Assembly: GCA_021806235.1 (NCBI GenBank)
Contig: JAJZXU010000010.1
Coordinates: forward strand, 1 to 64,000
Source: Thermoplasmata archaeon
Lineage (GTDB): Archaea; Thermoplasmatota; Thermoplasmata; Thermoplasmatales; Thermoplasmataceae
Direction: 5' to 3'
DNA length: 64,000 bases
Part shown: positions 1-64,000 of the stretch, piece after piece
Numbering within the stretch: the stretch's first letter is position 1
How the letters are laid out: each line of letters starts with the position of its first letter
Made by a program: the position numbers and the translations under genes
Notes under the pieces: model-generated
Seen by the model: only the letters and a program-made list of their open reading frames with translations
Database searches by the model: none
Told to the model about the DNA's origin: nothing

Positions 1-1495
1 AAAACACCTGAGGCGCTGGAATATTAACCAGCTTCCCTTTCGATCACTTCCTGTTAGGGGTGACCTTAGGATCGGCTAACCCTCGGCTGACGAACATTGC
101 CAAGGAACCTTTGCCCTTTCGGCGGAGTGGATTTTCACCACTCTATTCTGCTACTTTTACCAGGATCCACGATACTGTACGGTCCATCCCTCCTCTCGAA
201 GAAACTTCTATCCATACAGCACGCCCCCCTACCACATCACCTTTCGGTGGTCTAATGTATCGGTAACTGGCTTTAGCCTCTTCCATCTTGGAAGCATATA
301 ACCTCGGTGAGTGAGCTGTTACGCACTCTTTAAAGGATAGCTGCTTCTGAGCTAACCTCCACACTGTCTTGGGCTATAAACTTCTTTAAATCGCACTTAG
401 CCAATTTTAGAGACCTTAACATTAGTCTCGGTTGTTTCCGTCACGGGCGTAAAGCTTATCCCTACGCCCTAGCACCCAGAATCTACGATTCTAGCAAGTT
501 CGGAGTTTGACAAGGTGGCGCAGCCTTTCGGTTGCTAACCACCCAATCGGTCGCTCTACCTCACTAGAAATCTCCTCTGAGGTCTACCTGCGGGTAGTAT
601 TGAGGGGAACCCGCTATTGCCGCTCTAGATTAGCCTTTAACCCCTATACCCAAGTCATCCAAACGATTTGCACATCAGAACTGGTTCGGTCCTCCACCTA
701 GCTTTCGCTAAGCTTCAACCTGCTCAGGTATAGATCGAGCGGCTTCGGGTCTGCCACAGATGACTAAACGCATTTGTTACGTTACTCCTCCCTTACGGTG
801 CGAGTAATCGCTTTCGCTACGGCTACTTCTTTTAGAATTAACCTTGCCATCCATCACAACTCCCTGGCCCGTTCTTCAACACGGACAATAGAACACTGGT
901 CTCTCTTTCGAGATCATCCCTTTAATGCCCTATAAAGTTATCACTGCTTGGTTTCAGGCTCTTTTCACAGCCCTTCCGGGTTGCTTTTCAGTTTTCCCTC
1001 ACGGTACTTCTTTGCTATCGGACTTGAGTAATATTTAGGGTTGGATGTTCATGCCACCCACATTCCCACGCGAATAACGACGCATGGTACTCAGGATATT
1101 TCTTCTCATAACTTCTTTAATTACTCCTACAGGACTATCACCTTCTAAGGTATAAGCTTTCCAGCTATTTAGGATTCTTAAAGGAAGTATTGAAAGAAGT
1201 CCATACTCCACATCTCTTTCCTATTTCTAAAAAAGATTCGGTTTGCCCTATACCGCTTTCGATCGCCTTTACTCACGGTATCTCTATTGATTTCTCTTCC
1301 TCCCGGTACTAAGATGTTTCAATTCCCGGGGTTCCCCCTCCTTTCGGAGTGTAAAACAGGAAGTCCCATTAGGAAATCCTTGGATCTAAGGCTCCATGCA
1401 CCTCCCCAAGGCATATCGCAGCTTGGCACGTCCTTCATCGGTTCTCAAACCAAAACCATTCCCCAAGCAGTTTGTATAGTACACAATCTATATTG
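1..1495 (-). rRNA. 23S ribosomal RNA (partial, 3' part outside window)
   Basis: Reverse complement reads as 23S (e.g. CCGATGAAGGACGTGCCAAGCTGCGAT near 5' end); 5' boundary approximate (about 1480-1550). Confidence 0.95.
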
Positions 1496-1776
1496 CTTAA
1501 TTATCTGGTATCATAGGCTATAAGAATAACCTCGCCCTTCCCTATTGACTATATTGTTACTCAATAAGTGCATTCATTTATTGGTATAAAAGATATTACA
1601 AACTCTAATATAAAGATTTTGATAAAATAATAGCGGGCTAAAATATAGCCATACGCGAATAAAATGCGTATTTTTTTGAAGTTAAAATTATAATTATGTC
1701 AAAATTAATACAAATAATCTTTAAAGGCTCTATTTCCAAATATAAAAATTTAAATTATATTAATATTAATATATAA

Positions 1777-2541
1777 TTATAATAAATTTTTTATTTCACC
1801 GGGCTTTATCAAACCTTTCTCCGTTATGTACTCCGTTATAAATTTTGAACGGGTAAAATCGAAGAATCTATTTATGTTATTAAATGGGATGTTCCATTCA
1901 TGATTTTTTATTTTATTATAGTTATTTATGTTAAAATTTTTATCAATTTTCTCCCTTATTGTGAGGGAATAAATGGGTTTGTTATTATCTTTCATTGCCA
2001 TTGCCAGTGGATATGTTCCTGTTTTATGTATTAATGCGCCATTATATGTTACAAGATCTGACCCGATAATACAGTAATCAACATTTTTTGCCATTTCATA
2101 TATTTCTGAATCATGCAAGATTGTTACGTTAATATTGCTCTGTGATAATATTCTGGCAAGTGATATCCCTTCAAGTTCGGGCATACTTTCAAGTATATAT
2201 ACCAATTTTATGTTATTTTGATTTCTAATTAAGGCATCACGTACAGTGGAGCTGTAACTTAATGTGCCCACTGTAGAATTTTTATTTATTATTTTTGCTG
2301 AATTAACTATTGATTTCTTTAAATGCCTGTTTATTGATTCCTTTACATTTTCTGCACTGCTGTTAATTTTTATATAATTACATACATAAGATATTATCGC
2401 CATACCATAATAATTATATTTTATTTTATCCAGTAAATCATTTATGTTTTTATTATTTAATGAATTATACCAGTCAATAATGTTAAATGCTATTTTTGTT
2501 GACGATGATTTATTATCATTTATTATGTCATCAAAATCCAT
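1777..2541 (-). CDS. eIF2B alpha/beta/delta-like / ribose-1,5-bisphosphate isomerase family protein
   Basis: ORF; GTLSYSSTVRDAL, VYILESMPELEG, VDYCIIGSDLVTYNGALIHKTGTYPLA resemble IF2B-like fold motifs. Confidence 0.75.
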   Translation of the reverse strand: MDFDDIINDNKSSSTKIAFNIIDWYNSLNNKNINDLLDKIKYNYYGMAIISYVCNYIKINSSAENVKESINRHLKKSIVNSAKIINKNSTVGTLSYSSTVRDALIRNQNNIKLVYILESMPELEGISLARILSQSNINVTILHDSEIYEMAKNVDYCIIGSDLVTYNGALIHKTGTYPLAMAMKDNNKPIYSLTIREKIDKNFNINNYNKIKNHEWNIPFNNINRFFDFTRSKFITEYITEKGLIKPGEIKNLL

Positions 2542-2722
2542 GACTGTTGATGTACTTTTAATTAAAATATCTTTTTAATATATAAAAAATTTTATTATTC
2601 TCATGAGGTGGAGTCGAAATAATCTGAAGAAATAAGACCAATTATAGCACCCCGTATATAAGAGTATCTCCAAAAGCCAATAAATACAAAATATTAATAA
2701 TGTAAAATAGTATATTAAACTA

Positions 2723-2953
2723 ATGGAGAATGGTGCAATATCTGAAATGTCCGTGTCCGCAAGGATGATATACCTTGTTTTGCAGGATAGAAAAATAGCA
2801 CGGTTATGTGAGCTTATGGATATTACAGGTCTTTCAAAGAGAACTGTGCTGTATTCAGTAAAAAAGCTTAAGAAAAACAATCTTATAGATGTTCTAATAT
2901 GCTTAAATGATACAAGGGGAAGATTTTATTGCATTAAATTAAAAGGCCAGTAA
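2723..2953 (+). CDS. small winged-helix transcriptional regulator
   Basis: 76 aa ORF with HTH-like LCELMDITGLSKRTVLYSVKKLKKNNLI. Confidence 0.6.
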   Translation: MENGAISEMSVSARMIYLVLQDRKIARLCELMDITGLSKRTVLYSVKKLKKNNLIDVLICLNDTRGRFYCIKLKGQ

Positions 2954-3034
2954 TGTTTAAGATTTTTGCCTGTTGCATATTTTGCATGTTTAAGGAATAT
3001 TATTGTATTTTGTATCTGTTATGATGGTGATAAA

Positions 3035-3142
3035 ATGGTTAATGAATTTGAGAAAATTAGTACAGCACTTATAGGCTCTTCAGTAATGACGCTAAACGAA
3101 ACATTGAAAAAAAAACATGGCATACCAAATTTGAAGAAATAA
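3035..3142 (+). CDS. putative 35-aa small protein (MVNEFEKISTALIGSSVMTLNETLKKKHGIPNLKK)
   Basis: ATG with GGTGAT upstream, clean stop; below ORF-track length cutoff. Confidence 0.35.
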   Translation: MVNEFEKISTALIGSSVMTLNETLKKKHGIPNLKK

Positions 3143-3177
3143 AAAATTGAGAATATTTTTATAATTTTAGATGTTAT

Positions 3178-3528
3178 TTATTCCCTGTAAAGTATGGGTT
3201 CTAATTCTCCAACGGCCTTTTCTTCCAGTTCTTTTATGTTTTTTATAACATCGCCTACTGGTTTTTCCTCTGTAACTATATACTTTACCTTACCCATGGA
3301 CATACTATATGATCCCGGGCACAGTGAATTTTCTGTTACTATAAACATATCCGGATTTAAGGATAATATACCGGCCATTGCGACCTCCCTTCCACCGTGG
3401 GTTCTGCCGAATCCCGGATTTTCGTATTCTTCTATTTTCTTTGTTTCATCGTCTATAAGAAATACTGAATTACCGTATTCCAGAGGTGCCAACATATTTT
3501 CATTGTCTACAACACATGCTATTTTCAT
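3178..3528 (-). CDS. NifX/NifB-like (dinitrogenase Fe-Mo cofactor biosynthesis fold) protein
   Basis: 116 aa; overall pattern of small archaeal NifX-like proteins. Confidence 0.5.
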   Translation of the reverse strand: MKIACVVDNENMLAPLEYGNSVFLIDDETKKIEEYENPGFGRTHGGREVAMAGILSLNPDMFIVTENSLCPGSYSMSMGKVKYIVTEEKPVGDVIKNIKELEEKAVGELEPILYRE

Positions 3529-3586
3529 AATTATAGTAAATGTAATTAAAAATTTAAGTTAATTGTATATTATAAAGCTAAAAAAA

Positions 3587-4594
3587 TTAATAATACCCAT
3601 TTAGTTCAACGGAATATTTTGGTATGCTAATTCCACTGCCATTTTCAACATGGCCTATTTCCCTGAATGGAACCCTGTTACGCATAATGTTTGTAAAATC
3701 CGATTTATCATTTTCATCCACGATAACAATAAACCCCATGCTCATGTTAAATATTTCATACATTTCATCGCATGATAATTTTCCCAGATCCATAAGCTGG
3801 TTAAAAACGTTATCCGGCTCTATAGGGTTGTCTATGACATATTTCATATCCTTAATCCTTGTAATGTTTTTTATGCCACCACCGGTTATATTTGCCATGC
3901 CCTTTATAGGTACTATTCCCATTGTATCGAGAATTTCCCTTACGTATATTCTTGTAGGTTCAAGCACAACATCTGCGACACTTCTGTTGTCTCCAGGAAA
4001 GTTATCCCCGTAATTAATATTACTATTTTTTAATATGTTTCTCACCGTTGTGAAACCATTCGAATGCAGACCACTGCTTTTTAATGCAAAAATTATGTCC
4101 CCCTCGTTTATTCTTTCACCTGTAACCATCTGATCCTTCTGTATAATGCCCATAGATGTACCGGATATATCTATATTTTTTATCAGATCCGGGACTATTG
4201 CTGTTTCACCACCAACAATGTTTATATTGGCCATCTGTGCGCCAACATTAAAACCTATTCCAAGCTGTCTGGCTATTTCGTTGTCTGTGTTTCTTAATGA
4301 GATGTAATCAACCATTGCTATTGGTTCAGCACCTACCGTTATGGCGTCGTTTACATTCATTGCAATACAATCTATACCTATAGTGTTATATTTGTTTGTT
4401 TCTTCAGCTATTATGGTTTTTGTTCCAACACCATCATTATTTAATGAAATGGCAAAATTACCAAGGTCTATAAGAGATGTAAAACTACCAAGAGAAGCTA
4501 TAGTCTTAAAATCATTTCTTTTAAATTTAATTTGCCTTAAAAAGTTTGATACAAACTCTCCCTGTGATTTTCTATCTATTATCTTCCTTTCCAT
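3587..4594 (-). CDS. purM: phosphoribosylformylglycinamidine cyclo-ligase (AIR synthetase)
   Basis: NDGVGTKTIIAEE, DCIAMNVNDAITVGAEPIAMVDYI, GLHSNGFTTVR. Confidence 0.92.
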   Translation of the reverse strand: MERKIIDRKSQGEFVSNFLRQIKFKRNDFKTIASLGSFTSLIDLGNFAISLNNDGVGTKTIIAEETNKYNTIGIDCIAMNVNDAITVGAEPIAMVDYISLRNTDNEIARQLGIGFNVGAQMANINIVGGETAIVPDLIKNIDISGTSMGIIQKDQMVTGERINEGDIIFALKSSGLHSNGFTTVRNILKNSNINYGDNFPGDNRSVADVVLEPTRIYVREILDTMGIVPIKGMANITGGGIKNITRIKDMKYVIDNPIEPDNVFNQLMDLGKLSCDEMYEIFNMSMGFIVIVDENDKSDFTNIMRNRVPFREIGHVENGSGISIPKYSVELNGYY

Positions 4595-4948
4595 ATCTAG
4601 TAATTACATTATTAAATAAAGATTTATATATTTTTCATATTTTATTATGCTGTGTAATTTATAAAATGTAAAATTTATAATTGATATAGATATTATATGC
4701 AGCGATTGTATTTTGTCTGCTATTTCCTTGAGTTTTAGGAATTTAGACAGTAACTGGGTTTTATATCTTTCTATGTTTATAATAACTGAAAATAATTTTA
4801 ATAATAACTATTAATTTTATTCGTAAGTGTTCTATTACTGAATTAGTACCCAATAAAATAACAATAATATTTTTTATGCTTTATATAAACATGATACTTA
4901 TTAGAAAAGGAAAAATATTTTAAATAGTTTATACATTACTGATTCAAG

Positions 4949-5392
4949 GTGATATTATTGGTTAAATTAGAATCGTTGGACTATAAGCCAAAGCCCATAG
5001 AGCAGAATTTTGCAAATGACGAAGCAAATTATCCTGTAACTGGGGAACATAACAATCATAAGGTAAGAGCCGAAGGAAAAGAGAGAATGGACGCTGATGG
5101 AAAACCGTATCCTACGAAGTTTGGTATACACGGCACAATAGTCGGTGTTGACTGGGAGGCCTGTATAGCAGATGGAGCATGCATGGATGTTTGCCCTGTT
5201 TCCCTGTTTGAATGGGAGTTAAACCCCGGACAGTCAGGAACTGATAACGATAAGAAATTAGAAAAGGGTACACCGGAATACGAAAAGTACATAACAGATA
5301 AATGTGACCCTATAAGGGAAGCGGAATGCATATTCTGTATGGCATGTGAAAGTGTTTGCCCTACTCTTGCAATAAAAGTAAATCCAGAATAA
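4949..5392 (+). CDS. zinc-containing ferredoxin (start may be TTG at 4958)
   Basis: N-terminal Zn-ferredoxin extension plus CIADGACMDVCPVSLFEW and CIFCMACESVCP cluster motifs. Confidence 0.93.
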   Translation: MILLVKLESLDYKPKPIEQNFANDEANYPVTGEHNNHKVRAEGKERMDADGKPYPTKFGIHGTIVGVDWEACIADGACMDVCPVSLFEWELNPGQSGTDNDKKLEKGTPEYEKYITDKCDPIREAECIFCMACESVCPTLAIKVNPE

Positions 5393-5394
5393 AT

Positions 5395-5985
5395 TTATTT
5401 GTTCATAAGGGCTTCATATGCCCTTATGGCATCACTTCTTTTTACTATAATTATTGTTTCATTAGAACATGATATTAGCTGTAATATATTTATTTCATAT
5501 GAAAATAATCTTTCATTTATCTTCATAACAAATCCAGGGGTTTTTACTATTTCCATGGATGAAAATATATGTATGGAGCTTACGTTTCTTTCTATTACGG
5601 CATTTTTCGGTATTTCCAGATCTTTGTTTTTTGTTTCGTCTATAATATAAACAAATGAATCTGTTAAATATGTTGCAGATACAAAATTTATATTTTCAAG
5701 TTTTTTATTCGCCGTTATTACCATTATCTTATCCTGTAATGTTATCTTGCTATCCGCCAGAAGTTTATCTATATGAGTTGTCTCTGGCAATTTCTTCTCC
5801 ATAAAAATCTTGTTCAGGGCAGACCTTATTGATACAATATTGTATCCCTTCATTTCTATGGAAATTTTCCTTGCCAGTTTACTTATATTAATAATTCCCA
5901 TTCTCATGGATATCAATAATTCCGGATTCTTCTTTAAATAATTATTTACAGCATTTTCTACATTCCCCCTCGATGTTCTTTCCAT
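5395..5985 (-). CDS. conserved archaeal protein, possibly regulatory
   Basis: 196 aa ORF, convergent with ferredoxin gene; no decisive motif. Confidence 0.5.
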   Translation of the reverse strand: MERTSRGNVENAVNNYLKKNPELLISMRMGIINISKLARKISIEMKGYNIVSIRSALNKIFMEKKLPETTHIDKLLADSKITLQDKIMVITANKKLENINFVSATYLTDSFVYIIDETKNKDLEIPKNAVIERNVSSIHIFSSMEIVKTPGFVMKINERLFSYEINILQLISCSNETIIIVKRSDAIRAYEALMNK

Positions 5986-6105
5986 TATCTCTAATTTAAT
6001 ACGGTAATATAAAATTTTATATTATAACATAAATTATTATAGTTATTATATTATTTTTATCAATATTTACGAAAAATATAAAATATATAAAAATTATTTG
6101 TAGTC

Positions 6106-7296
6106 ATGGATAAGGTATTGTTATTATATTCAGGTGGTTTAGATACATCAGTTATGGTAAAATGGATACAGAATGAAATGAAAAAGGATGTTGTTACACT
6201 AACATTAAATATTGGCAATAGCAATTTAGATGAGATAAGGGAAAAAGCATTATCTCTGGGTGCATTGGATGCAGTAGTAATGGATGTAAAGAGTGAGTTT
6301 TCCAGTGAGTACATTAAAAAAGAAATATATTCAGACGGCATGTATGAAGACTACCCGCTGTCAACGGCAATAGCAAGGCCGTTGATGGCTCAAAAGGCCG
6401 TTTATTTTGCAGAGAAATATGATTGTAATTTCATAGCACATGGGTCAACAGGTAAGGGCAATGACCAGGTGAGATTTGAGGTAACAATGAAGGCATTGAA
6501 TGATAATATAAATGTCATAGCACCTGTAAGGGACTGGAACATGAATAGGTTAGAAGAAATAAACTATGCCAGGAAAAACAATATAAAGATACCGATGAAT
6601 GGAAAATATTCTGTGGATGAGAATATATGGGGAAGGTCCATTGAGGGCTCCAGCATAGAGAATATAAACAATGGCATTGAAAATGATGTGTATGAATGGG
6701 TAAAACCGCTGGAAGAAACTGGTAATGGCGATATAATAGACCTGGAATTCAAAAATGGTATACCCGTGAAACTGAATGATAATTCCTATAACCTGACAGC
6801 CATAACAGAAAAACTGAATAAAATATCCGGAAACAATGGGATAGGTTTAATAAACCATATGGAGGATAGATTAACCGGAATAAAAAGTCATGAAATATAT
6901 GAAGTTCCTGCAGCAGTTACAATAATAAAAGCACATAAACTTATTGAATCATTAACATTAAATAAACATGAACTTGATATAAAAAATTATATGGACAACC
7001 AGTGGTCAAATTTTGTGTATAATGGTTTGTGGTATGAGCCGGTAATGGAACACATAAATTCGTTTGAATCCAGTGTGAATAAATACGTAAATGGAAATGT
7101 AAAATTAAAATTATATAAGGGAAATATGATATTAAAATCCATAAGCAGTGATAATTCCATTTATGACTATGATAAAATAAGTTATGATAATAGCAATTTT
7201 GATCAGAATTCTGCAAAGGGATTTATAGATATATTTAAAAATAATACTGTGTATACAAACAATGCCAGAAAGGAAAAAATAAAGATTTTGCAGTGA
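6106..7296 (+). CDS. argG: argininosuccinate synthase
   Basis: LLLYSGGLDTSVMVKW, AHGSTGKGNDQVRFE, NIWGRSIEG. Confidence 0.97.
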   Translation: MDKVLLLYSGGLDTSVMVKWIQNEMKKDVVTLTLNIGNSNLDEIREKALSLGALDAVVMDVKSEFSSEYIKKEIYSDGMYEDYPLSTAIARPLMAQKAVYFAEKYDCNFIAHGSTGKGNDQVRFEVTMKALNDNINVIAPVRDWNMNRLEEINYARKNNIKIPMNGKYSVDENIWGRSIEGSSIENINNGIENDVYEWVKPLEETGNGDIIDLEFKNGIPVKLNDNSYNLTAITEKLNKISGNNGIGLINHMEDRLTGIKSHEIYEVPAAVTIIKAHKLIESLTLNKHELDIKNYMDNQWSNFVYNGLWYEPVMEHINSFESSVNKYVNGNVKLKLYKGNMILKSISSDNSIYDYDKISYDNSNFDQNSAKGFIDIFKNNTVYTNNARKEKIKILQ

Positions 7297-7302
7297 TAAA
7301 AA

Positions 7303-8613
7303 ATGAAAATATGGTCAGGCAGTGCATCCCCAGAATTCAATAATGATGCGTATACAATTATGTTAGAAAAGGACATAAACGTTGATACTAATTTAATAAA
7401 ATACGAGATATTGTCTTTAATGGCATATAATTTAAATATTTATGAAAAAAAGATAATCAACAGGGATGATTCAATAAAAATTTTAAATAAATTACTAAAT
7501 ATATATAATAAAAAAATAATATTGAATTCAGATCTGGAAGATGTACATGGAAATATAGAAAATATTGTAATAAATGATTTAAAAAATTCTGGCAAAAATT
7601 TGAGGATGTTTCTATCCAGAAATGAGCAGGTTCATACTGATGTAAATTTCTTTTTAATTGATAATTTAATTGATTATGAGAAAATAATTTACAATACATT
7701 GCTGGATTTAAATAAAATAAATTACAATGGCATAATGCCAGGATATACACATTACAGGCAGGCAATGCCCATAAAATTTAAAACCTATATTGATTACATA
7801 CAAAATATTTTTACCTATAATTTTAATAAAATAAATGATACACTGTTAAAATTAAATGAATTGCCATTGGGTTATGGTTCCGGTTTCGGATCACTGTCAG
7901 ATGTAAACTTTAATGACGTTGCATCATATTTGAATATGGACAGAAACATTAAAAATCCCCTATTCTCTTCACTGAGATATATAGATAATTACATGGAGGT
8001 TGTTTCAGGGGTTACATCATTTTTAATAGATATCTCAAGAATATTTCAGGATCTGATAATATTCAGTGGGGATGAGATGAAAATTGTTGAACTGCCTGAG
8101 GGCTATGTAACCGGTAGCTCTTTAATGCCTAATAAGGTAAATCCGGATTTCCTTGAAATATTTCAGGGATATGCAGCAAAGTCAGTATCTTTAATGAACC
8201 TGATTTATAACATTACCATAAATAAAACAACGGGATATCACCGTGATTTTCAGGTTATCAAGGATGATGTACTAACCTTTATGGTTGAGCTAAAAGGTGT
8301 ATTGAACGGTTTACCAGATTTTTTTAAAAATATTAAATTTAAAAAGGATGTTTCCGAAAAAATACTTGATAATTCAATATATGCAACGTATAATTCAAAA
8401 TTAAATTTCAATAAAAACAGGGACTGGAAAGAATCCTATAAAAATACAGGTGATAAAATAAAAAATAATGAAAAACTTTTATCATACATACCTGATGATA
8501 TAAAATCCTTCGATAATTTTGATTTTGTTAAAAATGAAATTGATAAAAACGTTGAGAATTACGTAAATAAAAGGAATAATATAATAAATAAAATAGAAAA
8601 AATTACTGAATAG
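7303..8613 (+). CDS. argH: argininosuccinate lyase
   Basis: TGSSLMPNKVNPDFLE signature; adjacent to argG. Confidence 0.95.
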   Translation: MKIWSGSASPEFNNDAYTIMLEKDINVDTNLIKYEILSLMAYNLNIYEKKIINRDDSIKILNKLLNIYNKKIILNSDLEDVHGNIENIVINDLKNSGKNLRMFLSRNEQVHTDVNFFLIDNLIDYEKIIYNTLLDLNKINYNGIMPGYTHYRQAMPIKFKTYIDYIQNIFTYNFNKINDTLLKLNELPLGYGSGFGSLSDVNFNDVASYLNMDRNIKNPLFSSLRYIDNYMEVVSGVTSFLIDISRIFQDLIIFSGDEMKIVELPEGYVTGSSLMPNKVNPDFLEIFQGYAAKSVSLMNLIYNITINKTTGYHRDFQVIKDDVLTFMVELKGVLNGLPDFFKNIKFKKDVSEKILDNSIYATYNSKLNFNKNRDWKESYKNTGDKIKNNEKLLSYIPDDIKSFDNFDFVKNEIDKNVENYVNKRNNIINKIEKITE

Positions 8614-8780
8614 TTAATGTTCCTTAACGTTCTTTTCCGGATGCGTGATCAAATAACCGGCAATTCCACACTGAGTGAACATGGCGAATGAATAGCTGTT
8701 CTTAGAAGAGTGCGGTATGTAAATCAAAGAAAGATGGAATGTGTTAACGGGGTGTGGTGAATTTGAACCCTTATATAACA

Positions 8781-8879
8781 ATGAATTCACTTGAAATAAT
8801 ATACAGTGAAATATTAGAAATTTTAATTTTGAATATAATTGCAACGGCAATACTGGTTAATGTACTTTACCTCCTATAA
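8781..8879 (+). CDS. putative small transmembrane peptide (32 aa; possible TTG start at 8763)
   Basis: MNSLEIIYSEILEILILNIIATAILVNVLYLL, hydrophobic, clean stop. Confidence 0.3.
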   Translation: MNSLEIIYSEILEILILNIIATAILVNVLYLL

Positions 8880-8922
8880 AAATAAAAAAATATATAAAAC
8901 TATTATGAATTAGCTTGTTTAT

Positions 8923-11244
8923 ATGCTTGATATAAAATCTATGGAGGATAAATGGAAAGATTACTGGTTAAAAAACAACATTTTTAAATTTAAAAGTGAT
9001 GAAAATAAAAAAATGTTTACAATTGATACACCACCACCAACCGTATCAGGCAAAATGCATGTTGGCCATGCATATTCATATCCGCAACAGGATTTTATAG
9101 CCAGATATAAAAGAATGAAAGGATACGACGTGTTTTATCCCTGGGGATTTGATGATAACGGATTACCCACTGAAAGGTTTGTTGAAAAGGAAAAAAATGT
9201 AACAATAGAAAACACAGACCTTGATACCTATATAAAAACATGTAAGGATGTGAGTAGGGAATCTGAAAAAGAATTATACAAAGCATGGTATGATACGGGC
9301 TTAAGTGCGGATTTTACCGACTATATAGATACTTCATCAGATTTTTCAATAAAATTATCGCAGGAAATGTTTTTAGATCTGGTAAATAAAAAGAGGGCAT
9401 ATAGATCAGAGGCCCCGTATATCACCTGCCCTACATGTAAAACTGCTATTTCACAGATAGATATGAAGGATGCAATTGTTAATACAGATCTGGTTTATAT
9501 AAATTTTAACGGTATAGAGATAGCAACAACAAGGCCTGAAATGTTAGGTGCCTGTGTGGCATTATTCGTAAATCCCGATGATGACCGGTATAAAAATTTA
9601 ATAAATAAAACTGTGAAAGTGCCGTTATATGATTACGAAGTAAAAATAATGACAGATGCATCCGTTGATAAAAACTTTGGAACCGGAGCTGAGATGTTAT
9701 GTACCTTCGGCGACCAGAATGATTTAGAATTATGGAGAAAGTATAAATTAGATTCAAGAATAATTTTAAAAAACAATAGAATAAACGATAATAAATTTAT
9801 AATAAATTTAGGTGCAAGGGATGCAAGAAAAAAAATAATTGATGAATTGAAAAATAATAATTATGTAATAAAAATAGAAAAAATAAAACATAATGTGAAT
9901 ACACATGAAAGATGTGGAACACCAGTAGAAATAGGAATAAGCAAGCAATGGTATATAAAGGACCTGGATATAAAAGATGAATTAATAAATTTTGGTAATA
10001 AAATAGAATGGATTCCAGATTATATGAAAACAAGATACATAAACTGGGTAACAGGTCTGAGATGGGACTGGTGCATTTCCAGGCAGAGGTATTTCGGCGT
10101 ACCGTTTCCAGTATGGTACTGTAATAAATGCGATGAGATAATTTTTGCAGATGTGGATGAATTGCCAATGGATCCGAGACTGGATAAAAAACACAGGGCG
10201 TGTAATAAGTGCGGATCTGATAATTTATCTCCGGAAACAGATGTAATGGATACGTGGGCAACATCATCATTAAGTCCAGCACTGTACTTACAGCATAAAA
10301 ATTTTGATATAAAAACAATGGATGCGAGATTTCAGGGACACGACATAATAACATCGTGGGCGTTCACAACAATTTTAAGGTCGTATTTACACTATAATGA
10401 AATACCATGGAAGAAGATAGCAATAAGTGGAAATGTATATGACCCATTTGGTCAGAAAATGAGCAAGAGTAAGGGCAATATTGTGGAACCAAAGGAAATA
10501 ATTGGTACATACGGTGCCGATGCTTTAAGATTCTGGGCATCAACAACATTGCCTGGTGAAAATATAAAATTAAGGGAGCAGGATTTAATAAGGGGCAAAA
10601 AAATAGTAATAAAATTATATAATTCATTGAATCTACTAAAAATTTTATCAAATAATGAAAAACCTGAAAAAATGGACGTAAAATTTGCCATTAATAAATG
10701 GCTCCTAACAAAGATGGAAAAAACAATAAAAGATGTAACATCATATATGGATGATTATGAAATAATGAAGGCGAGAAGTACTTTGGATAAATTCTTCTGG
10801 AATACCTACTGTGATAATTACTTAGAAATCGTTAAAAATGAGATGCAAAAACCAGACCGTAGAAAGGAAACAATATACACATCATTAAATGTAATGGAGA
10901 ATATATTAAAAATGTATGCTCCTCTAATGCCATTTATAACAGAGGAGCTATATCATGATATATATCCTGATTTTAATGGAAGCATATCATTTGAAAAATA
11001 TCCAGAATATGACAGTAACCTTATTTTTAAAGAGGAAAGTGATATCGATTATATGATAAATATAATAGATAGAATAAGGAATGTAAAAAGCAATATGAAG
11101 GTATCAATGGCGGAACCATTGAAAAAACTTACGGTTTCGGGTAATTCAAAAACAATAGATAAGTACTCCTATATATTATCGGATTTAATGCACATAGAGA
11201 ATATTGATATAAGGGACTCTGAAGAAATAATGGTAAAAAATTAA
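8923..11244 (+). CDS. valS: valyl-tRNA synthetase
   Basis: TPPPTVSGKMHVGHAYSY, PWGFDDNGLPTE, KMSKSKGN. Confidence 0.97.
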   Translation: MLDIKSMEDKWKDYWLKNNIFKFKSDENKKMFTIDTPPPTVSGKMHVGHAYSYPQQDFIARYKRMKGYDVFYPWGFDDNGLPTERFVEKEKNVTIENTDLDTYIKTCKDVSRESEKELYKAWYDTGLSADFTDYIDTSSDFSIKLSQEMFLDLVNKKRAYRSEAPYITCPTCKTAISQIDMKDAIVNTDLVYINFNGIEIATTRPEMLGACVALFVNPDDDRYKNLINKTVKVPLYDYEVKIMTDASVDKNFGTGAEMLCTFGDQNDLELWRKYKLDSRIILKNNRINDNKFIINLGARDARKKIIDELKNNNYVIKIEKIKHNVNTHERCGTPVEIGISKQWYIKDLDIKDELINFGNKIEWIPDYMKTRYINWVTGLRWDWCISRQRYFGVPFPVWYCNKCDEIIFADVDELPMDPRLDKKHRACNKCGSDNLSPETDVMDTWATSSLSPALYLQHKNFDIKTMDARFQGHDIITSWAFTTILRSYLHYNEIPWKKIAISGNVYDPFGQKMSKSKGNIVEPKEIIGTYGADALRFWASTTLPGENIKLREQDLIRGKKIVIKLYNSLNLLKILSNNEKPEKMDVKFAINKWLLTKMEKTIKDVTSYMDDYEIMKARSTLDKFFWNTYCDNYLEIVKNEMQKPDRRKETIYTSLNVMENILKMYAPLMPFITEELYHDIYPDFNGSISFEKYPEYDSNLIFKEESDIDYMINIIDRIRNVKSNMKVSMAEPLKKLTVSGNSKTIDKYSYILSDLMHIENIDIRDSEEIMVKN

Positions 11245-12566
11245 TAATTATTTAAATATCTCTTTACTTCCCAGTCAGTTACATATGATCTGAAATCAGA
11301 CCATTCACTTTCTTTTACTTTTATATATTCATTAAAGAGGTATTCACCCAGGATTTCCTTCATCAGATCACTTTCCTTAAAGGCTGATATTGCCTGGCCA
11401 AGTGAACCTGGCATAGACTCTATTCCATATTTTGATCTTTCTGCCAAATCCATATTAAATATATTGTTTTCAAATGGATCCGGTGGGTCTATTTTGTTCT
11501 CAATACCATATAAGCCCATACCCAGTATTATTGCAAACTGTAAATACTGATTTCCTGCGGCATCTGGGAATCTTAATTCCATTCTTTTGCCCTTGGGTGG
11601 TGCCGCCGGTATTCTTACAAGTGCGCTCCTGTTGTTATTTGCCCATGCTATATAAACCGGTGCCTCGTATCCAGGAACCAGTCTTTTATAAGAATTCACA
11701 GTAGATGCCAGTATGGATGATGCAGATCTTACATTTTCCAGAATACCTCCCAGATAATGCAGTGCATAATCACTGAATTCATATTTATTTGATTCATTAT
11801 AAAATAGATTTTTATCACCTGAAAATATGCTCTGATGGACGTGCATTCCATTTCCATTTATACCCTTTATTGGCTTGGGCATAAATGTCGCATAATATCC
11901 ATATGAATCCGCCGTTTCTTTTACGACGCTTTTTATCATTATAACACGATCTGCCATTGTTACTGCATCAGCATATTTAACGTCAATTTCGTGTTGTCCG
12001 TATGCAACCTCATGATGCGATGCTTCCGGAGAATAGTTTAATTCCTCAAGTTTCTTCAGTATTCCCTGTTTAACGGTAAATGACCTGTCCAGGGGCTCCC
12101 TATCAAAATACCCACCATAATCACTTGGTTCAATTGTTGGATCATCAAACTCGTTCTGCTTGAAAATAAAATATTCCAGTTCTGGACCAAGATAATAGGT
12201 TTTATTTTCCTTTTTTAATCTTTCTACCTGTTTTTCGAGTATATATCTCGGGTCTCCCTCAAACCTTGTACCATCAGGGTTGAATATCTTGCACATAAAC
12301 CTTACAGTTTTGCCGGCATAATTTTCATTTGTTAATATTGTATATGATGACAATTCCGGTATTGCTTTCATGTCTGAATTTTCTATATGCTTATAGCCTA
12401 TAACAGAGCTTCCATCAAACATAACACCGTTATAAATAACATCTTCAAATCTACTTTTCGGTATTGTTAGGGATTTGACCATGCCAGTAAGGTCTGTAAA
12501 TTGCAACTGCAAAAACTCAACTTCATCTTTCTTTAACCTTTCAATATAGGATTCCTCATCCTGCAT
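11241..12566 (-). CDS. glnA: glutamine synthetase
   Basis: FDGSSVIGY, GPELEYFIF, NGNGMHVHQS, NNRSALVRIP. Confidence 0.97.
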   Translation of the reverse strand: MQDEESYIERLKKDEVEFLQLQFTDLTGMVKSLTIPKSRFEDVIYNGVMFDGSSVIGYKHIENSDMKAIPELSSYTILTNENYAGKTVRFMCKIFNPDGTRFEGDPRYILEKQVERLKKENKTYYLGPELEYFIFKQNEFDDPTIEPSDYGGYFDREPLDRSFTVKQGILKKLEELNYSPEASHHEVAYGQHEIDVKYADAVTMADRVIMIKSVVKETADSYGYYATFMPKPIKGINGNGMHVHQSIFSGDKNLFYNESNKYEFSDYALHYLGGILENVRSASSILASTVNSYKRLVPGYEAPVYIAWANNNRSALVRIPAAPPKGKRMELRFPDAAGNQYLQFAIILGMGLYGIENKIDPPDPFENNIFNMDLAERSKYGIESMPGSLGQAISAFKESDLMKEILGEYLFNEYIKVKESEWSDFRSYVTDWEVKRYLNNY

Positions 12567-13013
12567 ACCACCTTATACAAACATCTAATAAATAGTTTTA
12601 GAGAAAATATATGAATATTTGTATGTTTTTCTGCTATATGTGTATTAATTTGACAATAAGAATTTAGCATTTAAATATTTTATATAAATAATATAAATTT
12701 ATGACCGTTTATTTTTCACGTTTCTACGCGATAGATAAAAACAATCACGCTATAAAAATATATTTTCGTTTATGGCGCGGTTATAACAGTCAATAAAATT
12801 TTATAATAATTAATATGATAGTATGGTTTTAGAATGACCTGACTGAATTATAATATTATTAAAAAAGCAGCCTTCAAATTATCTGCCAGTGGACCGTAGC
12901 ATATCCACAAAATTTCAGCATCATGGGTGATAATTTCAGTGGTATTTGTTAATAAATAACAGGAATTATAACATTAAACTAAATCTATTAATATATATAA
13001 ATTATTAACGCCT

Positions 13014-14189
13014 ATGAATAATGTAAATAGGGGTAGTGTTATAGATTTGCTAATTTATTCATTGAAAAACATGTTTCTTATTTATATAATTATTACATTG
13101 CCGTTTTATTTTACATTAAATTTAATAAATATGTATAATTATGCCATGATTATCTTCATATTTATAGTATCATATTACATATGTTATGTGTTTTCAAAAA
13201 GCATTATTGAAACACTAAATAATACCGGAGGCAATTTAATAGGGACGTTTTCAATGTCAGTATCCATATTACTGTTACTGCTAAAAAATTATAATATTAT
13301 CTTTATTATCTTTCCAGTACTGTTATCGTTTTCTTCTTCTATTATTGACAACTCAATAAAAATAAAAAATATAAATAAAAGTATAAGTAATTTATTCATG
13401 GTATTGTATTTTGCAGTACTGGTAACTGGTATAATATTTTTTGGCAATGTGTTTAAATTAATTTATAGTTCATTCATTTTAATATTAATAACAGTCGGAA
13501 TTATATCAATAATATATGAGAAAAACAGTATAGGATATAAAAAAGTCACATTAAATAAAAGATTAAAAATGTATATAATATCATTGAGTGATATACACAG
13601 GATAAAAAACCTAAATGCTTTAATTATAATAATACTGATCAATTCATTACTGTATATGTCCGTAATAATGGTTTTTACTTTTGTACCTGTACTGGCAGTT
13701 AAATATATTTATAATTATACTATATTTATAGAAAGATTTTTTACTATCATGTTAATTTCATTTTTTACATATTTTATCGGAATATTAATAAAAAATAATT
13801 ATTATTATCTTCTATCTTTTTTTGGAATGAATATATTTATTCTGTTGTTTATTTTTATTATCACGATAAGGGGTAATATTAACTTTTTATATTATGGCCT
13901 GTTACTGGTACCGGTAATAGCTTTTCTTATGCCCGGGTACTATAGATACAGGAATAGAAAATTTATGTTCAGTGAGGCATATTATATAAATAAATTTGTT
14001 AATTTTTTCAGTATGTTTTTTATAATAATTTCACCATTAACGGGACTGTATTTTTATAATAAACCGAGGATAGTATTAACCCTTTCAATGCTTCCAATGC
14101 TTATAGTAATTATTCTGGCATTAAAATTTATTAATTACCCGGATGTGATTCATATAATAAGTAAAGACAAAAACATAAAAATTAATTAA
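13014..14189 (+). CDS. polytopic membrane protein, unknown
   Basis: 391 aa, many predicted TM segments; no recognised family motif. Confidence 0.6.
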   Translation: MNNVNRGSVIDLLIYSLKNMFLIYIIITLPFYFTLNLINMYNYAMIIFIFIVSYYICYVFSKSIIETLNNTGGNLIGTFSMSVSILLLLLKNYNIIFIIFPVLLSFSSSIIDNSIKIKNINKSISNLFMVLYFAVLVTGIIFFGNVFKLIYSSFILILITVGIISIIYEKNSIGYKKVTLNKRLKMYIISLSDIHRIKNLNALIIIILINSLLYMSVIMVFTFVPVLAVKYIYNYTIFIERFFTIMLISFFTYFIGILIKNNYYYLLSFFGMNIFILLFIFIITIRGNINFLYYGLLLVPVIAFLMPGYYRYRNRKFMFSEAYYINKFVNFFSMFFIIISPLTGLYFYNKPRIVLTLSMLPMLIVIILALKFINYPDVIHIISKDKNIKIN

Positions 14190-14209
14190 AGTAATTATAA
14201 TTAATAGGT

Positions 14210-14542
14210 ATGAATCCTAGAGAGATTAAAAGAATGATGTCCCAGATGGGAATAAAATCTACGGAAATGCCTGATGTAAATGAGGTAATATTAAAGGGAA
14301 AGGATAAGGACTATTTGATAGAGAATGCAACAGTTACAATGATAGAAGCCCAGGGACAGAAGACATTTCAGATTACCGGTACAATGAAAGAAAAAACCAA
14401 GGAGAAAAAAAAGGAATTATATGATGAAGAGGATGTAAAACTGGTTATGGATCAGGCAAATGTGGGCAGGGAAAAGGCAATAGAAGCTTTAAAGAATGCT
14501 GGAGGAGAACCAGCACAGGCAATAATAAATCTTGGACAGTAA
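14210..14542 (+). CDS. nac: nascent polypeptide-associated complex protein
   Basis: N-terminal MNPREIKRMMSQMGI and C-terminal UBA-like DVKLVMDQANVGREKAIEALKNAGGEPAQAIINL. Confidence 0.95.
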   Translation: MNPREIKRMMSQMGIKSTEMPDVNEVILKGKDKDYLIENATVTMIEAQGQKTFQITGTMKEKTKEKKKELYDEEDVKLVMDQANVGREKAIEALKNAGGEPAQAIINLGQ

Positions 14543-15839
14543 AATGGTTGATTATAATAAAATAATTTCTGATTATAGCCCGGACGAAAATGAGAGAAAA
14601 AAATTAGAGAATATATCATCTGAGGTTACAGATAAAATAAATTTAATATGCAGAAATGAAAATATAGATGCTTCTCCTGTAGAGGTTGGGTCCGTTTCAA
14701 AAAAAACAAATTTAAAATGTAGTGATATTGATATTTTTATTATATTTGACAGAAAGTATTCCCGGGATTTTATAGAGGGAAAGGGACTGGAAATAGGCCA
14801 TAAAATATTAAAAAACGGTGTTGAAAAATATGCTGAGCACCCGTATGTTTCAGGAACTATAGAAAATGTAAAGGTAGATATAGTTCCGGCTTTTAAAATA
14901 AAAAGTGGGGAAAGGATAGTATCCACGGTTGACAGAACTCCCCTGCATACAGCATATGTAAATGACAATACCGATAAAAACAAAATAAGGGATATTTTAT
15001 TATTAAAAATTTTTATGAAAACTGTACATGTTTATGGTTCAGAGGTTTCAAGATCTGGATTTTCTGGATATCTGTGCGAATTATTAATAATAAATTACGG
15101 TACCTTCGATAATGTAATAAAAAAATTTGCAAACCTTAAGGGTAAATTAATTGTGCCTGAGGGCCAATCACTGGAGAAGAAATTTGATGAGCCAGTTATT
15201 ATCATAGACCCTGTAGACCCCACAAGAAATGCCGGAGCTGCAGTAAACATTGAGAATTTATCCAGAATGGAAATAGCATCAAAATTATTGATTTCTGGTA
15301 TAGATGTATTTAATTCTGAAAAAAATAAAATAAATAAAATCAACAGGGGAACGATAATGAAGGTTTTTGTTTTAAATAAACCGGATATTATAGATGATAT
15401 AATATATCCACAGGCCGTGAGATTAAAAAATAAAATATGGGAAATTATGGATAGAAATGGATTTATGCCATTATCATGGGAAATAGATATAGAAAATGAT
15501 ATAGAGGTCTTGATAGAACATGAAAGAAATGTAATACCCACAGTTGGTGTTCACAGAGGGCCGCCTGCGGAATCAAACGAATCTATTAAATTTATAAATG
15601 TGTGGAAGAATAATAAAAGATTACTTAGAGGGGCATATATTTTAGGCGATAGATTATATGTTGATATTAAAAATAAATATACAGAATTTGAAGATGTTTT
15701 TAATAAGGAAATAAAAAATATAGACATAGGTAAAAACCTTAATAAATTTAAAGATAATATTAAAATCATTAATGTAAATGAAAACACATCAATGAATGTT
15801 GTAAATAAATTTTATTCAAAATCGCTGTTTAATGATTAA
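14532..15839 (+). CDS. cca: CCA tRNA nucleotidyltransferase (ATG start at 14544 possible)
   Basis: VGSVSKKTNLKCSDIDIFIIFD class I NTase motif; archaeal CCA enzyme layout. Confidence 0.93.
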   Translation: MDSKMVDYNKIISDYSPDENERKKLENISSEVTDKINLICRNENIDASPVEVGSVSKKTNLKCSDIDIFIIFDRKYSRDFIEGKGLEIGHKILKNGVEKYAEHPYVSGTIENVKVDIVPAFKIKSGERIVSTVDRTPLHTAYVNDNTDKNKIRDILLLKIFMKTVHVYGSEVSRSGFSGYLCELLIINYGTFDNVIKKFANLKGKLIVPEGQSLEKKFDEPVIIIDPVDPTRNAGAAVNIENLSRMEIASKLLISGIDVFNSEKNKINKINRGTIMKVFVLNKPDIIDDIIYPQAVRLKNKIWEIMDRNGFMPLSWEIDIENDIEVLIEHERNVIPTVGVHRGPPAESNESIKFINVWKNNKRLLRGAYILGDRLYVDIKNKYTEFEDVFNKEIKNIDIGKNLNKFKDNIKIINVNENTSMNVVNKFYSKSLFND

Positions 15840-16030
15840 CCTCCTGAAAATATTTCAAGTATGGTTAATTCATCCTCTGGGTTTACAACATCGCTGTTTA
15901 ATGCTGGATTTCCATTTAATATTGCAACGTATTCATCATCTGTTATATTTAAACTTTTAAATATGGATACGACTTTTTCCGGCTTTTCTATATTTATTTC
16001 TTTTTTATTTCTTCCTATCAACTGTATCAT
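15836..16030 (-). CDS. ubiquitin-like sulfur carrier (ThiS/MoaD/SAMP-like), C-terminal GG
   Basis: 64 aa ending ILEIFSGG. Confidence 0.8.
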   Translation of the reverse strand: MIQLIGRNKKEINIEKPEKVVSIFKSLNITDDEYVAILNGNPALNSDVVNPEDELTILEIFSGG

Positions 16031-16032
16031 AG

Positions 16033-16105
16033 CAGCTCCGGGCAGATTCGAACTGCCGTCATCGGCTCCAAAGGCCGGAATGCTGGGCCGCTACACCACG
16101 GAGCT
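16033..16105 (-). tRNA. tRNA-Gln (anticodon TTG)
   Basis: Reverse complement AGCTCCG...CCGGC CTTTGGA GCCGA...GGCAGTTCGAATCTGCC CGGAGCT G; A1-U72 acceptor pair. Confidence 0.93.
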
Positions 16106-16319
16106 TTATATATACATAATATAATCAAAATATTTAAAAACTATTAAAATGTGGTAAAAATCAAAAAATAACTTCCAATTTTTTAAAATAATGGGTATTA
16201 TAATAAATTATCTATATATAGGTTTTACAGGAGGTAAATTACGGTATCTTACAGTAAAAATTGATATATTAAATAATAATATTTATGGGTATTTAGCCTA
16301 TCTATGATGTTTGAAATAT

Positions 16320-16967
16320 TTATTTCCTTGCTGTGCAGTTAAACTCGTCACCGCAGGTTTTTCCAAGACTTTTAAGTATTGAAAAGACAATGCCAATACC
16401 TTTCTGGGTATCATCATCCTTCATTGCACGCAGGGTGCCCATCATTCCACCTACAGGCGTCACTGTTTCTGTTTTTATTGCATTTTCTATGGCCTTTATC
16501 ATGTTTACATAATGTGGTGTAACACTTAAATCAAGCGTTCCCAGAGAATCCATTATCTGCTTATTGTTCATAATTAAGTTCATTGTAAAGTCGTTTGACA
16601 TGATTCCCATTAAGGTTCCCATTGCACTATCGTCTTTAAGTACACCCATAATGGGGTCTAATATGCCTTTGTTCTGTAAGACTGTCAACATTTCAAGTAG
16701 GTTTGTTAGTGCCTTTACATTCTGTTTTTCTGACATAACCTTTAACATTGACATAAAGGAGTCTGATTTTGTTGTCAATGATAGTACATCATCACTTGTA
16801 AGTAGCCCGAATAGGGTTTTCATGGTATCTTCATCATCAAGGACACCGGATATCAGGTCAAGAAAACCAAGATTGTCCAGTTTCTTGATCAGTTCAATTG
16901 CCCTTGTAAGGCTTGCTATATATTCAGGCTTCATCAGTTTTTCCAACTCTTCATCTTCTGACATCAT
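16320..16967 (-). CDS. DUF1641-type protein
   Basis: Repeated hydrophobic/D-E pattern and location directly after SQR-like gene. Confidence 0.75.
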   Translation of the reverse strand: MMSEDEELEKLMKPEYIASLTRAIELIKKLDNLGFLDLISGVLDDEDTMKTLFGLLTSDDVLSLTTKSDSFMSMLKVMSEKQNVKALTNLLEMLTVLQNKGILDPIMGVLKDDSAMGTLMGIMSNDFTMNLIMNNKQIMDSLGTLDLSVTPHYVNMIKAIENAIKTETVTPVGGMMGTLRAMKDDDTQKGIGIVFSILKSLGKTCGDEFNCTARK

Positions 16968-16973
16968 TTTATT

Positions 16974-18245
<1,272 letters not shown>

Positions 18246-18440
18246 TTAACTTTTTTATCATATATATGAAGAAAAATGCACTTCTTTGTATTAAATGTCA
18301 ATTTAAGTCCTTTATTATCGCAAACAAATTTATATTGCTGTATTTTGCTTGGTTTGTGGAAAAAAACATATATAGATAAAATAAGATTTTATTTTTTAAC
18401 GCATATCGATATGAAATAAATAAAGTTGATAATTGATATC

Positions 18441-19499
18441 TTATTGCCGTTCAAGTTCAGAAATGGATTCGTTTAATATATTATTGATAATGTCCTTTGT
18501 TCCATATGTACCTCCTGATTCAACCGGTATAATATTTTTATTAAAAATAGCATTTATTGAATTGTTTATAATACTCGATTCAGTATTAAAACCTATATAA
18601 TCAAGCATCATTGATGCCGATAAAATCGATGCAATAGGGTTTGCTATATTCTTTCCTGCTATATCCGGAGCACTGCCATGAACCGGCTCAAACATTGATG
18701 TTTTATCCCCAATATTTCCACTTGGAGAATAACCCAATCCACCTGTAAGTGCCGATACCATATCAGATAAAATATCGCCATAAAGGTTGGGTGCTATAAT
18801 ATTTTCATATTTTCCAGGATTTAATATTAAATTGTATGCCAGGGCATCGGCATATTCAAATTTTATATTTTTATTTTCTTTTACTGCCATTTCTCTCCAG
18901 AAATTATACATATCTACTGCATTTGCCTTGTCTGTAACCGTTGTATTACTGCCTTTTATTAAACTAAAAGTTTTTTTAAAGAATCTTTTTAGATTTTTTT
19001 CAGATAATATTCCTAAATTGTAATAAATATTATCGCTGGAATTACCGGCAATCTGTATACTGTAATCATATATGTTATTCATATTTTCGAATTTTCTACT
19101 TTCATTTATATTGCCTGAAATTTCTGTATAAAAATCCTCCATATTTTCCCTAAAAATTGTAATGTCTATATTGTTTTTTGATATTTTATTAAATGATTTT
19201 GCTGGCCTTATATTCAGATACAGATACAATTCCTTTCTTAACCTTAATATTACATTCCTTTCCATGATTCCTGGTTTAATATCAGGTGAACCAATGGCAC
19301 CGAATAATATTGATTTATAATCTTTTAATTCTGTTATTTCACTGTCTGTTACTGTTTTACCTGTTTTTTTATATCTTTCTGATGAAATGTCATAATAATA
19401 AAAATTTAATGAAGAATTTATATTCTTTAGCATACTGCAAACTTCAGGAACTATTTCCCTGCCTATTCCATCCCCGGGAATCACTGCTATATCTACCAT
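18441..19499 (-). CDS. leuB: 3-isopropylmalate dehydrogenase
   Basis: IPGDGIGREIVPE, NLYGDILSDMVSALTGGLGYSPSGNIG, FEPVHGSAPDIAGK; in leu cluster. Confidence 0.93.
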   Translation of the reverse strand: MVDIAVIPGDGIGREIVPEVCSMLKNINSSLNFYYYDISSERYKKTGKTVTDSEITELKDYKSILFGAIGSPDIKPGIMERNVILRLRKELYLYLNIRPAKSFNKISKNNIDITIFRENMEDFYTEISGNINESRKFENMNNIYDYSIQIAGNSSDNIYYNLGILSEKNLKRFFKKTFSLIKGSNTTVTDKANAVDMYNFWREMAVKENKNIKFEYADALAYNLILNPGKYENIIAPNLYGDILSDMVSALTGGLGYSPSGNIGDKTSMFEPVHGSAPDIAGKNIANPIASILSASMMLDYIGFNTESSIINNSINAIFNKNIIPVESGGTYGTKDIINNILNESISELERQ

Positions 19500-19975
19500 T
19501 TCTCGGACACCACATAGTTTATTAATCCACCCTTTTCTATTATTTTTCCTAAGAATTCAGGATATCTGTTAAAATGTTCTATGCCTGAACCATATGTTAT
19601 TGTGCTTTTATCAAAGTCTATTTTTATATTCCCAAAGTTTTCTGCATTTATCTTTGCTTCTATTAGCGGAATTCCATTGTTTATACCATTTCTGAAAAAT
19701 ATTCTCGCAAAACTTTCTGCTATTATGCATGAAACACCTAAACCCTTTATTGTTATAACTGCATGCTCCCTGCTTGAACCTGAGCCAAAGTTTTTGCCTG
19801 CAACTATAATATCACCTTTCTTTATTGTTTTTGCAAGGTCAGGATATTCATTTTCCATAAAATGCGGTGCTAATTTCTCAGGATCGGATGTGTTTAAATA
19901 TTTTGCCGGTATAATCTGATCTGTATCTACATTATCTCCTAAAACTATTATTCTACCCTCTATCTTATTTAACAT
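19493..19975 (-). CDS. leuD: 3-isopropylmalate dehydratase small subunit
   Basis: GDNVDTDQIIPAKYL, GKNFGSGSSREHA. Confidence 0.95.
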   Translation of the reverse strand: MLNKIEGRIIVLGDNVDTDQIIPAKYLNTSDPEKLAPHFMENEYPDLAKTIKKGDIIVAGKNFGSGSSREHAVITIKGLGVSCIIAESFARIFFRNGINNGIPLIEAKINAENFGNIKIDFDKSTITYGSGIEHFNRYPEFLGKIIEKGGLINYVVSEKW

Positions 19976-21217
19976 TTATATCTCCTCCGGTGTACCAATT
20001 CTTCCTAATATTGAAGACGCTGCAACAATTTTTGGATTTGCCAGGTATACTTTCGATGATTTATCTCCCATTCTACCTATAAAATTCCTGTTTGTAGATG
20101 ATACACATATTTCATCAGGGCCTAAAACACCCATATAACCACCTAAGCATGCCCCGCATGTTGTACCTGAAAAATAACCTCCTGCCTCAACTATTATGTC
20201 TATTAAACCCTCCTTTAAGGCCTGATTGTAAACTTCCTGGCTGGCAGGTACAACCATTAGCCTTACATTTTTATTTATTTTATGATTTTTCAGGATCAGT
20301 GCTGCCTTTCTTATGTCCTCTATTCTTCCATTGGTGCATGAACCTATATATGCCTGATCTATTTTTGTATCTACCTCAGATATCAATTTAACATTATCTG
20401 GAGAATTTGGAATTGCAATTGAATTTTCGATCTCATCCATATTTATATTAAAGATCTTTTCGAAATTTGCATCATCATCAGATTTAATAATTCTGTAATC
20501 CCCAATAACCCTGTTGTTAAGATATTCAATTGTCTTTTCATCTGTATCAAAAAATGAACACTTTGCACCTGCCTCAGTTGTCATGTTTGCCATTGTCATT
20601 CTTTCATTTATATCTATATATTTTATATCGCCTGTAAATTCCATGCATTTATATGCTGCACCGTCATTTTTTATTTTAGATAATATATGCAGTATTATAT
20701 CCTTGCCCTCTATCCCCTCTTTAGGTTTTCCTATCAGGTTTATTTTATACGTTTCCGGTACCTTAAACCACATTTTACCGGTAGCAAATATTACACCGGC
20801 TTCCGTACTTCCAATTCCAAGCGAGATTGCGGATAATGCACCGTATGTATTTGTATGGGAATCGGCACCTGCAATTAATCTTCCTGGGGCAGCATATCCC
20901 TTCTCCATCATAACCTGATGGCATACGCCGCCCTTACCAATATCATAAAAATTCGTATTATATTTTAATGCAAAGTCCTTTACTGTTTTATACTGTATTG
21001 CAGAATTAACATCCTTTGGTGGCACAAAGTGATCCGGTATTATTATTATTTTATCACTTTTTGCTTCCATATTTAACTTATTGAAAGCATCCACCGCTAT
21101 TGGCCCTGTTATGTCATTAACCATAACATAATCAACATTTGCCATAACATAATCACCGGCTTTTACATCGTTTCCGGATTTTTCCGAAAATATTTTTTCA
21201 ACTGCTGTTTTACTCAT
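19976..21217 (-). CDS. leuC: 3-isopropylmalate dehydratase large subunit
   Basis: GADSHTNTYGALSA, IGSCTNGRIEDIR, CGACLGGYMG. Confidence 0.95.
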   Translation of the reverse strand: MSKTAVEKIFSEKSGNDVKAGDYVMANVDYVMVNDITGPIAVDAFNKLNMEAKSDKIIIIPDHFVPPKDVNSAIQYKTVKDFALKYNTNFYDIGKGGVCHQVMMEKGYAAPGRLIAGADSHTNTYGALSAISLGIGSTEAGVIFATGKMWFKVPETYKINLIGKPKEGIEGKDIILHILSKIKNDGAAYKCMEFTGDIKYIDINERMTMANMTTEAGAKCSFFDTDEKTIEYLNNRVIGDYRIIKSDDDANFEKIFNINMDEIENSIAIPNSPDNVKLISEVDTKIDQAYIGSCTNGRIEDIRKAALILKNHKINKNVRLMVVPASQEVYNQALKEGLIDIIVEAGGYFSGTTCGACLGGYMGVLGPDEICVSSTNRNFIGRMGDKSSKVYLANPKIVAASSILGRIGTPEEI

Positions 21218-22382
21218 TTTTACTCACCTCTAATAAAAAATCCTCATTTATTGATTTGTTATACATTTTTATTTTATTTAAAATATCGTTTATTTCATCA
21301 TCTGTTTTGTTTATTCCATTATTTTCTAATATATATTTTATTGCTGCCTTTCCAGAATGTTTTCCAATTACTATTTTTCTTTTTATGTTGAATAATTCTG
21401 GATTTATTGCCTCGTATGTCCTTGAATTGTTTATTATTCCCTGAACGTGTATTCCGGCCTCGTGGGCAAATGCATTTTCTCCTATTATTGCCTTGTTTTT
21501 CTGTGGTGTTATATTGCTTTCAGATGAAATGTATTTTGATATTTCATATAATTTTTCCATTTTTATACCGGTATATGAATTTAGGAATCCATAAACTGAT
21601 GATACAACCTCCTCTAAGGCTGCATTGCCTGACCTCTCTCCAATGCCATTAACCGTTACCTGTACCTCATCTGCACCTGCAATTAATCCTGATAATGTAT
21701 TCGCTGTTGCCAGTCCAAAGTCATTGTGGCAATGAACGCTTATATTGTTTTTTGTAAATTCCCTTATCTTTTTTATAAAATAATACATTGATATTGGGTT
21801 CATTATTCCTATAGTATCCGGTATGTTTATTGTTTCAACCTTATTATTTATCCCCGATATAATTTCCCTTAAAAAATTAATATCGGTTCTTGTTGCATCC
21901 TCTGGTGAAAATATTACTTTTAATCCATGATCCTTTGCATAATCTATTGAGTCTATTATCCTTTTACTAACTTCCTCCCGGGTCATTTTTAACTTATATT
22001 CCATATGTATGTCGGAGGTTGCTATAAATAAATGGATTGTGTTTGAATTTGAATCTATTACTTTGTTTATATCATTAATATTGCATCTTGATAATGAACA
22101 TACATTATCTATTATATTATTAAGGCCTTTTATTGTCTCAAATTCCTCATCTGAAACTGCAGGAAAACCTGCTTCTATCATGTCAACACCTAAATCATAT
22201 AATTTTAATGCAATATTTGTTTTTGTATTTTCATTAAAATACACACCAGGAGATTGCTCTCCATCCCTTAATGTTGTATCAAAGATTTTTATTCTCCTTT
22301 TTTCGGTATTTATACCTAATCTACTGTACTCTCCCATATTAAAAAAATCGCCATAGTCCCTACTATCAAACACACACATCAT
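21210..22382 (-). CDS. leuA: 2-isopropylmalate synthase family (short form, 390 aa)
   Basis: FDTTLRDGEQSPGV, VHCHNDFGLATANTLSG, NAFAHEAGIHVQG; strong SD GGAGGTAAT before ATG. Confidence 0.9.
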   Translation of the reverse strand: MMCVFDSRDYGDFFNMGEYSRLGINTEKRRIKIFDTTLRDGEQSPGVYFNENTKTNIALKLYDLGVDMIEAGFPAVSDEEFETIKGLNNIIDNVCSLSRCNINDINKVIDSNSNTIHLFIATSDIHMEYKLKMTREEVSKRIIDSIDYAKDHGLKVIFSPEDATRTDINFLREIISGINNKVETINIPDTIGIMNPISMYYFIKKIREFTKNNISVHCHNDFGLATANTLSGLIAGADEVQVTVNGIGERSGNAALEEVVSSVYGFLNSYTGIKMEKLYEISKYISSESNITPQKNKAIIGENAFAHEAGIHVQGIINNSRTYEAINPELFNIKRKIVIGKHSGKAAIKYILENNGINKTDDEINDILNKIKMYNKSINEDFLLEVSKNE

Positions 22383-22413
22383 ATTACCTCCAAAAATTTT
22401 TTTTTTAAATGAA

Positions 22414-22464
22414 GATAATATTTACTGAAGCAACAAAAAGAATAATTGCTGAGTAAATATTATC
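22414..22464. promoter_or_regulatory. long imperfect hairpin/palindrome upstream of leuA
   Basis: GATAATATTTACT/AGTAAATATTATC perfect 13-bp arms plus inner AGCAA/TTGCT, 12-nt loop. Confidence 0.85.
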
Positions 22465-22472
22465 GTATTCAT
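22422..22472 (-). CDS. candidate leuA leader peptide MNTIIFTQQLFFLLLQ
   Basis: Minus strand ATG AAT ACG ATA ATA TTT ACT CAG CAA TTA TTC TTT TTG TTG CTT CAG TAA, coincident with hairpin, ending ~40 nt before leuA. Confidence 0.6.
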   Translation of the reverse strand: MNTIIFTQQLFFLLLQ

Positions 22473-22493
22473 TGTAATCTGTATGCACAACAT

Positions 22494-22505
22494 ATTATAT
22501 AAATA
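22494..22505 (-). promoter_or_regulatory. putative TATA box of leu operon
   Basis: ATTTATATAATA on minus strand, ~22-33 nt upstream of leader ORF ATG. Confidence 0.5.
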
Positions 22506-22731
22506 TTTCCATTTAAAAATGGTGATTATACGTGGTTGAATGAATAATTATTTTTTATACAGTTTCTTGCTGAAAATAGTCATACCTGAAAGGCCTAAGG
22601 CCATTGTGTAGTTATTACTTATAACGTTGGTAGTCCATAATGTAAATAGAAACTCATGAATACTATGACAGTATCATAATAATTGGAATTGGGTAATTTA
22701 TGATATTATTTATAAAATAAATGGTTTAATA

Positions 22732-22804
22732 TGCCGTGAGCCGGGATTGAACCAGCGACCTCCAGATCTTCAGTCTGGCGCTCTCCCAACTGAGCTATCA
22801 CGGC
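22732..22804 (-). tRNA. tRNA-Phe (anticodon GAA)
   Basis: Reverse complement GCCGTGATAGCTCAGTTGGGAGAGCGCCAGACTGAAGATCTGGAGGTCGCTGGTTCAATCCCGGCTCACGGCA. Confidence 0.96.
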
Positions 22805-22880
22805 TATAGTGCTGTATTGCTGATGCTTATTAAAATGTTTTTATTGTTAATAATGCAATAATACTATTTCTTATTATCTA

Positions 22881-23048
22881 TTGGCTGTAGGACACAAAGT
22901 CCCTTCTATCAATAGACTTTCTGGATTAATTCACCCGCTTGGGGCAGAACGTTCCAGTACCATTGCTTCACCTGAATCACCTTTTAGCTATAGCTGGGAT
23001 CATTTTAGCCTTATCAGACCCTGGAAGATTTGTTTAACCTGGTGGTAA
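22881..23048 (+). pseudogene. unassigned open frame fragment (..GAERSSTIASPESPFSYSWDHFSLIRPWKICLTWW*)
   Basis: ~55-codon open frame without obvious start, structured GC-richer DNA next to IS relic. Confidence 0.25.
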
Positions 23049-23163
23049 GACCAAACAAAAGCCTGGTAACTATGGATGTCTACATGCAAAAAGTGGAACG
23101 CTGGATTAAAGCATGACCACAGTTGAAAATCGTTCCATGGTAATTTTATCACAGTGAGCGAGA

Positions 23164-23382
23164 AAACCCACCCCATTTATGGGTGGGATGAAAGCGAACA
23201 TATATAAATGAATAAGTACTTACATACTTGAGTACCCACGGGCAGTGGGGATTTGAAGCCTGATAAACCACCCAAAAATGGTGGCGGGAGATGGAGTAAG
23301 ACCTCTGGAATACATGAAAGAGGCACTGTCGATGAAACAGGAAGCCCACGGCTTTAGTCGTGGGAGGATGTCACGTAATTAG
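23164..23382 (+). mobile_element. IS200/IS605-family remnant (TnpB 3' end plus end hairpins; MITE/PATE-like)
   Basis: CCCACCC/GGGTGGG hairpin 23167-23187; CCCACG/CGTGGG right-end hairpin 23345-23364; TnpB-type tail EALSMKQEAHGFSRGRMSRN*. Confidence 0.7.
23281..23382 (+). pseudogene. TnpB C-terminal fragment (VAGDGVRPLEYMKEALSMKQEAHGFSRGRMSRN*)
   Basis: In-frame translation up to TAG 23380; typical IS605 TnpB terminus overlapping RE hairpin. Confidence 0.72.
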
Positions 23383-23471
23383 AATTAGTAAACCAGTGAA
23401 TAGATATAATTTGAATAATATAGCAACAAAAATAGTAAAACTATATATATTATTTTTTATTCATTGAAATT

Positions 23472-23696
23472 ATGAAAGGGATTTTAGAATACTTTACAAT
23501 CATTAATTTATATAGAATTACAGGAATTGTATTATTGGTTATGGGTTCTGGCTTTTATATATTTTATGGGGTTGAATATGGGGGCTGGGCAGATAGTGGG
23601 CTTACTGCCTTTGTTGCACCGGTAATAGCCTTTGGTTTACTTACAATATGGCTTGGAAATGAAAAGGCTAAAGAAACACATTTAGCAAAAAAATAA
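23472..23696 (+). CDS. small two-TM membrane protein, unknown
   Basis: 74 aa with two hydrophobic segments. Confidence 0.6.
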   Translation: MKGILEYFTIINLYRITGIVLLVMGSGFYIFYGVEYGGWADSGLTAFVAPVIAFGLLTIWLGNEKAKETHLAKK

Positions 23697-23888
23697 TTTT
23701 ATAATTATGCTGTTTCTCACTATTCTATTAATTTTAAACAGTAATAAATCAAAATAATAATATATGCAATATCTATTTTTATGTTATGAAAATAAAAAAG
23801 TTTTTTAGGAACTGTGGGGTACATTTCCTGTGGAGAATAAATATTTTATTGGACAAAAGGCAAAATTTATTTATAAAATTAAGCGTAG

Positions 23889-23952
23889 ATAATAAACGTC
23901 TTTATATAACGGGGAGAGGGGTGCATTTCCTATGGAAGTGAAAAAAGGTATA
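23889..23952 (+). repeat. 64-bp perfect inverted repeat, left arm (gcvT promoter + first 7 codons)
   Basis: ATAATAAACGTCTTTATATAACGGGGAGAGGGGTGCATTTCCTATGGAAGTGAAAAAAGGTATA; exact reverse complement at 25229-25292. Confidence 0.98.
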
Positions 23953-25041
23953 CCGTCCAAAACAGAATTAAATAATGAACATAAAAAATTAAATGCAAAA
24001 ATGATAGATTTTCATGGCTGGGAAATGCCACTGGAATATTCTGGTATAATATATGAACATCTTGCAGTAAGAAAGCATGTGGGTATATTTGATATTTCAC
24101 ATATGGGGGATATAATAATATCAGGCAATGAAGCTAATAAATTTGTGGATTATATATTTCCATCAAAGGTTTCATCCTTAAATGTAAATGAGTGCTTATA
24201 CACGTCATTTTTAGATGAAAATGCGATGATGATTGATGATACAGTAATATATAGATTAAACACAGATAAATTCTTTTTAATACCAAATGCTGCCACAATA
24301 GATAAAATATATAACTGGTTATTAAAAAATAAAAACAATTATGATGTAAATATATGTAATTGTTCGGATAAAATATCACATATAGCTGTTCAGGGACCTG
24401 ATTCATACAATGTTTTAAATGATATTAATATAGAAATACCGGAAAACTTTAAGGCTGTTTATCATAAAATAAATTATAATAATGTTTTAACAGAAGATAA
24501 CAGTATTATAGTTTCCGGCACAGGTTATACGGGAGAAAAAGGTGTTGAATTAATTGTTCCAAATGAAATAGCATCAGAAATATGGGAAGAATTATTAAAA
24601 AAAATTAAAAAATATAACGGTTTGCCATGTGGTTTAGGATCCAGGGATACATTGAGAATGGAAAAGGGAATGCTATTATCTGGTCAGGATTTTAATGAAA
24701 ATAAAAATCCGTATGAGGCTTCTGTATCTTTTATAATAAACTATGACCATAATTTTATAGGAAAAAATAAACTACTGGATGCAAAGGAAAATTATAATAA
24801 TATTTTTAGAGGTTTTATTTTAGAAAATAAAAATATACCCAGAAACGGTTTTGAAATTTATTCAAATAATAATGAATTAATAGGTAACATTACAAGTGGA
24901 ACTTTATCCCCAATATTAAATTGTGGCATTGGCCTTGGATATATAAATAAAAAATATAATAAAATTAATGATATAATATATATTAAAATAAGAAATAATA
25001 TGGTTAAAGGTAAAATTTCAAGACCAAAAATTTTAAAATAA
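23932..25041 (+). CDS. gcvT: glycine cleavage system T protein (aminomethyltransferase)
   Basis: MIDFHGWEMPLEYSG, VGIFDISHMGD, GYTGEKGVEL, DTLRMEKGMLLSGQD. Confidence 0.95.
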   Translation: MEVKKGIPSKTELNNEHKKLNAKMIDFHGWEMPLEYSGIIYEHLAVRKHVGIFDISHMGDIIISGNEANKFVDYIFPSKVSSLNVNECLYTSFLDENAMMIDDTVIYRLNTDKFFLIPNAATIDKIYNWLLKNKNNYDVNICNCSDKISHIAVQGPDSYNVLNDINIEIPENFKAVYHKINYNNVLTEDNSIIVSGTGYTGEKGVELIVPNEIASEIWEELLKKIKKYNGLPCGLGSRDTLRMEKGMLLSGQDFNENKNPYEASVSFIINYDHNFIGKNKLLDAKENYNNIFRGFILENKNIPRNGFEIYSNNNELIGNITSGTLSPILNCGIGLGYINKKYNKINDIIYIKIRNNMVKGKISRPKILK

Positions 25042-25228
25042 AATTTTAAAATTAATTTTTATTATATTTTTTTAATTTATTAATAATAATTTATAATAAT
25101 TAAACAAAGTGTGTCAGCGTAGATATTTTTAATTTAAACTTTTCTATTTATTTATATATTAGATATATAAATAAATATATTATTAATTATATTTATTAAA
25201 TTTAATAATTATATTATTTTAAGAGGGA

Positions 25229-25292
25229 TATACCTTTTTTCACTTCCATAGGAAATGCACCCCTCTCCCCGTTATATAAAGACGTTTATTAT
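25229..25292 (-). repeat. 64-bp perfect inverted repeat, right arm
   Basis: Reverse complement identical to 23889-23952. Confidence 0.98.
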
Positions 25293-25486
25293 TCATGCTA
25301 ACATTTAAAATTAAATTTTCATTTCCAGACTTATTTATGAAACATCTCCACTGGAAATATACCGTGTAATTTTTTTAAATTTTAGTTCTTGTTAAAAATT
25401 TTATATACTGAAGTTAGGGATATCAGGTTAAATTTTAGAAATATTTAATAATTTTATATCAATTACCAATTAAATTAAAATAAAAA

Positions 25487-25558
25487 GGGCCGATAGATCA
25501 GCGGTAGATCGCTTGCTTTGCAAGCAAGAGGGCCCGGGTCCAAATCCCGGTCGGTCCA
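25487..25558 (+). tRNA. tRNA-Ala (anticodon TGC)
   Basis: GGGCCGATAGATCAGCGGTAGATCGCTTGCTTTGCAAGCAAGAGGGCCCGGGTCCAAATCCCGGTCGGTCCA. Confidence 0.96.
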
Positions 25559-25668
25559 CTTACATTTATTAATAAATTCCTATTAACATTTTTAAAAGGT
25601 TGATTTATATTAATGACCTGTTTTTAATAATTAAATAAATTTATAAAATAATTAATTATAAAGTTTTA

Positions 25669-26394
25669 ATGATAATTGTTAAACTCGGCGGCAGTATTAT
25701 AACAGACAAAACACAATATAAAGCATTTAGATCAAAGGAAACTGAAAATATTATAAAAGAATTAATAAAAATAAAAGATAATTTTATAATTGTTCACGGT
25801 GGTGGTTCATTTGGCCACATTATGGCAAGGAAATATAATTTGCCTGGTAAATTAAATAAAAATTCATTAGAAGGTTATACCATGGTTCATAATGATATGG
25901 TTGAATTAAATATTAAAATATCAAATTTACTGTTACAATACGGTATAAACAATATTGGAATACCCCCATCATCAATAATATACAATAACAAAAAAAATTA
26001 TAATATCTTTAAAAAATATTTTTCAGTGAATATAATGCCAGTATCATACGGAGATGTTTATTTAAAAAATGAAAATTATTTGGGCATATATTCTGGTGAT
26101 AATATAGTGTATGATTTATCAAAAATTTTTAAACCTGAAAAGGTAATATTTTTTTCTGATGTTGATGGTATTTATGATAAAAATCCTAAAAAATATAACG
26201 ATGCAAAACTTTTAAAAACAGTAAACAAGGATTTTAAATCCGATAATAATGATGTAACAGGTGGAATTATGGGAAAATACATGACAATGAAAAAAATAAG
26301 TAATCTTGGAATACAAACATATTTAATAAACGGTTTTTACCCACAAAGATTAAATTTAATAGATAATAATGAATTTATAGGAACAGTGGTTTGA
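25669..26394 (+). CDS. isopentenyl phosphate kinase
   Basis: MIIVKLGGSIITDK, VHGGGSFGHIMARKY, SDVDGIYDKNP. Confidence 0.92.
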   Translation: MIIVKLGGSIITDKTQYKAFRSKETENIIKELIKIKDNFIIVHGGGSFGHIMARKYNLPGKLNKNSLEGYTMVHNDMVELNIKISNLLLQYGINNIGIPPSSIIYNNKKNYNIFKKYFSVNIMPVSYGDVYLKNENYLGIYSGDNIVYDLSKIFKPEKVIFFSDVDGIYDKNPKKYNDAKLLKTVNKDFKSDNNDVTGGIMGKYMTMKKISNLGIQTYLINGFYPQRLNLIDNNEFIGTVV

Positions 26395-27443
26395 TGATAG
26401 AAAATAGAAAGGAGGAGCATATAAACATAGCAGAAACGAAAAATATAGCTGCAGAACACAACCCGTGGGATGATATAAGATTAATTCACAGGGCTGTTCC
26501 AGAAATAAACTTCGATGAAATAAATACGGAAGTAAATTTTTTAGGTTATAAATTCAATGAACCGTTTATAATTTCATCCATGACCGGTGGCACAGACCGT
26601 GCTAAAAAAATAAATGAAAATTTAGCTAAAGCAGCTGAAGAATTTAAAATAGGCATGGGTGTTGGCAGCATGAGAGTTGCAGTAGAGAACAAAAATATAT
26701 CAGATACATTTTCTGTAATAAATAATTATAATATACCAGCAAAGTTTGCAAACATCGGTGCACCGCAACTGGTAAACCAGTCATCAAAAGCAATAACGGA
26801 TAATGATATAGATTATATTTTTAATTTAATTGACGCAAAATTTTTAATAATACATTTCAACTTTTTACAGGAAATGGTTCAACCTGAAGGTGATAGAAAT
26901 GCCAGAGGTGTATTAAAGAGAATAAAGGAATTATCAAAATCATACCCTGTAATAGCAAAAGAAACAGGCAATGGTTTCTCTAAAGAGGATGCCCTGGAAC
27001 TAAAAGATGCTGGTGTAAAAGCAATAGATGTTGGCGGCCTTGGCGGTACATCTTTTGCTGCAATAGAATATTACAGGGCAAAGAAAATAAATAATTATGA
27101 AAAAATGCATGCAGGAGAAACATTCTGGGACTGGGGAATACCGTCACCCGCATCTATTAAATACTGTAACGTTGGTTTGCCTGTAATTGGTAGCGGTGGC
27201 TTAAGAAATGGCCAGGATATAGCCAAATCAATAATTTTGGGTGCAGCAATGGGTGCAATGGCAAGGAATTTTTTAAAAGATGCCGACACATCATATGAAG
27301 AATTAAAAAATCATATAATAAATATAATCAAAGATATAAAAACAACAATGTTTTTAACATCATCTGGGAATATAAATGAATTGAAGAAGGCAAAATTTAT
27401 AATTTCTGAACCATTATTATCATGGTTAAAAGAATGTGATTGA
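26391..27443 (+). CDS. fni: type 2 isopentenyl-diphosphate delta-isomerase
   Basis: SSMTGGTDRAKKINENLA, NIGAPQL, VDVGGLGGTSFAAIE. Confidence 0.94.
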   Translation: MMIENRKEEHINIAETKNIAAEHNPWDDIRLIHRAVPEINFDEINTEVNFLGYKFNEPFIISSMTGGTDRAKKINENLAKAAEEFKIGMGVGSMRVAVENKNISDTFSVINNYNIPAKFANIGAPQLVNQSSKAITDNDIDYIFNLIDAKFLIIHFNFLQEMVQPEGDRNARGVLKRIKELSKSYPVIAKETGNGFSKEDALELKDAGVKAIDVGGLGGTSFAAIEYYRAKKINNYEKMHAGETFWDWGIPSPASIKYCNVGLPVIGSGGLRNGQDIAKSIILGAAMGAMARNFLKDADTSYEELKNHIINIIKDIKTTMFLTSSGNINELKKAKFIISEPLLSWLKECD

Positions 27444-27947
27444 ATGGAGGAAATTAAAACAGATTCTATATGCCCCAACTGCGGTAATTACTTATATTAT
27501 ATAGAAAATACAACAGAGATAGCATACGAAGGTAAAATAACCATTCACACATTTCACTGCAAATCATGTTATTATAAAAATATAATAATAGACAGGCACG
27601 ATAGGGAAAAGCCAAAGATAATAAAATTAAGGGTAACAAACAAAAACGATTTGAAAGCAATAGTTTACAGGTCACCCGAGGCATATATCATAATACCAGA
27701 ATTAGATGCTGAAATAGCTCCAGGAATAGCATCAAATGGTTATATAACAACAGTTGAGGGAATAATAGTCAGCATTAAGGATAAATTATCTTTAATGGGA
27801 ACTGGCGAGGAAATTAATTATTTAAGACAGAGAATTGATGGCATATTGAGCGGTACAGAAGAAAAAATAACGATAATTATAGATGACGATAGTGGTAAAA
27901 GTAAAATTAATAGCAGCAAGGTAGAAGTAATAGAAAAATCCAAATAA
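27444..27947 (+). CDS. ZPR1 zinc-finger domain protein
   Basis: CPNCGNYLYYIENTTEIAYEGKITIHTFHCKSCYYKN. Confidence 0.88.
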   Translation: MEEIKTDSICPNCGNYLYYIENTTEIAYEGKITIHTFHCKSCYYKNIIIDRHDREKPKIIKLRVTNKNDLKAIVYRSPEAYIIIPELDAEIAPGIASNGYITTVEGIIVSIKDKLSLMGTGEEINYLRQRIDGILSGTEEKITIIIDDDSGKSKINSSKVEVIEKSK

Positions 27948-28002
27948 TCATTAAAATAAATAATTTTATATAATTTATTTCAATACGCATTTAAGGATAT
28001 TT

Positions 28003-28230
28003 ATGATTACTACAGCAGACGCATTATTGGCTATAGCGGCTTCAATAGCGATTGCCGGTGGTTTAATAGGAACCGGTATGGCACAGCAAGGTATTGGAGC
28101 GGCAGGTATGGGTATTATTGCAGAGAAACCTGAAAAATTTGGTCAGGTTTTATTCTTCTTTGTTATACCTGAGACATTGTGGATTATAGGTTTTGTTCTG
28201 GGAATTATACTGTTACTTCATGTAATATGA
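28003..28230 (+). CDS. atpK: A-type ATP synthase subunit K (c ring)
   Basis: Two-TM proteolipid, GTGMAQQGIGAAGMGIIAEKPEKFGQVLFFFVIPETL. Confidence 0.95.
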   Translation: MITTADALLAIAASIAIAGGLIGTGMAQQGIGAAGMGIIAEKPEKFGQVLFFFVIPETLWIIGFVLGIILLLHVI

Positions 28231-28236
28231 TTTTAT

Positions 28237-28806
28237 ATGTCACTGGAAAATATTATAAATGAAATAGATAATTCGATGGAAGAACAGAAAACCAAAATTA
28301 ATGAAGAATATAAGAAAAAAATCAATGAAGTAACTGAAAACTGCAATAAAAAAATAGAGGAATTTAAAAGGGAATATACAATTAAATCAGAATATGACAA
28401 AAAAGACATTATAAAACAGCATGAAGACAATATAAAACTTCAGTCAAAAAAAATTATTGATGACAAAAAAAAGGAATTATTAAAAGATGCACTTGGTAAA
28501 GCACGGTCATACATACTTTCATTAAACAAATCAGTAAAATATAAGGAAATAATAAGCGACATGCTAAAAACCTGTGGAAAGGAACTTGGTTCAAACTTTA
28601 TTATTTACTGCAATGGAACAGAGAAAGAGAAACTTCTTGAATCGGATAATTTAAAAACAGAAAACATAGTTATAGATAACTCTATAAGGCTTGGAATTAA
28701 GGCAGCAAGTAAGGATAATAAAAAATTCATAGATTTCACACTTGATTCTATTTTTGATAAAATTTCTGACGATATTGCTATATATTTTTATAATAACATT
28801 GAATAA
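28237..28806 (+). CDS. atpE: A-type ATP synthase subunit E
   Basis: Coiled-coil N-terminus, position in operon. Confidence 0.85.
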   Translation: MSLENIINEIDNSMEEQKTKINEEYKKKINEVTENCNKKIEEFKREYTIKSEYDKKDIIKQHEDNIKLQSKKIIDDKKKELLKDALGKARSYILSLNKSVKYKEIISDMLKTCGKELGSNFIIYCNGTEKEKLLESDNLKTENIVIDNSIRLGIKAASKDNKKFIDFTLDSIFDKISDDIAIYFYNNIE

Positions 28807-29867
28807 TGGTGATATTTATGAATACTACATATTCAGGAAGTTATGGGAGATTAAAGGTACATTTCATCGACTTTTTAAGTCAGGACTTTATAAAGTCGTT
28901 ACTTGACCTTGGGATCAAAGATATAAGGTTACGATTATATGAGACAGCATACAGGGATGATATAGACAAATCAACAACAGGAAGTACAAGCGATTTGAAT
29001 ATTTTGATTTCTGCAATAAACAGGCATGTAATTAGCAGTGCCAGTACGGCTATTTTCGCAGTTCCACCGCAGATAAAACCCTTTATATCAACATACATAT
29101 CAAAATGGGATATAGAGAGTATAAAAGCAATAATTAATTCAAAGATAATAAAACATGAAATAAAATATAATGATAGTTTTATAATAAGCTTCCGTGACAT
29201 ACCACTGGGCATGTTTGCAGGAAATTTAAAACAGGATGATTTTAAATCAATGTTATCAAAAAACGATATTGAGTCTCTTGTAAATTATTTGCTGAATTAT
29301 GGTTATAATTTTTTGCTGAAATATCTTGATGATTATAAGAAAACAGGTGATATATCTGGGATGTTATCTGCATTTGATTATAACTATTATACTGAACTTA
29401 TAAACAATGCAAAATATTTCAATGGTGATGAGGGAATTTTAATTAATTATATAAAAACAACAATAGATTTAAAAAACATTCTCACAATGGTAAAAGCCAT
29501 GGAACTTGGAGTGGCATATGAGAATATAGAAACCCAGATCATAGAAAACGGGCATATGTTAAAAACCTCTCTGGCTGATTTATTCAGGTCAAAAAACTCG
29601 ATAGAATTGCTCAATGTTTTTAAGGATTTTAATATAGATGATGCTATAGAATACTATAAAACCAATAAAAATTTAAGTATGTTTGAAATTTCTATGAGAA
29701 GGGCAATTTATGATAAATATGTATCCATAATGTTAAGAGATACGGCAACATTATATATAATAGGATATATACTTACAGCAGAAAGAGAGAGGGATAATTT
29801 AAGAACAATAATTGTAGGAAAATCCTATAATCTTGATAGGGATATAATAGAAAAGATGTTGATATGA
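28806..29867 (+). CDS. atpC: A-type ATP synthase subunit C
   Basis: 353 aa, operon position and subunit C-like C-terminus. Confidence 0.88.
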   Translation: MVIFMNTTYSGSYGRLKVHFIDFLSQDFIKSLLDLGIKDIRLRLYETAYRDDIDKSTTGSTSDLNILISAINRHVISSASTAIFAVPPQIKPFISTYISKWDIESIKAIINSKIIKHEIKYNDSFIISFRDIPLGMFAGNLKQDDFKSMLSKNDIESLVNYLLNYGYNFLLKYLDDYKKTGDISGMLSAFDYNYYTELINNAKYFNGDEGILINYIKTTIDLKNILTMVKAMELGVAYENIETQIIENGHMLKTSLADLFRSKNSIELLNVFKDFNIDDAIEYYKTNKNLSMFEISMRRAIYDKYVSIMLRDTATLYIIGYILTAERERDNLRTIIVGKSYNLDRDIIEKMLI

Positions 29868-30176
29868 ATGCCGGGAACATGTATTATTGGTGAAAGAGAA
29901 GTTGTAATGGGCTTCAAATTAATTGGTATAAACGATACCTTCATAATAGATTTACCGGACGGTGTAGCTGAATTAAGGGAATTATTTAAATCAGGCAATT
30001 ATAACACAATAATGGCATCCCAATCATTACAAAAATATTTACAGGAGGATGAATTGAATATTTACAATACCTCAATGAATCCTCTTGTTATCTTTATTCC
30101 AGTTCCCGGGATAAAGGAGGAAGAATCGGTATATGACCTTGCAAAGAGGATATTGGGCATTGATATTGGTGATTAA
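29868..30176 (+). CDS. atpF: A-type ATP synthase subunit F
   Basis: ~100 aa, operon position. Confidence 0.85.
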   Translation: MPGTCIIGEREVVMGFKLIGINDTFIIDLPDGVAELRELFKSGNYNTIMASQSLQKYLQEDELNIYNTSMNPLVIFIPVPGIKEEESVYDLAKRILGIDIGD

Positions 30177-33100
30177 ATGGAAAATAATGGAAAAATATAC
30201 AGTATATCAGGGCCTGTTGTTATAGCAACAGATCTTGATGGTAAAATGTTTGACGTTGTAAAAGTGGGAGAACTGGGATTGATAGGTGAGATTATAAAAA
30301 TAGTAGGTAATAAATATACAATACAGGTTTATGAAGACACATCTGGATTAAGACCAGGTGAACCTGTAAAATCCACCGGTAAACCACTATCTGTTGAGCT
30401 TGGACCGGGTTTATTAAAATCCATATATGATGGAATACAGAGACCCTTAGATATAATAAGATCAGAAACGGGAGATTTTATAATAAGAGGTGCAACGGCT
30501 CCGCCACTGGATGAAAATAAGGAATGGGAATTTACACCATTATTAAAGGAAGGAACCGAGGTTAAACAGGGATATATTGTTGGCACTGTCCAGGAAACGG
30601 ATTTAATAGTAAATAAAATAATGGTTCCACATAATATTTCCGGTAAGATAAAATCAATAAAATCCGGTAAATTTAAGGTATCGGATACGGTATGTATAGT
30701 GGAAAACAACAATAAAAATTATGAAATAAAATTAAAGCAAACATGGCCTGTAAGGGAAGCCAGAAGGGTATTTTTAAAATTTGCACCAGAAATACCATTG
30801 ATAACAGGTCAGAGGGTTATAGACTCGTTTTTCCCGGTTGCAAAGGGTGGTACAGTTGCAGTGCCCGGACCCTTTGGGTCAGGAAAATGCGTAACAGGGG
30901 ATACCCCCGTTTTGCTAGGTAGCGGTTCAATAAAGTGCATCAAGGATTTGTACGAGGAAGGGGCGCAAGATGGCATCGTGGTACAATCTGATAATGAAGA
31001 GTATATACACCTCAGGAAGCCTATAGAACTGCTTTCATTTAACAATGGCAAGATTCAGAAAAGTGAGTCAACATTGCTGTATAAGGGAAAATCAGATTCT
31101 GTTATTCGTGTCAGAACAAGAACAGGGCGTGAAGTTAGGGTAACACCTGTGCATAAGCTATTCAAACTTACGGAAAAAGGCGTAATAGAAGAAATAGAAG
31201 CAAAACACCTGTCTCCTGGCGATTATATAGTATCTGCAAAATCCACCGGTATAGATGGGGAAAACTCCCCTATCGATGTCTATGCCATGGATGAGGCCAG
31301 GGTTTTGGATAGAAATATTAGGGATAGGGTAGCAAGTCTGCTAAAACTCTCTTATGACAAGGAAATTAACATGTCACTTTCCGCAGAAGTCAAGTATAGC
31401 CTCTCCAGATCATATAACAGAGTGACACCAAAACTCTCATGGATTAAGGAGATTTTTACAAAAATGGGAGAACCACTTCCCAGACCACATCTGCTCGTGA
31501 GTGACCGCAGGAGCACTCCGGTACACATTCCGGACAGAATGAGTGATGAACTTGCGGAATTCCTCGGCTTCTACATTTCTGGTGGGTATATTAGGGGAAA
31601 TGAAACTATAGTATTCACAAACCTGGATGAGAAACTGCTCCAAAGATACACATACCTGGCAGAGAGGCTATTTTCCCTCAGGGGCATCAGGGAAACCCAG
31701 AAGGAAAGAGTGCCTAATATACTACTGCACAGCAAAATACTCGTTGAATTCCTGAACTATTTAAATACTGGAAAAATCGCATCCACTAAGAGGATACCTG
31801 ATATTCTTCTCAGCTCAAGCAGTTCTGCTCTCTCTGCATTTCTGACTTCTTACTTCATTGGTGATGGGTCATTCTACAAAAATAGTGTGGAATTCAGCAC
31901 TGCAAGTAGATGGCTCTCTATTCAGATTTCATATCTACTAACTAGATTTGGAATAATGAATACGCAGGGTGTACGGAGAATTGACGGAAAGGAACATTAC
32001 AGGATTTTTGTACGCGGGAAGGGGGGCATCGCAGGACTTCTGCAAGTGTTGAAGCCCGGGCACGCTAAGATTGATAAGATGCAGACGCATTTAAGGACAG
32101 AAAAACCCACCTATAATTCCATTGACATAGTGCCAGTGTCTTCCGACTTTATTAAAGATATATATAGTAAATACACCAGATATTCAGATCTTCAGAGAGA
32201 AGGCATTGAAATTTACAATTACACAGGAAATAAAGAACATACAGGTTCAAAGGTGATTGAAGGATCTAGTGAATATCAGATGTTAGAGACTCCAACTTTG
32301 ACTCTTGCCGATTCTCTTGAATGTATTTATTTTGATAGAATAGTCTCTGCTGAGGAGGAATCGGGGCCATTTGACGTATATGATGTCTCTGTACCGGAAT
32401 TCGGGAAGAACTTTGTTGGTGGATATGGGGGCATCATTCTCCACAATACTGTTATACAACACCAGTTATCAAAATGGTCGGATGCGGATATAACTGTATA
32501 TGTTGGTTGTGGGGAACGTGGCAATGAAATGACAGAGATTCTGTCAACGTTTCCGGAATTGCTGGATCCAAAAAGCAGTAAACCATTAATGGAAAAAACA
32601 ATTTTAATAGCCAACACATCAAACATGCCTGTGGCTGCAAGGGAAGCAAGCATATATACCGGTGTAACCGTAGCAGAATATTACCGTGATATGGGATACG
32701 ATGTTGCATTAATGGCAGATTCAACAAGTAGATGGGCTGAAGCATTAAGGGAAATTTCCGGCAGGCTTGAGGAAATGCCTGGAGAAGAAGGATATCCGGC
32801 ATATCTTGGCAGGAGAGTTTCGGAATTCTATGAAAGGTCTGGCAGGGCACAGGTTATTCCGGAAGACGATCGCGTAGGCTCAATAACATTAATAGGTGCA
32901 GTTTCACCCCCGGGTGGAGATTTATCGGATCCTGTAGTGCAGAATACATTAAGGGTAACAAGAGTTTTCTGGGCCCTGGATGCTTCTCTGGCATCAAGAA
33001 GGCATTTTCCATCAATCAACTGGTTAAACAGCTATTCGCTATATTTGGATTCACTGTCAGGCTGGTTTAAAACCAATGTAAACAGTGACTGGTTAAATAC

Positions 33101-33506
33101 CCACTCATTTATGATGGGTATGCTCCAGAAAGAGTCAGAGTTACAGGAAATAGTTCAGTTAGTGGGGTATGATTCATTACCGGAAAAGCAGAAAAACATA
33201 CTTGATATAGCCCAGATAATAAGGGAAGATTTTTTACAGCAGAATGCATTTGATGATATAGATACATACTGCTCAATGAAAAAACAGTATGAAATGTTAA
33301 TGATAATAAAAACATTAAACGATAATCAGGAAAAGGTCATAGATGCCGGCAGAAAGGTATCACAAACATCAACATTGCCGGTAAGGTCAAAAATATCCAG
33401 GATGAAGGAAGTAAAGGAAGAAGATTTTGAAAAGTTCTATAATAATATCATAAAGGAAATAAATAATGAATATAATAGTATAATAGAAGGTGTTGAGAAT
33501 GTCTAA
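30177..33506 (+). CDS. atpA: A-type ATP synthase catalytic subunit A, intein-containing precursor
   Basis: GPFGSGK P-loop split by insert; [33 protein letters not shown]. Confidence 0.97.
30888..32447 (+). other. intein (520 aa) inserted in P-loop of subunit A, LAGLIDADG type
   Basis: Starts [11 protein letters not shown], ends GGIILHN; next extein residue T restores GPFGSGK/TVIQHQ; motifs [11 protein letters not shown] and [10 protein letters not shown]. Confidence 0.97.
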
Positions 33507-34884
33507 TATAATTTATAAGTCAATATCCCAGATAAACGGCCCGTTGATTTTTGTTGAGGGTGTAAAGGATGCATCGTATAATGAAATAGTAAATGTTGTT
33601 TTAGATAATGGTGAAAAATTAAAGGGGCAGGTTCTGGAAACAAGAAACGGCATTGCTATAGTGCAGGTTTATGGTTCAACAACAAGTATGAGCCCGGAAA
33701 GCACCGGAGTAAGTTTTAGTGGAGAAACGTTTAAACTGCCAGTTTCAGATGATATGCTTGGAAGAATATTCAACGGTTTTGGAGACCCTATAGATAACGG
33801 CACAAAGATATATTCAAAAGAAAAGGTTGATATAACAGGCGCTGCAATAAATCCATACTCCAGGGAAGAGCCAAGTGAATTTATACAGACAGGAATATCC
33901 ACAATAGATGGTATGAATACACTGGTGATGGGACAGAAATTGCCGATATTTTCCGGAGCAGGTTTATCACACAACAGACTGGCAACACAGATAGCCAGGC
34001 AATCAAAAACATTGAAGAGCGATGAAAAGTTCGGTGTTGTTTTCGGTGCAATAGGTATAACAAGTGAGGAAGCAAATTATTTTATGAGGCAATTTAGTGG
34101 ATCAGGAGCATTATCCGATTCGGTTATATTTTTAAATTTAGCATCAGATCCATCAATGGATAGAATAATATTGCCCAGAGTTGCACTAACAACCGCAGAA
34201 TATCTAGCATATGAAAAGGATATGAATATGTTAGTAATATTAACAGATATGACAAATTACTGTGAAGCATTAAGAGAAATATCATCTTCAAGGGAGGAAA
34301 TACCGGGAAGGAGAGGATATCCCGGATATATGTATACAGATTTAAGTACAATCTATGAAAGGGCTGGAAAAATAAAGGGTAGGAAAGGATCTATTACACA
34401 GCTACCCATATTAACTATGCCGGGAGATGATATAACAAACCCGGTGCCAGATTTAACAGGATACATAACGGAAGGCCAGATAACATTATCAAGGGATTTA
34501 AGCAGGAAAAATATCTACCCTGAGGTGGATGTACTGTTATCATTATCCAGGCTAATGAACCAGGGTATTGGAAATGACCATACCAGGGAAGATCACAGAG
34601 GATTAGCAGATCAGTTATATTCCTCATATGCAAAGGGAAAAGATGCCAGATCACTGAGTGAAATAGTTGGTGAAGAGGCACTGAGCGATGTTGATAAGAA
34701 ATATTTAAAGTTTGCAGAAGGTTTTGAAAATATATATGTGAATCAGGGCGATTCAGACAGGTCAATAGAAGAAACATTAAACCTTGGATGGGATTTATTA
34801 TCCGTGTTACCTGTTGATGAAATGAAAAAGGTAAAGTCAGCACATATACCGAAATATGGAAAATGGGGTAATAATGGTAAATAA
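33490..34884 (+). CDS. atpB: A-type ATP synthase subunit B (ATG at 33499 likely)
   Basis: [37 protein letters not shown]. Confidence 0.96.
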
Positions 34885-35506
34885 TGTCAGATTGACAAGA
34901 ATAGAATTAATAAATACTAAAAAACGGATAAAAGTAGCAGCAAGAGGACTTGACCTTCTAAAAATGAAAAGATCCTCTCTGGTAATGGAATTTTTCAGGA
35001 TAAATAATGAGGTTAAGGGTTTAAGAGAAAATATAAGAAAGGATATAGAAAAGGGGATGAATTCCATAAAAATAGCAGAAATAGTTGATGGAACACTTGA
35101 AATAGAGAGACTTTCATACATGTTCTCAAACCCCGATGTTAATATAATTACAAAAAATATTATGGGTGTAAAAATACCCGAATTAATGCTTGGGGCTTCA
35201 AAAGATTCGCTTGACAATATCTATTTATCAACATCGGTTCCCGTATCAGTTTATGATGCAGTAATACTTTTCAGAAGAATATTTAATGAACTGTTAGAAG
35301 TATCTCAGAAAGAAAGTTCGATGAGAAAATTACTGTACGAAATAGATAAAACAAACAGGAGGTCAAACGCAATAGAAAATGTAATGATACCCAGATTTAA
35401 ATTCAATCTAAAAACAATAAGTGAACATCTTGATGAGCGTGAAAGGGACACGTTTGCAACATTAAAATTTGTGAAGGGACATATTGTGTTGAGGGGAGAT
35501 GAATAA
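34856..35506 (+). CDS. atpD: A-type ATP synthase subunit D
   Basis: [33 protein letters not shown]. Confidence 0.95.
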
Positions 35507-35606
35507 TACTAAAAAATTTAAAAAAATAAGAAAGATGATGTTAATAATTAATATTATATTAACAGTAATATTTATGATAATAGTTGTAATGGTGATTTAT
35601 AAATGA
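35499..35606 (+). CDS. unannotated 35-aa transmembrane microprotein inside ATPase operon
   Basis: [35 protein letters not shown], overlaps atpD stop and ATGA-overlaps next gene. Confidence 0.6.
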   Translation: MNNTKKFKKIRKMMLIINIILTVIFMIIVVMVIYK

Positions 35607-35923
35607 CAGAAATAGATCAGTTAAAGGTAATAAAGGATAAGGAAAACGAAAATAAAAAAACTCTTCAGGATTTAAAAGAGAGATTTGAAGTGAAATTAAA
35701 GGAAAGCATGGAAAATTGCAATGAGGCATATAAAAACACGAAAAACGAAACAATAAACCAGTATAACAGTAGTATGGAAGAGATTAAGAATGAAGAGAAT
35801 AAAAAACTGCTGGATGTTACGGAAAGAGAACGGGCAAAAGCAGAGATTATGAAACTTCGCCTGTCAAGGAAAGAAATTGAAGAATACACATATAAATTAT
35901 TAATGTCATATATTAAGGAGTGA
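35603..35923 (+). CDS. atpH: A-type ATP synthase subunit H/G-like coiled coil
   Basis: 106 aa charged coiled coil next to subunit I. Confidence 0.75.
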   Translation: MTEIDQLKVIKDKENENKKTLQDLKERFEVKLKESMENCNEAYKNTKNETINQYNSSMEEIKNEENKKLLDVTERERAKAEIMKLRLSRKEIEEYTYKLLMSYIKE

Positions 35924-37857
35924 ACATAATGCTTAAACCAGAAAAAATGGTTAAAATAAGAATAATCGGCCTTAATAAGGATAAAAGTTTAATAGTAGAT
36001 GATTTGCACGACCTTGGAATTATGCAGATGGAAAATGCCGGCTCTGAAGTTGCCACAATTTTTGATGACATGCTTAGCAATGATAATTACAAAATTCTAT
36101 CCGATTATTTATCGGAATTCAGGGGGTATCTATCAATATTACCCAAAAGGCCGGTAAAGAGCAAAAAATATTTTAATTCCATTCCGGAATTGCTGGATTC
36201 CATTTCGGAAATTAATATTAAGAACGAGCTTAATGAATTAAAGGAAAGTGAGGATAATCTACTCTCAATAATAAGGGAAAATGAGAACTATATAAATATA
36301 TTAAAAAAATTAAATAATTTTAATAATGACCTTTCTATTTTAAATAATAATTATATAGAAAGTTTTGTTATAGAAAACTCGGAATTACTGAATAATTTTA
36401 AAAAAGATTATACAACATTTATAAACCTTAATAACAATTATTTTATTGTTTCAATAAACAGGAAAAATGAATCAGAATTTTTATCATTATTATCATCATA
36501 CAGCTATCAACTATTAAATATACCAGAATTTTCAGGCACACCTGAGGAAAAATTAAAAGAGCTTGAAAGCACAATCAAGGATTCAAATGCCAGACTCGAT
36601 CAGATACATAATGTGTTAAATAAAATATCAGATAATAATTACGAAAAAATAGCACAGATTGAGGAGCAATTAAACATTTATGTAAGGGAACTGGAAGTAT
36701 TGAGCCAGACAGCATCATCCGACAATGCCTTTGCACTTGAGGGCTGGGTTCCTGAAAGGGAACACGATAACATAGCAAAAACACTTGAACATGATTCACA
36801 TAATAATGTTTTAATCCAGAAAATTAAAACAGATGAAGAACCACCAACAAAATTATCAAACCCGGGGCGTTTTAAAATATTTGAGTTTTTTATAAGATTC
36901 TATTCCTTGCCAAAGGAATATGAATTTGATCCAACATTAATATTTGCTTTAGTATTTCCAGTATTTTTCGGTTTAATGGTCGGTGATGCTGGTTATGGAC
37001 TTGTTATATTACTGCTTTCCCTGTTTATAATACACAGGGTTAACCATCCCCCTTTAAAAAGCCATATACCTAAGAAAATATCCGGGTTTATTCTTATGAT
37101 AATGGGTAAAAACTCATTAAAAACCCTGGCCAGAGCCCTGATACCATCGTCAATAATAGCAATAATATTTGGTGTAATATTCAATGAATTCTTCGGATTC
37201 ACAATATATCCTGTTCCATTCATGATAGCTTCCAGGCCGGTACCGGTTACATACCTGGGTAAATTACTGTTAATTTCAGGTTATATAGGTTTAGCTTTTG
37301 TTATATTCGGTTTTGTAATAGGCATAATTAACAATTTATATACAAATCATAAAAAAGTGGCTGTTGCAAAATTTGGCTGGATATTTATGGCAATTGCATT
37401 TGCAGTTCTTGGACTGAATCTAATACACAGGATAAGTTTAAGCCCGTTGAATATATCATCACTTATAGGTTACGTGTTACTGGTATCTGGATTCATACTC
37501 GTAGTTGTCTTTGAGGGCAGCCAGAGCTTAATGGAAATACCATCCATAATATCGCATATACTATCATATACAAGAATTGTGGGTATATTACTGGCATCTG
37601 TAGTTCTTGCACTGGTTATAAACACTGTTTTTGTGGGAACATTATCAGATCCATTCTATTTTATAATTATGGGAATTTTAATTCTTGTTTTCGGGCAGAT
37701 GTTTAACATAGTAATAGCAGTATTTGAACCAGGAATACAGGGTGCAAGGTTACTATACGTTGAATTCTTTTCAAAATTCTATTTCGGCAATGGTAAACCA
37801 TTCAGACCATTTGGAACAGACAGATCATACACACTGAAAAAATTTGATAAAAAATAA
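35920..37857 (+). CDS. atpI: A-type ATP synthase subunit I (ATG at 35929 possible)
   Basis: ALEGWVPE, GLMVGDAGYGL, SHILSYTRIVGI, RLLYVEFFSKFYFGNGKPF. Confidence 0.95.
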   Translation: MNIMLKPEKMVKIRIIGLNKDKSLIVDDLHDLGIMQMENAGSEVATIFDDMLSNDNYKILSDYLSEFRGYLSILPKRPVKSKKYFNSIPELLDSISEINIKNELNELKESEDNLLSIIRENENYINILKKLNNFNNDLSILNNNYIESFVIENSELLNNFKKDYTTFINLNNNYFIVSINRKNESEFLSLLSSYSYQLLNIPEFSGTPEEKLKELESTIKDSNARLDQIHNVLNKISDNNYEKIAQIEEQLNIYVRELEVLSQTASSDNAFALEGWVPEREHDNIAKTLEHDSHNNVLIQKIKTDEEPPTKLSNPGRFKIFEFFIRFYSLPKEYEFDPTLIFALVFPVFFGLMVGDAGYGLVILLLSLFIIHRVNHPPLKSHIPKKISGFILMIMGKNSLKTLARALIPSSIIAIIFGVIFNEFFGFTIYPVPFMIASRPVPVTYLGKLLLISGYIGLAFVIFGFVIGIINNLYTNHKKVAVAKFGWIFMAIAFAVLGLNLIHRISLSPLNISSLIGYVLLVSGFILVVVFEGSQSLMEIPSIISHILSYTRIVGILLASVVLALVINTVFVGTLSDPFYFIIMGILILVFGQMFNIVIAVFEPGIQGARLLYVEFFSKFYFGNGKPFRPFGTDRSYTLKKFDKK

Positions 37858-37903
37858 CATAAAACAATAACAAAATTAATATTAAAATAAATATTAATGA
37901 AGC

Positions 37904-39085
37904 ATGGAAAAAATAAAAAATATAGATATTTATGAGCTTGGCTCTCCAGAGGAGAAATCATCACCATGGAGTTCAACAATTTTAATACTGAAATTAACAT
38001 CGAGCAACGGTAATATAGGATTTGGGGAAGCACCAACAACATTGATGACACTGCCGGTAAAGGAAAGTTTAAGAGAAGTCTCAAGAATTTTTCAGGATAA
38101 AAACTACTTTAACATTGAAAAAAACTTAAGGGAGTATTATAGAAATGCATTTTATTTATCAAAATCAATAGAAGAAACTGCAGCATTAAGTGCATTTGAA
38201 ATTGCATCATGGGATTTAATAGGAAAGGATCTGGGTGCACCGATATACAATTTAATTGGCGGGCAATTTAATGATAAAATAAAAGCATATTCCAATGGCT
38301 GGTATTCTGATTGTGTTGAACCAGAGGATTTTGTTAATAAAGCAAAGGCACTGGTAAACAAAGGCTATAAAGCCTTTAAATTTGATCCATTTGGGAATAA
38401 TTATGATAAAATCTCAAATGATGGTTTAAGAAAGGCAGTTGATATTGTTGGGTCCATGAGAGATGCTCTTGGAGAGGATGTGGATTTACTGATAGAATGC
38501 CATGGTAGGTTTTCGACAAAGTATGCAATAAGGGTTGGTGAGGCACTGGATGAATTTAACCCAATGTTTATAGAGGAGCCAATACATCCAGAGATGGAAC
38601 TTGGATTGTATGAATTCAAAAAATACGTTAATACTCCCATAGCACTGGGTGAAAGACTGTTAAACAAGGAGGATTTTGCAAGGTACATTTCCAGTGGAAT
38701 GGTGGATATAATCCAGCCGGATATTACAAATTCCAAGGGAATTTTAGAGGCAAAAAAAATTGCGGCAATAGCAGAATCCTTTGGCACTCCGGTAGCCTTC
38801 CATAATGCTTTCGGCCCGGTTCAGAGTGCTGCAACCGTAAATGTCGATTATGCGATACCAAATTTTATAATACAGGAAAGCTTTGAGGAATCCTGGCCAG
38901 AATGGAAGAAAAAATTATTTTCCGGTTATGGTGTAAATAACGGATATTTTGAATTATCAGGCAAACCGGGTCTGGGTATAACTGTAGATGAAAAACTACT
39001 CGAAAAAAGCAGGGTTGAAGGAATGGAGCCACTTGGCAATGAACCCCCATGGGTTGTTTCAGGCACTTATTCCAAACCATCATAG
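37904..39085 (+). CDS. enolase-superfamily sugar-acid dehydratase (gluconate dehydratase-like)
   Basis: GYKAFKFDPFG, LLIECHGRF, FIEEPIHPE, PVAFHNAFGPVQ. Confidence 0.82.
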   Translation: MEKIKNIDIYELGSPEEKSSPWSSTILILKLTSSNGNIGFGEAPTTLMTLPVKESLREVSRIFQDKNYFNIEKNLREYYRNAFYLSKSIEETAALSAFEIASWDLIGKDLGAPIYNLIGGQFNDKIKAYSNGWYSDCVEPEDFVNKAKALVNKGYKAFKFDPFGNNYDKISNDGLRKAVDIVGSMRDALGEDVDLLIECHGRFSTKYAIRVGEALDEFNPMFIEEPIHPEMELGLYEFKKYVNTPIALGERLLNKEDFARYISSGMVDIIQPDITNSKGILEAKKIAAIAESFGTPVAFHNAFGPVQSAATVNVDYAIPNFIIQESFEESWPEWKKKLFSGYGVNNGYFELSGKPGLGITVDEKLLEKSRVEGMEPLGNEPPWVVSGTYSKPS

Positions 39086-39168
39086 AGGGACTGTACAGCA
39101 TATTGATAATATCACCATGCTATACATAAAATTTATTTGAAATATATTTAAAATTAATAATTTAAAAA

Positions 39169-39723
39169 TTATTTTTTCAGCTGTATTGAAAGATTAACAA
39201 GGTTCTGTAATAATTCTTTCATAAGTTTTTTTGTCATTTCATCCGTTAATTTACCATTTCCATCAAATTTTTGCTGTGCAAATGTAACAAAAACTTCAGG
39301 TTTATTAACAGTAACCATATTTAAAAATGTAAAAACCTGCCTTAAATGGTACTGCGCCCTTGCACCACCTAGCATACCTATCGAGGCACTGACTATTGCA
39401 ACAGGTTTGCCCTCAAATGCACTATCGGTATAAGGTCTTGATGCTAAATCTATCGCATTTTTTAAAAATCCAGGTATTGAATAGTTATATTCCGGTGTTG
39501 ATATCAAAATCCCATCAGACTCTTTAATTCTGTTTTTAAAGTTTTTCACATTTTCCGGGTAATTATTTTCAAAATCCTGGTTAAACATGGGAAAATTATC
39601 GATACTTAATATTTCCAGTTCTGCATTTCCCGGCATCAGATCCCTGGCCTCATTTAAAAGATATTTATTATATGACTCTTTTCTCAAACTACCGCCGAAA
39701 CCCACTATTTTTATATTTTCCAT
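39169..39723 (-). CDS. NADPH-dependent FMN reductase
   Basis: GGSLRKESYNKYLL, STPEYNYSIPGFLKNAIDLASRP. Confidence 0.92.
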   Translation of the reverse strand: MENIKIVGFGGSLRKESYNKYLLNEARDLMPGNAELEILSIDNFPMFNQDFENNYPENVKNFKNRIKESDGILISTPEYNYSIPGFLKNAIDLASRPYTDSAFEGKPVAIVSASIGMLGGARAQYHLRQVFTFLNMVTVNKPEVFVTFAQQKFDGNGKLTDEMTKKLMKELLQNLVNLSIQLKK

Positions 39724-39795
39724 AAAATGCGATTAATTTTCTGTTAATAAGTTTTAGCTATACAGGAATATAGTTTAATGTAAATGACTTTAAAC

Positions 39796-41370
39796 TTATT
39801 TTATAAACCTAAACAGCCTGTCGTTGCCTGATGTGTGGTCATTGTATGGTAGGTGCTTCATAAGGTATTTTAATACGCCAAATTTATCAGGTATAATATC
39901 CAGAATATACTTCATTTCATCCGTGCTTATTAGTCTAAAAGCTTTTATTTCCCCAATATATAGAAGTAATCCAGCAATTATAAAGATAAAAACATAAAAT
40001 ATGCTGTATGCAAAATGCTGCTGCAATTCAAATACGGTAAAGAACATAATAAGTGATGCTGCCCATATCCTCACTATCCTGCCAACGTCATAATTTGAAA
40101 CCTTGAATTTCCTTGCATAATAATAGACAATCAAAAAGCTTATGGCGTTCATCGATGAGTATGATATAGCTGCACCAAGCAGGTAAAATCTCGGTATTAA
40201 AAGAATAGAAAGCCCTATATTAGATATCATCGACATCCCGGCGGACATAATAAATATCCTAGTTTTTCTCACGCTGGATATTCCAGCTGAAAGCACAACA
40301 GAACCTGCAAAAATTGACGTGGAAAACATGATTATCATCAACGGTATGTAACCATTTAGATATTCTGGACCTGCAAATACATATAAAATGGATCTGGAAA
40401 GTGCCGCTATTCCCAGGGCCGCTGGAACATATAGCATATATCCAATATTTAACAGCATTCTTATACTTTTATTAAATGCATCAATATTGTTTAATGAAAA
40501 AAATGAAGACAGTTTGGGTATTAATAAATTTGATATTGGCATTATCATTATGGTGGCGGCAGATGCAACTACAAGGGCAAAGTTGTATATTCCAAGATAT
40601 GAAAGGTTTATGAAATAGGATACAACAATCCTGTCAATATACGTAGCACTGGTATTCATTATTGATGCAAAAAACAACGGAACAGAATAAAATATTACGT
40701 TTTTGTAAGGTTCCCTTATATTTTTTACATAACTATTTTTGTCCAGTTTGAAATAGTATTTATAAACAAGCGATATAAAAAATATGGCATAGATCCCCTC
40801 AATTATTGCTATGCCATAAAGCAGGTATATAGTATTATTTAACATAACTAAAAGCCCGAGCGGGAAGAAATATAAAAACACATAAAAAAATGTATATATT
40901 ATAGAATATTTTTTGTACTGGTTTAATCCGAGAAGCATCGATGCAAAGACATTTATTATTACATTCATTGATATTGCAATACCTATTATTCTTACAGAAA
41001 GTATGTATCCAGTGCTGTGGAAAAACAATATTGATACATAATAGGAAGAAAAATAAACCGATATATATGCAAGCCCCGCCAGCAGTATTGCCAGGAATGT
41101 CGTTCTGATTATTAATTTTTTAATGATTTCATTATTATTCCTTGCCAAATGGTATGATAAATAGTGCTGGAGGCCATTCCCAAGCCCAAAAATAAATATA
41201 GTTGTTAAAATATTCATTATTGCATATAATAATGATATTGAGCCAACAACGCTTACTGAAAGCATACGTGCAAGTGCAAAATAAAATATAGCAGATGAGA
41301 TAAACATGCTGGATACAGCCGAATACTGAAATATAACTCCTATGCTAAATGACTCTGTAAGGTCTGACAA
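39796..41370 (-). CDS. polysaccharide/oligosaccharide flippase (MOP superfamily)
   Basis: Polytopic ~14 TM, DRIVVSYFINLSYLGIYNFA. Confidence 0.85.
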   Translation of the reverse strand: MSDLTESFSIGVIFQYSAVSSMFISSAIFYFALARMLSVSVVGSISLLYAIMNILTTIFIFGLGNGLQHYLSYHLARNNNEIIKKLIIRTTFLAILLAGLAYISVYFSSYYVSILFFHSTGYILSVRIIGIAISMNVIINVFASMLLGLNQYKKYSIIYTFFYVFLYFFPLGLLVMLNNTIYLLYGIAIIEGIYAIFFISLVYKYYFKLDKNSYVKNIREPYKNVIFYSVPLFFASIMNTSATYIDRIVVSYFINLSYLGIYNFALVVASAATIMIMPISNLLIPKLSSFFSLNNIDAFNKSIRMLLNIGYMLYVPAALGIAALSRSILYVFAGPEYLNGYIPLMIIMFSTSIFAGSVVLSAGISSVRKTRIFIMSAGMSMISNIGLSILLIPRFYLLGAAISYSSMNAISFLIVYYYARKFKVSNYDVGRIVRIWAASLIMFFTVFELQQHFAYSIFYVFIFIIAGLLLYIGEIKAFRLISTDEMKYILDIIPDKFGVLKYLMKHLPYNDHTSGNDRLFRFIK

Positions 41371-41408
41371 TGAATACTCAATAAAAACTTTGTTTAAAAA
41401 CTTATCTA

Positions 41409-41769
41409 TTAAAAACTAATTAGAAAATTACATCTACGCCAGAAAGTGTAATGCCATACGCTTATAGTTAAACATACCTTTTCTGTAATGCACCTTAAAT
41501 CATGAAAAACTCCAGTGAATAATATTAACGCTCCAGTTTCTCTTAAAAGTTTCATTGTCCCTGAACATTCACCTATTGTTTTCAAAACCCTCCAAAAGAT
41601 ACTTTTCGATTCTCCAGGCATAGTAAATATGGGAGTATAAACTGCGGCCGGGATTTGGCAGAGAGGATAATCTCCTATATTTCATTACTGGAATGTATGG
41701 AGCCACCACTGATGGGATGAACTGGTAATTTTCCATACCAAACTTACACCTGTTAGCCACATATACCAC
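41409..41769 (-). pseudogene. decayed transposase-like fragments
   Basis: Two out-of-frame pieces (MVYVANRCKFGMENYQFIPSVVAPYIPV..; FWRVLKTIGECSGTMKLLRETG..), GC-richer than surroundings. Confidence 0.4.
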
Positions 41770-41901
41770 CGGCGTGCACGGTTAATGATTGCCATGGTAC
41801 CAAAGAAAATATTATCAATAAATAAACATTTAACATATATGGAAAACATTAACTTATTAATTCCATCAAAACACAACAATATTACAGGAAATAAACATGA
41901 A

Positions 41902-42271
41902 AATAAATTAGTATTTAGTATCGGGTATGAAGGGATAAATTTTGATTATTTCCTTGAATTACTTAACAAAAACAAAAGTAAAATTTTTGAAGACAATCTG
42001 GAAAAAACAACATTAAATATATACACATCACCAATTTAGGTGCGCCAAAATGTATAAGAAATGAAATAAAAAACAATAACAATCCGGAAAGTTTTTTTCA
42101 GAATATAAAATACTGTTATCCAGGAATAAAGATTCTTTTGAATATTTAATGGAACTTTCAGGTGAGGAAAAGACTATAATTTTATGTGTTGAAAAGGATT
42201 ATAAATTATGCCACAGGAAGGTTATAGTTGATAAATTAAGAAAACATAATTTTAGTGTGATAAATATATGA
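41902..42271 (+). pseudogene. DUF488-family protein, frameshifted and internally deleted
   Basis: FSIGYEGINFDYFLELLNK ... YIHITNLGAPKCIRNEIKNNNNPE / FSEYKILLSRNKDSFEYLMELSGEEKTIILCVEKDYKLCHRKVIVDKLRKHNFSVINI* in three frames. Confidence 0.8.
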
Positions 42272-42527
42272 AATAAAAAAAGTCCTATTAACAGTAAAAG
42301 CCTATCCAGATAAATGCAAAAAATTGGGATACTGTGTTTGTATTGCAGGCATAACAGAATGTGGTAAATTAATTAGGTTATATCCCACGTTTATTGGATC
42401 TTTATCCGGTATATATGGGAAATGTTTACGGGATAGCACAACGTGGTACTATTTATATACATACCTGAAACGTCCATGTATAATGCTCAGAATCCATAAG
42501 ATAGTTCCTGAACTCAGGTTTAAGTAA
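42268..42527 (+). pseudogene. degenerate partner gene with KxxLLTVKAYP...VCIAGITECGKLIRLYP motif
   Basis: Overlaps DUF488 stop (ATGA); early frameshift; truncated. Confidence 0.6.
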
Positions 42528-42577
42528 ACAGCAGAACTTTACATTCGCAAACGTTAAAAAGAGTATATATACATAGA

Positions 42578-44011
42578 TTGAATTTATATGCAATGTTTAT
42601 AGTCAGGTATTCCGAAATAGGTTTAAAGGGAGATAAAACAAGGAGAAATATGGAACAGATCCTCATTAACAATATAACTTCATGTTCAAAATCACATAAT
42701 ATTGATTTAAAGTACAGTAAAACTGATGGGAGGATATTTTTATACACAGACAATGACGATTTTCTATATGAAATACTGCCGAAAATATTCGGGATAAAAT
42801 CATTCTCATATGCATATGAATACAAATTCGATAATATTGATACTATTGCTGCAATGGCCCGTGAAAAATTTTATGATTCGGTTAAAAACAGGAAATTTGC
42901 TGTGATAGCAACGAGAAAGGGTGTACATAGCTTTACTTCACGTGATGTTGAAGTGAAAATAGGAGATGCATTATATAACAATTCTGCCGGTGTTGACCTT
43001 GACAACCCGGATATAAAAATTTATGCTGAAATCAGGGATAATAAATTATATCTATTTACAGAAAAAATTGCCGGTCCCGGTGGTCTGCCATTAAAATCAG
43101 AGGGAAAAGCAATATCACTGTTTTCCGGCGGTATAGATTCCCCGGTAGCAACATATATGATAATGAAAAGGGGGGTTGCCTGCGACCTGTTATTCTGTTC
43201 CCTGGCACATCCTGCAGATACGGTTTATATGTTAAGGGTTGCAAAGAATCTTCTTGACCAATATTCCAGAGGTTATAATAACAGAATCTTCATACTTGAT
43301 GGTTCAACCCTCATAACTGAAATAATAAAAAATCCAGCCCATAAATTTTCAAATCTTATTTTTAAGGAATTATTATATGAATATGCCCAGAACCTGTGTA
43401 TAGAATACGGTTACAATGGGATAGTAACTGGTGAATCCATTGGTCAGGTTTCATCGCAAACCCCGGAAAATATAGAGGCTATGTCAAGAGATATACACTA
43501 TCCAGTATACAGGCCACTGATCGGTTTTGACAAGGAGGAAACCATAAACTATTCAAAATCCATAAACCTGTATTTTTCTGACTCAATAGGTGAGTTCTGC
43601 TCTCTATTTTCAAAAAATCCCGGTATTAAAGTGGCATATCACGATTTAAAAAAGGAAATGGATAAATTTGATCTGAATAAATATATCCACGAAATCATTG
43701 TTTTAAGGAAGGACAATATGGATTCATATATGAGATCAATAGAAAATAGATATGTTAATGGCATACCCGCCCACTGTAATATAATTGATTTAAGAAACAG
43801 TGATGATTATGATAAATGGCATATAGCTGGTGCAGTAAATCTAAACATTAAGGACCTTGACAGTGTTATTGAACACGGCGACAGGGATAAAAACTATCTT
43901 TTTTACTGTAAAAAAGGTCTGAACAGTGCCTATGCCGTATCGTTAATGCTGGAAAATGGATACAGTGCATTTTATTCAACGGAAAAAAGTTTAAAAAAGG
44001 TTAAAAATTAA
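42578..44011 (+). CDS. thiI: tRNA 4-thiouridine sulfurtransferase ThiI with C-terminal rhodanese domain
   Basis: RYSEIGLKGDKTRRNMEQIL, SLFSGGIDSPVATYMIMKRG, rhodanese IIDLRNSDDYDKWHIAGAVNL..YLFYCKKG. Confidence 0.95.
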   Translation: MNLYAMFIVRYSEIGLKGDKTRRNMEQILINNITSCSKSHNIDLKYSKTDGRIFLYTDNDDFLYEILPKIFGIKSFSYAYEYKFDNIDTIAAMAREKFYDSVKNRKFAVIATRKGVHSFTSRDVEVKIGDALYNNSAGVDLDNPDIKIYAEIRDNKLYLFTEKIAGPGGLPLKSEGKAISLFSGGIDSPVATYMIMKRGVACDLLFCSLAHPADTVYMLRVAKNLLDQYSRGYNNRIFILDGSTLITEIIKNPAHKFSNLIFKELLYEYAQNLCIEYGYNGIVTGESIGQVSSQTPENIEAMSRDIHYPVYRPLIGFDKEETINYSKSINLYFSDSIGEFCSLFSKNPGIKVAYHDLKKEMDKFDLNKYIHEIIVLRKDNMDSYMRSIENRYVNGIPAHCNIIDLRNSDDYDKWHIAGAVNLNIKDLDSVIEHGDRDKNYLFYCKKGLNSAYAVSLMLENGYSAFYSTEKSLKKVKN

Positions 44012-44679
44012 ATGGTATATTTTATATATTTTTTATTTCCCACAGCATCATTATAGTCCATATCCATGCCATTTTCTACTGTGAATTTATACAGTTTTTT
44101 CAATAATGATTTTCTGGTTCTCTCTGCCTGCTTTTTTACTATTACTGTCTGCGTTTTTATATATCCCTCATTTCTTGGAAATGCTATTAATTTTGAAATA
44201 AAATCCGGGTATGCTAGTTGAAATATTTTTACCTGAACCCTGACATATTCCGGTACTGGCTTTAGTGAAAAGCTTTTCATTTCATACATTATTTCATGGA
44301 TATAGTCAACAAAATCCGGCTGTGCATATATGCCCACCTCACCGTTAATTATGATTAATCTTGTTCTATCCCTCAACAAACTGTTTTCGTACAGTTCACT
44401 TTTTTTGAATGCATTGATAAATCTCCAGCCCATGGCATAATAATTCTTTTTATCATTATTATTCAAAACTATACTGTTTTTGGTAAGTTCTGAATTTAGC
44501 ATAAATGCAAAACCTTTCATGGCATTCATGCTTATATTCCTCTTAAACTCAGATCTGTAATTGTAATAATTCATCTGTGTTACGGTTTCATCAAGGCATT
44601 TACCGAGAATCATATTTATAGTATCTGATTTGAATTTAACAAAATTATTAACATATTTATGTGTCGCTATCACTTTCAT
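44008..44679 (-). CDS. putative PD-(D/E)XK (RecB/Cas4-like) nuclease
   Basis: GIYAQPDFVDYI ... YEMKSF ... VQVKIFQLAYP = D / ExK / Q motif spacing. Confidence 0.55.
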   Translation of the reverse strand: MKVIATHKYVNNFVKFKSDTINMILGKCLDETVTQMNYYNYRSEFKRNISMNAMKGFAFMLNSELTKNSIVLNNNDKKNYYAMGWRFINAFKKSELYENSLLRDRTRLIIINGEVGIYAQPDFVDYIHEIMYEMKSFSLKPVPEYVRVQVKIFQLAYPDFISKLIAFPRNEGYIKTQTVIVKKQAERTRKSLLKKLYKFTVENGMDMDYNDAVGNKKYIKYTI

Positions 44680-44683
44680 GTTC

Positions 44684-45391
44684 TCACTTTAATATTTTAT
44701 TTGTTGCTATTTTCCATAGATATAAATCGAATATTCCGGGTTTTAATTTATAGCTTTTTGCTATCCTATTGAATATTTCCTCAGTTTCCAGATAATCACT
44801 TTTAGAATTTAATTTTACATTATCTATGTAATTATAATTCATCATAGTTTCCATTATATGTTTATCCAGTATGGCAAAATCAAATATGCCCGTATTCCTC
44901 AGGAAGTGTGATGCCTCTTTATATCCAATTCCCTTTATATTATTTACCAGATATTCCCTTACATAGTTTTTATCATTGCTGGATAACAGCTCCTTTAAAT
45001 CATTCATTACAAATCTTGCATTTACTATATAATCTGATCTTTTATTATAAAACCTGTACTTTATTTTTTTCAGTTCGTCCTTTAATTTATCCCTGTCATA
45101 TTCAATAAATCCATCCATAATATATTTCTGCGTTTTTATTCCCATTTCAGCTGATGTATTGGCAGTTAATATACAGAAACTTAACTCTATAAATAATGAC
45201 CTGTTATCTGACTTGCCAACGTTCATAAAATCTATAATTCTATCATTTATCTTTTTATTATAATGGAGTTCTATCCACCTTATTTTTTTAGAAAGCTCAT
45301 CATTGATTTCTATCATAAAAATTAAAAAAAATTCACTCTTTCTTGAAAGCTTCGTATGTTCTCTTTGCCCTGTTAAGTCTCTTTTCAACAA
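44684..45391 (-). CDS. ogg: N-glycosylase/DNA lyase (Ogg2-like, HhH-GPD)
   Basis: LSFCILTANTSAEMGIKTQ, GIGYKEASHFLRNTGIFDFAILDKHI. Confidence 0.88.
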   Translation of the reverse strand: MLKRDLTGQREHTKLSRKSEFFLIFMIEINDELSKKIRWIELHYNKKINDRIIDFMNVGKSDNRSLFIELSFCILTANTSAEMGIKTQKYIMDGFIEYDRDKLKDELKKIKYRFYNKRSDYIVNARFVMNDLKELLSSNDKNYVREYLVNNIKGIGYKEASHFLRNTGIFDFAILDKHIMETMMNYNYIDNVKLNSKSDYLETEEIFNRIAKSYKLKPGIFDLYLWKIATNKILK

Positions 45392-45956
45392 CTTTCCAGT
45401 TCACGTTCTTCATAAATGCATCCATGTACGGTGCTCTTTTTGCTCCATAATCCGTGTAATATGCATGTTCATATACATCCAGGGGCAATATCATCAGGGC
45501 ATTCCATATCGCACTTGCACTGTGTATATCTGCTCCAACAACTCTTAATTTTCCGTAGTTTAAGTCAAATATTAAATGTGCCCATCCCCTGAATGCTGTT
45601 CCAACAGCCTTGAATAATTTTACAAAGTTATCATAGCTTCCAAAATCCTTATCTATCTGCTCTTTTACTGAAGCAGGGATTTCAACATGTTCTTTGCTCA
45701 ACGATTCAAAGTAATACTCATGTAGCATTGACCCATCATAGTTGAATGCTTCTTCAAGCTTCATCTCTCTTAAATCACTGTAATTCTGATTCGCTTTGCC
45801 CAGATCAACATCGGGTAGTTTTGACCATATTTCATTCAACTTTGTTACATATCCCTTATAATGAACATCAAAATGATAATCTATCTGCTGGTCTGATATA
45901 CCTTCCAATCCTCTTGGCTTTAATTTATCTTTTGCTTCCCATGTCTCTGCTGCCAT
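45333..45956 (-). CDS. sod: Fe/Mn superoxide dismutase
   Basis: IDYHFDVHYKGYVTKLN, DVYEHAYYTDYGAKRAPYMDAF. Confidence 0.96.
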   Translation of the reverse strand: MAAETWEAKDKLKPRGLEGISDQQIDYHFDVHYKGYVTKLNEIWSKLPDVDLGKANQNYSDLREMKLEEAFNYDGSMLHEYYFESLSKEHVEIPASVKEQIDKDFGSYDNFVKLFKAVGTAFRGWAHLIFDLNYGKLRVVGADIHSASAIWNALMILPLDVYEHAYYTDYGAKRAPYMDAFMKNVNWKVVEKRLNRAKRTYEAFKKE

Positions 45957-46129
45957 AATAATCTTTTTGATATTATTTTATCATTTAAAAATTTATTGAC
46001 AGTATTATAGCTTGAAATATAATAAATACCGCATAAATTATTATATATACAATCAGGGAGGTATGCAGTGCCAAATCGCAGTTAAAATTTATACACATTC
46101 ATACTGCAGGTATAATTATCAGCTATGGG

Positions 46130-46370
46130 GAAAATACCATATTATCTATAAGGTTCACCGGGCATTGCAATAACAGGGGCAGTACACTTAATGTCCACTG
46201 CAGAAAATATAAATGGAGAATTTAATACAATGAGCTTTGAAATGAGGATATTGGAACGGGAGCACCCTTCAATTTTGTCCTGTATAAATCTGAATACCTG
46301 GAAAATATAGAATACAATGGTGCGTATCATACCATGTATGTTTCAGAGCCATATATTTATGTTACATAAA
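46130..46370 (+). pseudogene. degenerate coding remnant (..GTGAPFNFVLYKSEYLENIEYNGAYHTMYVSEPYIYVT*)
   Basis: C-terminal-looking open stretch preceded by stops in frame. Confidence 0.3.
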
Positions 46371-46463
46371 AATAATTTTTATATAATTTACAGGTAAAGA
46401 TAATGAAAAATTATATTTTTATTAAGATGTAAAAAATTAATAATGTTTTTACTATAATGTTAT

Positions 46464-47060
46464 ATGATTCCTGTTATAATAATAGGTGGCATACCTGGAG
46501 TTGGAAAAACAAGCACATCTGGTTATCTTGCCAGAGAGTTTAACATAAACATAATATTATCCGGTGATTATTTAAGAGAATTTTTAAGGCCATACAATAC
46601 TAATATTTTAAATAAAAGTGCATATGAGGCATACAAACTTTATGGAGAAAAAAATGAAAAAAATATAATAAAGGGTTATTTAGATCAAACAAAAATAATG
46701 TATAAGGGCATTAATGCCATTCTGAACAGGTCAATAAAAAATGGTGAACCACTTATCCTGGAAACATTGTATTTCATGCCAGAATTTATTGATAAAAATA
46801 TTATAGATAAAATAATTTCAGTATATATTGATATATCGGACATAAATATACATAAAAATAGATTAAAATCAAGAATAAATTATACACATTTTAATTCTCC
46901 GGGTGAGAGGTTAATAGATCAACTGGATGTTTATAAAATTATATCAAATTATTCAATAGAAAATAGCAAAAATAAAAACGTTTTAATTGTTGATAATATA
47001 AATTATGATGAAACAAGGGAGAAAATAAAAAATTATGTTAAAGATAAAATAGAATCATAA
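46464..47060 (+). CDS. P-loop kinase (2-phosphoglycerate kinase-like)
   Basis: IIGGIPGVGKTSTSGYLAREF. Confidence 0.75.
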   Translation: MIPVIIIGGIPGVGKTSTSGYLAREFNINIILSGDYLREFLRPYNTNILNKSAYEAYKLYGEKNEKNIIKGYLDQTKIMYKGINAILNRSIKNGEPLILETLYFMPEFIDKNIIDKIISVYIDISDINIHKNRLKSRINYTHFNSPGERLIDQLDVYKIISNYSIENSKNKNVLIVDNINYDETREKIKNYVKDKIES

Positions 47061-48182
47061 TGCATTGTTTAAATCATTTATTATGTCATCATAATCCTCT
47101 ATACCAATTGATAATCTCATGAATTTATCATTTACCTTTAATGTATCCAATTCATCCTTATTTAATGACCTGTGTGACATTGTATATGGATGTGCAATTA
47201 TTGTATTCACACCGCCCAGTGTGTTTGCAGGAACTATTAATTTCAGTTTCTTAAAGAATGTATTCATATCTCCAGTTATCTCGAAACCAATTATTCCAGA
47301 GAAACCTTTCATATACTCTCTGGCTACATCATAATCAGGATGATTTTCCAGTCCAGGATATATTACATTATTTACCCTTTTATTACTGTATAAAAATTCA
47401 GCTACCTTCATTGTATTATCATTTATTTTGTCCATCCTTAACTTCAATGTTTTAATACCATTATCCGTTAAAAATGCAGAGTTAGGATCAAGAGAAGTAC
47501 CTAAGGTCCTTCTCATTGCATCAATTTTTTCCATTAAATCTGATCTGCCTGCAGCAAGTCCTGAAATAACATTATTATGCCCGGAAATAAATTTTGATGC
47601 GCTATGTATTACTATATCTGCACCCAGTTTAATGGGGTTTATATTAACGGGTGTTGAAAATGTTGAATCGACAATTAAAACCGCATTAGTTTTTCTACAT
47701 TTTTCAGATATTTCTCTAATATCATTTACCCTTAAAATTGGATTTGTTAAGCTTTCTATAAATACAAGCTTTGTATCGTCCTTTATATTTTTTATTATAT
47801 TATCAGTTCCCGGATTAGATATATCTGTTTTTATACCCCATGTTCTTAAAAAATCCTTAAAGAAATGATAGGATCTTGCAAACGTATCAAGATGGGTCAA
47901 TGCCCTGTCTCCGGGTTTTAATAGAGATAGCAGTGTCGTTGTAATAGCTCCCATTCCAGAAGAAAACACGTTATAATCTTCCGCATATTCTAATTCCTTT
48001 ATCTTTAATCCAAGATTCTCAACAGTAGGGTTATATTCCCTCGTATATCTATACTTCTGCCCCTCTGGAACAATATATGAGCTTGTCTGATATATTGGAA
48101 ACGTTAAAGGCCTTGCATACACATTATCTACATTATCACTAATACCACTAATCATAATATCCCTCCATAATATCTGTTTCAA
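47055..48182 (-). CDS. Cys/Met metabolism PLP-dependent enzyme (cystathionine gamma-synthase/lyase-like)
   Basis: YTREYNPTVENLGLKIKELE, VIHSASKFISGHNNVISG. Confidence 0.93.
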   Translation of the reverse strand: MKQILWRDIMISGISDNVDNVYARPLTFPIYQTSSYIVPEGQKYRYTREYNPTVENLGLKIKELEYAEDYNVFSSGMGAITTTLLSLLKPGDRALTHLDTFARSYHFFKDFLRTWGIKTDISNPGTDNIIKNIKDDTKLVFIESLTNPILRVNDIREISEKCRKTNAVLIVDSTFSTPVNINPIKLGADIVIHSASKFISGHNNVISGLAAGRSDLMEKIDAMRRTLGTSLDPNSAFLTDNGIKTLKLRMDKINDNTMKVAEFLYSNKRVNNVIYPGLENHPDYDVAREYMKGFSGIIGFEITGDMNTFFKKLKLIVPANTLGGVNTIIAHPYTMSHRSLNKDELDTLKVNDKFMRLSIGIEDYDDIINDLNNAL

Positions 48183-49059
48183 TAATTTTATAACCGGTTT
48201 TAAATGAATACATAATATTTTTTATATCATTCAATATATTATTTTTATTTGAATACTCGTCAATAAATATTAAAATTGTAGGTCCTGCACCACTTACACA
48301 TACAGAAATTGCATTATTTTTTATTGCCTTTTCCTTTATGTCATAATAATACGAAAACATGGCACTTCTTGCCTTTTCAACAATACCATCATTCATGCCA
48401 TACCTTATGGAATCCCTATCACCACTGGTAAAGCCATAAATTAGCGTTGCTAGATATCCAGAATTTTTTACATGGTCTCTTATATCTATCTGTTTTGGAA
48501 CCAGCGACCTTGCATACCTTGTTTTATTATACATGCTTACATCAGGTATGATTAATAGCAATTTTAAATCATAATTTATATCTATCTTTTTTACTCTTAA
48601 CGGGTCACTGGATGTGATTAATGTCAATCCGCCATAAATTCCTGATGAAACGTTGTCAGGATGGGCAGAACCGGCTGCCGCTATTTCCCCATACATGGAA
48701 TAATAAATCATTTCATCCTTATTTAAATTTAAATCAAATAATTCATTAAAAGCCTTAACCGCGGCAGAAGAGGATGCACCACTGCTACCTAAACCCAGAC
48801 CTATAGGTACTCCCTTTTCTATATATATATTGATTTTTTCATTTATATTTTTATCATCCATAATCTTCATGATGCTCAGGCCAGCGGTATTTTTTTCAGG
48901 GTTTAAGGGGGTTTTCTCGGAAATTATCCTTATTCTTTCATTGCCATTTGAAGTTTCTATTTTTACCCTATCAAAAAATGCCCTGTGGCTCAATGATAAT
49001 ATATCATATCCAGGGCCAAGGTTTGCCGATGAAGAGTAGCTTATTTTTTCTGATTCCAT
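48148..49059 (-). CDS. thrB: homoserine kinase
   Basis: SSSANLGPGYDILS, VPIGLGLGSSGASSSAAVKAF, VSGAGPTILIF. Confidence 0.93.
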   Translation of the reverse strand: MESEKISYSSSANLGPGYDILSLSHRAFFDRVKIETSNGNERIRIISEKTPLNPEKNTAGLSIMKIMDDKNINEKINIYIEKGVPIGLGLGSSGASSSAAVKAFNELFDLNLNKDEMIYYSMYGEIAAAGSAHPDNVSSGIYGGLTLITSSDPLRVKKIDINYDLKLLLIIPDVSMYNKTRYARSLVPKQIDIRDHVKNSGYLATLIYGFTSGDRDSIRYGMNDGIVEKARSAMFSYYYDIKEKAIKNNAISVCVSGAGPTILIFIDEYSNKNNILNDIKNIMYSFKTGYKIIETDIMEGYYD

Positions 49060-49334
49060 ACCTTATAATATATTCATAAGATAAATTTATTATTTCATTA
49101 TATATGATTCTAGGTAATATTGTTATAACAATTGTCAGTATTTTTTATATAAAATTTCTCTGGCAAATTGTAAAATAAATTTATGGAAATGCTAATTTAA
49201 AATTATACCTTAAAAGCGTAAATTATGGGCTATGTGCTGCATAAAGATACTGATTCTCCAACACCAGTTACCAGATATATGATTACCTTTAAGAGTTAGG
49301 ATAAATTTTTATAGCATGATAGTTATTTCTATGT

Positions 49335-49721
49335 ATGGATATAACAAAATCAATTAAGGATGCTGTAAATTTAATATTAACCACCGGTGGAAACAATGTA
49401 ATATTCATTATTAATTATGGTTCATACATCAATGGCAATTTTCATGAAGGCTCAGACATAGATCTGTGTATTTATTATTCCGGCGGTAAAAAGGAGAGAT
49501 TTAACTTTAGATTAAGTGTTTTATCCAGCATAAATGATATTTTTGATGTGCAGATTTTCCAGGATCTGCCACTATACATCCGGAAAGATGTTTTAAAAGG
49601 CAGGTTATTATATTCAAAAAATAATGAATTATTATATGATATAGCAAGGGATACAATATATGAATTTGATGATTTCAAAAGAGGATATTATGATATTATT
49701 GGCCTGGAGAAGATACAATGA
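49335..49721 (+). CDS. minimal nucleotidyltransferase (MntA-like antitoxin)
   Basis: NYGSYINGNFHEGSDIDLCIYY. Confidence 0.88.
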   Translation: MDITKSIKDAVNLILTTGGNNVIFIINYGSYINGNFHEGSDIDLCIYYSGGKKERFNFRLSVLSSINDIFDVQIFQDLPLYIRKDVLKGRLLYSKNNELLYDIARDTIYEFDDFKRGYYDIIGLEKIQ

Positions 49722-50137
49722 GAAAAGATATTATAAAAAATAAGATAAAAGAGGTATATGACAGTTTAGAACTTATTGAAGTAAATATGCCTGCTGATTT
49801 TGAAAAATTCCAGGATCTCGGAATAATTAAAGATGGAATGTATAAAAGGCTTGAATATGCCATTGAAAATTTAATAGATGTGTTTTATATAATAGGTTCT
49901 GACATTAATATCGGGACACCATATGACGATTCCGACATGCTGGAAAAATTAGACAGTGCAGGAATTATAACTGAGGAATGCTGTAAAATAATGAAGAATC
50001 TAAAAGGGTTCAGAAATATCTTGGTTCACAGGTATTCCAGAATAGATGATTTTATGTCATTTACATTTATTAAAGAGAACATTAAGGATTTTAATTATGT
50101 TATAGAATGCATTGATAATATCATGGGAAAGCATTAA
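49718..50137 (+). CDS. HEPN-domain (HepT/DUF86-like) putative RNase toxin
   Basis: GFRNILVHRYSRID = Rx4-6H motif; ATGA overlap with MNT gene. Confidence 0.88.
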   Translation: MRKDIIKNKIKEVYDSLELIEVNMPADFEKFQDLGIIKDGMYKRLEYAIENLIDVFYIIGSDINIGTPYDDSDMLEKLDSAGIITEECCKIMKNLKGFRNILVHRYSRIDDFMSFTFIKENIKDFNYVIECIDNIMGKH

Positions 50138-50205
50138 TTACAGCTACAGTATTATAATTCCAGACTATATTGTTATAAACCCCACTATATAGCTAAGGAT
50201 TAATG

Positions 50206-50727
50206 TTATTCCTTTAATATTAATTCCATCATTATTTCATTTATATAATTATTATTGCGCTTAATTGCATTTTCTCTTATTCCGATTTCACGGAATCCCA
50301 TAGAGGTATACAGGTGCCTTGCAGCATAATTTGTTTCAAAAACCGATAGATAGATAACCTCAAAAATATTTTTTGCTTTTTCTATGGATTCCTTTAAAAG
50401 GGCCTTTCCGATACCTATTGCTCTGAACTCCTTTTTTATGGCTATCCCAAGACCTGCACTGTGGTTTAATTCTGAATTAGGTCTTATACCAATAATGTCA
50501 CATAATCCCACTACATGGTCATTTTCCTCGGCAACCATCACAATGGCATTGTGCCCCAACATTAATTTATATTCACCGGCAAACCAGTCCACTTCTGATA
50601 TTAAATCAGGTTTATTATTATACAGTATAAGTCCAAAATTCTGATCATGTTTTACCTCATCATAATAGGAATAATAATTACTTACAACATCATTGAAGTC
50701 ATTAAATCTTAACTCCCTTATAATCAT
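50206..50727 (-). CDS. GNAT-family N-acetyltransferase
   Basis: KKEFRAIGIGKALLKESIEKAK, NYAARHLYTSMGFREIG. Confidence 0.93.
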   Translation of the reverse strand: MIIRELRFNDFNDVVSNYYSYYDEVKHDQNFGLILYNNKPDLISEVDWFAGEYKLMLGHNAIVMVAEENDHVVGLCDIIGIRPNSELNHSAGLGIAIKKEFRAIGIGKALLKESIEKAKNIFEVIYLSVFETNYAARHLYTSMGFREIGIRENAIKRNNNYINEIMMELILKE

Positions 50728-50989
50728 ATAAATATATTCGTAATGTATTATTAAATTTTATTATTGGCTATCAGCTCTTTGAGTTTTTATTACCTGTTTA
50801 CTGTATACCTTTAACCCAGATAGGTTAACATTAATCCCATTTCCACTCAAATGCAGGCATCATGTTCCAAAATATCCTGAAATCCTGATGTAAATAGTGA
50901 TTGGAATATGATTATGATATATAATTTAATTTTTTTATCATGTATCGCTTATTATTAAAAGTATAAATATTAAAATTATATATTTAAGG

Positions 50990-52132
50990 GTGTATGATGT
51001 CATAGTTTCAGGTGCCGGTCCTTCCGGTTCATATTTATCCTATTTATTATCGAAAAACGGTTACAGGGTACTGCAACTGGAAGAGCATAAGGAAGTAGGA
51101 AAACCTGTGGAATGTACGGGACTGGTTTCAGAGAGGGTTTTTAAATACATAGATTCAAAAGCAAAGATAAATGAGGTTCATGGTGCAAATGTTTATTTCC
51201 CAAATAATAAATCAATACATATATCAAAGGGGGAAAAAACAATAGTAATGTACAGGGATGAATTTGATAAGGATGCATCGGCCATGGCAATATCTGCAGG
51301 AACAGATTTACACATCCGTTCAAGGGTAATTAGTGCCACAGTAAATGACGAATATGCTGAGGTAAAGTATAAGCAACGCGGAGAAATAAAATATGCCAAA
51401 TCAAAGGTAATAGTTGGTGCGGATGGTGCAAACAGCACAATTAGAAGGGTTCTAAATTACGAAAGGCCAAAAAAGATAATATCAACATATCAGGTTGATT
51501 CATCTGTTTATCTCGAGGATCAGGACGATGTTAACGTTTTTATTGGTTCAGAAAATAGCAGGGGATTTTTTGGATGGGCCGTGCCCTCTGGAGAAATCAC
51601 AAGGATAGGCGTTGGTGTTGACCACGTTACAGCAATAAGATATTTTAAAAATATTAATAATAAATTTGATAAATCAAAAATATTAGGCATAAATGCCGGG
51701 CCTATACCCATAAATTATATAAAAAAAACTTATGGTTACAGATCACTATTACTCGGTGATGCTGCGGGAATAGTAAAGCCATTATCAGGTGGAGGAATAT
51801 ACACAGGAATCATATCTGCAAAGAATGCATATATTGCCCTAAATAAATGTTTTAACAACAATGATTTTTCTGAAGATTCAATGAAATATTATCAGAAATT
51901 GTGGAAAAGGGAAATAGGCAGGGAATTATTTATCGATTCCTTAATTCAAAATTATTTTTCAAAAATAAGTACAAATGACAAACTGTTGAATAAGATCTAT
52001 GACAGAATAAATAATGATGAGATAATAAAAATGATAAATTCTTTAGGTGATATAGATTACCCCGCGAGGATAGTTTTATCCATATTAATTAAAAAGCCAC
52101 AGCTATTAAAATATTTTTTATTCCGGTCGTAA
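50990..52132 (+). CDS. geranylgeranyl reductase family FAD-dependent oxidoreductase (GTG start)
   Basis: VSGAGPSGSYLSYLLSKNG, CTGLVSERVF, LLGDAAGIVKPLSGGGIYTGIISAKNA. Confidence 0.92.
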   Translation: MYDVIVSGAGPSGSYLSYLLSKNGYRVLQLEEHKEVGKPVECTGLVSERVFKYIDSKAKINEVHGANVYFPNNKSIHISKGEKTIVMYRDEFDKDASAMAISAGTDLHIRSRVISATVNDEYAEVKYKQRGEIKYAKSKVIVGADGANSTIRRVLNYERPKKIISTYQVDSSVYLEDQDDVNVFIGSENSRGFFGWAVPSGEITRIGVGVDHVTAIRYFKNINNKFDKSKILGINAGPIPINYIKKTYGYRSLLLGDAAGIVKPLSGGGIYTGIISAKNAYIALNKCFNNNDFSEDSMKYYQKLWKREIGRELFIDSLIQNYFSKISTNDKLLNKIYDRINNDEIIKMINSLGDIDYPARIVLSILIKKPQLLKYFLFRS

Positions 52133-52174
52133 AACACCCGAATTCTGAAGTTTAATAGCAATAATAATGGGCAA

Positions 52175-53152
52175 TTGCTTACCAATATTTTCACATTACA
52201 ATTTTCCTGTTTTACGTTAAATTCATTCCACAGTTTAATTTATAAAGCATTAATAAATTATCATAAAGTGAGTAAAAAATTAGTATATTTTATGCTGTTA
52301 ATTTCAGTTGTATTTTTATGGGGCCTATCCTTTCCACTGATGAAGCTGACATTATATTATATAAGCCCGGTATTATTATTATCAACCAGGTTTTTATTAT
52401 CTGCAGCTTTAATGGTACCATTAGTATTTAAAAATAAAAAATTATTCGAGAAAAATAATATCGTTATAGGCATTATCGGTGGAATTTTATTATTTCTTGC
52501 ATATTATTTTCAGACCGTGGGGTTAAAATACACAACACCATCACAGTCCGGTTTAATCACGGGCACATATATAATTTTACTGCCATTGATTTCATTACTG
52601 TATGTAAAACTTAAAATAAACAAAATAGATGTATTTGCAGTTTTACTGGGATTTGCCGGGTTATTCCTCATGTCATCATTTAGGATCTCCACGCACTATG
52701 CTTTCGGTGATATATTAACATTCATATGTGCTATATTTTATGCATTTCAAACAGTATATGTGTATAAGTATACAAAATTCCTGGATAGTCTGGTATTTAC
52801 ATTTTACCAGTTACTTATCGTGGGTGTTTTATCCTCACTATTTTTACCATTTCATGTTAGTTTTTCTGGATTACACGTACCTATTGTGATTTTTACAGTA
52901 ATATTTACCGCTGTGTTTGCAGGTTTATATTCATATCTAATAAATACAAGGGCACTGCTGTATATAGAGCCCACAGCGGCGGGGGTTGTATATGTGGGCG
53001 AACCTGTATTTGCTGTTATAACGTCCATATTTATAATTAATGAGATACCTACAATTTATACGGTAATTGGTGGAATAATAATAGTAATAGCAATGTTCAT
53101 CGAAACCTTCCATAAATATGTTGAAAGCAAGGGGTCATTTAAAGCAGATTAA
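52175..53152 (+). CDS. EamA/DMT-type transporter (true start probably ~52268 or later)
   Basis: FLWGLSFPLMKLTL, polytopic, second EamA repeat. Confidence 0.9.
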   Translation: MLTNIFTLQFSCFTLNSFHSLIYKALINYHKVSKKLVYFMLLISVVFLWGLSFPLMKLTLYYISPVLLLSTRFLLSAALMVPLVFKNKKLFEKNNIVIGIIGGILLFLAYYFQTVGLKYTTPSQSGLITGTYIILLPLISLLYVKLKINKIDVFAVLLGFAGLFLMSSFRISTHYAFGDILTFICAIFYAFQTVYVYKYTKFLDSLVFTFYQLLIVGVLSSLFLPFHVSFSGLHVPIVIFTVIFTAVFAGLYSYLINTRALLYIEPTAAGVVYVGEPVFAVITSIFIINEIPTIYTVIGGIIIVIAMFIETFHKYVESKGSFKAD

Positions 53153-53198
53153 ATCTATATATAACTATATATTATAAATAGATAATATTTATATAAAC

Positions 53199-54638
53199 AT
53201 GGAATATAGACAGCCGATGAGTATAGATAATAGTGAAAATGGAAATATTAATGCTATAAATTCGGCACTGGATAATGCAACTGGTTCTTTTCACCTTAAA
53301 ACATTATTAACAGCCGGCATGGGATTTTTTACCGATGCCTATGATCTGTTTATAATAGGCACAGTAATAGGAATCTTACCGTTAATAGGATGGACAAACA
53401 TGACAACATCGTCAAGTGCACTGGTTGGATCAATTTCCTTAATTGCAGCCGTTGTTGGTGCTTTGTTATTTGGTAGATTGTTGGACTATCTGGGGAGGAA
53501 AGCCGTATATGGCACAGAATTAATTCTACTGATTATAGGTGCCTTAGGAAGTGCATTCCTGACACCCTTTAATAACGTCACAGCTCTTGTTATGTGGAGA
53601 TTTATTTTAGGTATAGGTATAGGTGGAGATTATGCAACTTCATCAGTTATAATGGCGGAATATTCAAACATAAAGAGCAGGGGAAAATATGTAGGAAGCA
53701 TATTATCCATGCAGAGTATTGGCCTGGTAGTTTCATCATTACTGGCACTGGCATTTCTTAAGGGTGGTGTACCATTGGGCATAACATGGAAAGCATTGCT
53801 GGCTGTTGGGGCAATACCTGCAGTTATAGTAATATACTACAGGAGGAAAATGCCAGAACCACCAAGATATACAGTTTCCATGGGTAGATCCACGGAAGCA
53901 GCAAAGAACCTAAAATCTTACACAGGCATAGATGTTAATGTTTCAACAAATAACCAGAAAGTGGAAGCTCCGTGGTATGTATTATTTAAGGACAGAACAT
54001 TTTTGATAACATTAATAGGAACCGCTGGTTCATGGTTTTTAATGGACTGGGCATTTTATGGTAATTCCATAATGTCCGGCAGAATATTCTCTACAATAAT
54101 AACAGTTAAGGGTTTAGCAGGCTTAACACTATCAACAGAATATTCGACATTGATCTTTATTGTAGCGGCTTTACCGGGATACTGGCTTGCAACATTTACG
54201 CTGGACAAACTGGGGAGAAAACCAATACAGTTAGTAGGTTTTGCAATGCTTGCATTATCATATGGAATACTTGCATTATTTCCGTCTATTAATTCGGCGG
54301 CATATATAATGGAATTCCTCTTTTTATATGGTTTCAGCTACTTTTTTATGATGTTTGGGCCAAATGTAACAACATTTGTCTATCCACCAGAAGTATTCCC
54401 TGTTACCGCAAGAGGCCTGGGAACCGGTATATCTGCAGCTGGAGGTAAAACGGGAGCGTTTATAGGTACATTTATTGATGCGTTTATAATCGTAAGTGGT
54501 TTATCCGTACTTATGACTGTACTGGCCATACTCTCAACAATGGGATTTATAATCACACTGTTCTTTTTACCCGAGCCAAAGAGGAAATCTATGGAAGAAC
54601 TATCCAGAGAAAGCAGCTATACAAAAAATAGCCAGTAA
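53199..54638 (+). CDS. MFS transporter
   Basis: GRLLDYLGRKAVYG, IGIGGDYATSSVIMAEY, RGLGTGISAAGGKTGAFIGT. Confidence 0.92.
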   Translation: MEYRQPMSIDNSENGNINAINSALDNATGSFHLKTLLTAGMGFFTDAYDLFIIGTVIGILPLIGWTNMTTSSSALVGSISLIAAVVGALLFGRLLDYLGRKAVYGTELILLIIGALGSAFLTPFNNVTALVMWRFILGIGIGGDYATSSVIMAEYSNIKSRGKYVGSILSMQSIGLVVSSLLALAFLKGGVPLGITWKALLAVGAIPAVIVIYYRRKMPEPPRYTVSMGRSTEAAKNLKSYTGIDVNVSTNNQKVEAPWYVLFKDRTFLITLIGTAGSWFLMDWAFYGNSIMSGRIFSTIITVKGLAGLTLSTEYSTLIFIVAALPGYWLATFTLDKLGRKPIQLVGFAMLALSYGILALFPSINSAAYIMEFLFLYGFSYFFMMFGPNVTTFVYPPEVFPVTARGLGTGISAAGGKTGAFIGTFIDAFIIVSGLSVLMTVLAILSTMGFIITLFFLPEPKRKSMEELSRESSYTKNSQ

Positions 54639-54640
54639 TT

Positions 54641-55531
54641 TTATTTTTTTATTAAAATTTTTAATATATTTTCATTGCTCCTTATCATATCGTTTTCCCT
54701 TATAAATATCTCAGATTCTACCAGGGCATCTATATAATTTTTAAATTTAATCATATCAGCTTTTTTACTGTACAGATTATTGTACTCTTTCAGTAAATAA
54801 TTTATATCAACCTCCATATTACTGCCTGTAAGCGTGGCAATATAATAATATGCATAGGCGGTTCTTATGTATGGTTTAATTGATGTGAAGTTTATAAAAT
54901 AATCCCTTTTGTTTTTAAATATATATAATAATATGTTATCATAATCATCATGAATTATGGATAGGAATTTATCACCCGGCTTTACTATATAAACATTGTA
55001 TTTTATTTCATACCGGAAAATATCCATATCCTCAACAATTCTAAAATAGTTCAACCTTTTTATATCGGAGGTTTTTGTCATATCCAGGTATAATACTCCC
55101 CTGTCACCAAGTTCCCTGATAATTTCCATCAATGGTGTCAATGATATTTTTATTCCGGATATTTTTAACAGATCCTTATATATTATATCAATCAGGATAT
55201 TTTCATTATTTTTTATCTCATCATGTTTTCTATCATTGAATAGTTTTATTGCTGTATTACGATCAGGTCCTGTTACCGTTGCCCTGCCGTCGTTTATATC
55301 CATAGTTATAAAGAATATATTTTTATACTGTTTAACAAAATAATAATTATTAATAATTTCCGGGCAGTATATATTGACATATGCATTGATTTTATCAAGT
55401 TTCTCAACATTATCAACAGATAAAAAATTGCCATAATTTTCAGAAACAAATTCATTCATAATATACTTTATATCATCATTATCATTTTTTAATCCGTATT
55501 TTTCACTGATGTAATTTTTTATATCAAGCAT
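54641..55531 (-). CDS. hypothetical protein
   Basis: 296 aa ORF, no recognised motif. Confidence 0.5.
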   Translation of the reverse strand: MLDIKNYISEKYGLKNDNDDIKYIMNEFVSENYGNFLSVDNVEKLDKINAYVNIYCPEIINNYYFVKQYKNIFFITMDINDGRATVTGPDRNTAIKLFNDRKHDEIKNNENILIDIIYKDLLKISGIKISLTPLMEIIRELGDRGVLYLDMTKTSDIKRLNYFRIVEDMDIFRYEIKYNVYIVKPGDKFLSIIHDDYDNILLYIFKNKRDYFINFTSIKPYIRTAYAYYYIATLTGSNMEVDINYLLKEYNNLYSKKADMIKFKNYIDALVESEIFIRENDMIRSNENILKILIKK

Positions 55532-55539
55532 TTTAACAC

Positions 55540-56178
55540 CTAAAATTCCCTTAAAGATTTGATTTCCATGCCGTTTTTGTTTAAAACATTTATATAAATT
55601 ATTTTTTTATATTTATCATCTATGTTCTTATACAGTTCCATAAAATCTTCATAATTAATTTTTATAAGCCTTTCACTATTTTTATTATAGAATTCTAATA
55701 TGTGCATTTTTACCTCATCAGTATAAATATTGGGCACCAGTATTACATCATCACCTATATTGAATGCAACAAAATACTCGATCAGATCTTCAGGTGGATT
55801 TACTGTATTATACCTGATATATTTCTTAATATAAAAATAGGGTATGCCGATCATTAGAAATCTCCGGTTCCTTATATAATTCATGGCCTTTATTATGTCA
55901 TTGTTTTCGTTTATCTGTATTTTAAAATCTTTTATATTCATTTTTTTTAAGGAATAATTAAGATAATTAGATAGTTTATTTAAATTTGAAGAGGTGTACA
56001 CAAAACCAAAACTGTTCCTGAAATCCATTATTTTATTTATTCTGTTTATCCTTATAATATAATCATTTATATCAGAATAACTTAAAATTTGGCTATGCAA
56101 CGTAACCCACAGGCTACCAGAGAATGATATTTCTGGATCGTATTTGCCCCTGTACCATATTAAATCATTATTTTCCAT
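55540..56178 (-). CDS. hypothetical protein (track ORF extends to 56322; ATG at 56178 more likely)
   Basis: MENNDLIWYRGKYDPEISFSG... no recognised motif. Confidence 0.5.
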   Translation of the reverse strand: MENNDLIWYRGKYDPEISFSGSLWVTLHSQILSYSDINDYIIRINRINKIMDFRNSFGFVYTSSNLNKLSNYLNYSLKKMNIKDFKIQINENNDIIKAMNYIRNRRFLMIGIPYFYIKKYIRYNTVNPPEDLIEYFVAFNIGDDVILVPNIYTDEVKMHILEFYNKNSERLIKINYEDFMELYKNIDDKYKKIIYINVLNKNGMEIKSLREF

Positions 56179-56493
56179 TATATAAATAAATATGCCATTT
56201 TGATATATAAATAATTTCAAATAAATTATATTATGCGATATCCTGAAATTAATTTCCATGTAAACTTTTTGCCATTCATTTATGGATACAACACTCCACA
56301 CAATGCTGTGTATGAAATGCAATAAATTAAATATCTAACTGTATACCAGATATCAATTTCCTGCAACGATAATAAATTTAATTTATCTCCCTTATATGCC
56401 TGAAATACGCCTCTGCCTTTTTCCCAGTCCTTATGTGGAATTCGAAAGGGTCATCGTAATTATTACTTCATAATAATTTAATTACCTGACTTT

Positions 56494-57012
56494 TTAGGTC
56501 TTTTTGATCACTACATCCATTATTTTCTTTTGCATTGCTGATTCAGTAACAAGTTTCTCCCACCTGAAACCACTCTTTCCATCCTCCAGGTATACCCTGT
56601 ATCCTGTCCTGATCATATCAAGTGCATCTGATCCTGAAATATTGTTCTTTTCCATGATATAGCCAAGATAGCTGAGCACTGCATAGGCGAGGTAACACAT
56701 TTTTACATGCCCCTCTATGTGTGACCTTAGCCATACCCTCACAGGTCTGAGGCCAGGTACGCCCTTTACCTGCTTGAATGCCCTTTCCACAGAATCCTTG
56801 TCATAGTATTTCTTTACTACATCTTCCTGTGATAGTGATGTGTTGTGGTATATGAGGGAATACCCAAGATATCTGGCAATATCTTCGTTGGAATAATGCT
56901 CATAATAGTGTGCTTTCTTTAATGCCTCCATTGATGGGTTAAATATTACAAGTAGCTTACCCTGCAGGTAATCAATGCTGCTGCATGAAATGTTTTTCAC
57001 ATCTCTGGGCAA
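56494..57012 (-). pseudogene. IS4/IS1634-type transposase C-terminal fragment
   Basis: YYDKDSVERAFKQVKGVPGLRPVRVWLRSHIEGHVKMCYLAYAVLSYL; N-terminal catalytic part absent. Confidence 0.8.
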
Positions 57013-57060
57013 AATAAGAAATTAAAAGTGAGAATATATATATACTCCGCTGAATATATG

Positions 57061-57124
57061 CCCGAGGAAAGAATGTATAAACCGGAAGAAAAATTAAAAA
57101 TTGTAATGGAGTACGAACATCCAT
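57061..57124 (+). pseudogene. possible N-terminal stub of another transposase (MYKPEEKLKIVMEYEHP*)
   Basis: Short open frame starting before 57080, stop overlapping next ORF start. Confidence 0.35.
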
Positions 57125-57824
57125 GACCAGAATTCGGGTAATGGTATTCCCCGGTGCACATAACTTACCCCTATATTTGATGGACAGTCTTGAAATTATC
57201 TACACAAAGTCAAGGAATGAACAGATTGCTGCCATTCAAAATGGTGATGTGGATATAATTCATACATCTCCGGATAATCTTCGTTTAGAGGATGCAAAAG
57301 GTCTCATTCCCTTTCTCTCCGGCTCTGTTGGTCCACTCTCCATGATGTGCACTGACCCTACCATTCCATTTCATACGCTGGCAGTAGATAGTGCAAAATC
57401 CGGTTTCTCCACTCTGGCATATGATTTCCTTGCGAAAAAATGGGGTTCCATGTCTTACGATATTCTGGAGGTTGGTGGAACCCCGCAAAGACTTGAAGCG
57501 ATGAAAAACGATCTGGCTTCGTTGGCTGTGATGCATCCACCTTTTACTCAATATGCTGAAATGGCTGGATTTCAGAACCTTGGTCGTGTTGATAGGGAAA
57601 ACTCTGTAACACTATGTGGCGTTTATAAAACTGGGGCTGCAAAATCGTTGATTGCTTCTTACCGTGAACAGTATAGTTCGGCCATTGAAATTTTAAGCGG
57701 AGAAGATGGAGAAGCTACTTCTGAGCTATTGATTAAAGAACACGTTGATTTACCTGTTGATCTATTGAAACCTATTGCAAAAGTGATGCGTGCATCTATT
57801 GTGAGTGCTGGTGTGGATTACTAA
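57123..57824 (+). CDS. NMT1/THI5-like (ABC substrate-binding fold) protein, likely internally deleted near N-terminus
   Basis: MTRIRVMVFPGAHNLPLYL...EIIYTKSRNEQIAAIQNGDVDIIHTSPDNL; no signal peptide. Confidence 0.65.
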   Translation: MTRIRVMVFPGAHNLPLYLMDSLEIIYTKSRNEQIAAIQNGDVDIIHTSPDNLRLEDAKGLIPFLSGSVGPLSMMCTDPTIPFHTLAVDSAKSGFSTLAYDFLAKKWGSMSYDILEVGGTPQRLEAMKNDLASLAVMHPPFTQYAEMAGFQNLGRVDRENSVTLCGVYKTGAAKSLIASYREQYSSAIEILSGEDGEATSELLIKEHVDLPVDLLKPIAKVMRASIVSAGVDY

Positions 57825-58015
57825 TTATTTTTTTCTTTGATAATCATCTATCTGTATGAGAATTCACAGGATAATATGAAATGTAATGCTCCTTTAAACG
57901 GTTGTTTAAATATATACAGTTAGCAAAATTTTATGAAAACAGGACAAAAATTTTTATTGGAATTGCCGTTATTATAAGTGATCAAAATAGGGCCCCGAAT
58001 AATATTGAAATAACA

Positions 58016-58561
58016 TCAGTTTGCTATTCTTTCTGCATATTCCTTCAGTTTTGCCTCATTTACTTTTCCTCTAAGCACAGACATCGTATCCCGATCAGGT
58101 CTGATACCATAGTATATGAAGTCAAGCATGGTTTTCTCTGGGTCTGAAACGGGCACATAAATACCACCATAATTTACATAATCAAATCCAAAGAACATAT
58201 TTTCTCTTATCCTGTGGAGGTTGACCCTTATGCCCAGAAGTTCCCTGATACCTGGATTAGCCTTAGATTTAGTTATAATTACCGGAATTGCCTGCTGTGT
58301 CCATATTCGCCTTATCGTTAATGCATATTCCAGGCCATAGTAGAATGGTCTGAATGCAAATCCAACTACCTCCTCATTCCTGTGAAATGTATACACACCA
58401 TTTTTAATTCTGTAAAGTTGCCCGGATTTTACCATGTTATGAAGCATTAGTCTTATATAAGGCTCATCTGCCCCCAGTTTCAAAAGAAATCTCCTTGCAT
58501 CATCTGTCATGAAAATAGTTTGTTTTTCGAAAAAACTAATAAAAACCGCTTCATATTTCAT
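58016..58561 (-). CDS. AbiEi-like antitoxin / transcriptional regulator
   Basis: N-terminal wHTH (VKSGQLYRIKNGVYTF), PEKTMLDFIYYG. Confidence 0.8.
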   Translation of the reverse strand: MKYEAVFISFFEKQTIFMTDDARRFLLKLGADEPYIRLMLHNMVKSGQLYRIKNGVYTFHRNEEVVGFAFRPFYYGLEYALTIRRIWTQQAIPVIITKSKANPGIRELLGIRVNLHRIRENMFFGFDYVNYGGIYVPVSDPEKTMLDFIYYGIRPDRDTMSVLRGKVNEAKLKEYAERIAN

Positions 58562-59195
58562 TTAACCACCTGCTAATATAATTGATCAGCATCGTAAAAT
58601 TCAGGTCTTTCCTTCCGGCATAAATTAGTGAGCTTATTATATATTCGTCAACAGGTCTATGAATTCCATGTAAAAATTCCGAAAATTTTTTCTGTACCAG
58701 ATAATCCGACTTATCTAGCCAGCCGGTTAATACAAATAGATCGTATATATCGCGGATATATAGCCTCCCAGAATATGCCTCTATCTTTCTGATCATCAAT
58801 TCTGTTGGGCTGAGAACACTTATTGTTTTGGTTGTACCATCGATGCGGGAATATGCCCTAATATCGTTTTCAGCAGATCCGGGTTTAGTTTCTAACAATA
58901 TGGGCGTAGCCTCCCGGGCTATCCGGATTCTGGACGGAAATTCCGGATCTCTCCAGATCAGTTTCAGATCATATTTTTCCAGACATGATGTAAAATTATT
59001 AAAGGAACTGTTGTCCATATAAATATCAATATCATCTGAAAACCTCTGGCCACCAAAGCATCTCCATATTGCCGTACCACCATAGAGAAGGGCATCAGGC
59101 TGGAAATTATCATAAATTATGTCAATAACGTAATCCTGGAGTTCAGCAATTTTTAACCTTTCTCCACTGATAAATGAGCCAATGGGTTCTGCCAT
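58551..59195 (-). CDS. AbiEii-like nucleotidyltransferase toxin
   Basis: LLYGGTAIWRCFGGQRFSDDIDIYM, ELMIRKIEAYSGRLYIRDIYDLFVL. Confidence 0.85.
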   Translation of the reverse strand: MAEPIGSFISGERLKIAELQDYVIDIIYDNFQPDALLYGGTAIWRCFGGQRFSDDIDIYMDNSSFNNFTSCLEKYDLKLIWRDPEFPSRIRIAREATPILLETKPGSAENDIRAYSRIDGTTKTISVLSPTELMIRKIEAYSGRLYIRDIYDLFVLTGWLDKSDYLVQKKFSEFLHGIHRPVDEYIISSLIYAGRKDLNFTMLINYISRWLNEI

Positions 59196-59235
59196 AATAA
59201 GTAATAGTTATATTATATTATAACTTTTACTTATT
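59196..59235. promoter_or_regulatory. 17-bp inverted repeat (1 mismatch, 6-nt spacer) at AbiE-like operon start
   Basis: AATAAGTAATAGTTATA ttatat TATAACTTTTACTTATT. Confidence 0.8.
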
Positions 59236-59655
59236 TTAATATAGCGGCTATCTGCTATTGTTTACTTTATAGGGAAGATGATAGTTGCTCCGAATTTCTC
59301 TACTATTCTATGAATATTATCAATACTATGAGTTTAAGGATTTCTGGGGGGTAAAAATGTGAAATTCCTAGATTCCCGCATCATTAGACATTAGTTGTTA
59401 TTTTTATCTGTATTTTTATGGGTATGAGGATTTGTATATTAGTGTGTAATTACACATTATGGTATTCATGCGGTACAAAAAAATCATTCAAGAAAATAGA
59501 AATCATAGTGCCTAATATTATGGGAATTTAGGAAATTTATAACTACTGATGATCGGAATAGCTTTATATTTAAATAGGAATTAGTTTCAGGACTGAAAGC
59601 GAAGAAATACATTTACTCACAAATCAGATGAATATTAAAATATAAAAAAACATTA

Positions 59656-60288
59656 ATGAAAAAGAGATTAAACTGTATGGTTGATGGAAGAAGCAAAACA
59701 AAAAATGATGATAAAAATCTCAGTCCAGCAGCACTTTTAAGGGCAAATATAGCACAGGCAATAAAAGAGCTGTACACTGAAAGGCACAAACTCTTTTACC
59801 CGGAAAATAAGGATTATGAACGTATTCTTAAAATGCTTGATGTTTTCTATAATAATATTGATGAACTCAGTGAGAAACAGCCATCGATTGCGGTAAGAAC
59901 TACCAGCGGATTTGTTTACAGAAAATTTGATAAAAACATTGCAACAGGTACTAAGGATTTTTTCAGGTTTCTTACCATAATTCCACCACGTGGTTCAATA
60001 ATACGAACTGCTGCTATAACAGCAAGTGTAAATGGGATTACTGTTCCAAGGCTTTCATATATTTTAAAAACCATCCTAGAATTTAAATTTCCGCAGTACT
60101 GGACTGAATATTCAGGCACATATATGAATATTACTGCTGCAATACTAAAAATATTTAATGATCAGTCTCACGGCGAGAAAACTGGAGAAACATTAAATCT
60201 GGTAGAAAAAAATAATTTAAATTTAACTGAATCAAAAGAATATGAAGAAAAAATTAAAAAATGGTTAAACCTAGGTTTTCTCATTTGA
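59656..60288 (+). CDS. hypothetical protein
   Basis: 210 aa ORF; no recognised motif. Confidence 0.5.
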   Translation: MKKRLNCMVDGRSKTKNDDKNLSPAALLRANIAQAIKELYTERHKLFYPENKDYERILKMLDVFYNNIDELSEKQPSIAVRTTSGFVYRKFDKNIATGTKDFFRFLTIIPPRGSIIRTAAITASVNGITVPRLSYILKTILEFKFPQYWTEYSGTYMNITAAILKIFNDQSHGEKTGETLNLVEKNNLNLTESKEYEEKIKKWLNLGFLI

Positions 60289-61728
60289 TCCAGAGGCACC
60301 ATCAGAAGCATTTTTTGCTGGTAACACCAATTTTGGCATTCCGTGGACATGCTTATATGTTGCTACTGCAATCTCTTCCAGTGTCAACCCGTTTGTTTCT
60401 GGGGTGAAAAACACCGTGAAAACAAAGGCCAGTACCATCAGGCTGAGCAGGACGAAAAAGAAGGAAGATTTGCCAATTGCAGTGCTAATATATGGGAATA
60501 AAAATGCTGATGTGAATGCCGCTATTCTTGTTATTCCTGTTGCACCACCCATGGAAGATGATCTGAGCTTTGTTGGCAATAGTTCAATAGCATACAGACC
60601 CATGGTATTTCCAGGGCCAAGGTTGCCCACACCGTAGTCTATTACAAAGGCAGCGACACCAATTACGATTCCAATGCTTGCAACTGCACCGGACGCTATG
60701 AAGAACATTGCCATCGCTATGGTCATGGATCCAAATCCAATTGCCTGCAGTGGTTTTCTTCCAAGGCGATCATTGAGCAATACAGCACCAAATGCACCCA
60801 GGAAGCCCACTGGCATATTAAATATAAGGGATAAGAGCAATGATGACCCTCCACTGAACCCAAAACTTTTAAGTATAATTGGAGAGTACAGCCCTATTCC
60901 ATAACCTGCAATATCGTAAAGAATCCATTGGAACCATATTATAGCTGTACGCTTTCCATATTCCCCCTTAAACAGGGCAGAAAATGATCCTGCGCCAATA
61001 TTTTCCTCAGACTGTCTTTCCGCAATTATTGCCTTTATATCTTCAGATGTAATTCCAATATGTTTGGCTATGGAATTTATATTTTTTTCGGAAAGTTTTG
61101 ATTTTTCAGGCTCTATAAGATTCCACCTTAATGATTCAGGCATTTCAGTTCTTAATACAACAGTGATTATAGCAGGAATGGCACCCAGTGCAAGAGTCCA
61201 TCTCCAGCCAGCTAATGGATCTGCAAGATAAAATACATATCCCAGCAGAAACGCTGCACCTGCACCAATGCTCCAGAATGCCCATACCCAGCCATAACCA
61301 GCGCCACGTTTTTTATTTGGATACATCTCAGTAGTATATACGGGACTCAGGGCATAATCAGCCCCAATACCCCAGCCCACAAAGAACCTGAAAATAATCA
61401 TTTCATATACATTGGTTGACAGTGCAGAGAGTACTGCAAATACTGCAAAAAATACCAGATCGAATATGTACAGGTATCTTCTTCCTATCCTGTCTGCATA
61501 GTGACCAAAAAGAACTGAACCAACAAACGCCCCTAAAAGTGCTGACCCTGTTACAAATGATTCTGTAAATGAGTTATATGGAAATATTTTATATGTTACC
61601 AGAACCAGTGTAAACACCGAGATCACACTAAGGTCATATCCATCAAGAAAATACCCCATTGCAGATAGTGTAGTAACAACCGATCTGCCAGGCATTTTCA
61701 ATGATTTACTTTTAACTGTATCTGTCAT
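60271..61728 (-). CDS. MFS sugar-type transporter
   Basis: FLDGYDLSVISVFTLVL, GHYADRIGRRYLY, GWGIGADYALSPVYTTEMYPNKKRGAGYG. Confidence 0.93.
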   Translation of the reverse strand: MTDTVKSKSLKMPGRSVVTTLSAMGYFLDGYDLSVISVFTLVLVTYKIFPYNSFTESFVTGSALLGAFVGSVLFGHYADRIGRRYLYIFDLVFFAVFAVLSALSTNVYEMIIFRFFVGWGIGADYALSPVYTTEMYPNKKRGAGYGWVWAFWSIGAGAAFLLGYVFYLADPLAGWRWTLALGAIPAIITVVLRTEMPESLRWNLIEPEKSKLSEKNINSIAKHIGITSEDIKAIIAERQSEENIGAGSFSALFKGEYGKRTAIIWFQWILYDIAGYGIGLYSPIILKSFGFSGGSSLLLSLIFNMPVGFLGAFGAVLLNDRLGRKPLQAIGFGSMTIAMAMFFIASGAVASIGIVIGVAAFVIDYGVGNLGPGNTMGLYAIELLPTKLRSSSMGGATGITRIAAFTSAFLFPYISTAIGKSSFFFVLLSLMVLAFVFTVFFTPETNGLTLEEIAVATYKHVHGMPKLVLPAKNASDGASGSNEKT

Positions 61729-61875
61729 TATTGTTTACCTCCCGGCATTATCTGCCTATAATATATATTAATTGCCATGATATGATATATATTAATATAT
61801 AGCGGTATATAGTAGTATATAAGCCTAAACTTACTATTTGAACTAAATTTAAATAGAGACTGAAAATGTAAAGCC

Positions 61876-63270
61876 ATGGAATATAATATTCTGGATAATG
61901 CAAAATTGAATTCCCTGCACAGGAAAATAACTGCGCTGTCTGTTGGTGGTACCTTCCTGGATGGTTATGATATATCCATAATTTCTGTAGCGCTGATTGT
62001 AATGTCCCCGGTAACCTTTGGGTTGAATACGAATATCGGGAAATCCCTGATAGCAGCATCTACTGTTATAGGGATGCTAATTGGGGCTGTCCTTTTTGGG
62101 TATATAACTGATCTTTATGGCAGGAGAAGCATGTATATGTATGATATGGTACTTTTTATAATAATGACGGTTGCCGTGGCACTCTCATTTAATTTTGTGT
62201 CCCTTTTTGTTTTCAGGTTCATACTTGGACTTGGACTGGGTGCGGATTATGCAATAGGCACAACTATTATAGGAGAATTTACGCCGGTAAAATACCGTGG
62301 AAAACTCCTTGTTACAAATGTTCTTGCCTGGTTTGTAGGGGCCGCAGCTGCAGCAGTAACGGGATACTTATTATTACCACTTGGTAGCATCTCATGGAGG
62401 TATATGTTTCTTATAGGTGTGATTCCGGCGGCCATAATACTTATATTAAGGCGTGATGTCCCGGAGTCGGTTAGATGGCTTACAAACAAAGGTAAAAAAA
62501 GTGAGGCTGAGGCTGTTGAAATGAAGTTAACCGGCAGTAAAGACAATTTGAATAACATTAAAATAGACACAAAAAACCCATTAAGAGACCTTCTGAGCAG
62601 TAAATATATTAAAAGCCTGCTATTTGTTGGAATATTCTGGTTCACCTTCGATGCAGCCTTCTATGGCATTTCAATTTTCAGCCCCACAATTCTGGTACTC
62701 CTTGGATTTAAGGCCAGGCTTGCCGTTTTAGGTTCTGCTGTGTTTGACTCGTTTGCCATACTTGGAAGCGTTATTGCCATACTGCTAATTGACAGGCTCG
62801 GCAGAAAAATTATAACCATTATAGGATTTTCTGGCATGGTGGTATCTCTTGGCATACTGGGCATTATAACACACTTCTACTCAACCAAGGCAGAGTTCCT
62901 TATAGCCGGCATACCAATTTTTATTATGTTTCTAATATTCTATATAACCGAGGCTATTGGTCCGGGATCCACGGATTTTGTTTATCCTGTTGAGTTATTT
63001 CCAACCGAGGATAGGGCCACTGCCCAGGGATTTGGAACATCTGTCAGTAGAATAGGTGCTATTCTGGGTATAACCACATTTCCATTTATTGTCACAGACT
63101 TTGGATTCAGCATGAGCCTGTTTTTCTTTACAGGACTTTCAGTTATAGGCCTGCTTGCAACAATATTCCTGGCTACTGAGACCAGGGGAAAGTCACTGGA
63201 GGAAATAAATGCTATAGAAGAGGGGACAAAAATTGATGCTGTTGAAACTGTAACTGCTCCCCAGAAATAA
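61876..63270 (+). CDS. MFS sugar-type transporter
   Basis: FLDGYDISIISVALIV, GYITDLYGRRSMYMYD, GLGADYAIGTTIIGEF. Confidence 0.93.
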   Translation: MEYNILDNAKLNSLHRKITALSVGGTFLDGYDISIISVALIVMSPVTFGLNTNIGKSLIAASTVIGMLIGAVLFGYITDLYGRRSMYMYDMVLFIIMTVAVALSFNFVSLFVFRFILGLGLGADYAIGTTIIGEFTPVKYRGKLLVTNVLAWFVGAAAAAVTGYLLLPLGSISWRYMFLIGVIPAAIILILRRDVPESVRWLTNKGKKSEAEAVEMKLTGSKDNLNNIKIDTKNPLRDLLSSKYIKSLLFVGIFWFTFDAAFYGISIFSPTILVLLGFKARLAVLGSAVFDSFAILGSVIAILLIDRLGRKIITIIGFSGMVVSLGILGIITHFYSTKAEFLIAGIPIFIMFLIFYITEAIGPGSTDFVYPVELFPTEDRATAQGFGTSVSRIGAILGITTFPFIVTDFGFSMSLFFFTGLSVIGLLATIFLATETRGKSLEEINAIEEGTKIDAVETVTAPQK

Positions 63271-63428
63271 ATATTTCAGGTATAAATTTCTCAATATAAG
63301 TATAATAAATTATTAAATTTTTAATATACTACACCGCTTTAAAATCATTTATATTTTTCCTATAATAAATTCATTTCATCAGGATCTGCGGAATTAATTG
63401 CCCGGCATTATAATTATTTTCCATGTGA

Positions 63429-63497
63429 AACTCTATATATAGTATATATTGATTTATATTATAATATAGATTATTTGTGTAAATTATATATAGAGTT
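63429..63497. repeat. 13-bp perfect inverted repeat AACTCTATATATA/TATATATAGAGTT
   Basis: Arms 63429-63441 and 63485-63497, upstream of membrane gene. Confidence 0.7.
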
Positions 63498-63565
63498 AAT
63501 GAGATAGGCAATCGATAAATATAGGTTTTAACGGAATAGATGGAACACTGAACCAACCAGGAATT

Positions 63566-64000
63566 GTGCCCTGGCCTATTATGGTATTGTATTTTTCTCT
63601 CGCCTCCCTTTTTTTACTTTATGTGGGAAGAAAGAATGGAGCCCTGTCACAATTTAAAACCGTGGATTATGTATATACTGGAATCGCTGCGGCTTTTATG
63701 ATTGTGTGGAACTTTTTTGTTGGCCCCTTTATGGACAAACTCGTCCCATCAGGTGCATCTGCATTTCTTGGATTTGGTGCCCTTGGTGAGTTCATGATTC
63801 TACTGATTCTTGCGGGTGTAGTGAGAAAAGTGGGAATAGGTATGCTTGGATGGTTTATCTATAACATTCTTGCGGATATCTATCATTACGGATTTGGAGG
63901 GCAACCCATGTACATTATCTACCAGGTTTTTGCCTTTGGAATACTGATAGACCTATGGATTGCCATTACCCATGGAAAACCATTTGGTTTCGGGTCAGAA
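63566..64000 (+). CDS. membrane protein, ECF S-component-like (partial, runs off window)
   Basis: Open frame VPWPIMVLYFSLASLFLLYVGRKNG...GFGALGEFMILLILAG...NILADIYHYGFGGQPMYIIYQVFAFGILIDLWIAITHGKPFGFGSE; GTG 63566 or ATG 63581. Confidence 0.6.
   Translation, partial: MPWPIMVLYFSLASLFLLYVGRKNGALSQFKTVDYVYTGIAAAFMIVWNFFVGPFMDKLVPSGASAFLGFGALGEFMILLILAGVVRKVGIGMLGWFIYNILADIYHYGFGGQPMYIIYQVFAFGILIDLWIAITHGKPFGFGSE

Follow-up and report, generated by a model that had tools for sequence, protein, structure and literature searches.

The leucine biosynthesis operon described here lies within a 64,000-nt stretch of Thermoplasmata DNA (hereafter the window) and is preceded by a short, Leu-rich open reading frame (ORF) embedded in a long hairpin. 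This raises the question of whether translation of the leader controls leuA and, if so, on which element the control acts. Ribosome-sensing attenuation by leader peptides is a textbook bacterial mechanism. The original prediction, which was made from the window alone, proposed such a switch for leuA and allowed translational control or an operator palindrome as alternatives. Comparison with related genomes supported a leader-peptide switch; leucine-dependent stalling itself is still an inference. The reading that we consider probable is that the leu operon is subject to ribosome-position-dependent translational attenuation acting through the leuA Shine-Dalgarno (SD) sequence. Coordinates of the relevant features are given in Table 1.

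Table 1. Features of the leuA leader region and the leu operon, in positions of the window.
Feature	Position	Strand	Remarks
TATA box TTTATATA	22496..22503	-	-31 to -24 from the leader ATG
Leader ORF MNTIIFTQQLFFLLLQ	22422..22472	-	C-terminal QL[FY]FLLL[EQD] and stop shared by 10 genus genomes; four further genera of the family also have related Leu-rich leaders
Segment A	22452..22471	-	5' arm of the hairpin (anti-sequestor), codons 1-7
Segment B	22411..22426	-	Covers the hairpin's 3' arm (22426-22414) and, overlapping it, the anti-SD UAUUAUCUUC (22420-22411); holds the leader stop
Spacer A10-U5	22392..22406	-	Separates segment B from the SD; relatives have U4-U7; not preceded by a terminator hairpin
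Segment C	22382..22391	-	leuA SD GGAGGTAAT and first base of the ATG; predicted partner of B when A is occupied
leuA	21210..22382	-	2-isopropylmalate synthase-like, 390 aa, without the C-terminal LeuA_dimer allosteric domain (PF08502)
leuC, leuD, leuB	18441..21217	-	Downstream of leuA; adjacent genes overlap or abut at their start and stop codons

A conserved leader ORF upstream of leuA

The 16-codon ORF MNTIIFTQQLFFLLLQ was found on the minus strand exactly where it had been placed (ATG at 22472, TAA ending at 22422), with the four Leu codons out of sixteen that had been counted (TTA, TTG, TTG and CTT), and it is separated from leuA by 39 nt. Comparison of oriented upstream regions showed that leuA is present in all ten genomes of the genus, with the leader ORF upstream in each. 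Besides the type found in the window, the genus variants were MDSIMFIEQLFFLLLE, MNSIMFIEQLFFLLLE, MNSITFIRQLYFLLLE and MNSVTFIRQLYFLLLD, each closed by a stop; their N-terminal half is variable and QL[FY]FLLL[EQD], followed by the stop, is constant. Within the genus the frame carried no indels, Leu10 showed synonymous changes only (TTA/TTG), and synonymous changes were also seen at Phe6 and Gln9. Divergent leaders preceded leuA in other genera of the family (MNGMVFTQLLFLLAE, MFNIVSNNANVLFLGLHSGH, MFGKVSNAATMLFFLGLQSGH, MLTLVLHEVLLLNESTLSPVVL and VLTLLVPEFLLLGQSTLSPVVL, the last beginning at GTG). A lack of leader codon conservation in relatives, or a hairpin kept with its ORF broken, would have refuted the original prediction. 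Neither was observed: the upstream alignment showed the codons to be conserved in the genus, with divergent versions in four more genera of its family, and frame and stop were retained in every genome read, even where TAA had changed to TGA. TTG was frequent among the Leu codons of the family's leaders, yet it accounts for only ∼11% of Leu codons in 39 ORFs of the window (TTA, 41%); tRNA sensitivity or stem constraints may be the cause.

A covariance model of the element returned exactly one match per genome in 10 of 10 genus genomes (E values 1e-17 to 1e-21) and one further match in a second genus (E 1e-11), with match coordinates corresponding to the leuA upstream regions. The occurrence of a single match per genus genome, at that position, indicates that the leader element is more than chance. 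No convincing extra copies at other genes were recovered in a family-wide search with this model, and the paralogous isopropylmalate/citramalate/homocitrate synthase genes of the same genomes had no comparable leader.

Promoter and operon context

The TATA-like box that had been reported before the leader ATG was confirmed, and a box resembling TTTATATA lies 29-31 nt 5' of the leader ATG in every genus genome checked, as it does in two additional genera. Archaeal TATA boxes are located ∼26 nt upstream of the transcription start site (TSS), and this spacing predicts initiation of transcription no more than a few nt from the leader ATG. The leader transcript is thus probably leaderless or nearly so, and leuA, whose SD was located as originally described, is probably an SD-led second cistron behind it. 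The same spacing argues against a TSS downstream of 22472, which would also have refuted the original prediction; these statements rest on promoter sequence, without TSS mapping.

Since the ends of neighbouring genes overlap or abut, leuA, leuC, leuD and leuB probably form one operon. The LeuA_dimer domain (PF08502) was absent from the LeuA of the genus and from that of a genome in another genus, G054 (window 21210-22382; L031; L138), and was present in the full-length enzyme of one genome of family f22. Control of leuA at the level of expression would make sense for an enzyme lacking its leucine-feedback domain. We regard this loss as context and not as proof, since leaders also occur where the domain exists. 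A tRNA-Phe(GAA) gene (22732-22804, minus strand) lies just 5' of the leu operon on the same strand, and an identical tRNA sequence is found ahead of leuA in two other genomes (G001/G002; L007, L008).

Two mutually exclusive helices around the leuA SD

The hairpin described in the original prediction stood with respect to its 13-bp outer stem, a perfect inverted repeat (22464-22452/22426-22414); the inner helix, which had been given as 5 bp with a 12-nt loop, proved to be 6 bp with a 10-nt loop. In the folded leader AUGAA pairs with UUCAU, so that the leader start codon is partly paired. The minimum free energy of the leader was -20.3 kcal/mol, compared with -8.7 ± 2.5 kcal/mol for 200 dinucleotide shuffles (z = -4.7, 0/200). 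The A10-U5 tract was present exactly where it had been reported. A scan for transcription terminators found none, the hairpin standing apart from the variable U4-U7 tract, and a search of Rfam gave no match to a cis-regulatory family, only the neighbouring tRNA exceeding the gathering score.

The original prediction did not include a complementarity between the leuA SD, GGAGGUAAUA, and the 3' arm of the hairpin, UAUUAUCUUC. This gives segment B two possible partners, A (the 5' half of the leader) and C (the SD), and the A:B and B:C helices are mutually exclusive. In an eight-sequence alignment (seven from the genus, one from a second genus), 91.8% of A:B cells were paired, compared with 34-50% when the helix was slid, and four pairs had changed on both sides, which supplies the compensatory changes that had been proposed as a check. 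For B:C, nine of ten pairs formed in all eight sequences. Columns 13/55/89 read A/U/A in seven sequences and G/C/G in G054, indicating that segment B changed jointly with both of its partners. G-U pairs were frequent, which points to an RNA element rather than a DNA operator.

Ribosome position and access to the SD

The consequences of ribosome position were modelled for the window's family with folding confined to RNA 3' of the ribosome footprint. In five genera of the family, that of the window included, a ribosome in the leader body kept the leuA SD closed, at an opening cost of ∼7-14 kcal/mol. In these genera a ribosome reaching the end of the Leu cluster, or a position shortly beyond it, opened the SD, which was also open with the ribosome at the stop. 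In each of 13 sequences the closed SD was held more tightly than when the upstream part was shuffled; between 0 and 18 of 300 shuffles matched it per sequence, with 0/300 in five of the 13. Judged by these opening positions, the Leu cluster lies near the switch point in each genus, despite the differences in sequence. In free leader RNA the SD was mostly open (1-5 kcal/mol), and since naked RNA has an open SD, repression would depend on frequent translation of the leader.

For the clade of the window and a downstream footprint of 17 nt, stalling at Leu 10, 13 or 14 did not open the SD and stalling at Leu 15 opened it only partly; with 20-23 nt of downstream clearance, stalls at the last two or three Leu codons opened it. 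The modelled effect of a stalled ribosome on the SD depends on the assumed footprint and on whether pairing across the ribosome is allowed, and in this clade folding by itself is compatible with a stall at Leu either opening or closing it.

Leu-rich leaders across the class

Leaders were sought throughout the class using a strict test, namely an upstream ORF (uORF) with at least three Leu in its last nine residues and a stop 15-70 nt before leuA. This test was passed by 63 of 89 leuA loci sampled across the class, compared with 4.2% of dinucleotide-shuffled upstream regions and 5/53 control loci (2/24 trpE and 3/29 hisG). When any other residue was substituted for Leu, at most five leuA loci passed (the runner-up, Ser, with five). 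Several of the 26 failures were wrong automatic start picks in family f6, where a Leu-rich frame is visible, and several others were leaders with fewer terminal Leu. The counts are not independent, as the conserved loci are related by descent. The Leu-rich uORFs of the class end ∼20-60 nt before leuA; examples from other families in the class-wide sample are MATKSNALLILPLGLLLLA, MIFAQHIGLLLIE, MRHTSIISLLLLLH, MSIIIVDGHGLLRA and MYCDLGRGPLLLLREL. Their C-terminal peptides differ widely among families, with Leu richness retained, and one leader of family f9 was identical to a Candidatus Methanomethylophilaceae leader (L055).

No convincing Trp- or His-rich leaders were found at trpE and hisG of the class. 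Among the matches listed, no convincing Leu leader preceded leuA of Nitrososphaeria, haloarchaea, Methanobacteriales, Bathyarchaeota and others. A Diapherotrites bin (L075) carries a Leu-rich uORF, MTAARFLGLKSLICLLALLVLVLVLLG, ∼90 nt before leuA, which is possibly a chance ORF or a membrane peptide. Separately, Leu/Val/Ile-rich uORFs were observed ahead of ilvB (acetolactate synthase) in f22 (L209, L210), f6 (L206) and f12 (L225-L227), for example MSNDSTGEKRSMLLSLLTVVVVL, MSNNNTGEMTSILLPLLKVIVVL and one ending in AALLHFIIA, with a strong hairpin following the uORF in f22. Only 4/29 ilvB loci passed the strict test and the numbers are small; the ilvB leaders suggest a branched-chain leader regulon.

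Different predicted switches in other families

The helices that surround the SD are not the same in all families. In f9, the SD of the leader is immediately preceded by ACCGUC, whose pairing partner GACGGU stands just 5' of the leuA SD; an overlapping GGUUUG pairs with CAAACC inside leuA, which closes the leuA SD and start codon. The first of these helices was perfect in 22 of 25 sequences (chance 0.16 each) and occurred as covarying types (ACCGUC/GACGGU, ACCACC/GGUGGU, ACCAUC/GAUGGU and ACCGUU/AACGGU). The SD-closing helix was kept through GGUUUG/CAAGCC and GGCUUG/CAAGUC, and in L201 through GGUUCG with CGAACC. As GGU is common to both, the two are mutually exclusive. On this covariation, the predicted f9 element is a two-state switch around the leuA SD that is different from that of the window's family and equally covarying.

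SD-closing pairings were also found by alifold in f6 and f22, and in f6, as in f9, the closing helix joins the SD region to the leuA coding sequence. In f22 (L143, L149, L158, L167, L173, L177) a long helix surrounds the whole leader ORF, formed by AUGAGC of the start region with GCUCAU after the stop and by an upstream GAGGU with ACCUU, the latter being alternatively able to pair with the leuA SD. When pairing across the ribosome was allowed in f9, a ribosome at the leader start site closed the SD most, typically by 2.5-4 kcal/mol more than in free or Leu-stalled RNA, with little or no effect in two of nine sequences; in f22 SD folding changed little with ribosome position. In leaders of 13-14 codons, a ribosome at most of the terminal Leu positions leaves no room for a following ribosome. 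Selection of the fold by occupancy of the start site would give the switch a sensible sign, in that a stall would mean less initiation, an open SD and more LeuA, but this is inference only.

A model for control of the leu operon and its alternatives

We propose that the short leader ORF, which is probably leaderless and has its Leu codons clustered at the end, would be translated first, and that the position of its ribosome would select between A:B, with the SD free, and B:C, with the SD hidden. With ample leucine, a steady stream of ribosomes starting and completing the leader would cover A, and B would close the SD. A shortage of leucyl-tRNA would hold a ribosome on the last Leu codons beside B and so block further initiation; both effects would shift the balance towards an open SD, allowing leuA to be translated. 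Comparison of sequences demonstrates the parts on which this model is built: the conserved ORF, the C-terminal Leu codons, the TATA spacing, the exclusive covarying helices and SD sequestration beyond that of shuffles. In the absence of expression, TSS or ribosome-profiling data, it is inferred that the leader is translated, that a lack of leucine stalls its ribosome, and that such a stall increases leuA expression and does not decrease it. A wider claim, to which we give somewhat less than even credence, is that this archaeal class controls leuA by terminator-free Leu-codon leaders in which start-site occupancy selects the fold, and that it represents the first archaeal leader-peptide attenuation by an amino acid, with family-specific helices and parallel ilvB leaders.

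The strongest competing explanation is attenuation of transcription, in which release of the leader ribosome would allow A:B to form and RNA polymerase to terminate, intrinsically or by FttA/aCPSF1, at the U-tract before the SD, and a Leu stall would block A:B and permit read-through. Its regulatory sign is straightforward, both the genus and some other families have a T-tract just 5' of the SD, and in archaea U-runs alone suffice for termination. However, no hairpin directly precedes the tract, and the complementarity of B to the SD and its covariation are left unexplained. This explanation is made weaker by the shrinkage of the tract to only four U in G003 and genus g2 and by the f9 and f6 closing helix, which reaches into the leuA coding sequence; we consider it unlikely, without dismissing it. 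Of the options in the original prediction, translational control is accordingly favoured, there being no terminator and the 3' arm of the hairpin being complementary to the leuA SD.

Alternatively, the leader-peptide switch may be real and have the opposite sign or a different signal, with a stall before the end closing the SD, so that translating the leader would repress leuA, or with LFFLLL[EQD] and its stop arresting the ribosome on a metabolite in the manner of TnaC or SpeFL. Thermodynamics alone would agree with this, as folding closes the SD until the ribosome reaches the last Leu codon and opens it at the stop, and the last residues are conserved as amino acids. Stopping leucine synthesis during leucine shortage makes little biological sense, however, and C-termini that vary widely among families while keeping their Leu richness point to codons, and not to one arrest peptide. 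We rate this possibility a little below transcription attenuation.

The perfect 13-bp inverted repeat could also be a DNA operator for a transcription factor, with the ORF incidental. This option of the original prediction is now disfavoured and appears very improbable: the many conserved G-U pairs are not expected of a DNA palindrome, the predicted TSS is at the repeat or upstream of it, the SD takes part in three-way covariation, frame, stop and Leu codons are conserved, and the Leu-rich ORF persists in other families where the partner segments change. Lastly, short ORFs are common and reinitiation by leader ORFs has been described in bacteria (PMC4833913), but a chance ORF in a constrained 5' UTR, or a leader merely boosting leuA by reinitiation, is scarcely credible given the Leu-specific enrichment over many families relative to shuffles and trpE/hisG controls, and gaps of 20-60 nt that are long for direct reinitiation.

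Comparison with known systems

In the open-access literature searched, no archaeal amino-acid leader-peptide attenuator was found, which does not prove absence. Upstream small ORFs translated in archaeal 5' UTRs have been detected by Ribo-seq in Methanosarcina mazei (PMC11456600), and the passages of that report consulted here describe no amino-acid attenuator, nor does its main text mention attenuation. If the proposed control of leuA is correct, the coupling of ribosome position to mRNA fold serves amino-acid control in archaea too, and does so class-wide; control would apparently act on the SD rather than on a terminator, and a leaderless start is predicted for the leaders of the window's clade. 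It would also offer a possible explanation of how the pathway is regulated where the leuA product has lost its leucine-feedback domain.

Three of the general features of a leader-peptide attenuator are present, namely an upstream ORF enriched in codons for the product, conservation of the cognate residue and exclusive RNA structures. Bacterial attenuators (E. coli leuL/trpL; the S. aureus ilv leader, PMC5794164; Corynebacterium ilvBNC, PMC11857589) likewise place a leader ORF with product codons and exclusive helices before a biosynthetic operon. In contrast to these, the system described here is archaeal, its leader is probably leaderless, and the proposed switch targets the SD in front of the first enzyme gene; a terminator hairpin and U-run of the classical trp/leu type was not found at the leuA leader. 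The LEU element of actinobacteria (PMC1262725) also has a Leu-codon leader before leuA and helices involving the leuA SD, with no obvious terminator. Its Leu codons pair with the SD in a pseudoknot, whereas the archaeal anti-SD lies across and beyond the leader stop (f1, with its A:B and B:C helices, and f22) or in leuA (f6, f9); pairing of the Leu run with the SD is not met here, and no pseudoknot is needed (none was searched for). The LEU element is thus similar in gene and logic, but not in architecture. In translational attenuation of erm genes (ErmCL; PMC10219788), as proposed here, ribosome position on a leader ORF switches helices that hide or expose a downstream SD, and sequestration of the SD in one of two alternative folds is a feature shared by the leuA leader; the signal here would presumably be leucyl-tRNA supply rather than an antibiotic, and the stall sites would be at the very end of the ORF. 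By analogy, the closest functional likeness of the leuA leader appears to be to the bacterial leader-peptide attenuators, and most of all to the translational attenuators.

Follow-up and report, generated by a model that had tools for sequence, protein, structure and literature searches.

Within the 64,000-nucleotide stretch of Thermoplasmataceae DNA analysed here (the window), the aminomethyltransferase gene gcvT lies between two exact inverted copies of a segment that carries its own TATA-like sequence and first codons. Why should a metabolic gene be bracketed in this manner? A sequence-only reading of the locus had put forward three options, namely (i) an invertible segment, (ii) an antisense promoter, or (iii) a palindrome kept identical by gene conversion. 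The sites embedded in the two copies resemble the archaeal origin recognition box (ORB) and sit at a replicore boundary, a result that falls outside all three. From comparisons of genome sequences, we propose that the locus is very probably an ORB-type chromosomal replication origin (oriC), with gcvT caught between inverted ORBs and orc1 located elsewhere; this assignment most likely covers Ferroplasma, Thermoplasma, and their relatives. The case is built on the conservation of the elements, their resemblance to ORBs, the replicore boundary, gene polarity, and concerted evolution.

Anatomy of the gcvT locus

By direct sequence comparison, the two arms of the repeat (23889–23952, plus strand; 25229–25292, minus strand) are reverse complements without mismatch across 64 bp, and a whole-assembly search of the 1.93-Mb genome returned these two matches only. 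As had been described, the arms are spaced by an interior of 1,276 bp, and the left arm does contain a TATA-like sequence and the start of gcvT; it holds TTTATATAAC, the gcvT ATG at 23932, and the codons MEVKKGI, together with an inner ORB-like element. On its minus strand, the right arm encodes MEVKKGISLLK*, an 11-codon leftward ORF from about 25249 to 25214. This ORF is real, but its supposed placement antisense to the gcvT 3' end is not, as gcvT (23932–25041, plus strand; 369 aa) has its stop at 25041 and the ORF is intergenic. The gene itself is single-copy in nearly all genomes searched, and its conserved right-hand neighbour, a tRNA-Ala gene (25487–25559, plus strand), served as the reference for orientation.

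Four ORB-like elements surround the gene. With a scoring matrix trained on other genera, the inner left (ORB-L; 23910–23937, plus strand) and inner right (ORB-R; 25244–25271, minus strand) elements were the joint top matches in the window at 42.9 bits, followed by an outer left element, GGAACTGTGGGGTACATTTCCTGTGGAG (23808–23835, plus strand), at 18.6 bits, with the rest at 2.3 bits or below. An outer right element (25346–25373, minus strand) has the dyad TTTCCAGTGGA at 25347–25357, such that one weaker copy per side lies exactly 102 bp beyond the inner one. All eight genomes of the genus, as well as G019, have the outer left site at −109 and the inner at −7, and the right side repeats the 102-bp spacing in G000, G060, G040, and G019, the genomes where an outer right site was identified. 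In Ferroplasma, the inner left element is placed between the gcvT TATA box and the start codon, the ATG at 23932 falling within the ORB-L dyad TTCCTATGGAA; in 25 other genomes it is the gcvT stop codon that falls within the right dyad, which is typically TTCCATAGGAA.

Between gcvT and the right arm lies a 187-bp stretch of 91% AT (25042–25228), a candidate unwinding region. Within it, the short motif AAGTGTGTC (25107–25115, plus strand) is conserved in the genus, according to an alignment of the region from ten genomes, and is replaced by AAGTGTATC in one genome; the stretch around it is otherwise diverged, and the motif might be recognised by a protein within the candidate unwinding region.

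Two further observations concern the DNA to the right of the locus. A lone ORB-like dyad, GCAAGGTACATTTCCAGTGGAA, occurs at 38678–38699 (plus strand), ~14 kb from gcvT and without a G string, and G040 has a similar site ~13 kb from the gene. Separately, a V/A-type ATP synthase subunit A gene (30177–33506, plus strand; 1,109 aa) contains an apparent intein, seen as an extended insertion that follows the GPFGSGK motif.

Conservation of the element pair

Comparison of the DNA up- and downstream of gcvT across 54 family genomes with usable flanks revealed an inverted pair of ~28-bp elements, with the consensus GGGGGAGAGGGGTRYATTTCCNNTGGAA and the purine string facing outward, around the gene in 49. 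The five exceptions comprise G048 and G035, whose gcvT is close to the end of a contig, and all three g10 genomes (see below). The window comes from the genus of Ferroplasma, which includes F. acidarmanus Fer1 (G026; NC_021592.1); we take G039, G024, and G068 to be T. acidophilum, T. volcanium, and Aciduliprofundum boonei, respectively. Element orientation is constant even though the upstream neighbour varies, this being a small membrane protein gene in Ferroplasma and, in most genera, a gene that we read as pdxT from its translated C-terminus. ORB-L is kept upstream of gcvT family-wide. In G024 (locus L083), a second right-hand element is present ~400 bp past gcvT (record position 60839–60860), besides the one near the stop codon.

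The core pattern is practically limited to gcvT: across the ten genomes searched, no strong copies of the element were found away from the gene, and when 40% of the F. acidarmanus genome was sampled, the three top matrix matches were all at gcvT. Both complete Ferroplasma genomes do carry single ORB-like dyads ~26 kb to one side and 42–45 kb to the other side of gcvT (G026, 910412 and 982441; G009, 1770456 and 13229), which might be initiator-titration sites or chance occurrences.

Resemblance to archaeal ORBs

Compared with the archaeal ORB consensus, CTTCCAGTGGAAACGAAAGGGGT (PMC4153887), the element core TTCCASTGGAAAT is the dyad of the ORB, i.e., the Orc1/Cdc6 binding site; read on the dyad strand, the element is TTCCASTGGAAATACACCCCTCTCCCCC. 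The ORB dyad TTCCA-S-TGGAA(A) is exact in the outer sites of several genomes and in many inner sites, those of the window being TTCCTATGGAA. The string beside the dyad lies on the same side and at about the same spacing as in the ORB, but in the Thermoplasmataceae alone the dyad strand carries C in place of the G of the ORB. A G string beside the dyad is usual in some lineages rather than in all, and does not define an ORB.

The other families of the order bear on this difference. In families f4, f5, and f6, gcvT has ORB-like elements up- and downstream, and several f3 genomes have them upstream of the gene; none was found at gcvT in the single f2 genome. Among these sister families, canonical G-string ORBs occur at gcvT, such as TCCAGTGGAAATAGAGGGGTC in G083 and TCCATTGGAAATGGTGGGGTC in G068, and the f4 genome G071 has one element of each string polarity. 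String polarity thus forms a graded series across families, which ties the variant of the Thermoplasmataceae to real ORBs.

Replicore boundary and gene polarity

Raw GC skew was dominated by gene direction and was therefore replaced by strand-corrected skew at third codon positions (GC3), using ORFs called by length only and, for three of the four genomes, samples of about 18–26%. The cumulative GC3 curve of F. acidarmanus displays a single main turn, and the best half-circle contrast begins at the 20-kb stretch containing gcvT (P = 0.0004). On a finer scale, its maximum is a plateau at 923.9–948.5 kb, with gcvT at 936.5–937.6 kb, which places the turn within about 13 kb of the gene. For genomes of three further genera (G039, G008, and G011), gcvT was the best of ten GC3 split points; as the best-split test was non-significant in each (P = 0.19, 0.80, and 0.11, respectively), these genomes are supportive but no proof. 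AT3 skew was uninformative, except in G008.

By the usual bacterial convention, a maximum of the curve such as that of F. acidarmanus would denote a terminus, with the elements serving as termination or chromosome-resolution sites. The sign of the skew varies between genera, however, with G039 and G011 opposite to F. acidarmanus, and so cannot decide between origin and terminus. Gene polarity favours an origin over a terminus: in each of the four genomes, the majority of genes run outward from gcvT (55, 53, 58, and 54%; Fisher test on the pooled counts, P = 0.0001). Given also that the elements carry the ORB dyad and that the sister families have canonical ORBs, we regard a terminus as very unlikely.

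Concerted evolution of the arms

The arms of G000, G060, and G040 differ at 1 of 60 positions within species and at 3–6 positions between species, and several of the between-species changes appear in the left and right arm alike (ACGTC/ACGCC upstream of the TATA box, an A in the G string, and GTGAAT in G040). In these genomes, the right arm is nearer to the left arm than to the right arm of other species (13 versus 25 differences to F. acidarmanus), from which it follows that the left was copied onto the right and that both have been kept alike since. The earlier suggestion of gene conversion is hence supported, with the qualification that the mechanism is our inference; two inversions or template switching would give the same trace. 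A similar, shorter copying event is apparent in G018.

In F. acidarmanus and its sister genome, the right arm has neither the TATA box nor the MEVKKGI codons, such that both would have arrived with the conversion tract. A copied tract carrying the gcvT TATA box and start codons explains the "second promoter", leaving little to recommend a dedicated antisense promoter. The perfect 64-bp match is thus most likely a recent copying event on an older pair of sites, and no flip switch.

Recombination between the arms might still flip gcvT and leave it functional either way, as such repeats can recombine and the arms, identical across their 64 bp, each supply a promoter and start codons. Yet gcvT kept one orientation relative to its neighbours in all 12 close genomes compared, the right-hand promoter is not conserved, and most relatives have arms that are alike in the ~28-bp elements only and are too diverged for homologous inversion. 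An invertible segment is therefore very improbable, though rare flips within a population may occur, and copying without net inversion is simplest. The repeat is also no assembly artefact, since it recurs with different sequences in the assemblies of other species, and the complete F. acidarmanus genome has it in the form of a diverged pair.

An element pair without gcvT

Two of the three g10 genomes contain the same inverted pair directly 3' of pdxT, with an AT-rich spacer of ~120 bp and no gcvT between (G010, contig C22, 34676–34842, locus L269; G027, contig C23, 11155–11322, locus L266), which is close to the textbook ORB-DUE-ORB arrangement. The pair was looked for in the third, G041, and none was found. 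A cyclase/formamidase-type-like gene (298 aa) lies beyond the ORB pair in this genus, where other genera have gcvT.

This gene-free pair argues against explanations centred on gcvT itself. That the elements mark both ends of the gene would suit the operators of a gcvT regulator, acting up- and downstream by looping without any involvement of Orc1, or else the terminal repeats of a mobile gcvT cassette; the position of the Ferroplasma inner left element between TATA box and start codon points the same way. In most genera, however, the left element is at the pdxT end, away from any visible gcvT promoter, and strong copies elsewhere, such as a mobile element with terminal inverted repeats might have left, are lacking from the ten genomes searched. 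The replicore boundary would be left unexplained by either version, which together we consider highly improbable. A long-range RNA stem joining the 5' end of the gcvT mRNA to its 3' end and held by compensatory change, although compatible with inverted elements flanking one gene in nearly all family genomes, can be all but dismissed given the g10 pair, the absence of within-genome covariation (left-right likeness of 20.3 of 28 within a genome versus 20.7 between genera; 45 genomes), and left-right differences that are mostly not G-U compatible in sense RNA. Searches for a riboswitch or other RNA element at the arms returned no Rfam match, even at permissive thresholds.

Relationship to the initiator genes

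The main orc1/cdc6 gene lies hundreds of kb from gcvT in complete family genomes, and no ORB-like dyads were found within 1.5 kb of it in the five family genomes tested. Adjacency to orc1/cdc6 is typical of ORB-type origins, though not defining. A weaker orc1 paralogue is encoded 26–36 kb from gcvT in G009, G026, G052, and G008. In the sister families f5 and f3, some genomes have ORB-like sites near orc1 besides those at gcvT, so that in these families the main origin, or a further one, may lie elsewhere than at gcvT. It is plausible that the ancestor of the order had ORBs at both orc1 and gcvT, of which the Thermoplasmataceae would have retained only the latter.

A working model and its place among known origins

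As we envisage the proposed origin, two inverted predicted Orc1/Cdc6 sites (four in the window) enclose gcvT together with a very AT-rich stretch. Orc1/Cdc6 would bind the inverted ORBs, AT-rich DNA beside them would then melt, and MCM would be loaded for bidirectional replication; melting might start in the 25042–25228 stretch or in AT-rich DNA outside the ORBs. The ORB pair itself is old and independent of gcvT; the gene stands between the sites by happenstance, and one ORB incorporates its start codon (Ferroplasma) or stop codon (the 25 other genomes). Within the subclade of the window, about 64–100 bp of left-arm sequence was copied to the right, probably by gene conversion, and the right-arm TATA box and seven opening codons came as passengers of the tract.

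Several points count against the origin. Pronounced AT-rich DNA between the sites is confined to the 187-bp stretch of the window and the g10 spacer, with short tracts outside the ORBs only elsewhere; in most genera, the inter-ORB interval is mainly gcvT, rather than a short AT-rich DUE. To these are added the C-rich string, the non-adjacent main orc1, the non-significant best-split skew in G039, G008, and G011, a skew sign that varies between genera, and the ORB-like sites near orc1 in sister families.

Sulfolobus oriC1 (PMC4010727, PMC12141716) is alike in its inverted Orc1/Cdc6-type sites, the same dyad, AT-rich DNA, and a replicore boundary. The gcvT locus differs in standing apart from orc1/cdc6, in having a 1.1-kb metabolic gene between its inner sites, and, for the Thermoplasmataceae, in bearing the string next to the dyad on the other strand. 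An essential motif lies inside the DUE of oriC1 (PMC12141716), with which AAGTGTGTC may be compared as a lead only. From the same archaeal class comes the Methanomassiliicoccales origin (PMC4153887, Table 2), where ORB pairs also flank one gene and the ORB consensus, GTTCCAGTGGAAATGG-AGGGGT (PMC4153887), is nearly identical to the sister-family sites at gcvT; there the enclosed gene is orc1/cdc6.1, whereas here it is gcvT.

The literature surveyed contained no chromosomal origin for Thermoplasma, Ferroplasma, or Picrophilus, or for the order at large, nor any gcvT origin. For Picrophilus torridus, a member of the same family as the window genome, Arora et al. (2014; cited in PMC4356968) reportedly worked with a PtOrc1/Cdc6 whose ATPase activity responds to ORB-containing DNA; part of the gcvT origin may already have been described through Picrophilus Orc1/ORB studies.

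A more far-reaching version, which we think rather unlikely, is that the order Thermoplasmatales uses an origin built around a metabolic gene, its initiator sites fused with the gcvT start or stop codon and its ORB string strand-flipped, such that Orc1 occupancy would gate the transcription of gcvT as well as firing the origin, with a changed geometry of Orc1 loading. If true, this reading of Orc1 occupancy would link one-carbon metabolism to initiation.

Archaeal ORBs in the literature surveyed are mostly beside orc1/cdc6. Ultimately, the proposed gcvT origin would be a case of lost coupling between initiator gene and origin, with arm-to-arm gene conversion seen acting at an origin. A sequence-defined, order-wide origin, apart from the initiator gene and around a metabolic gene, would offer tests of marker frequency, Orc1 binding, and plasmid replication a direct target.
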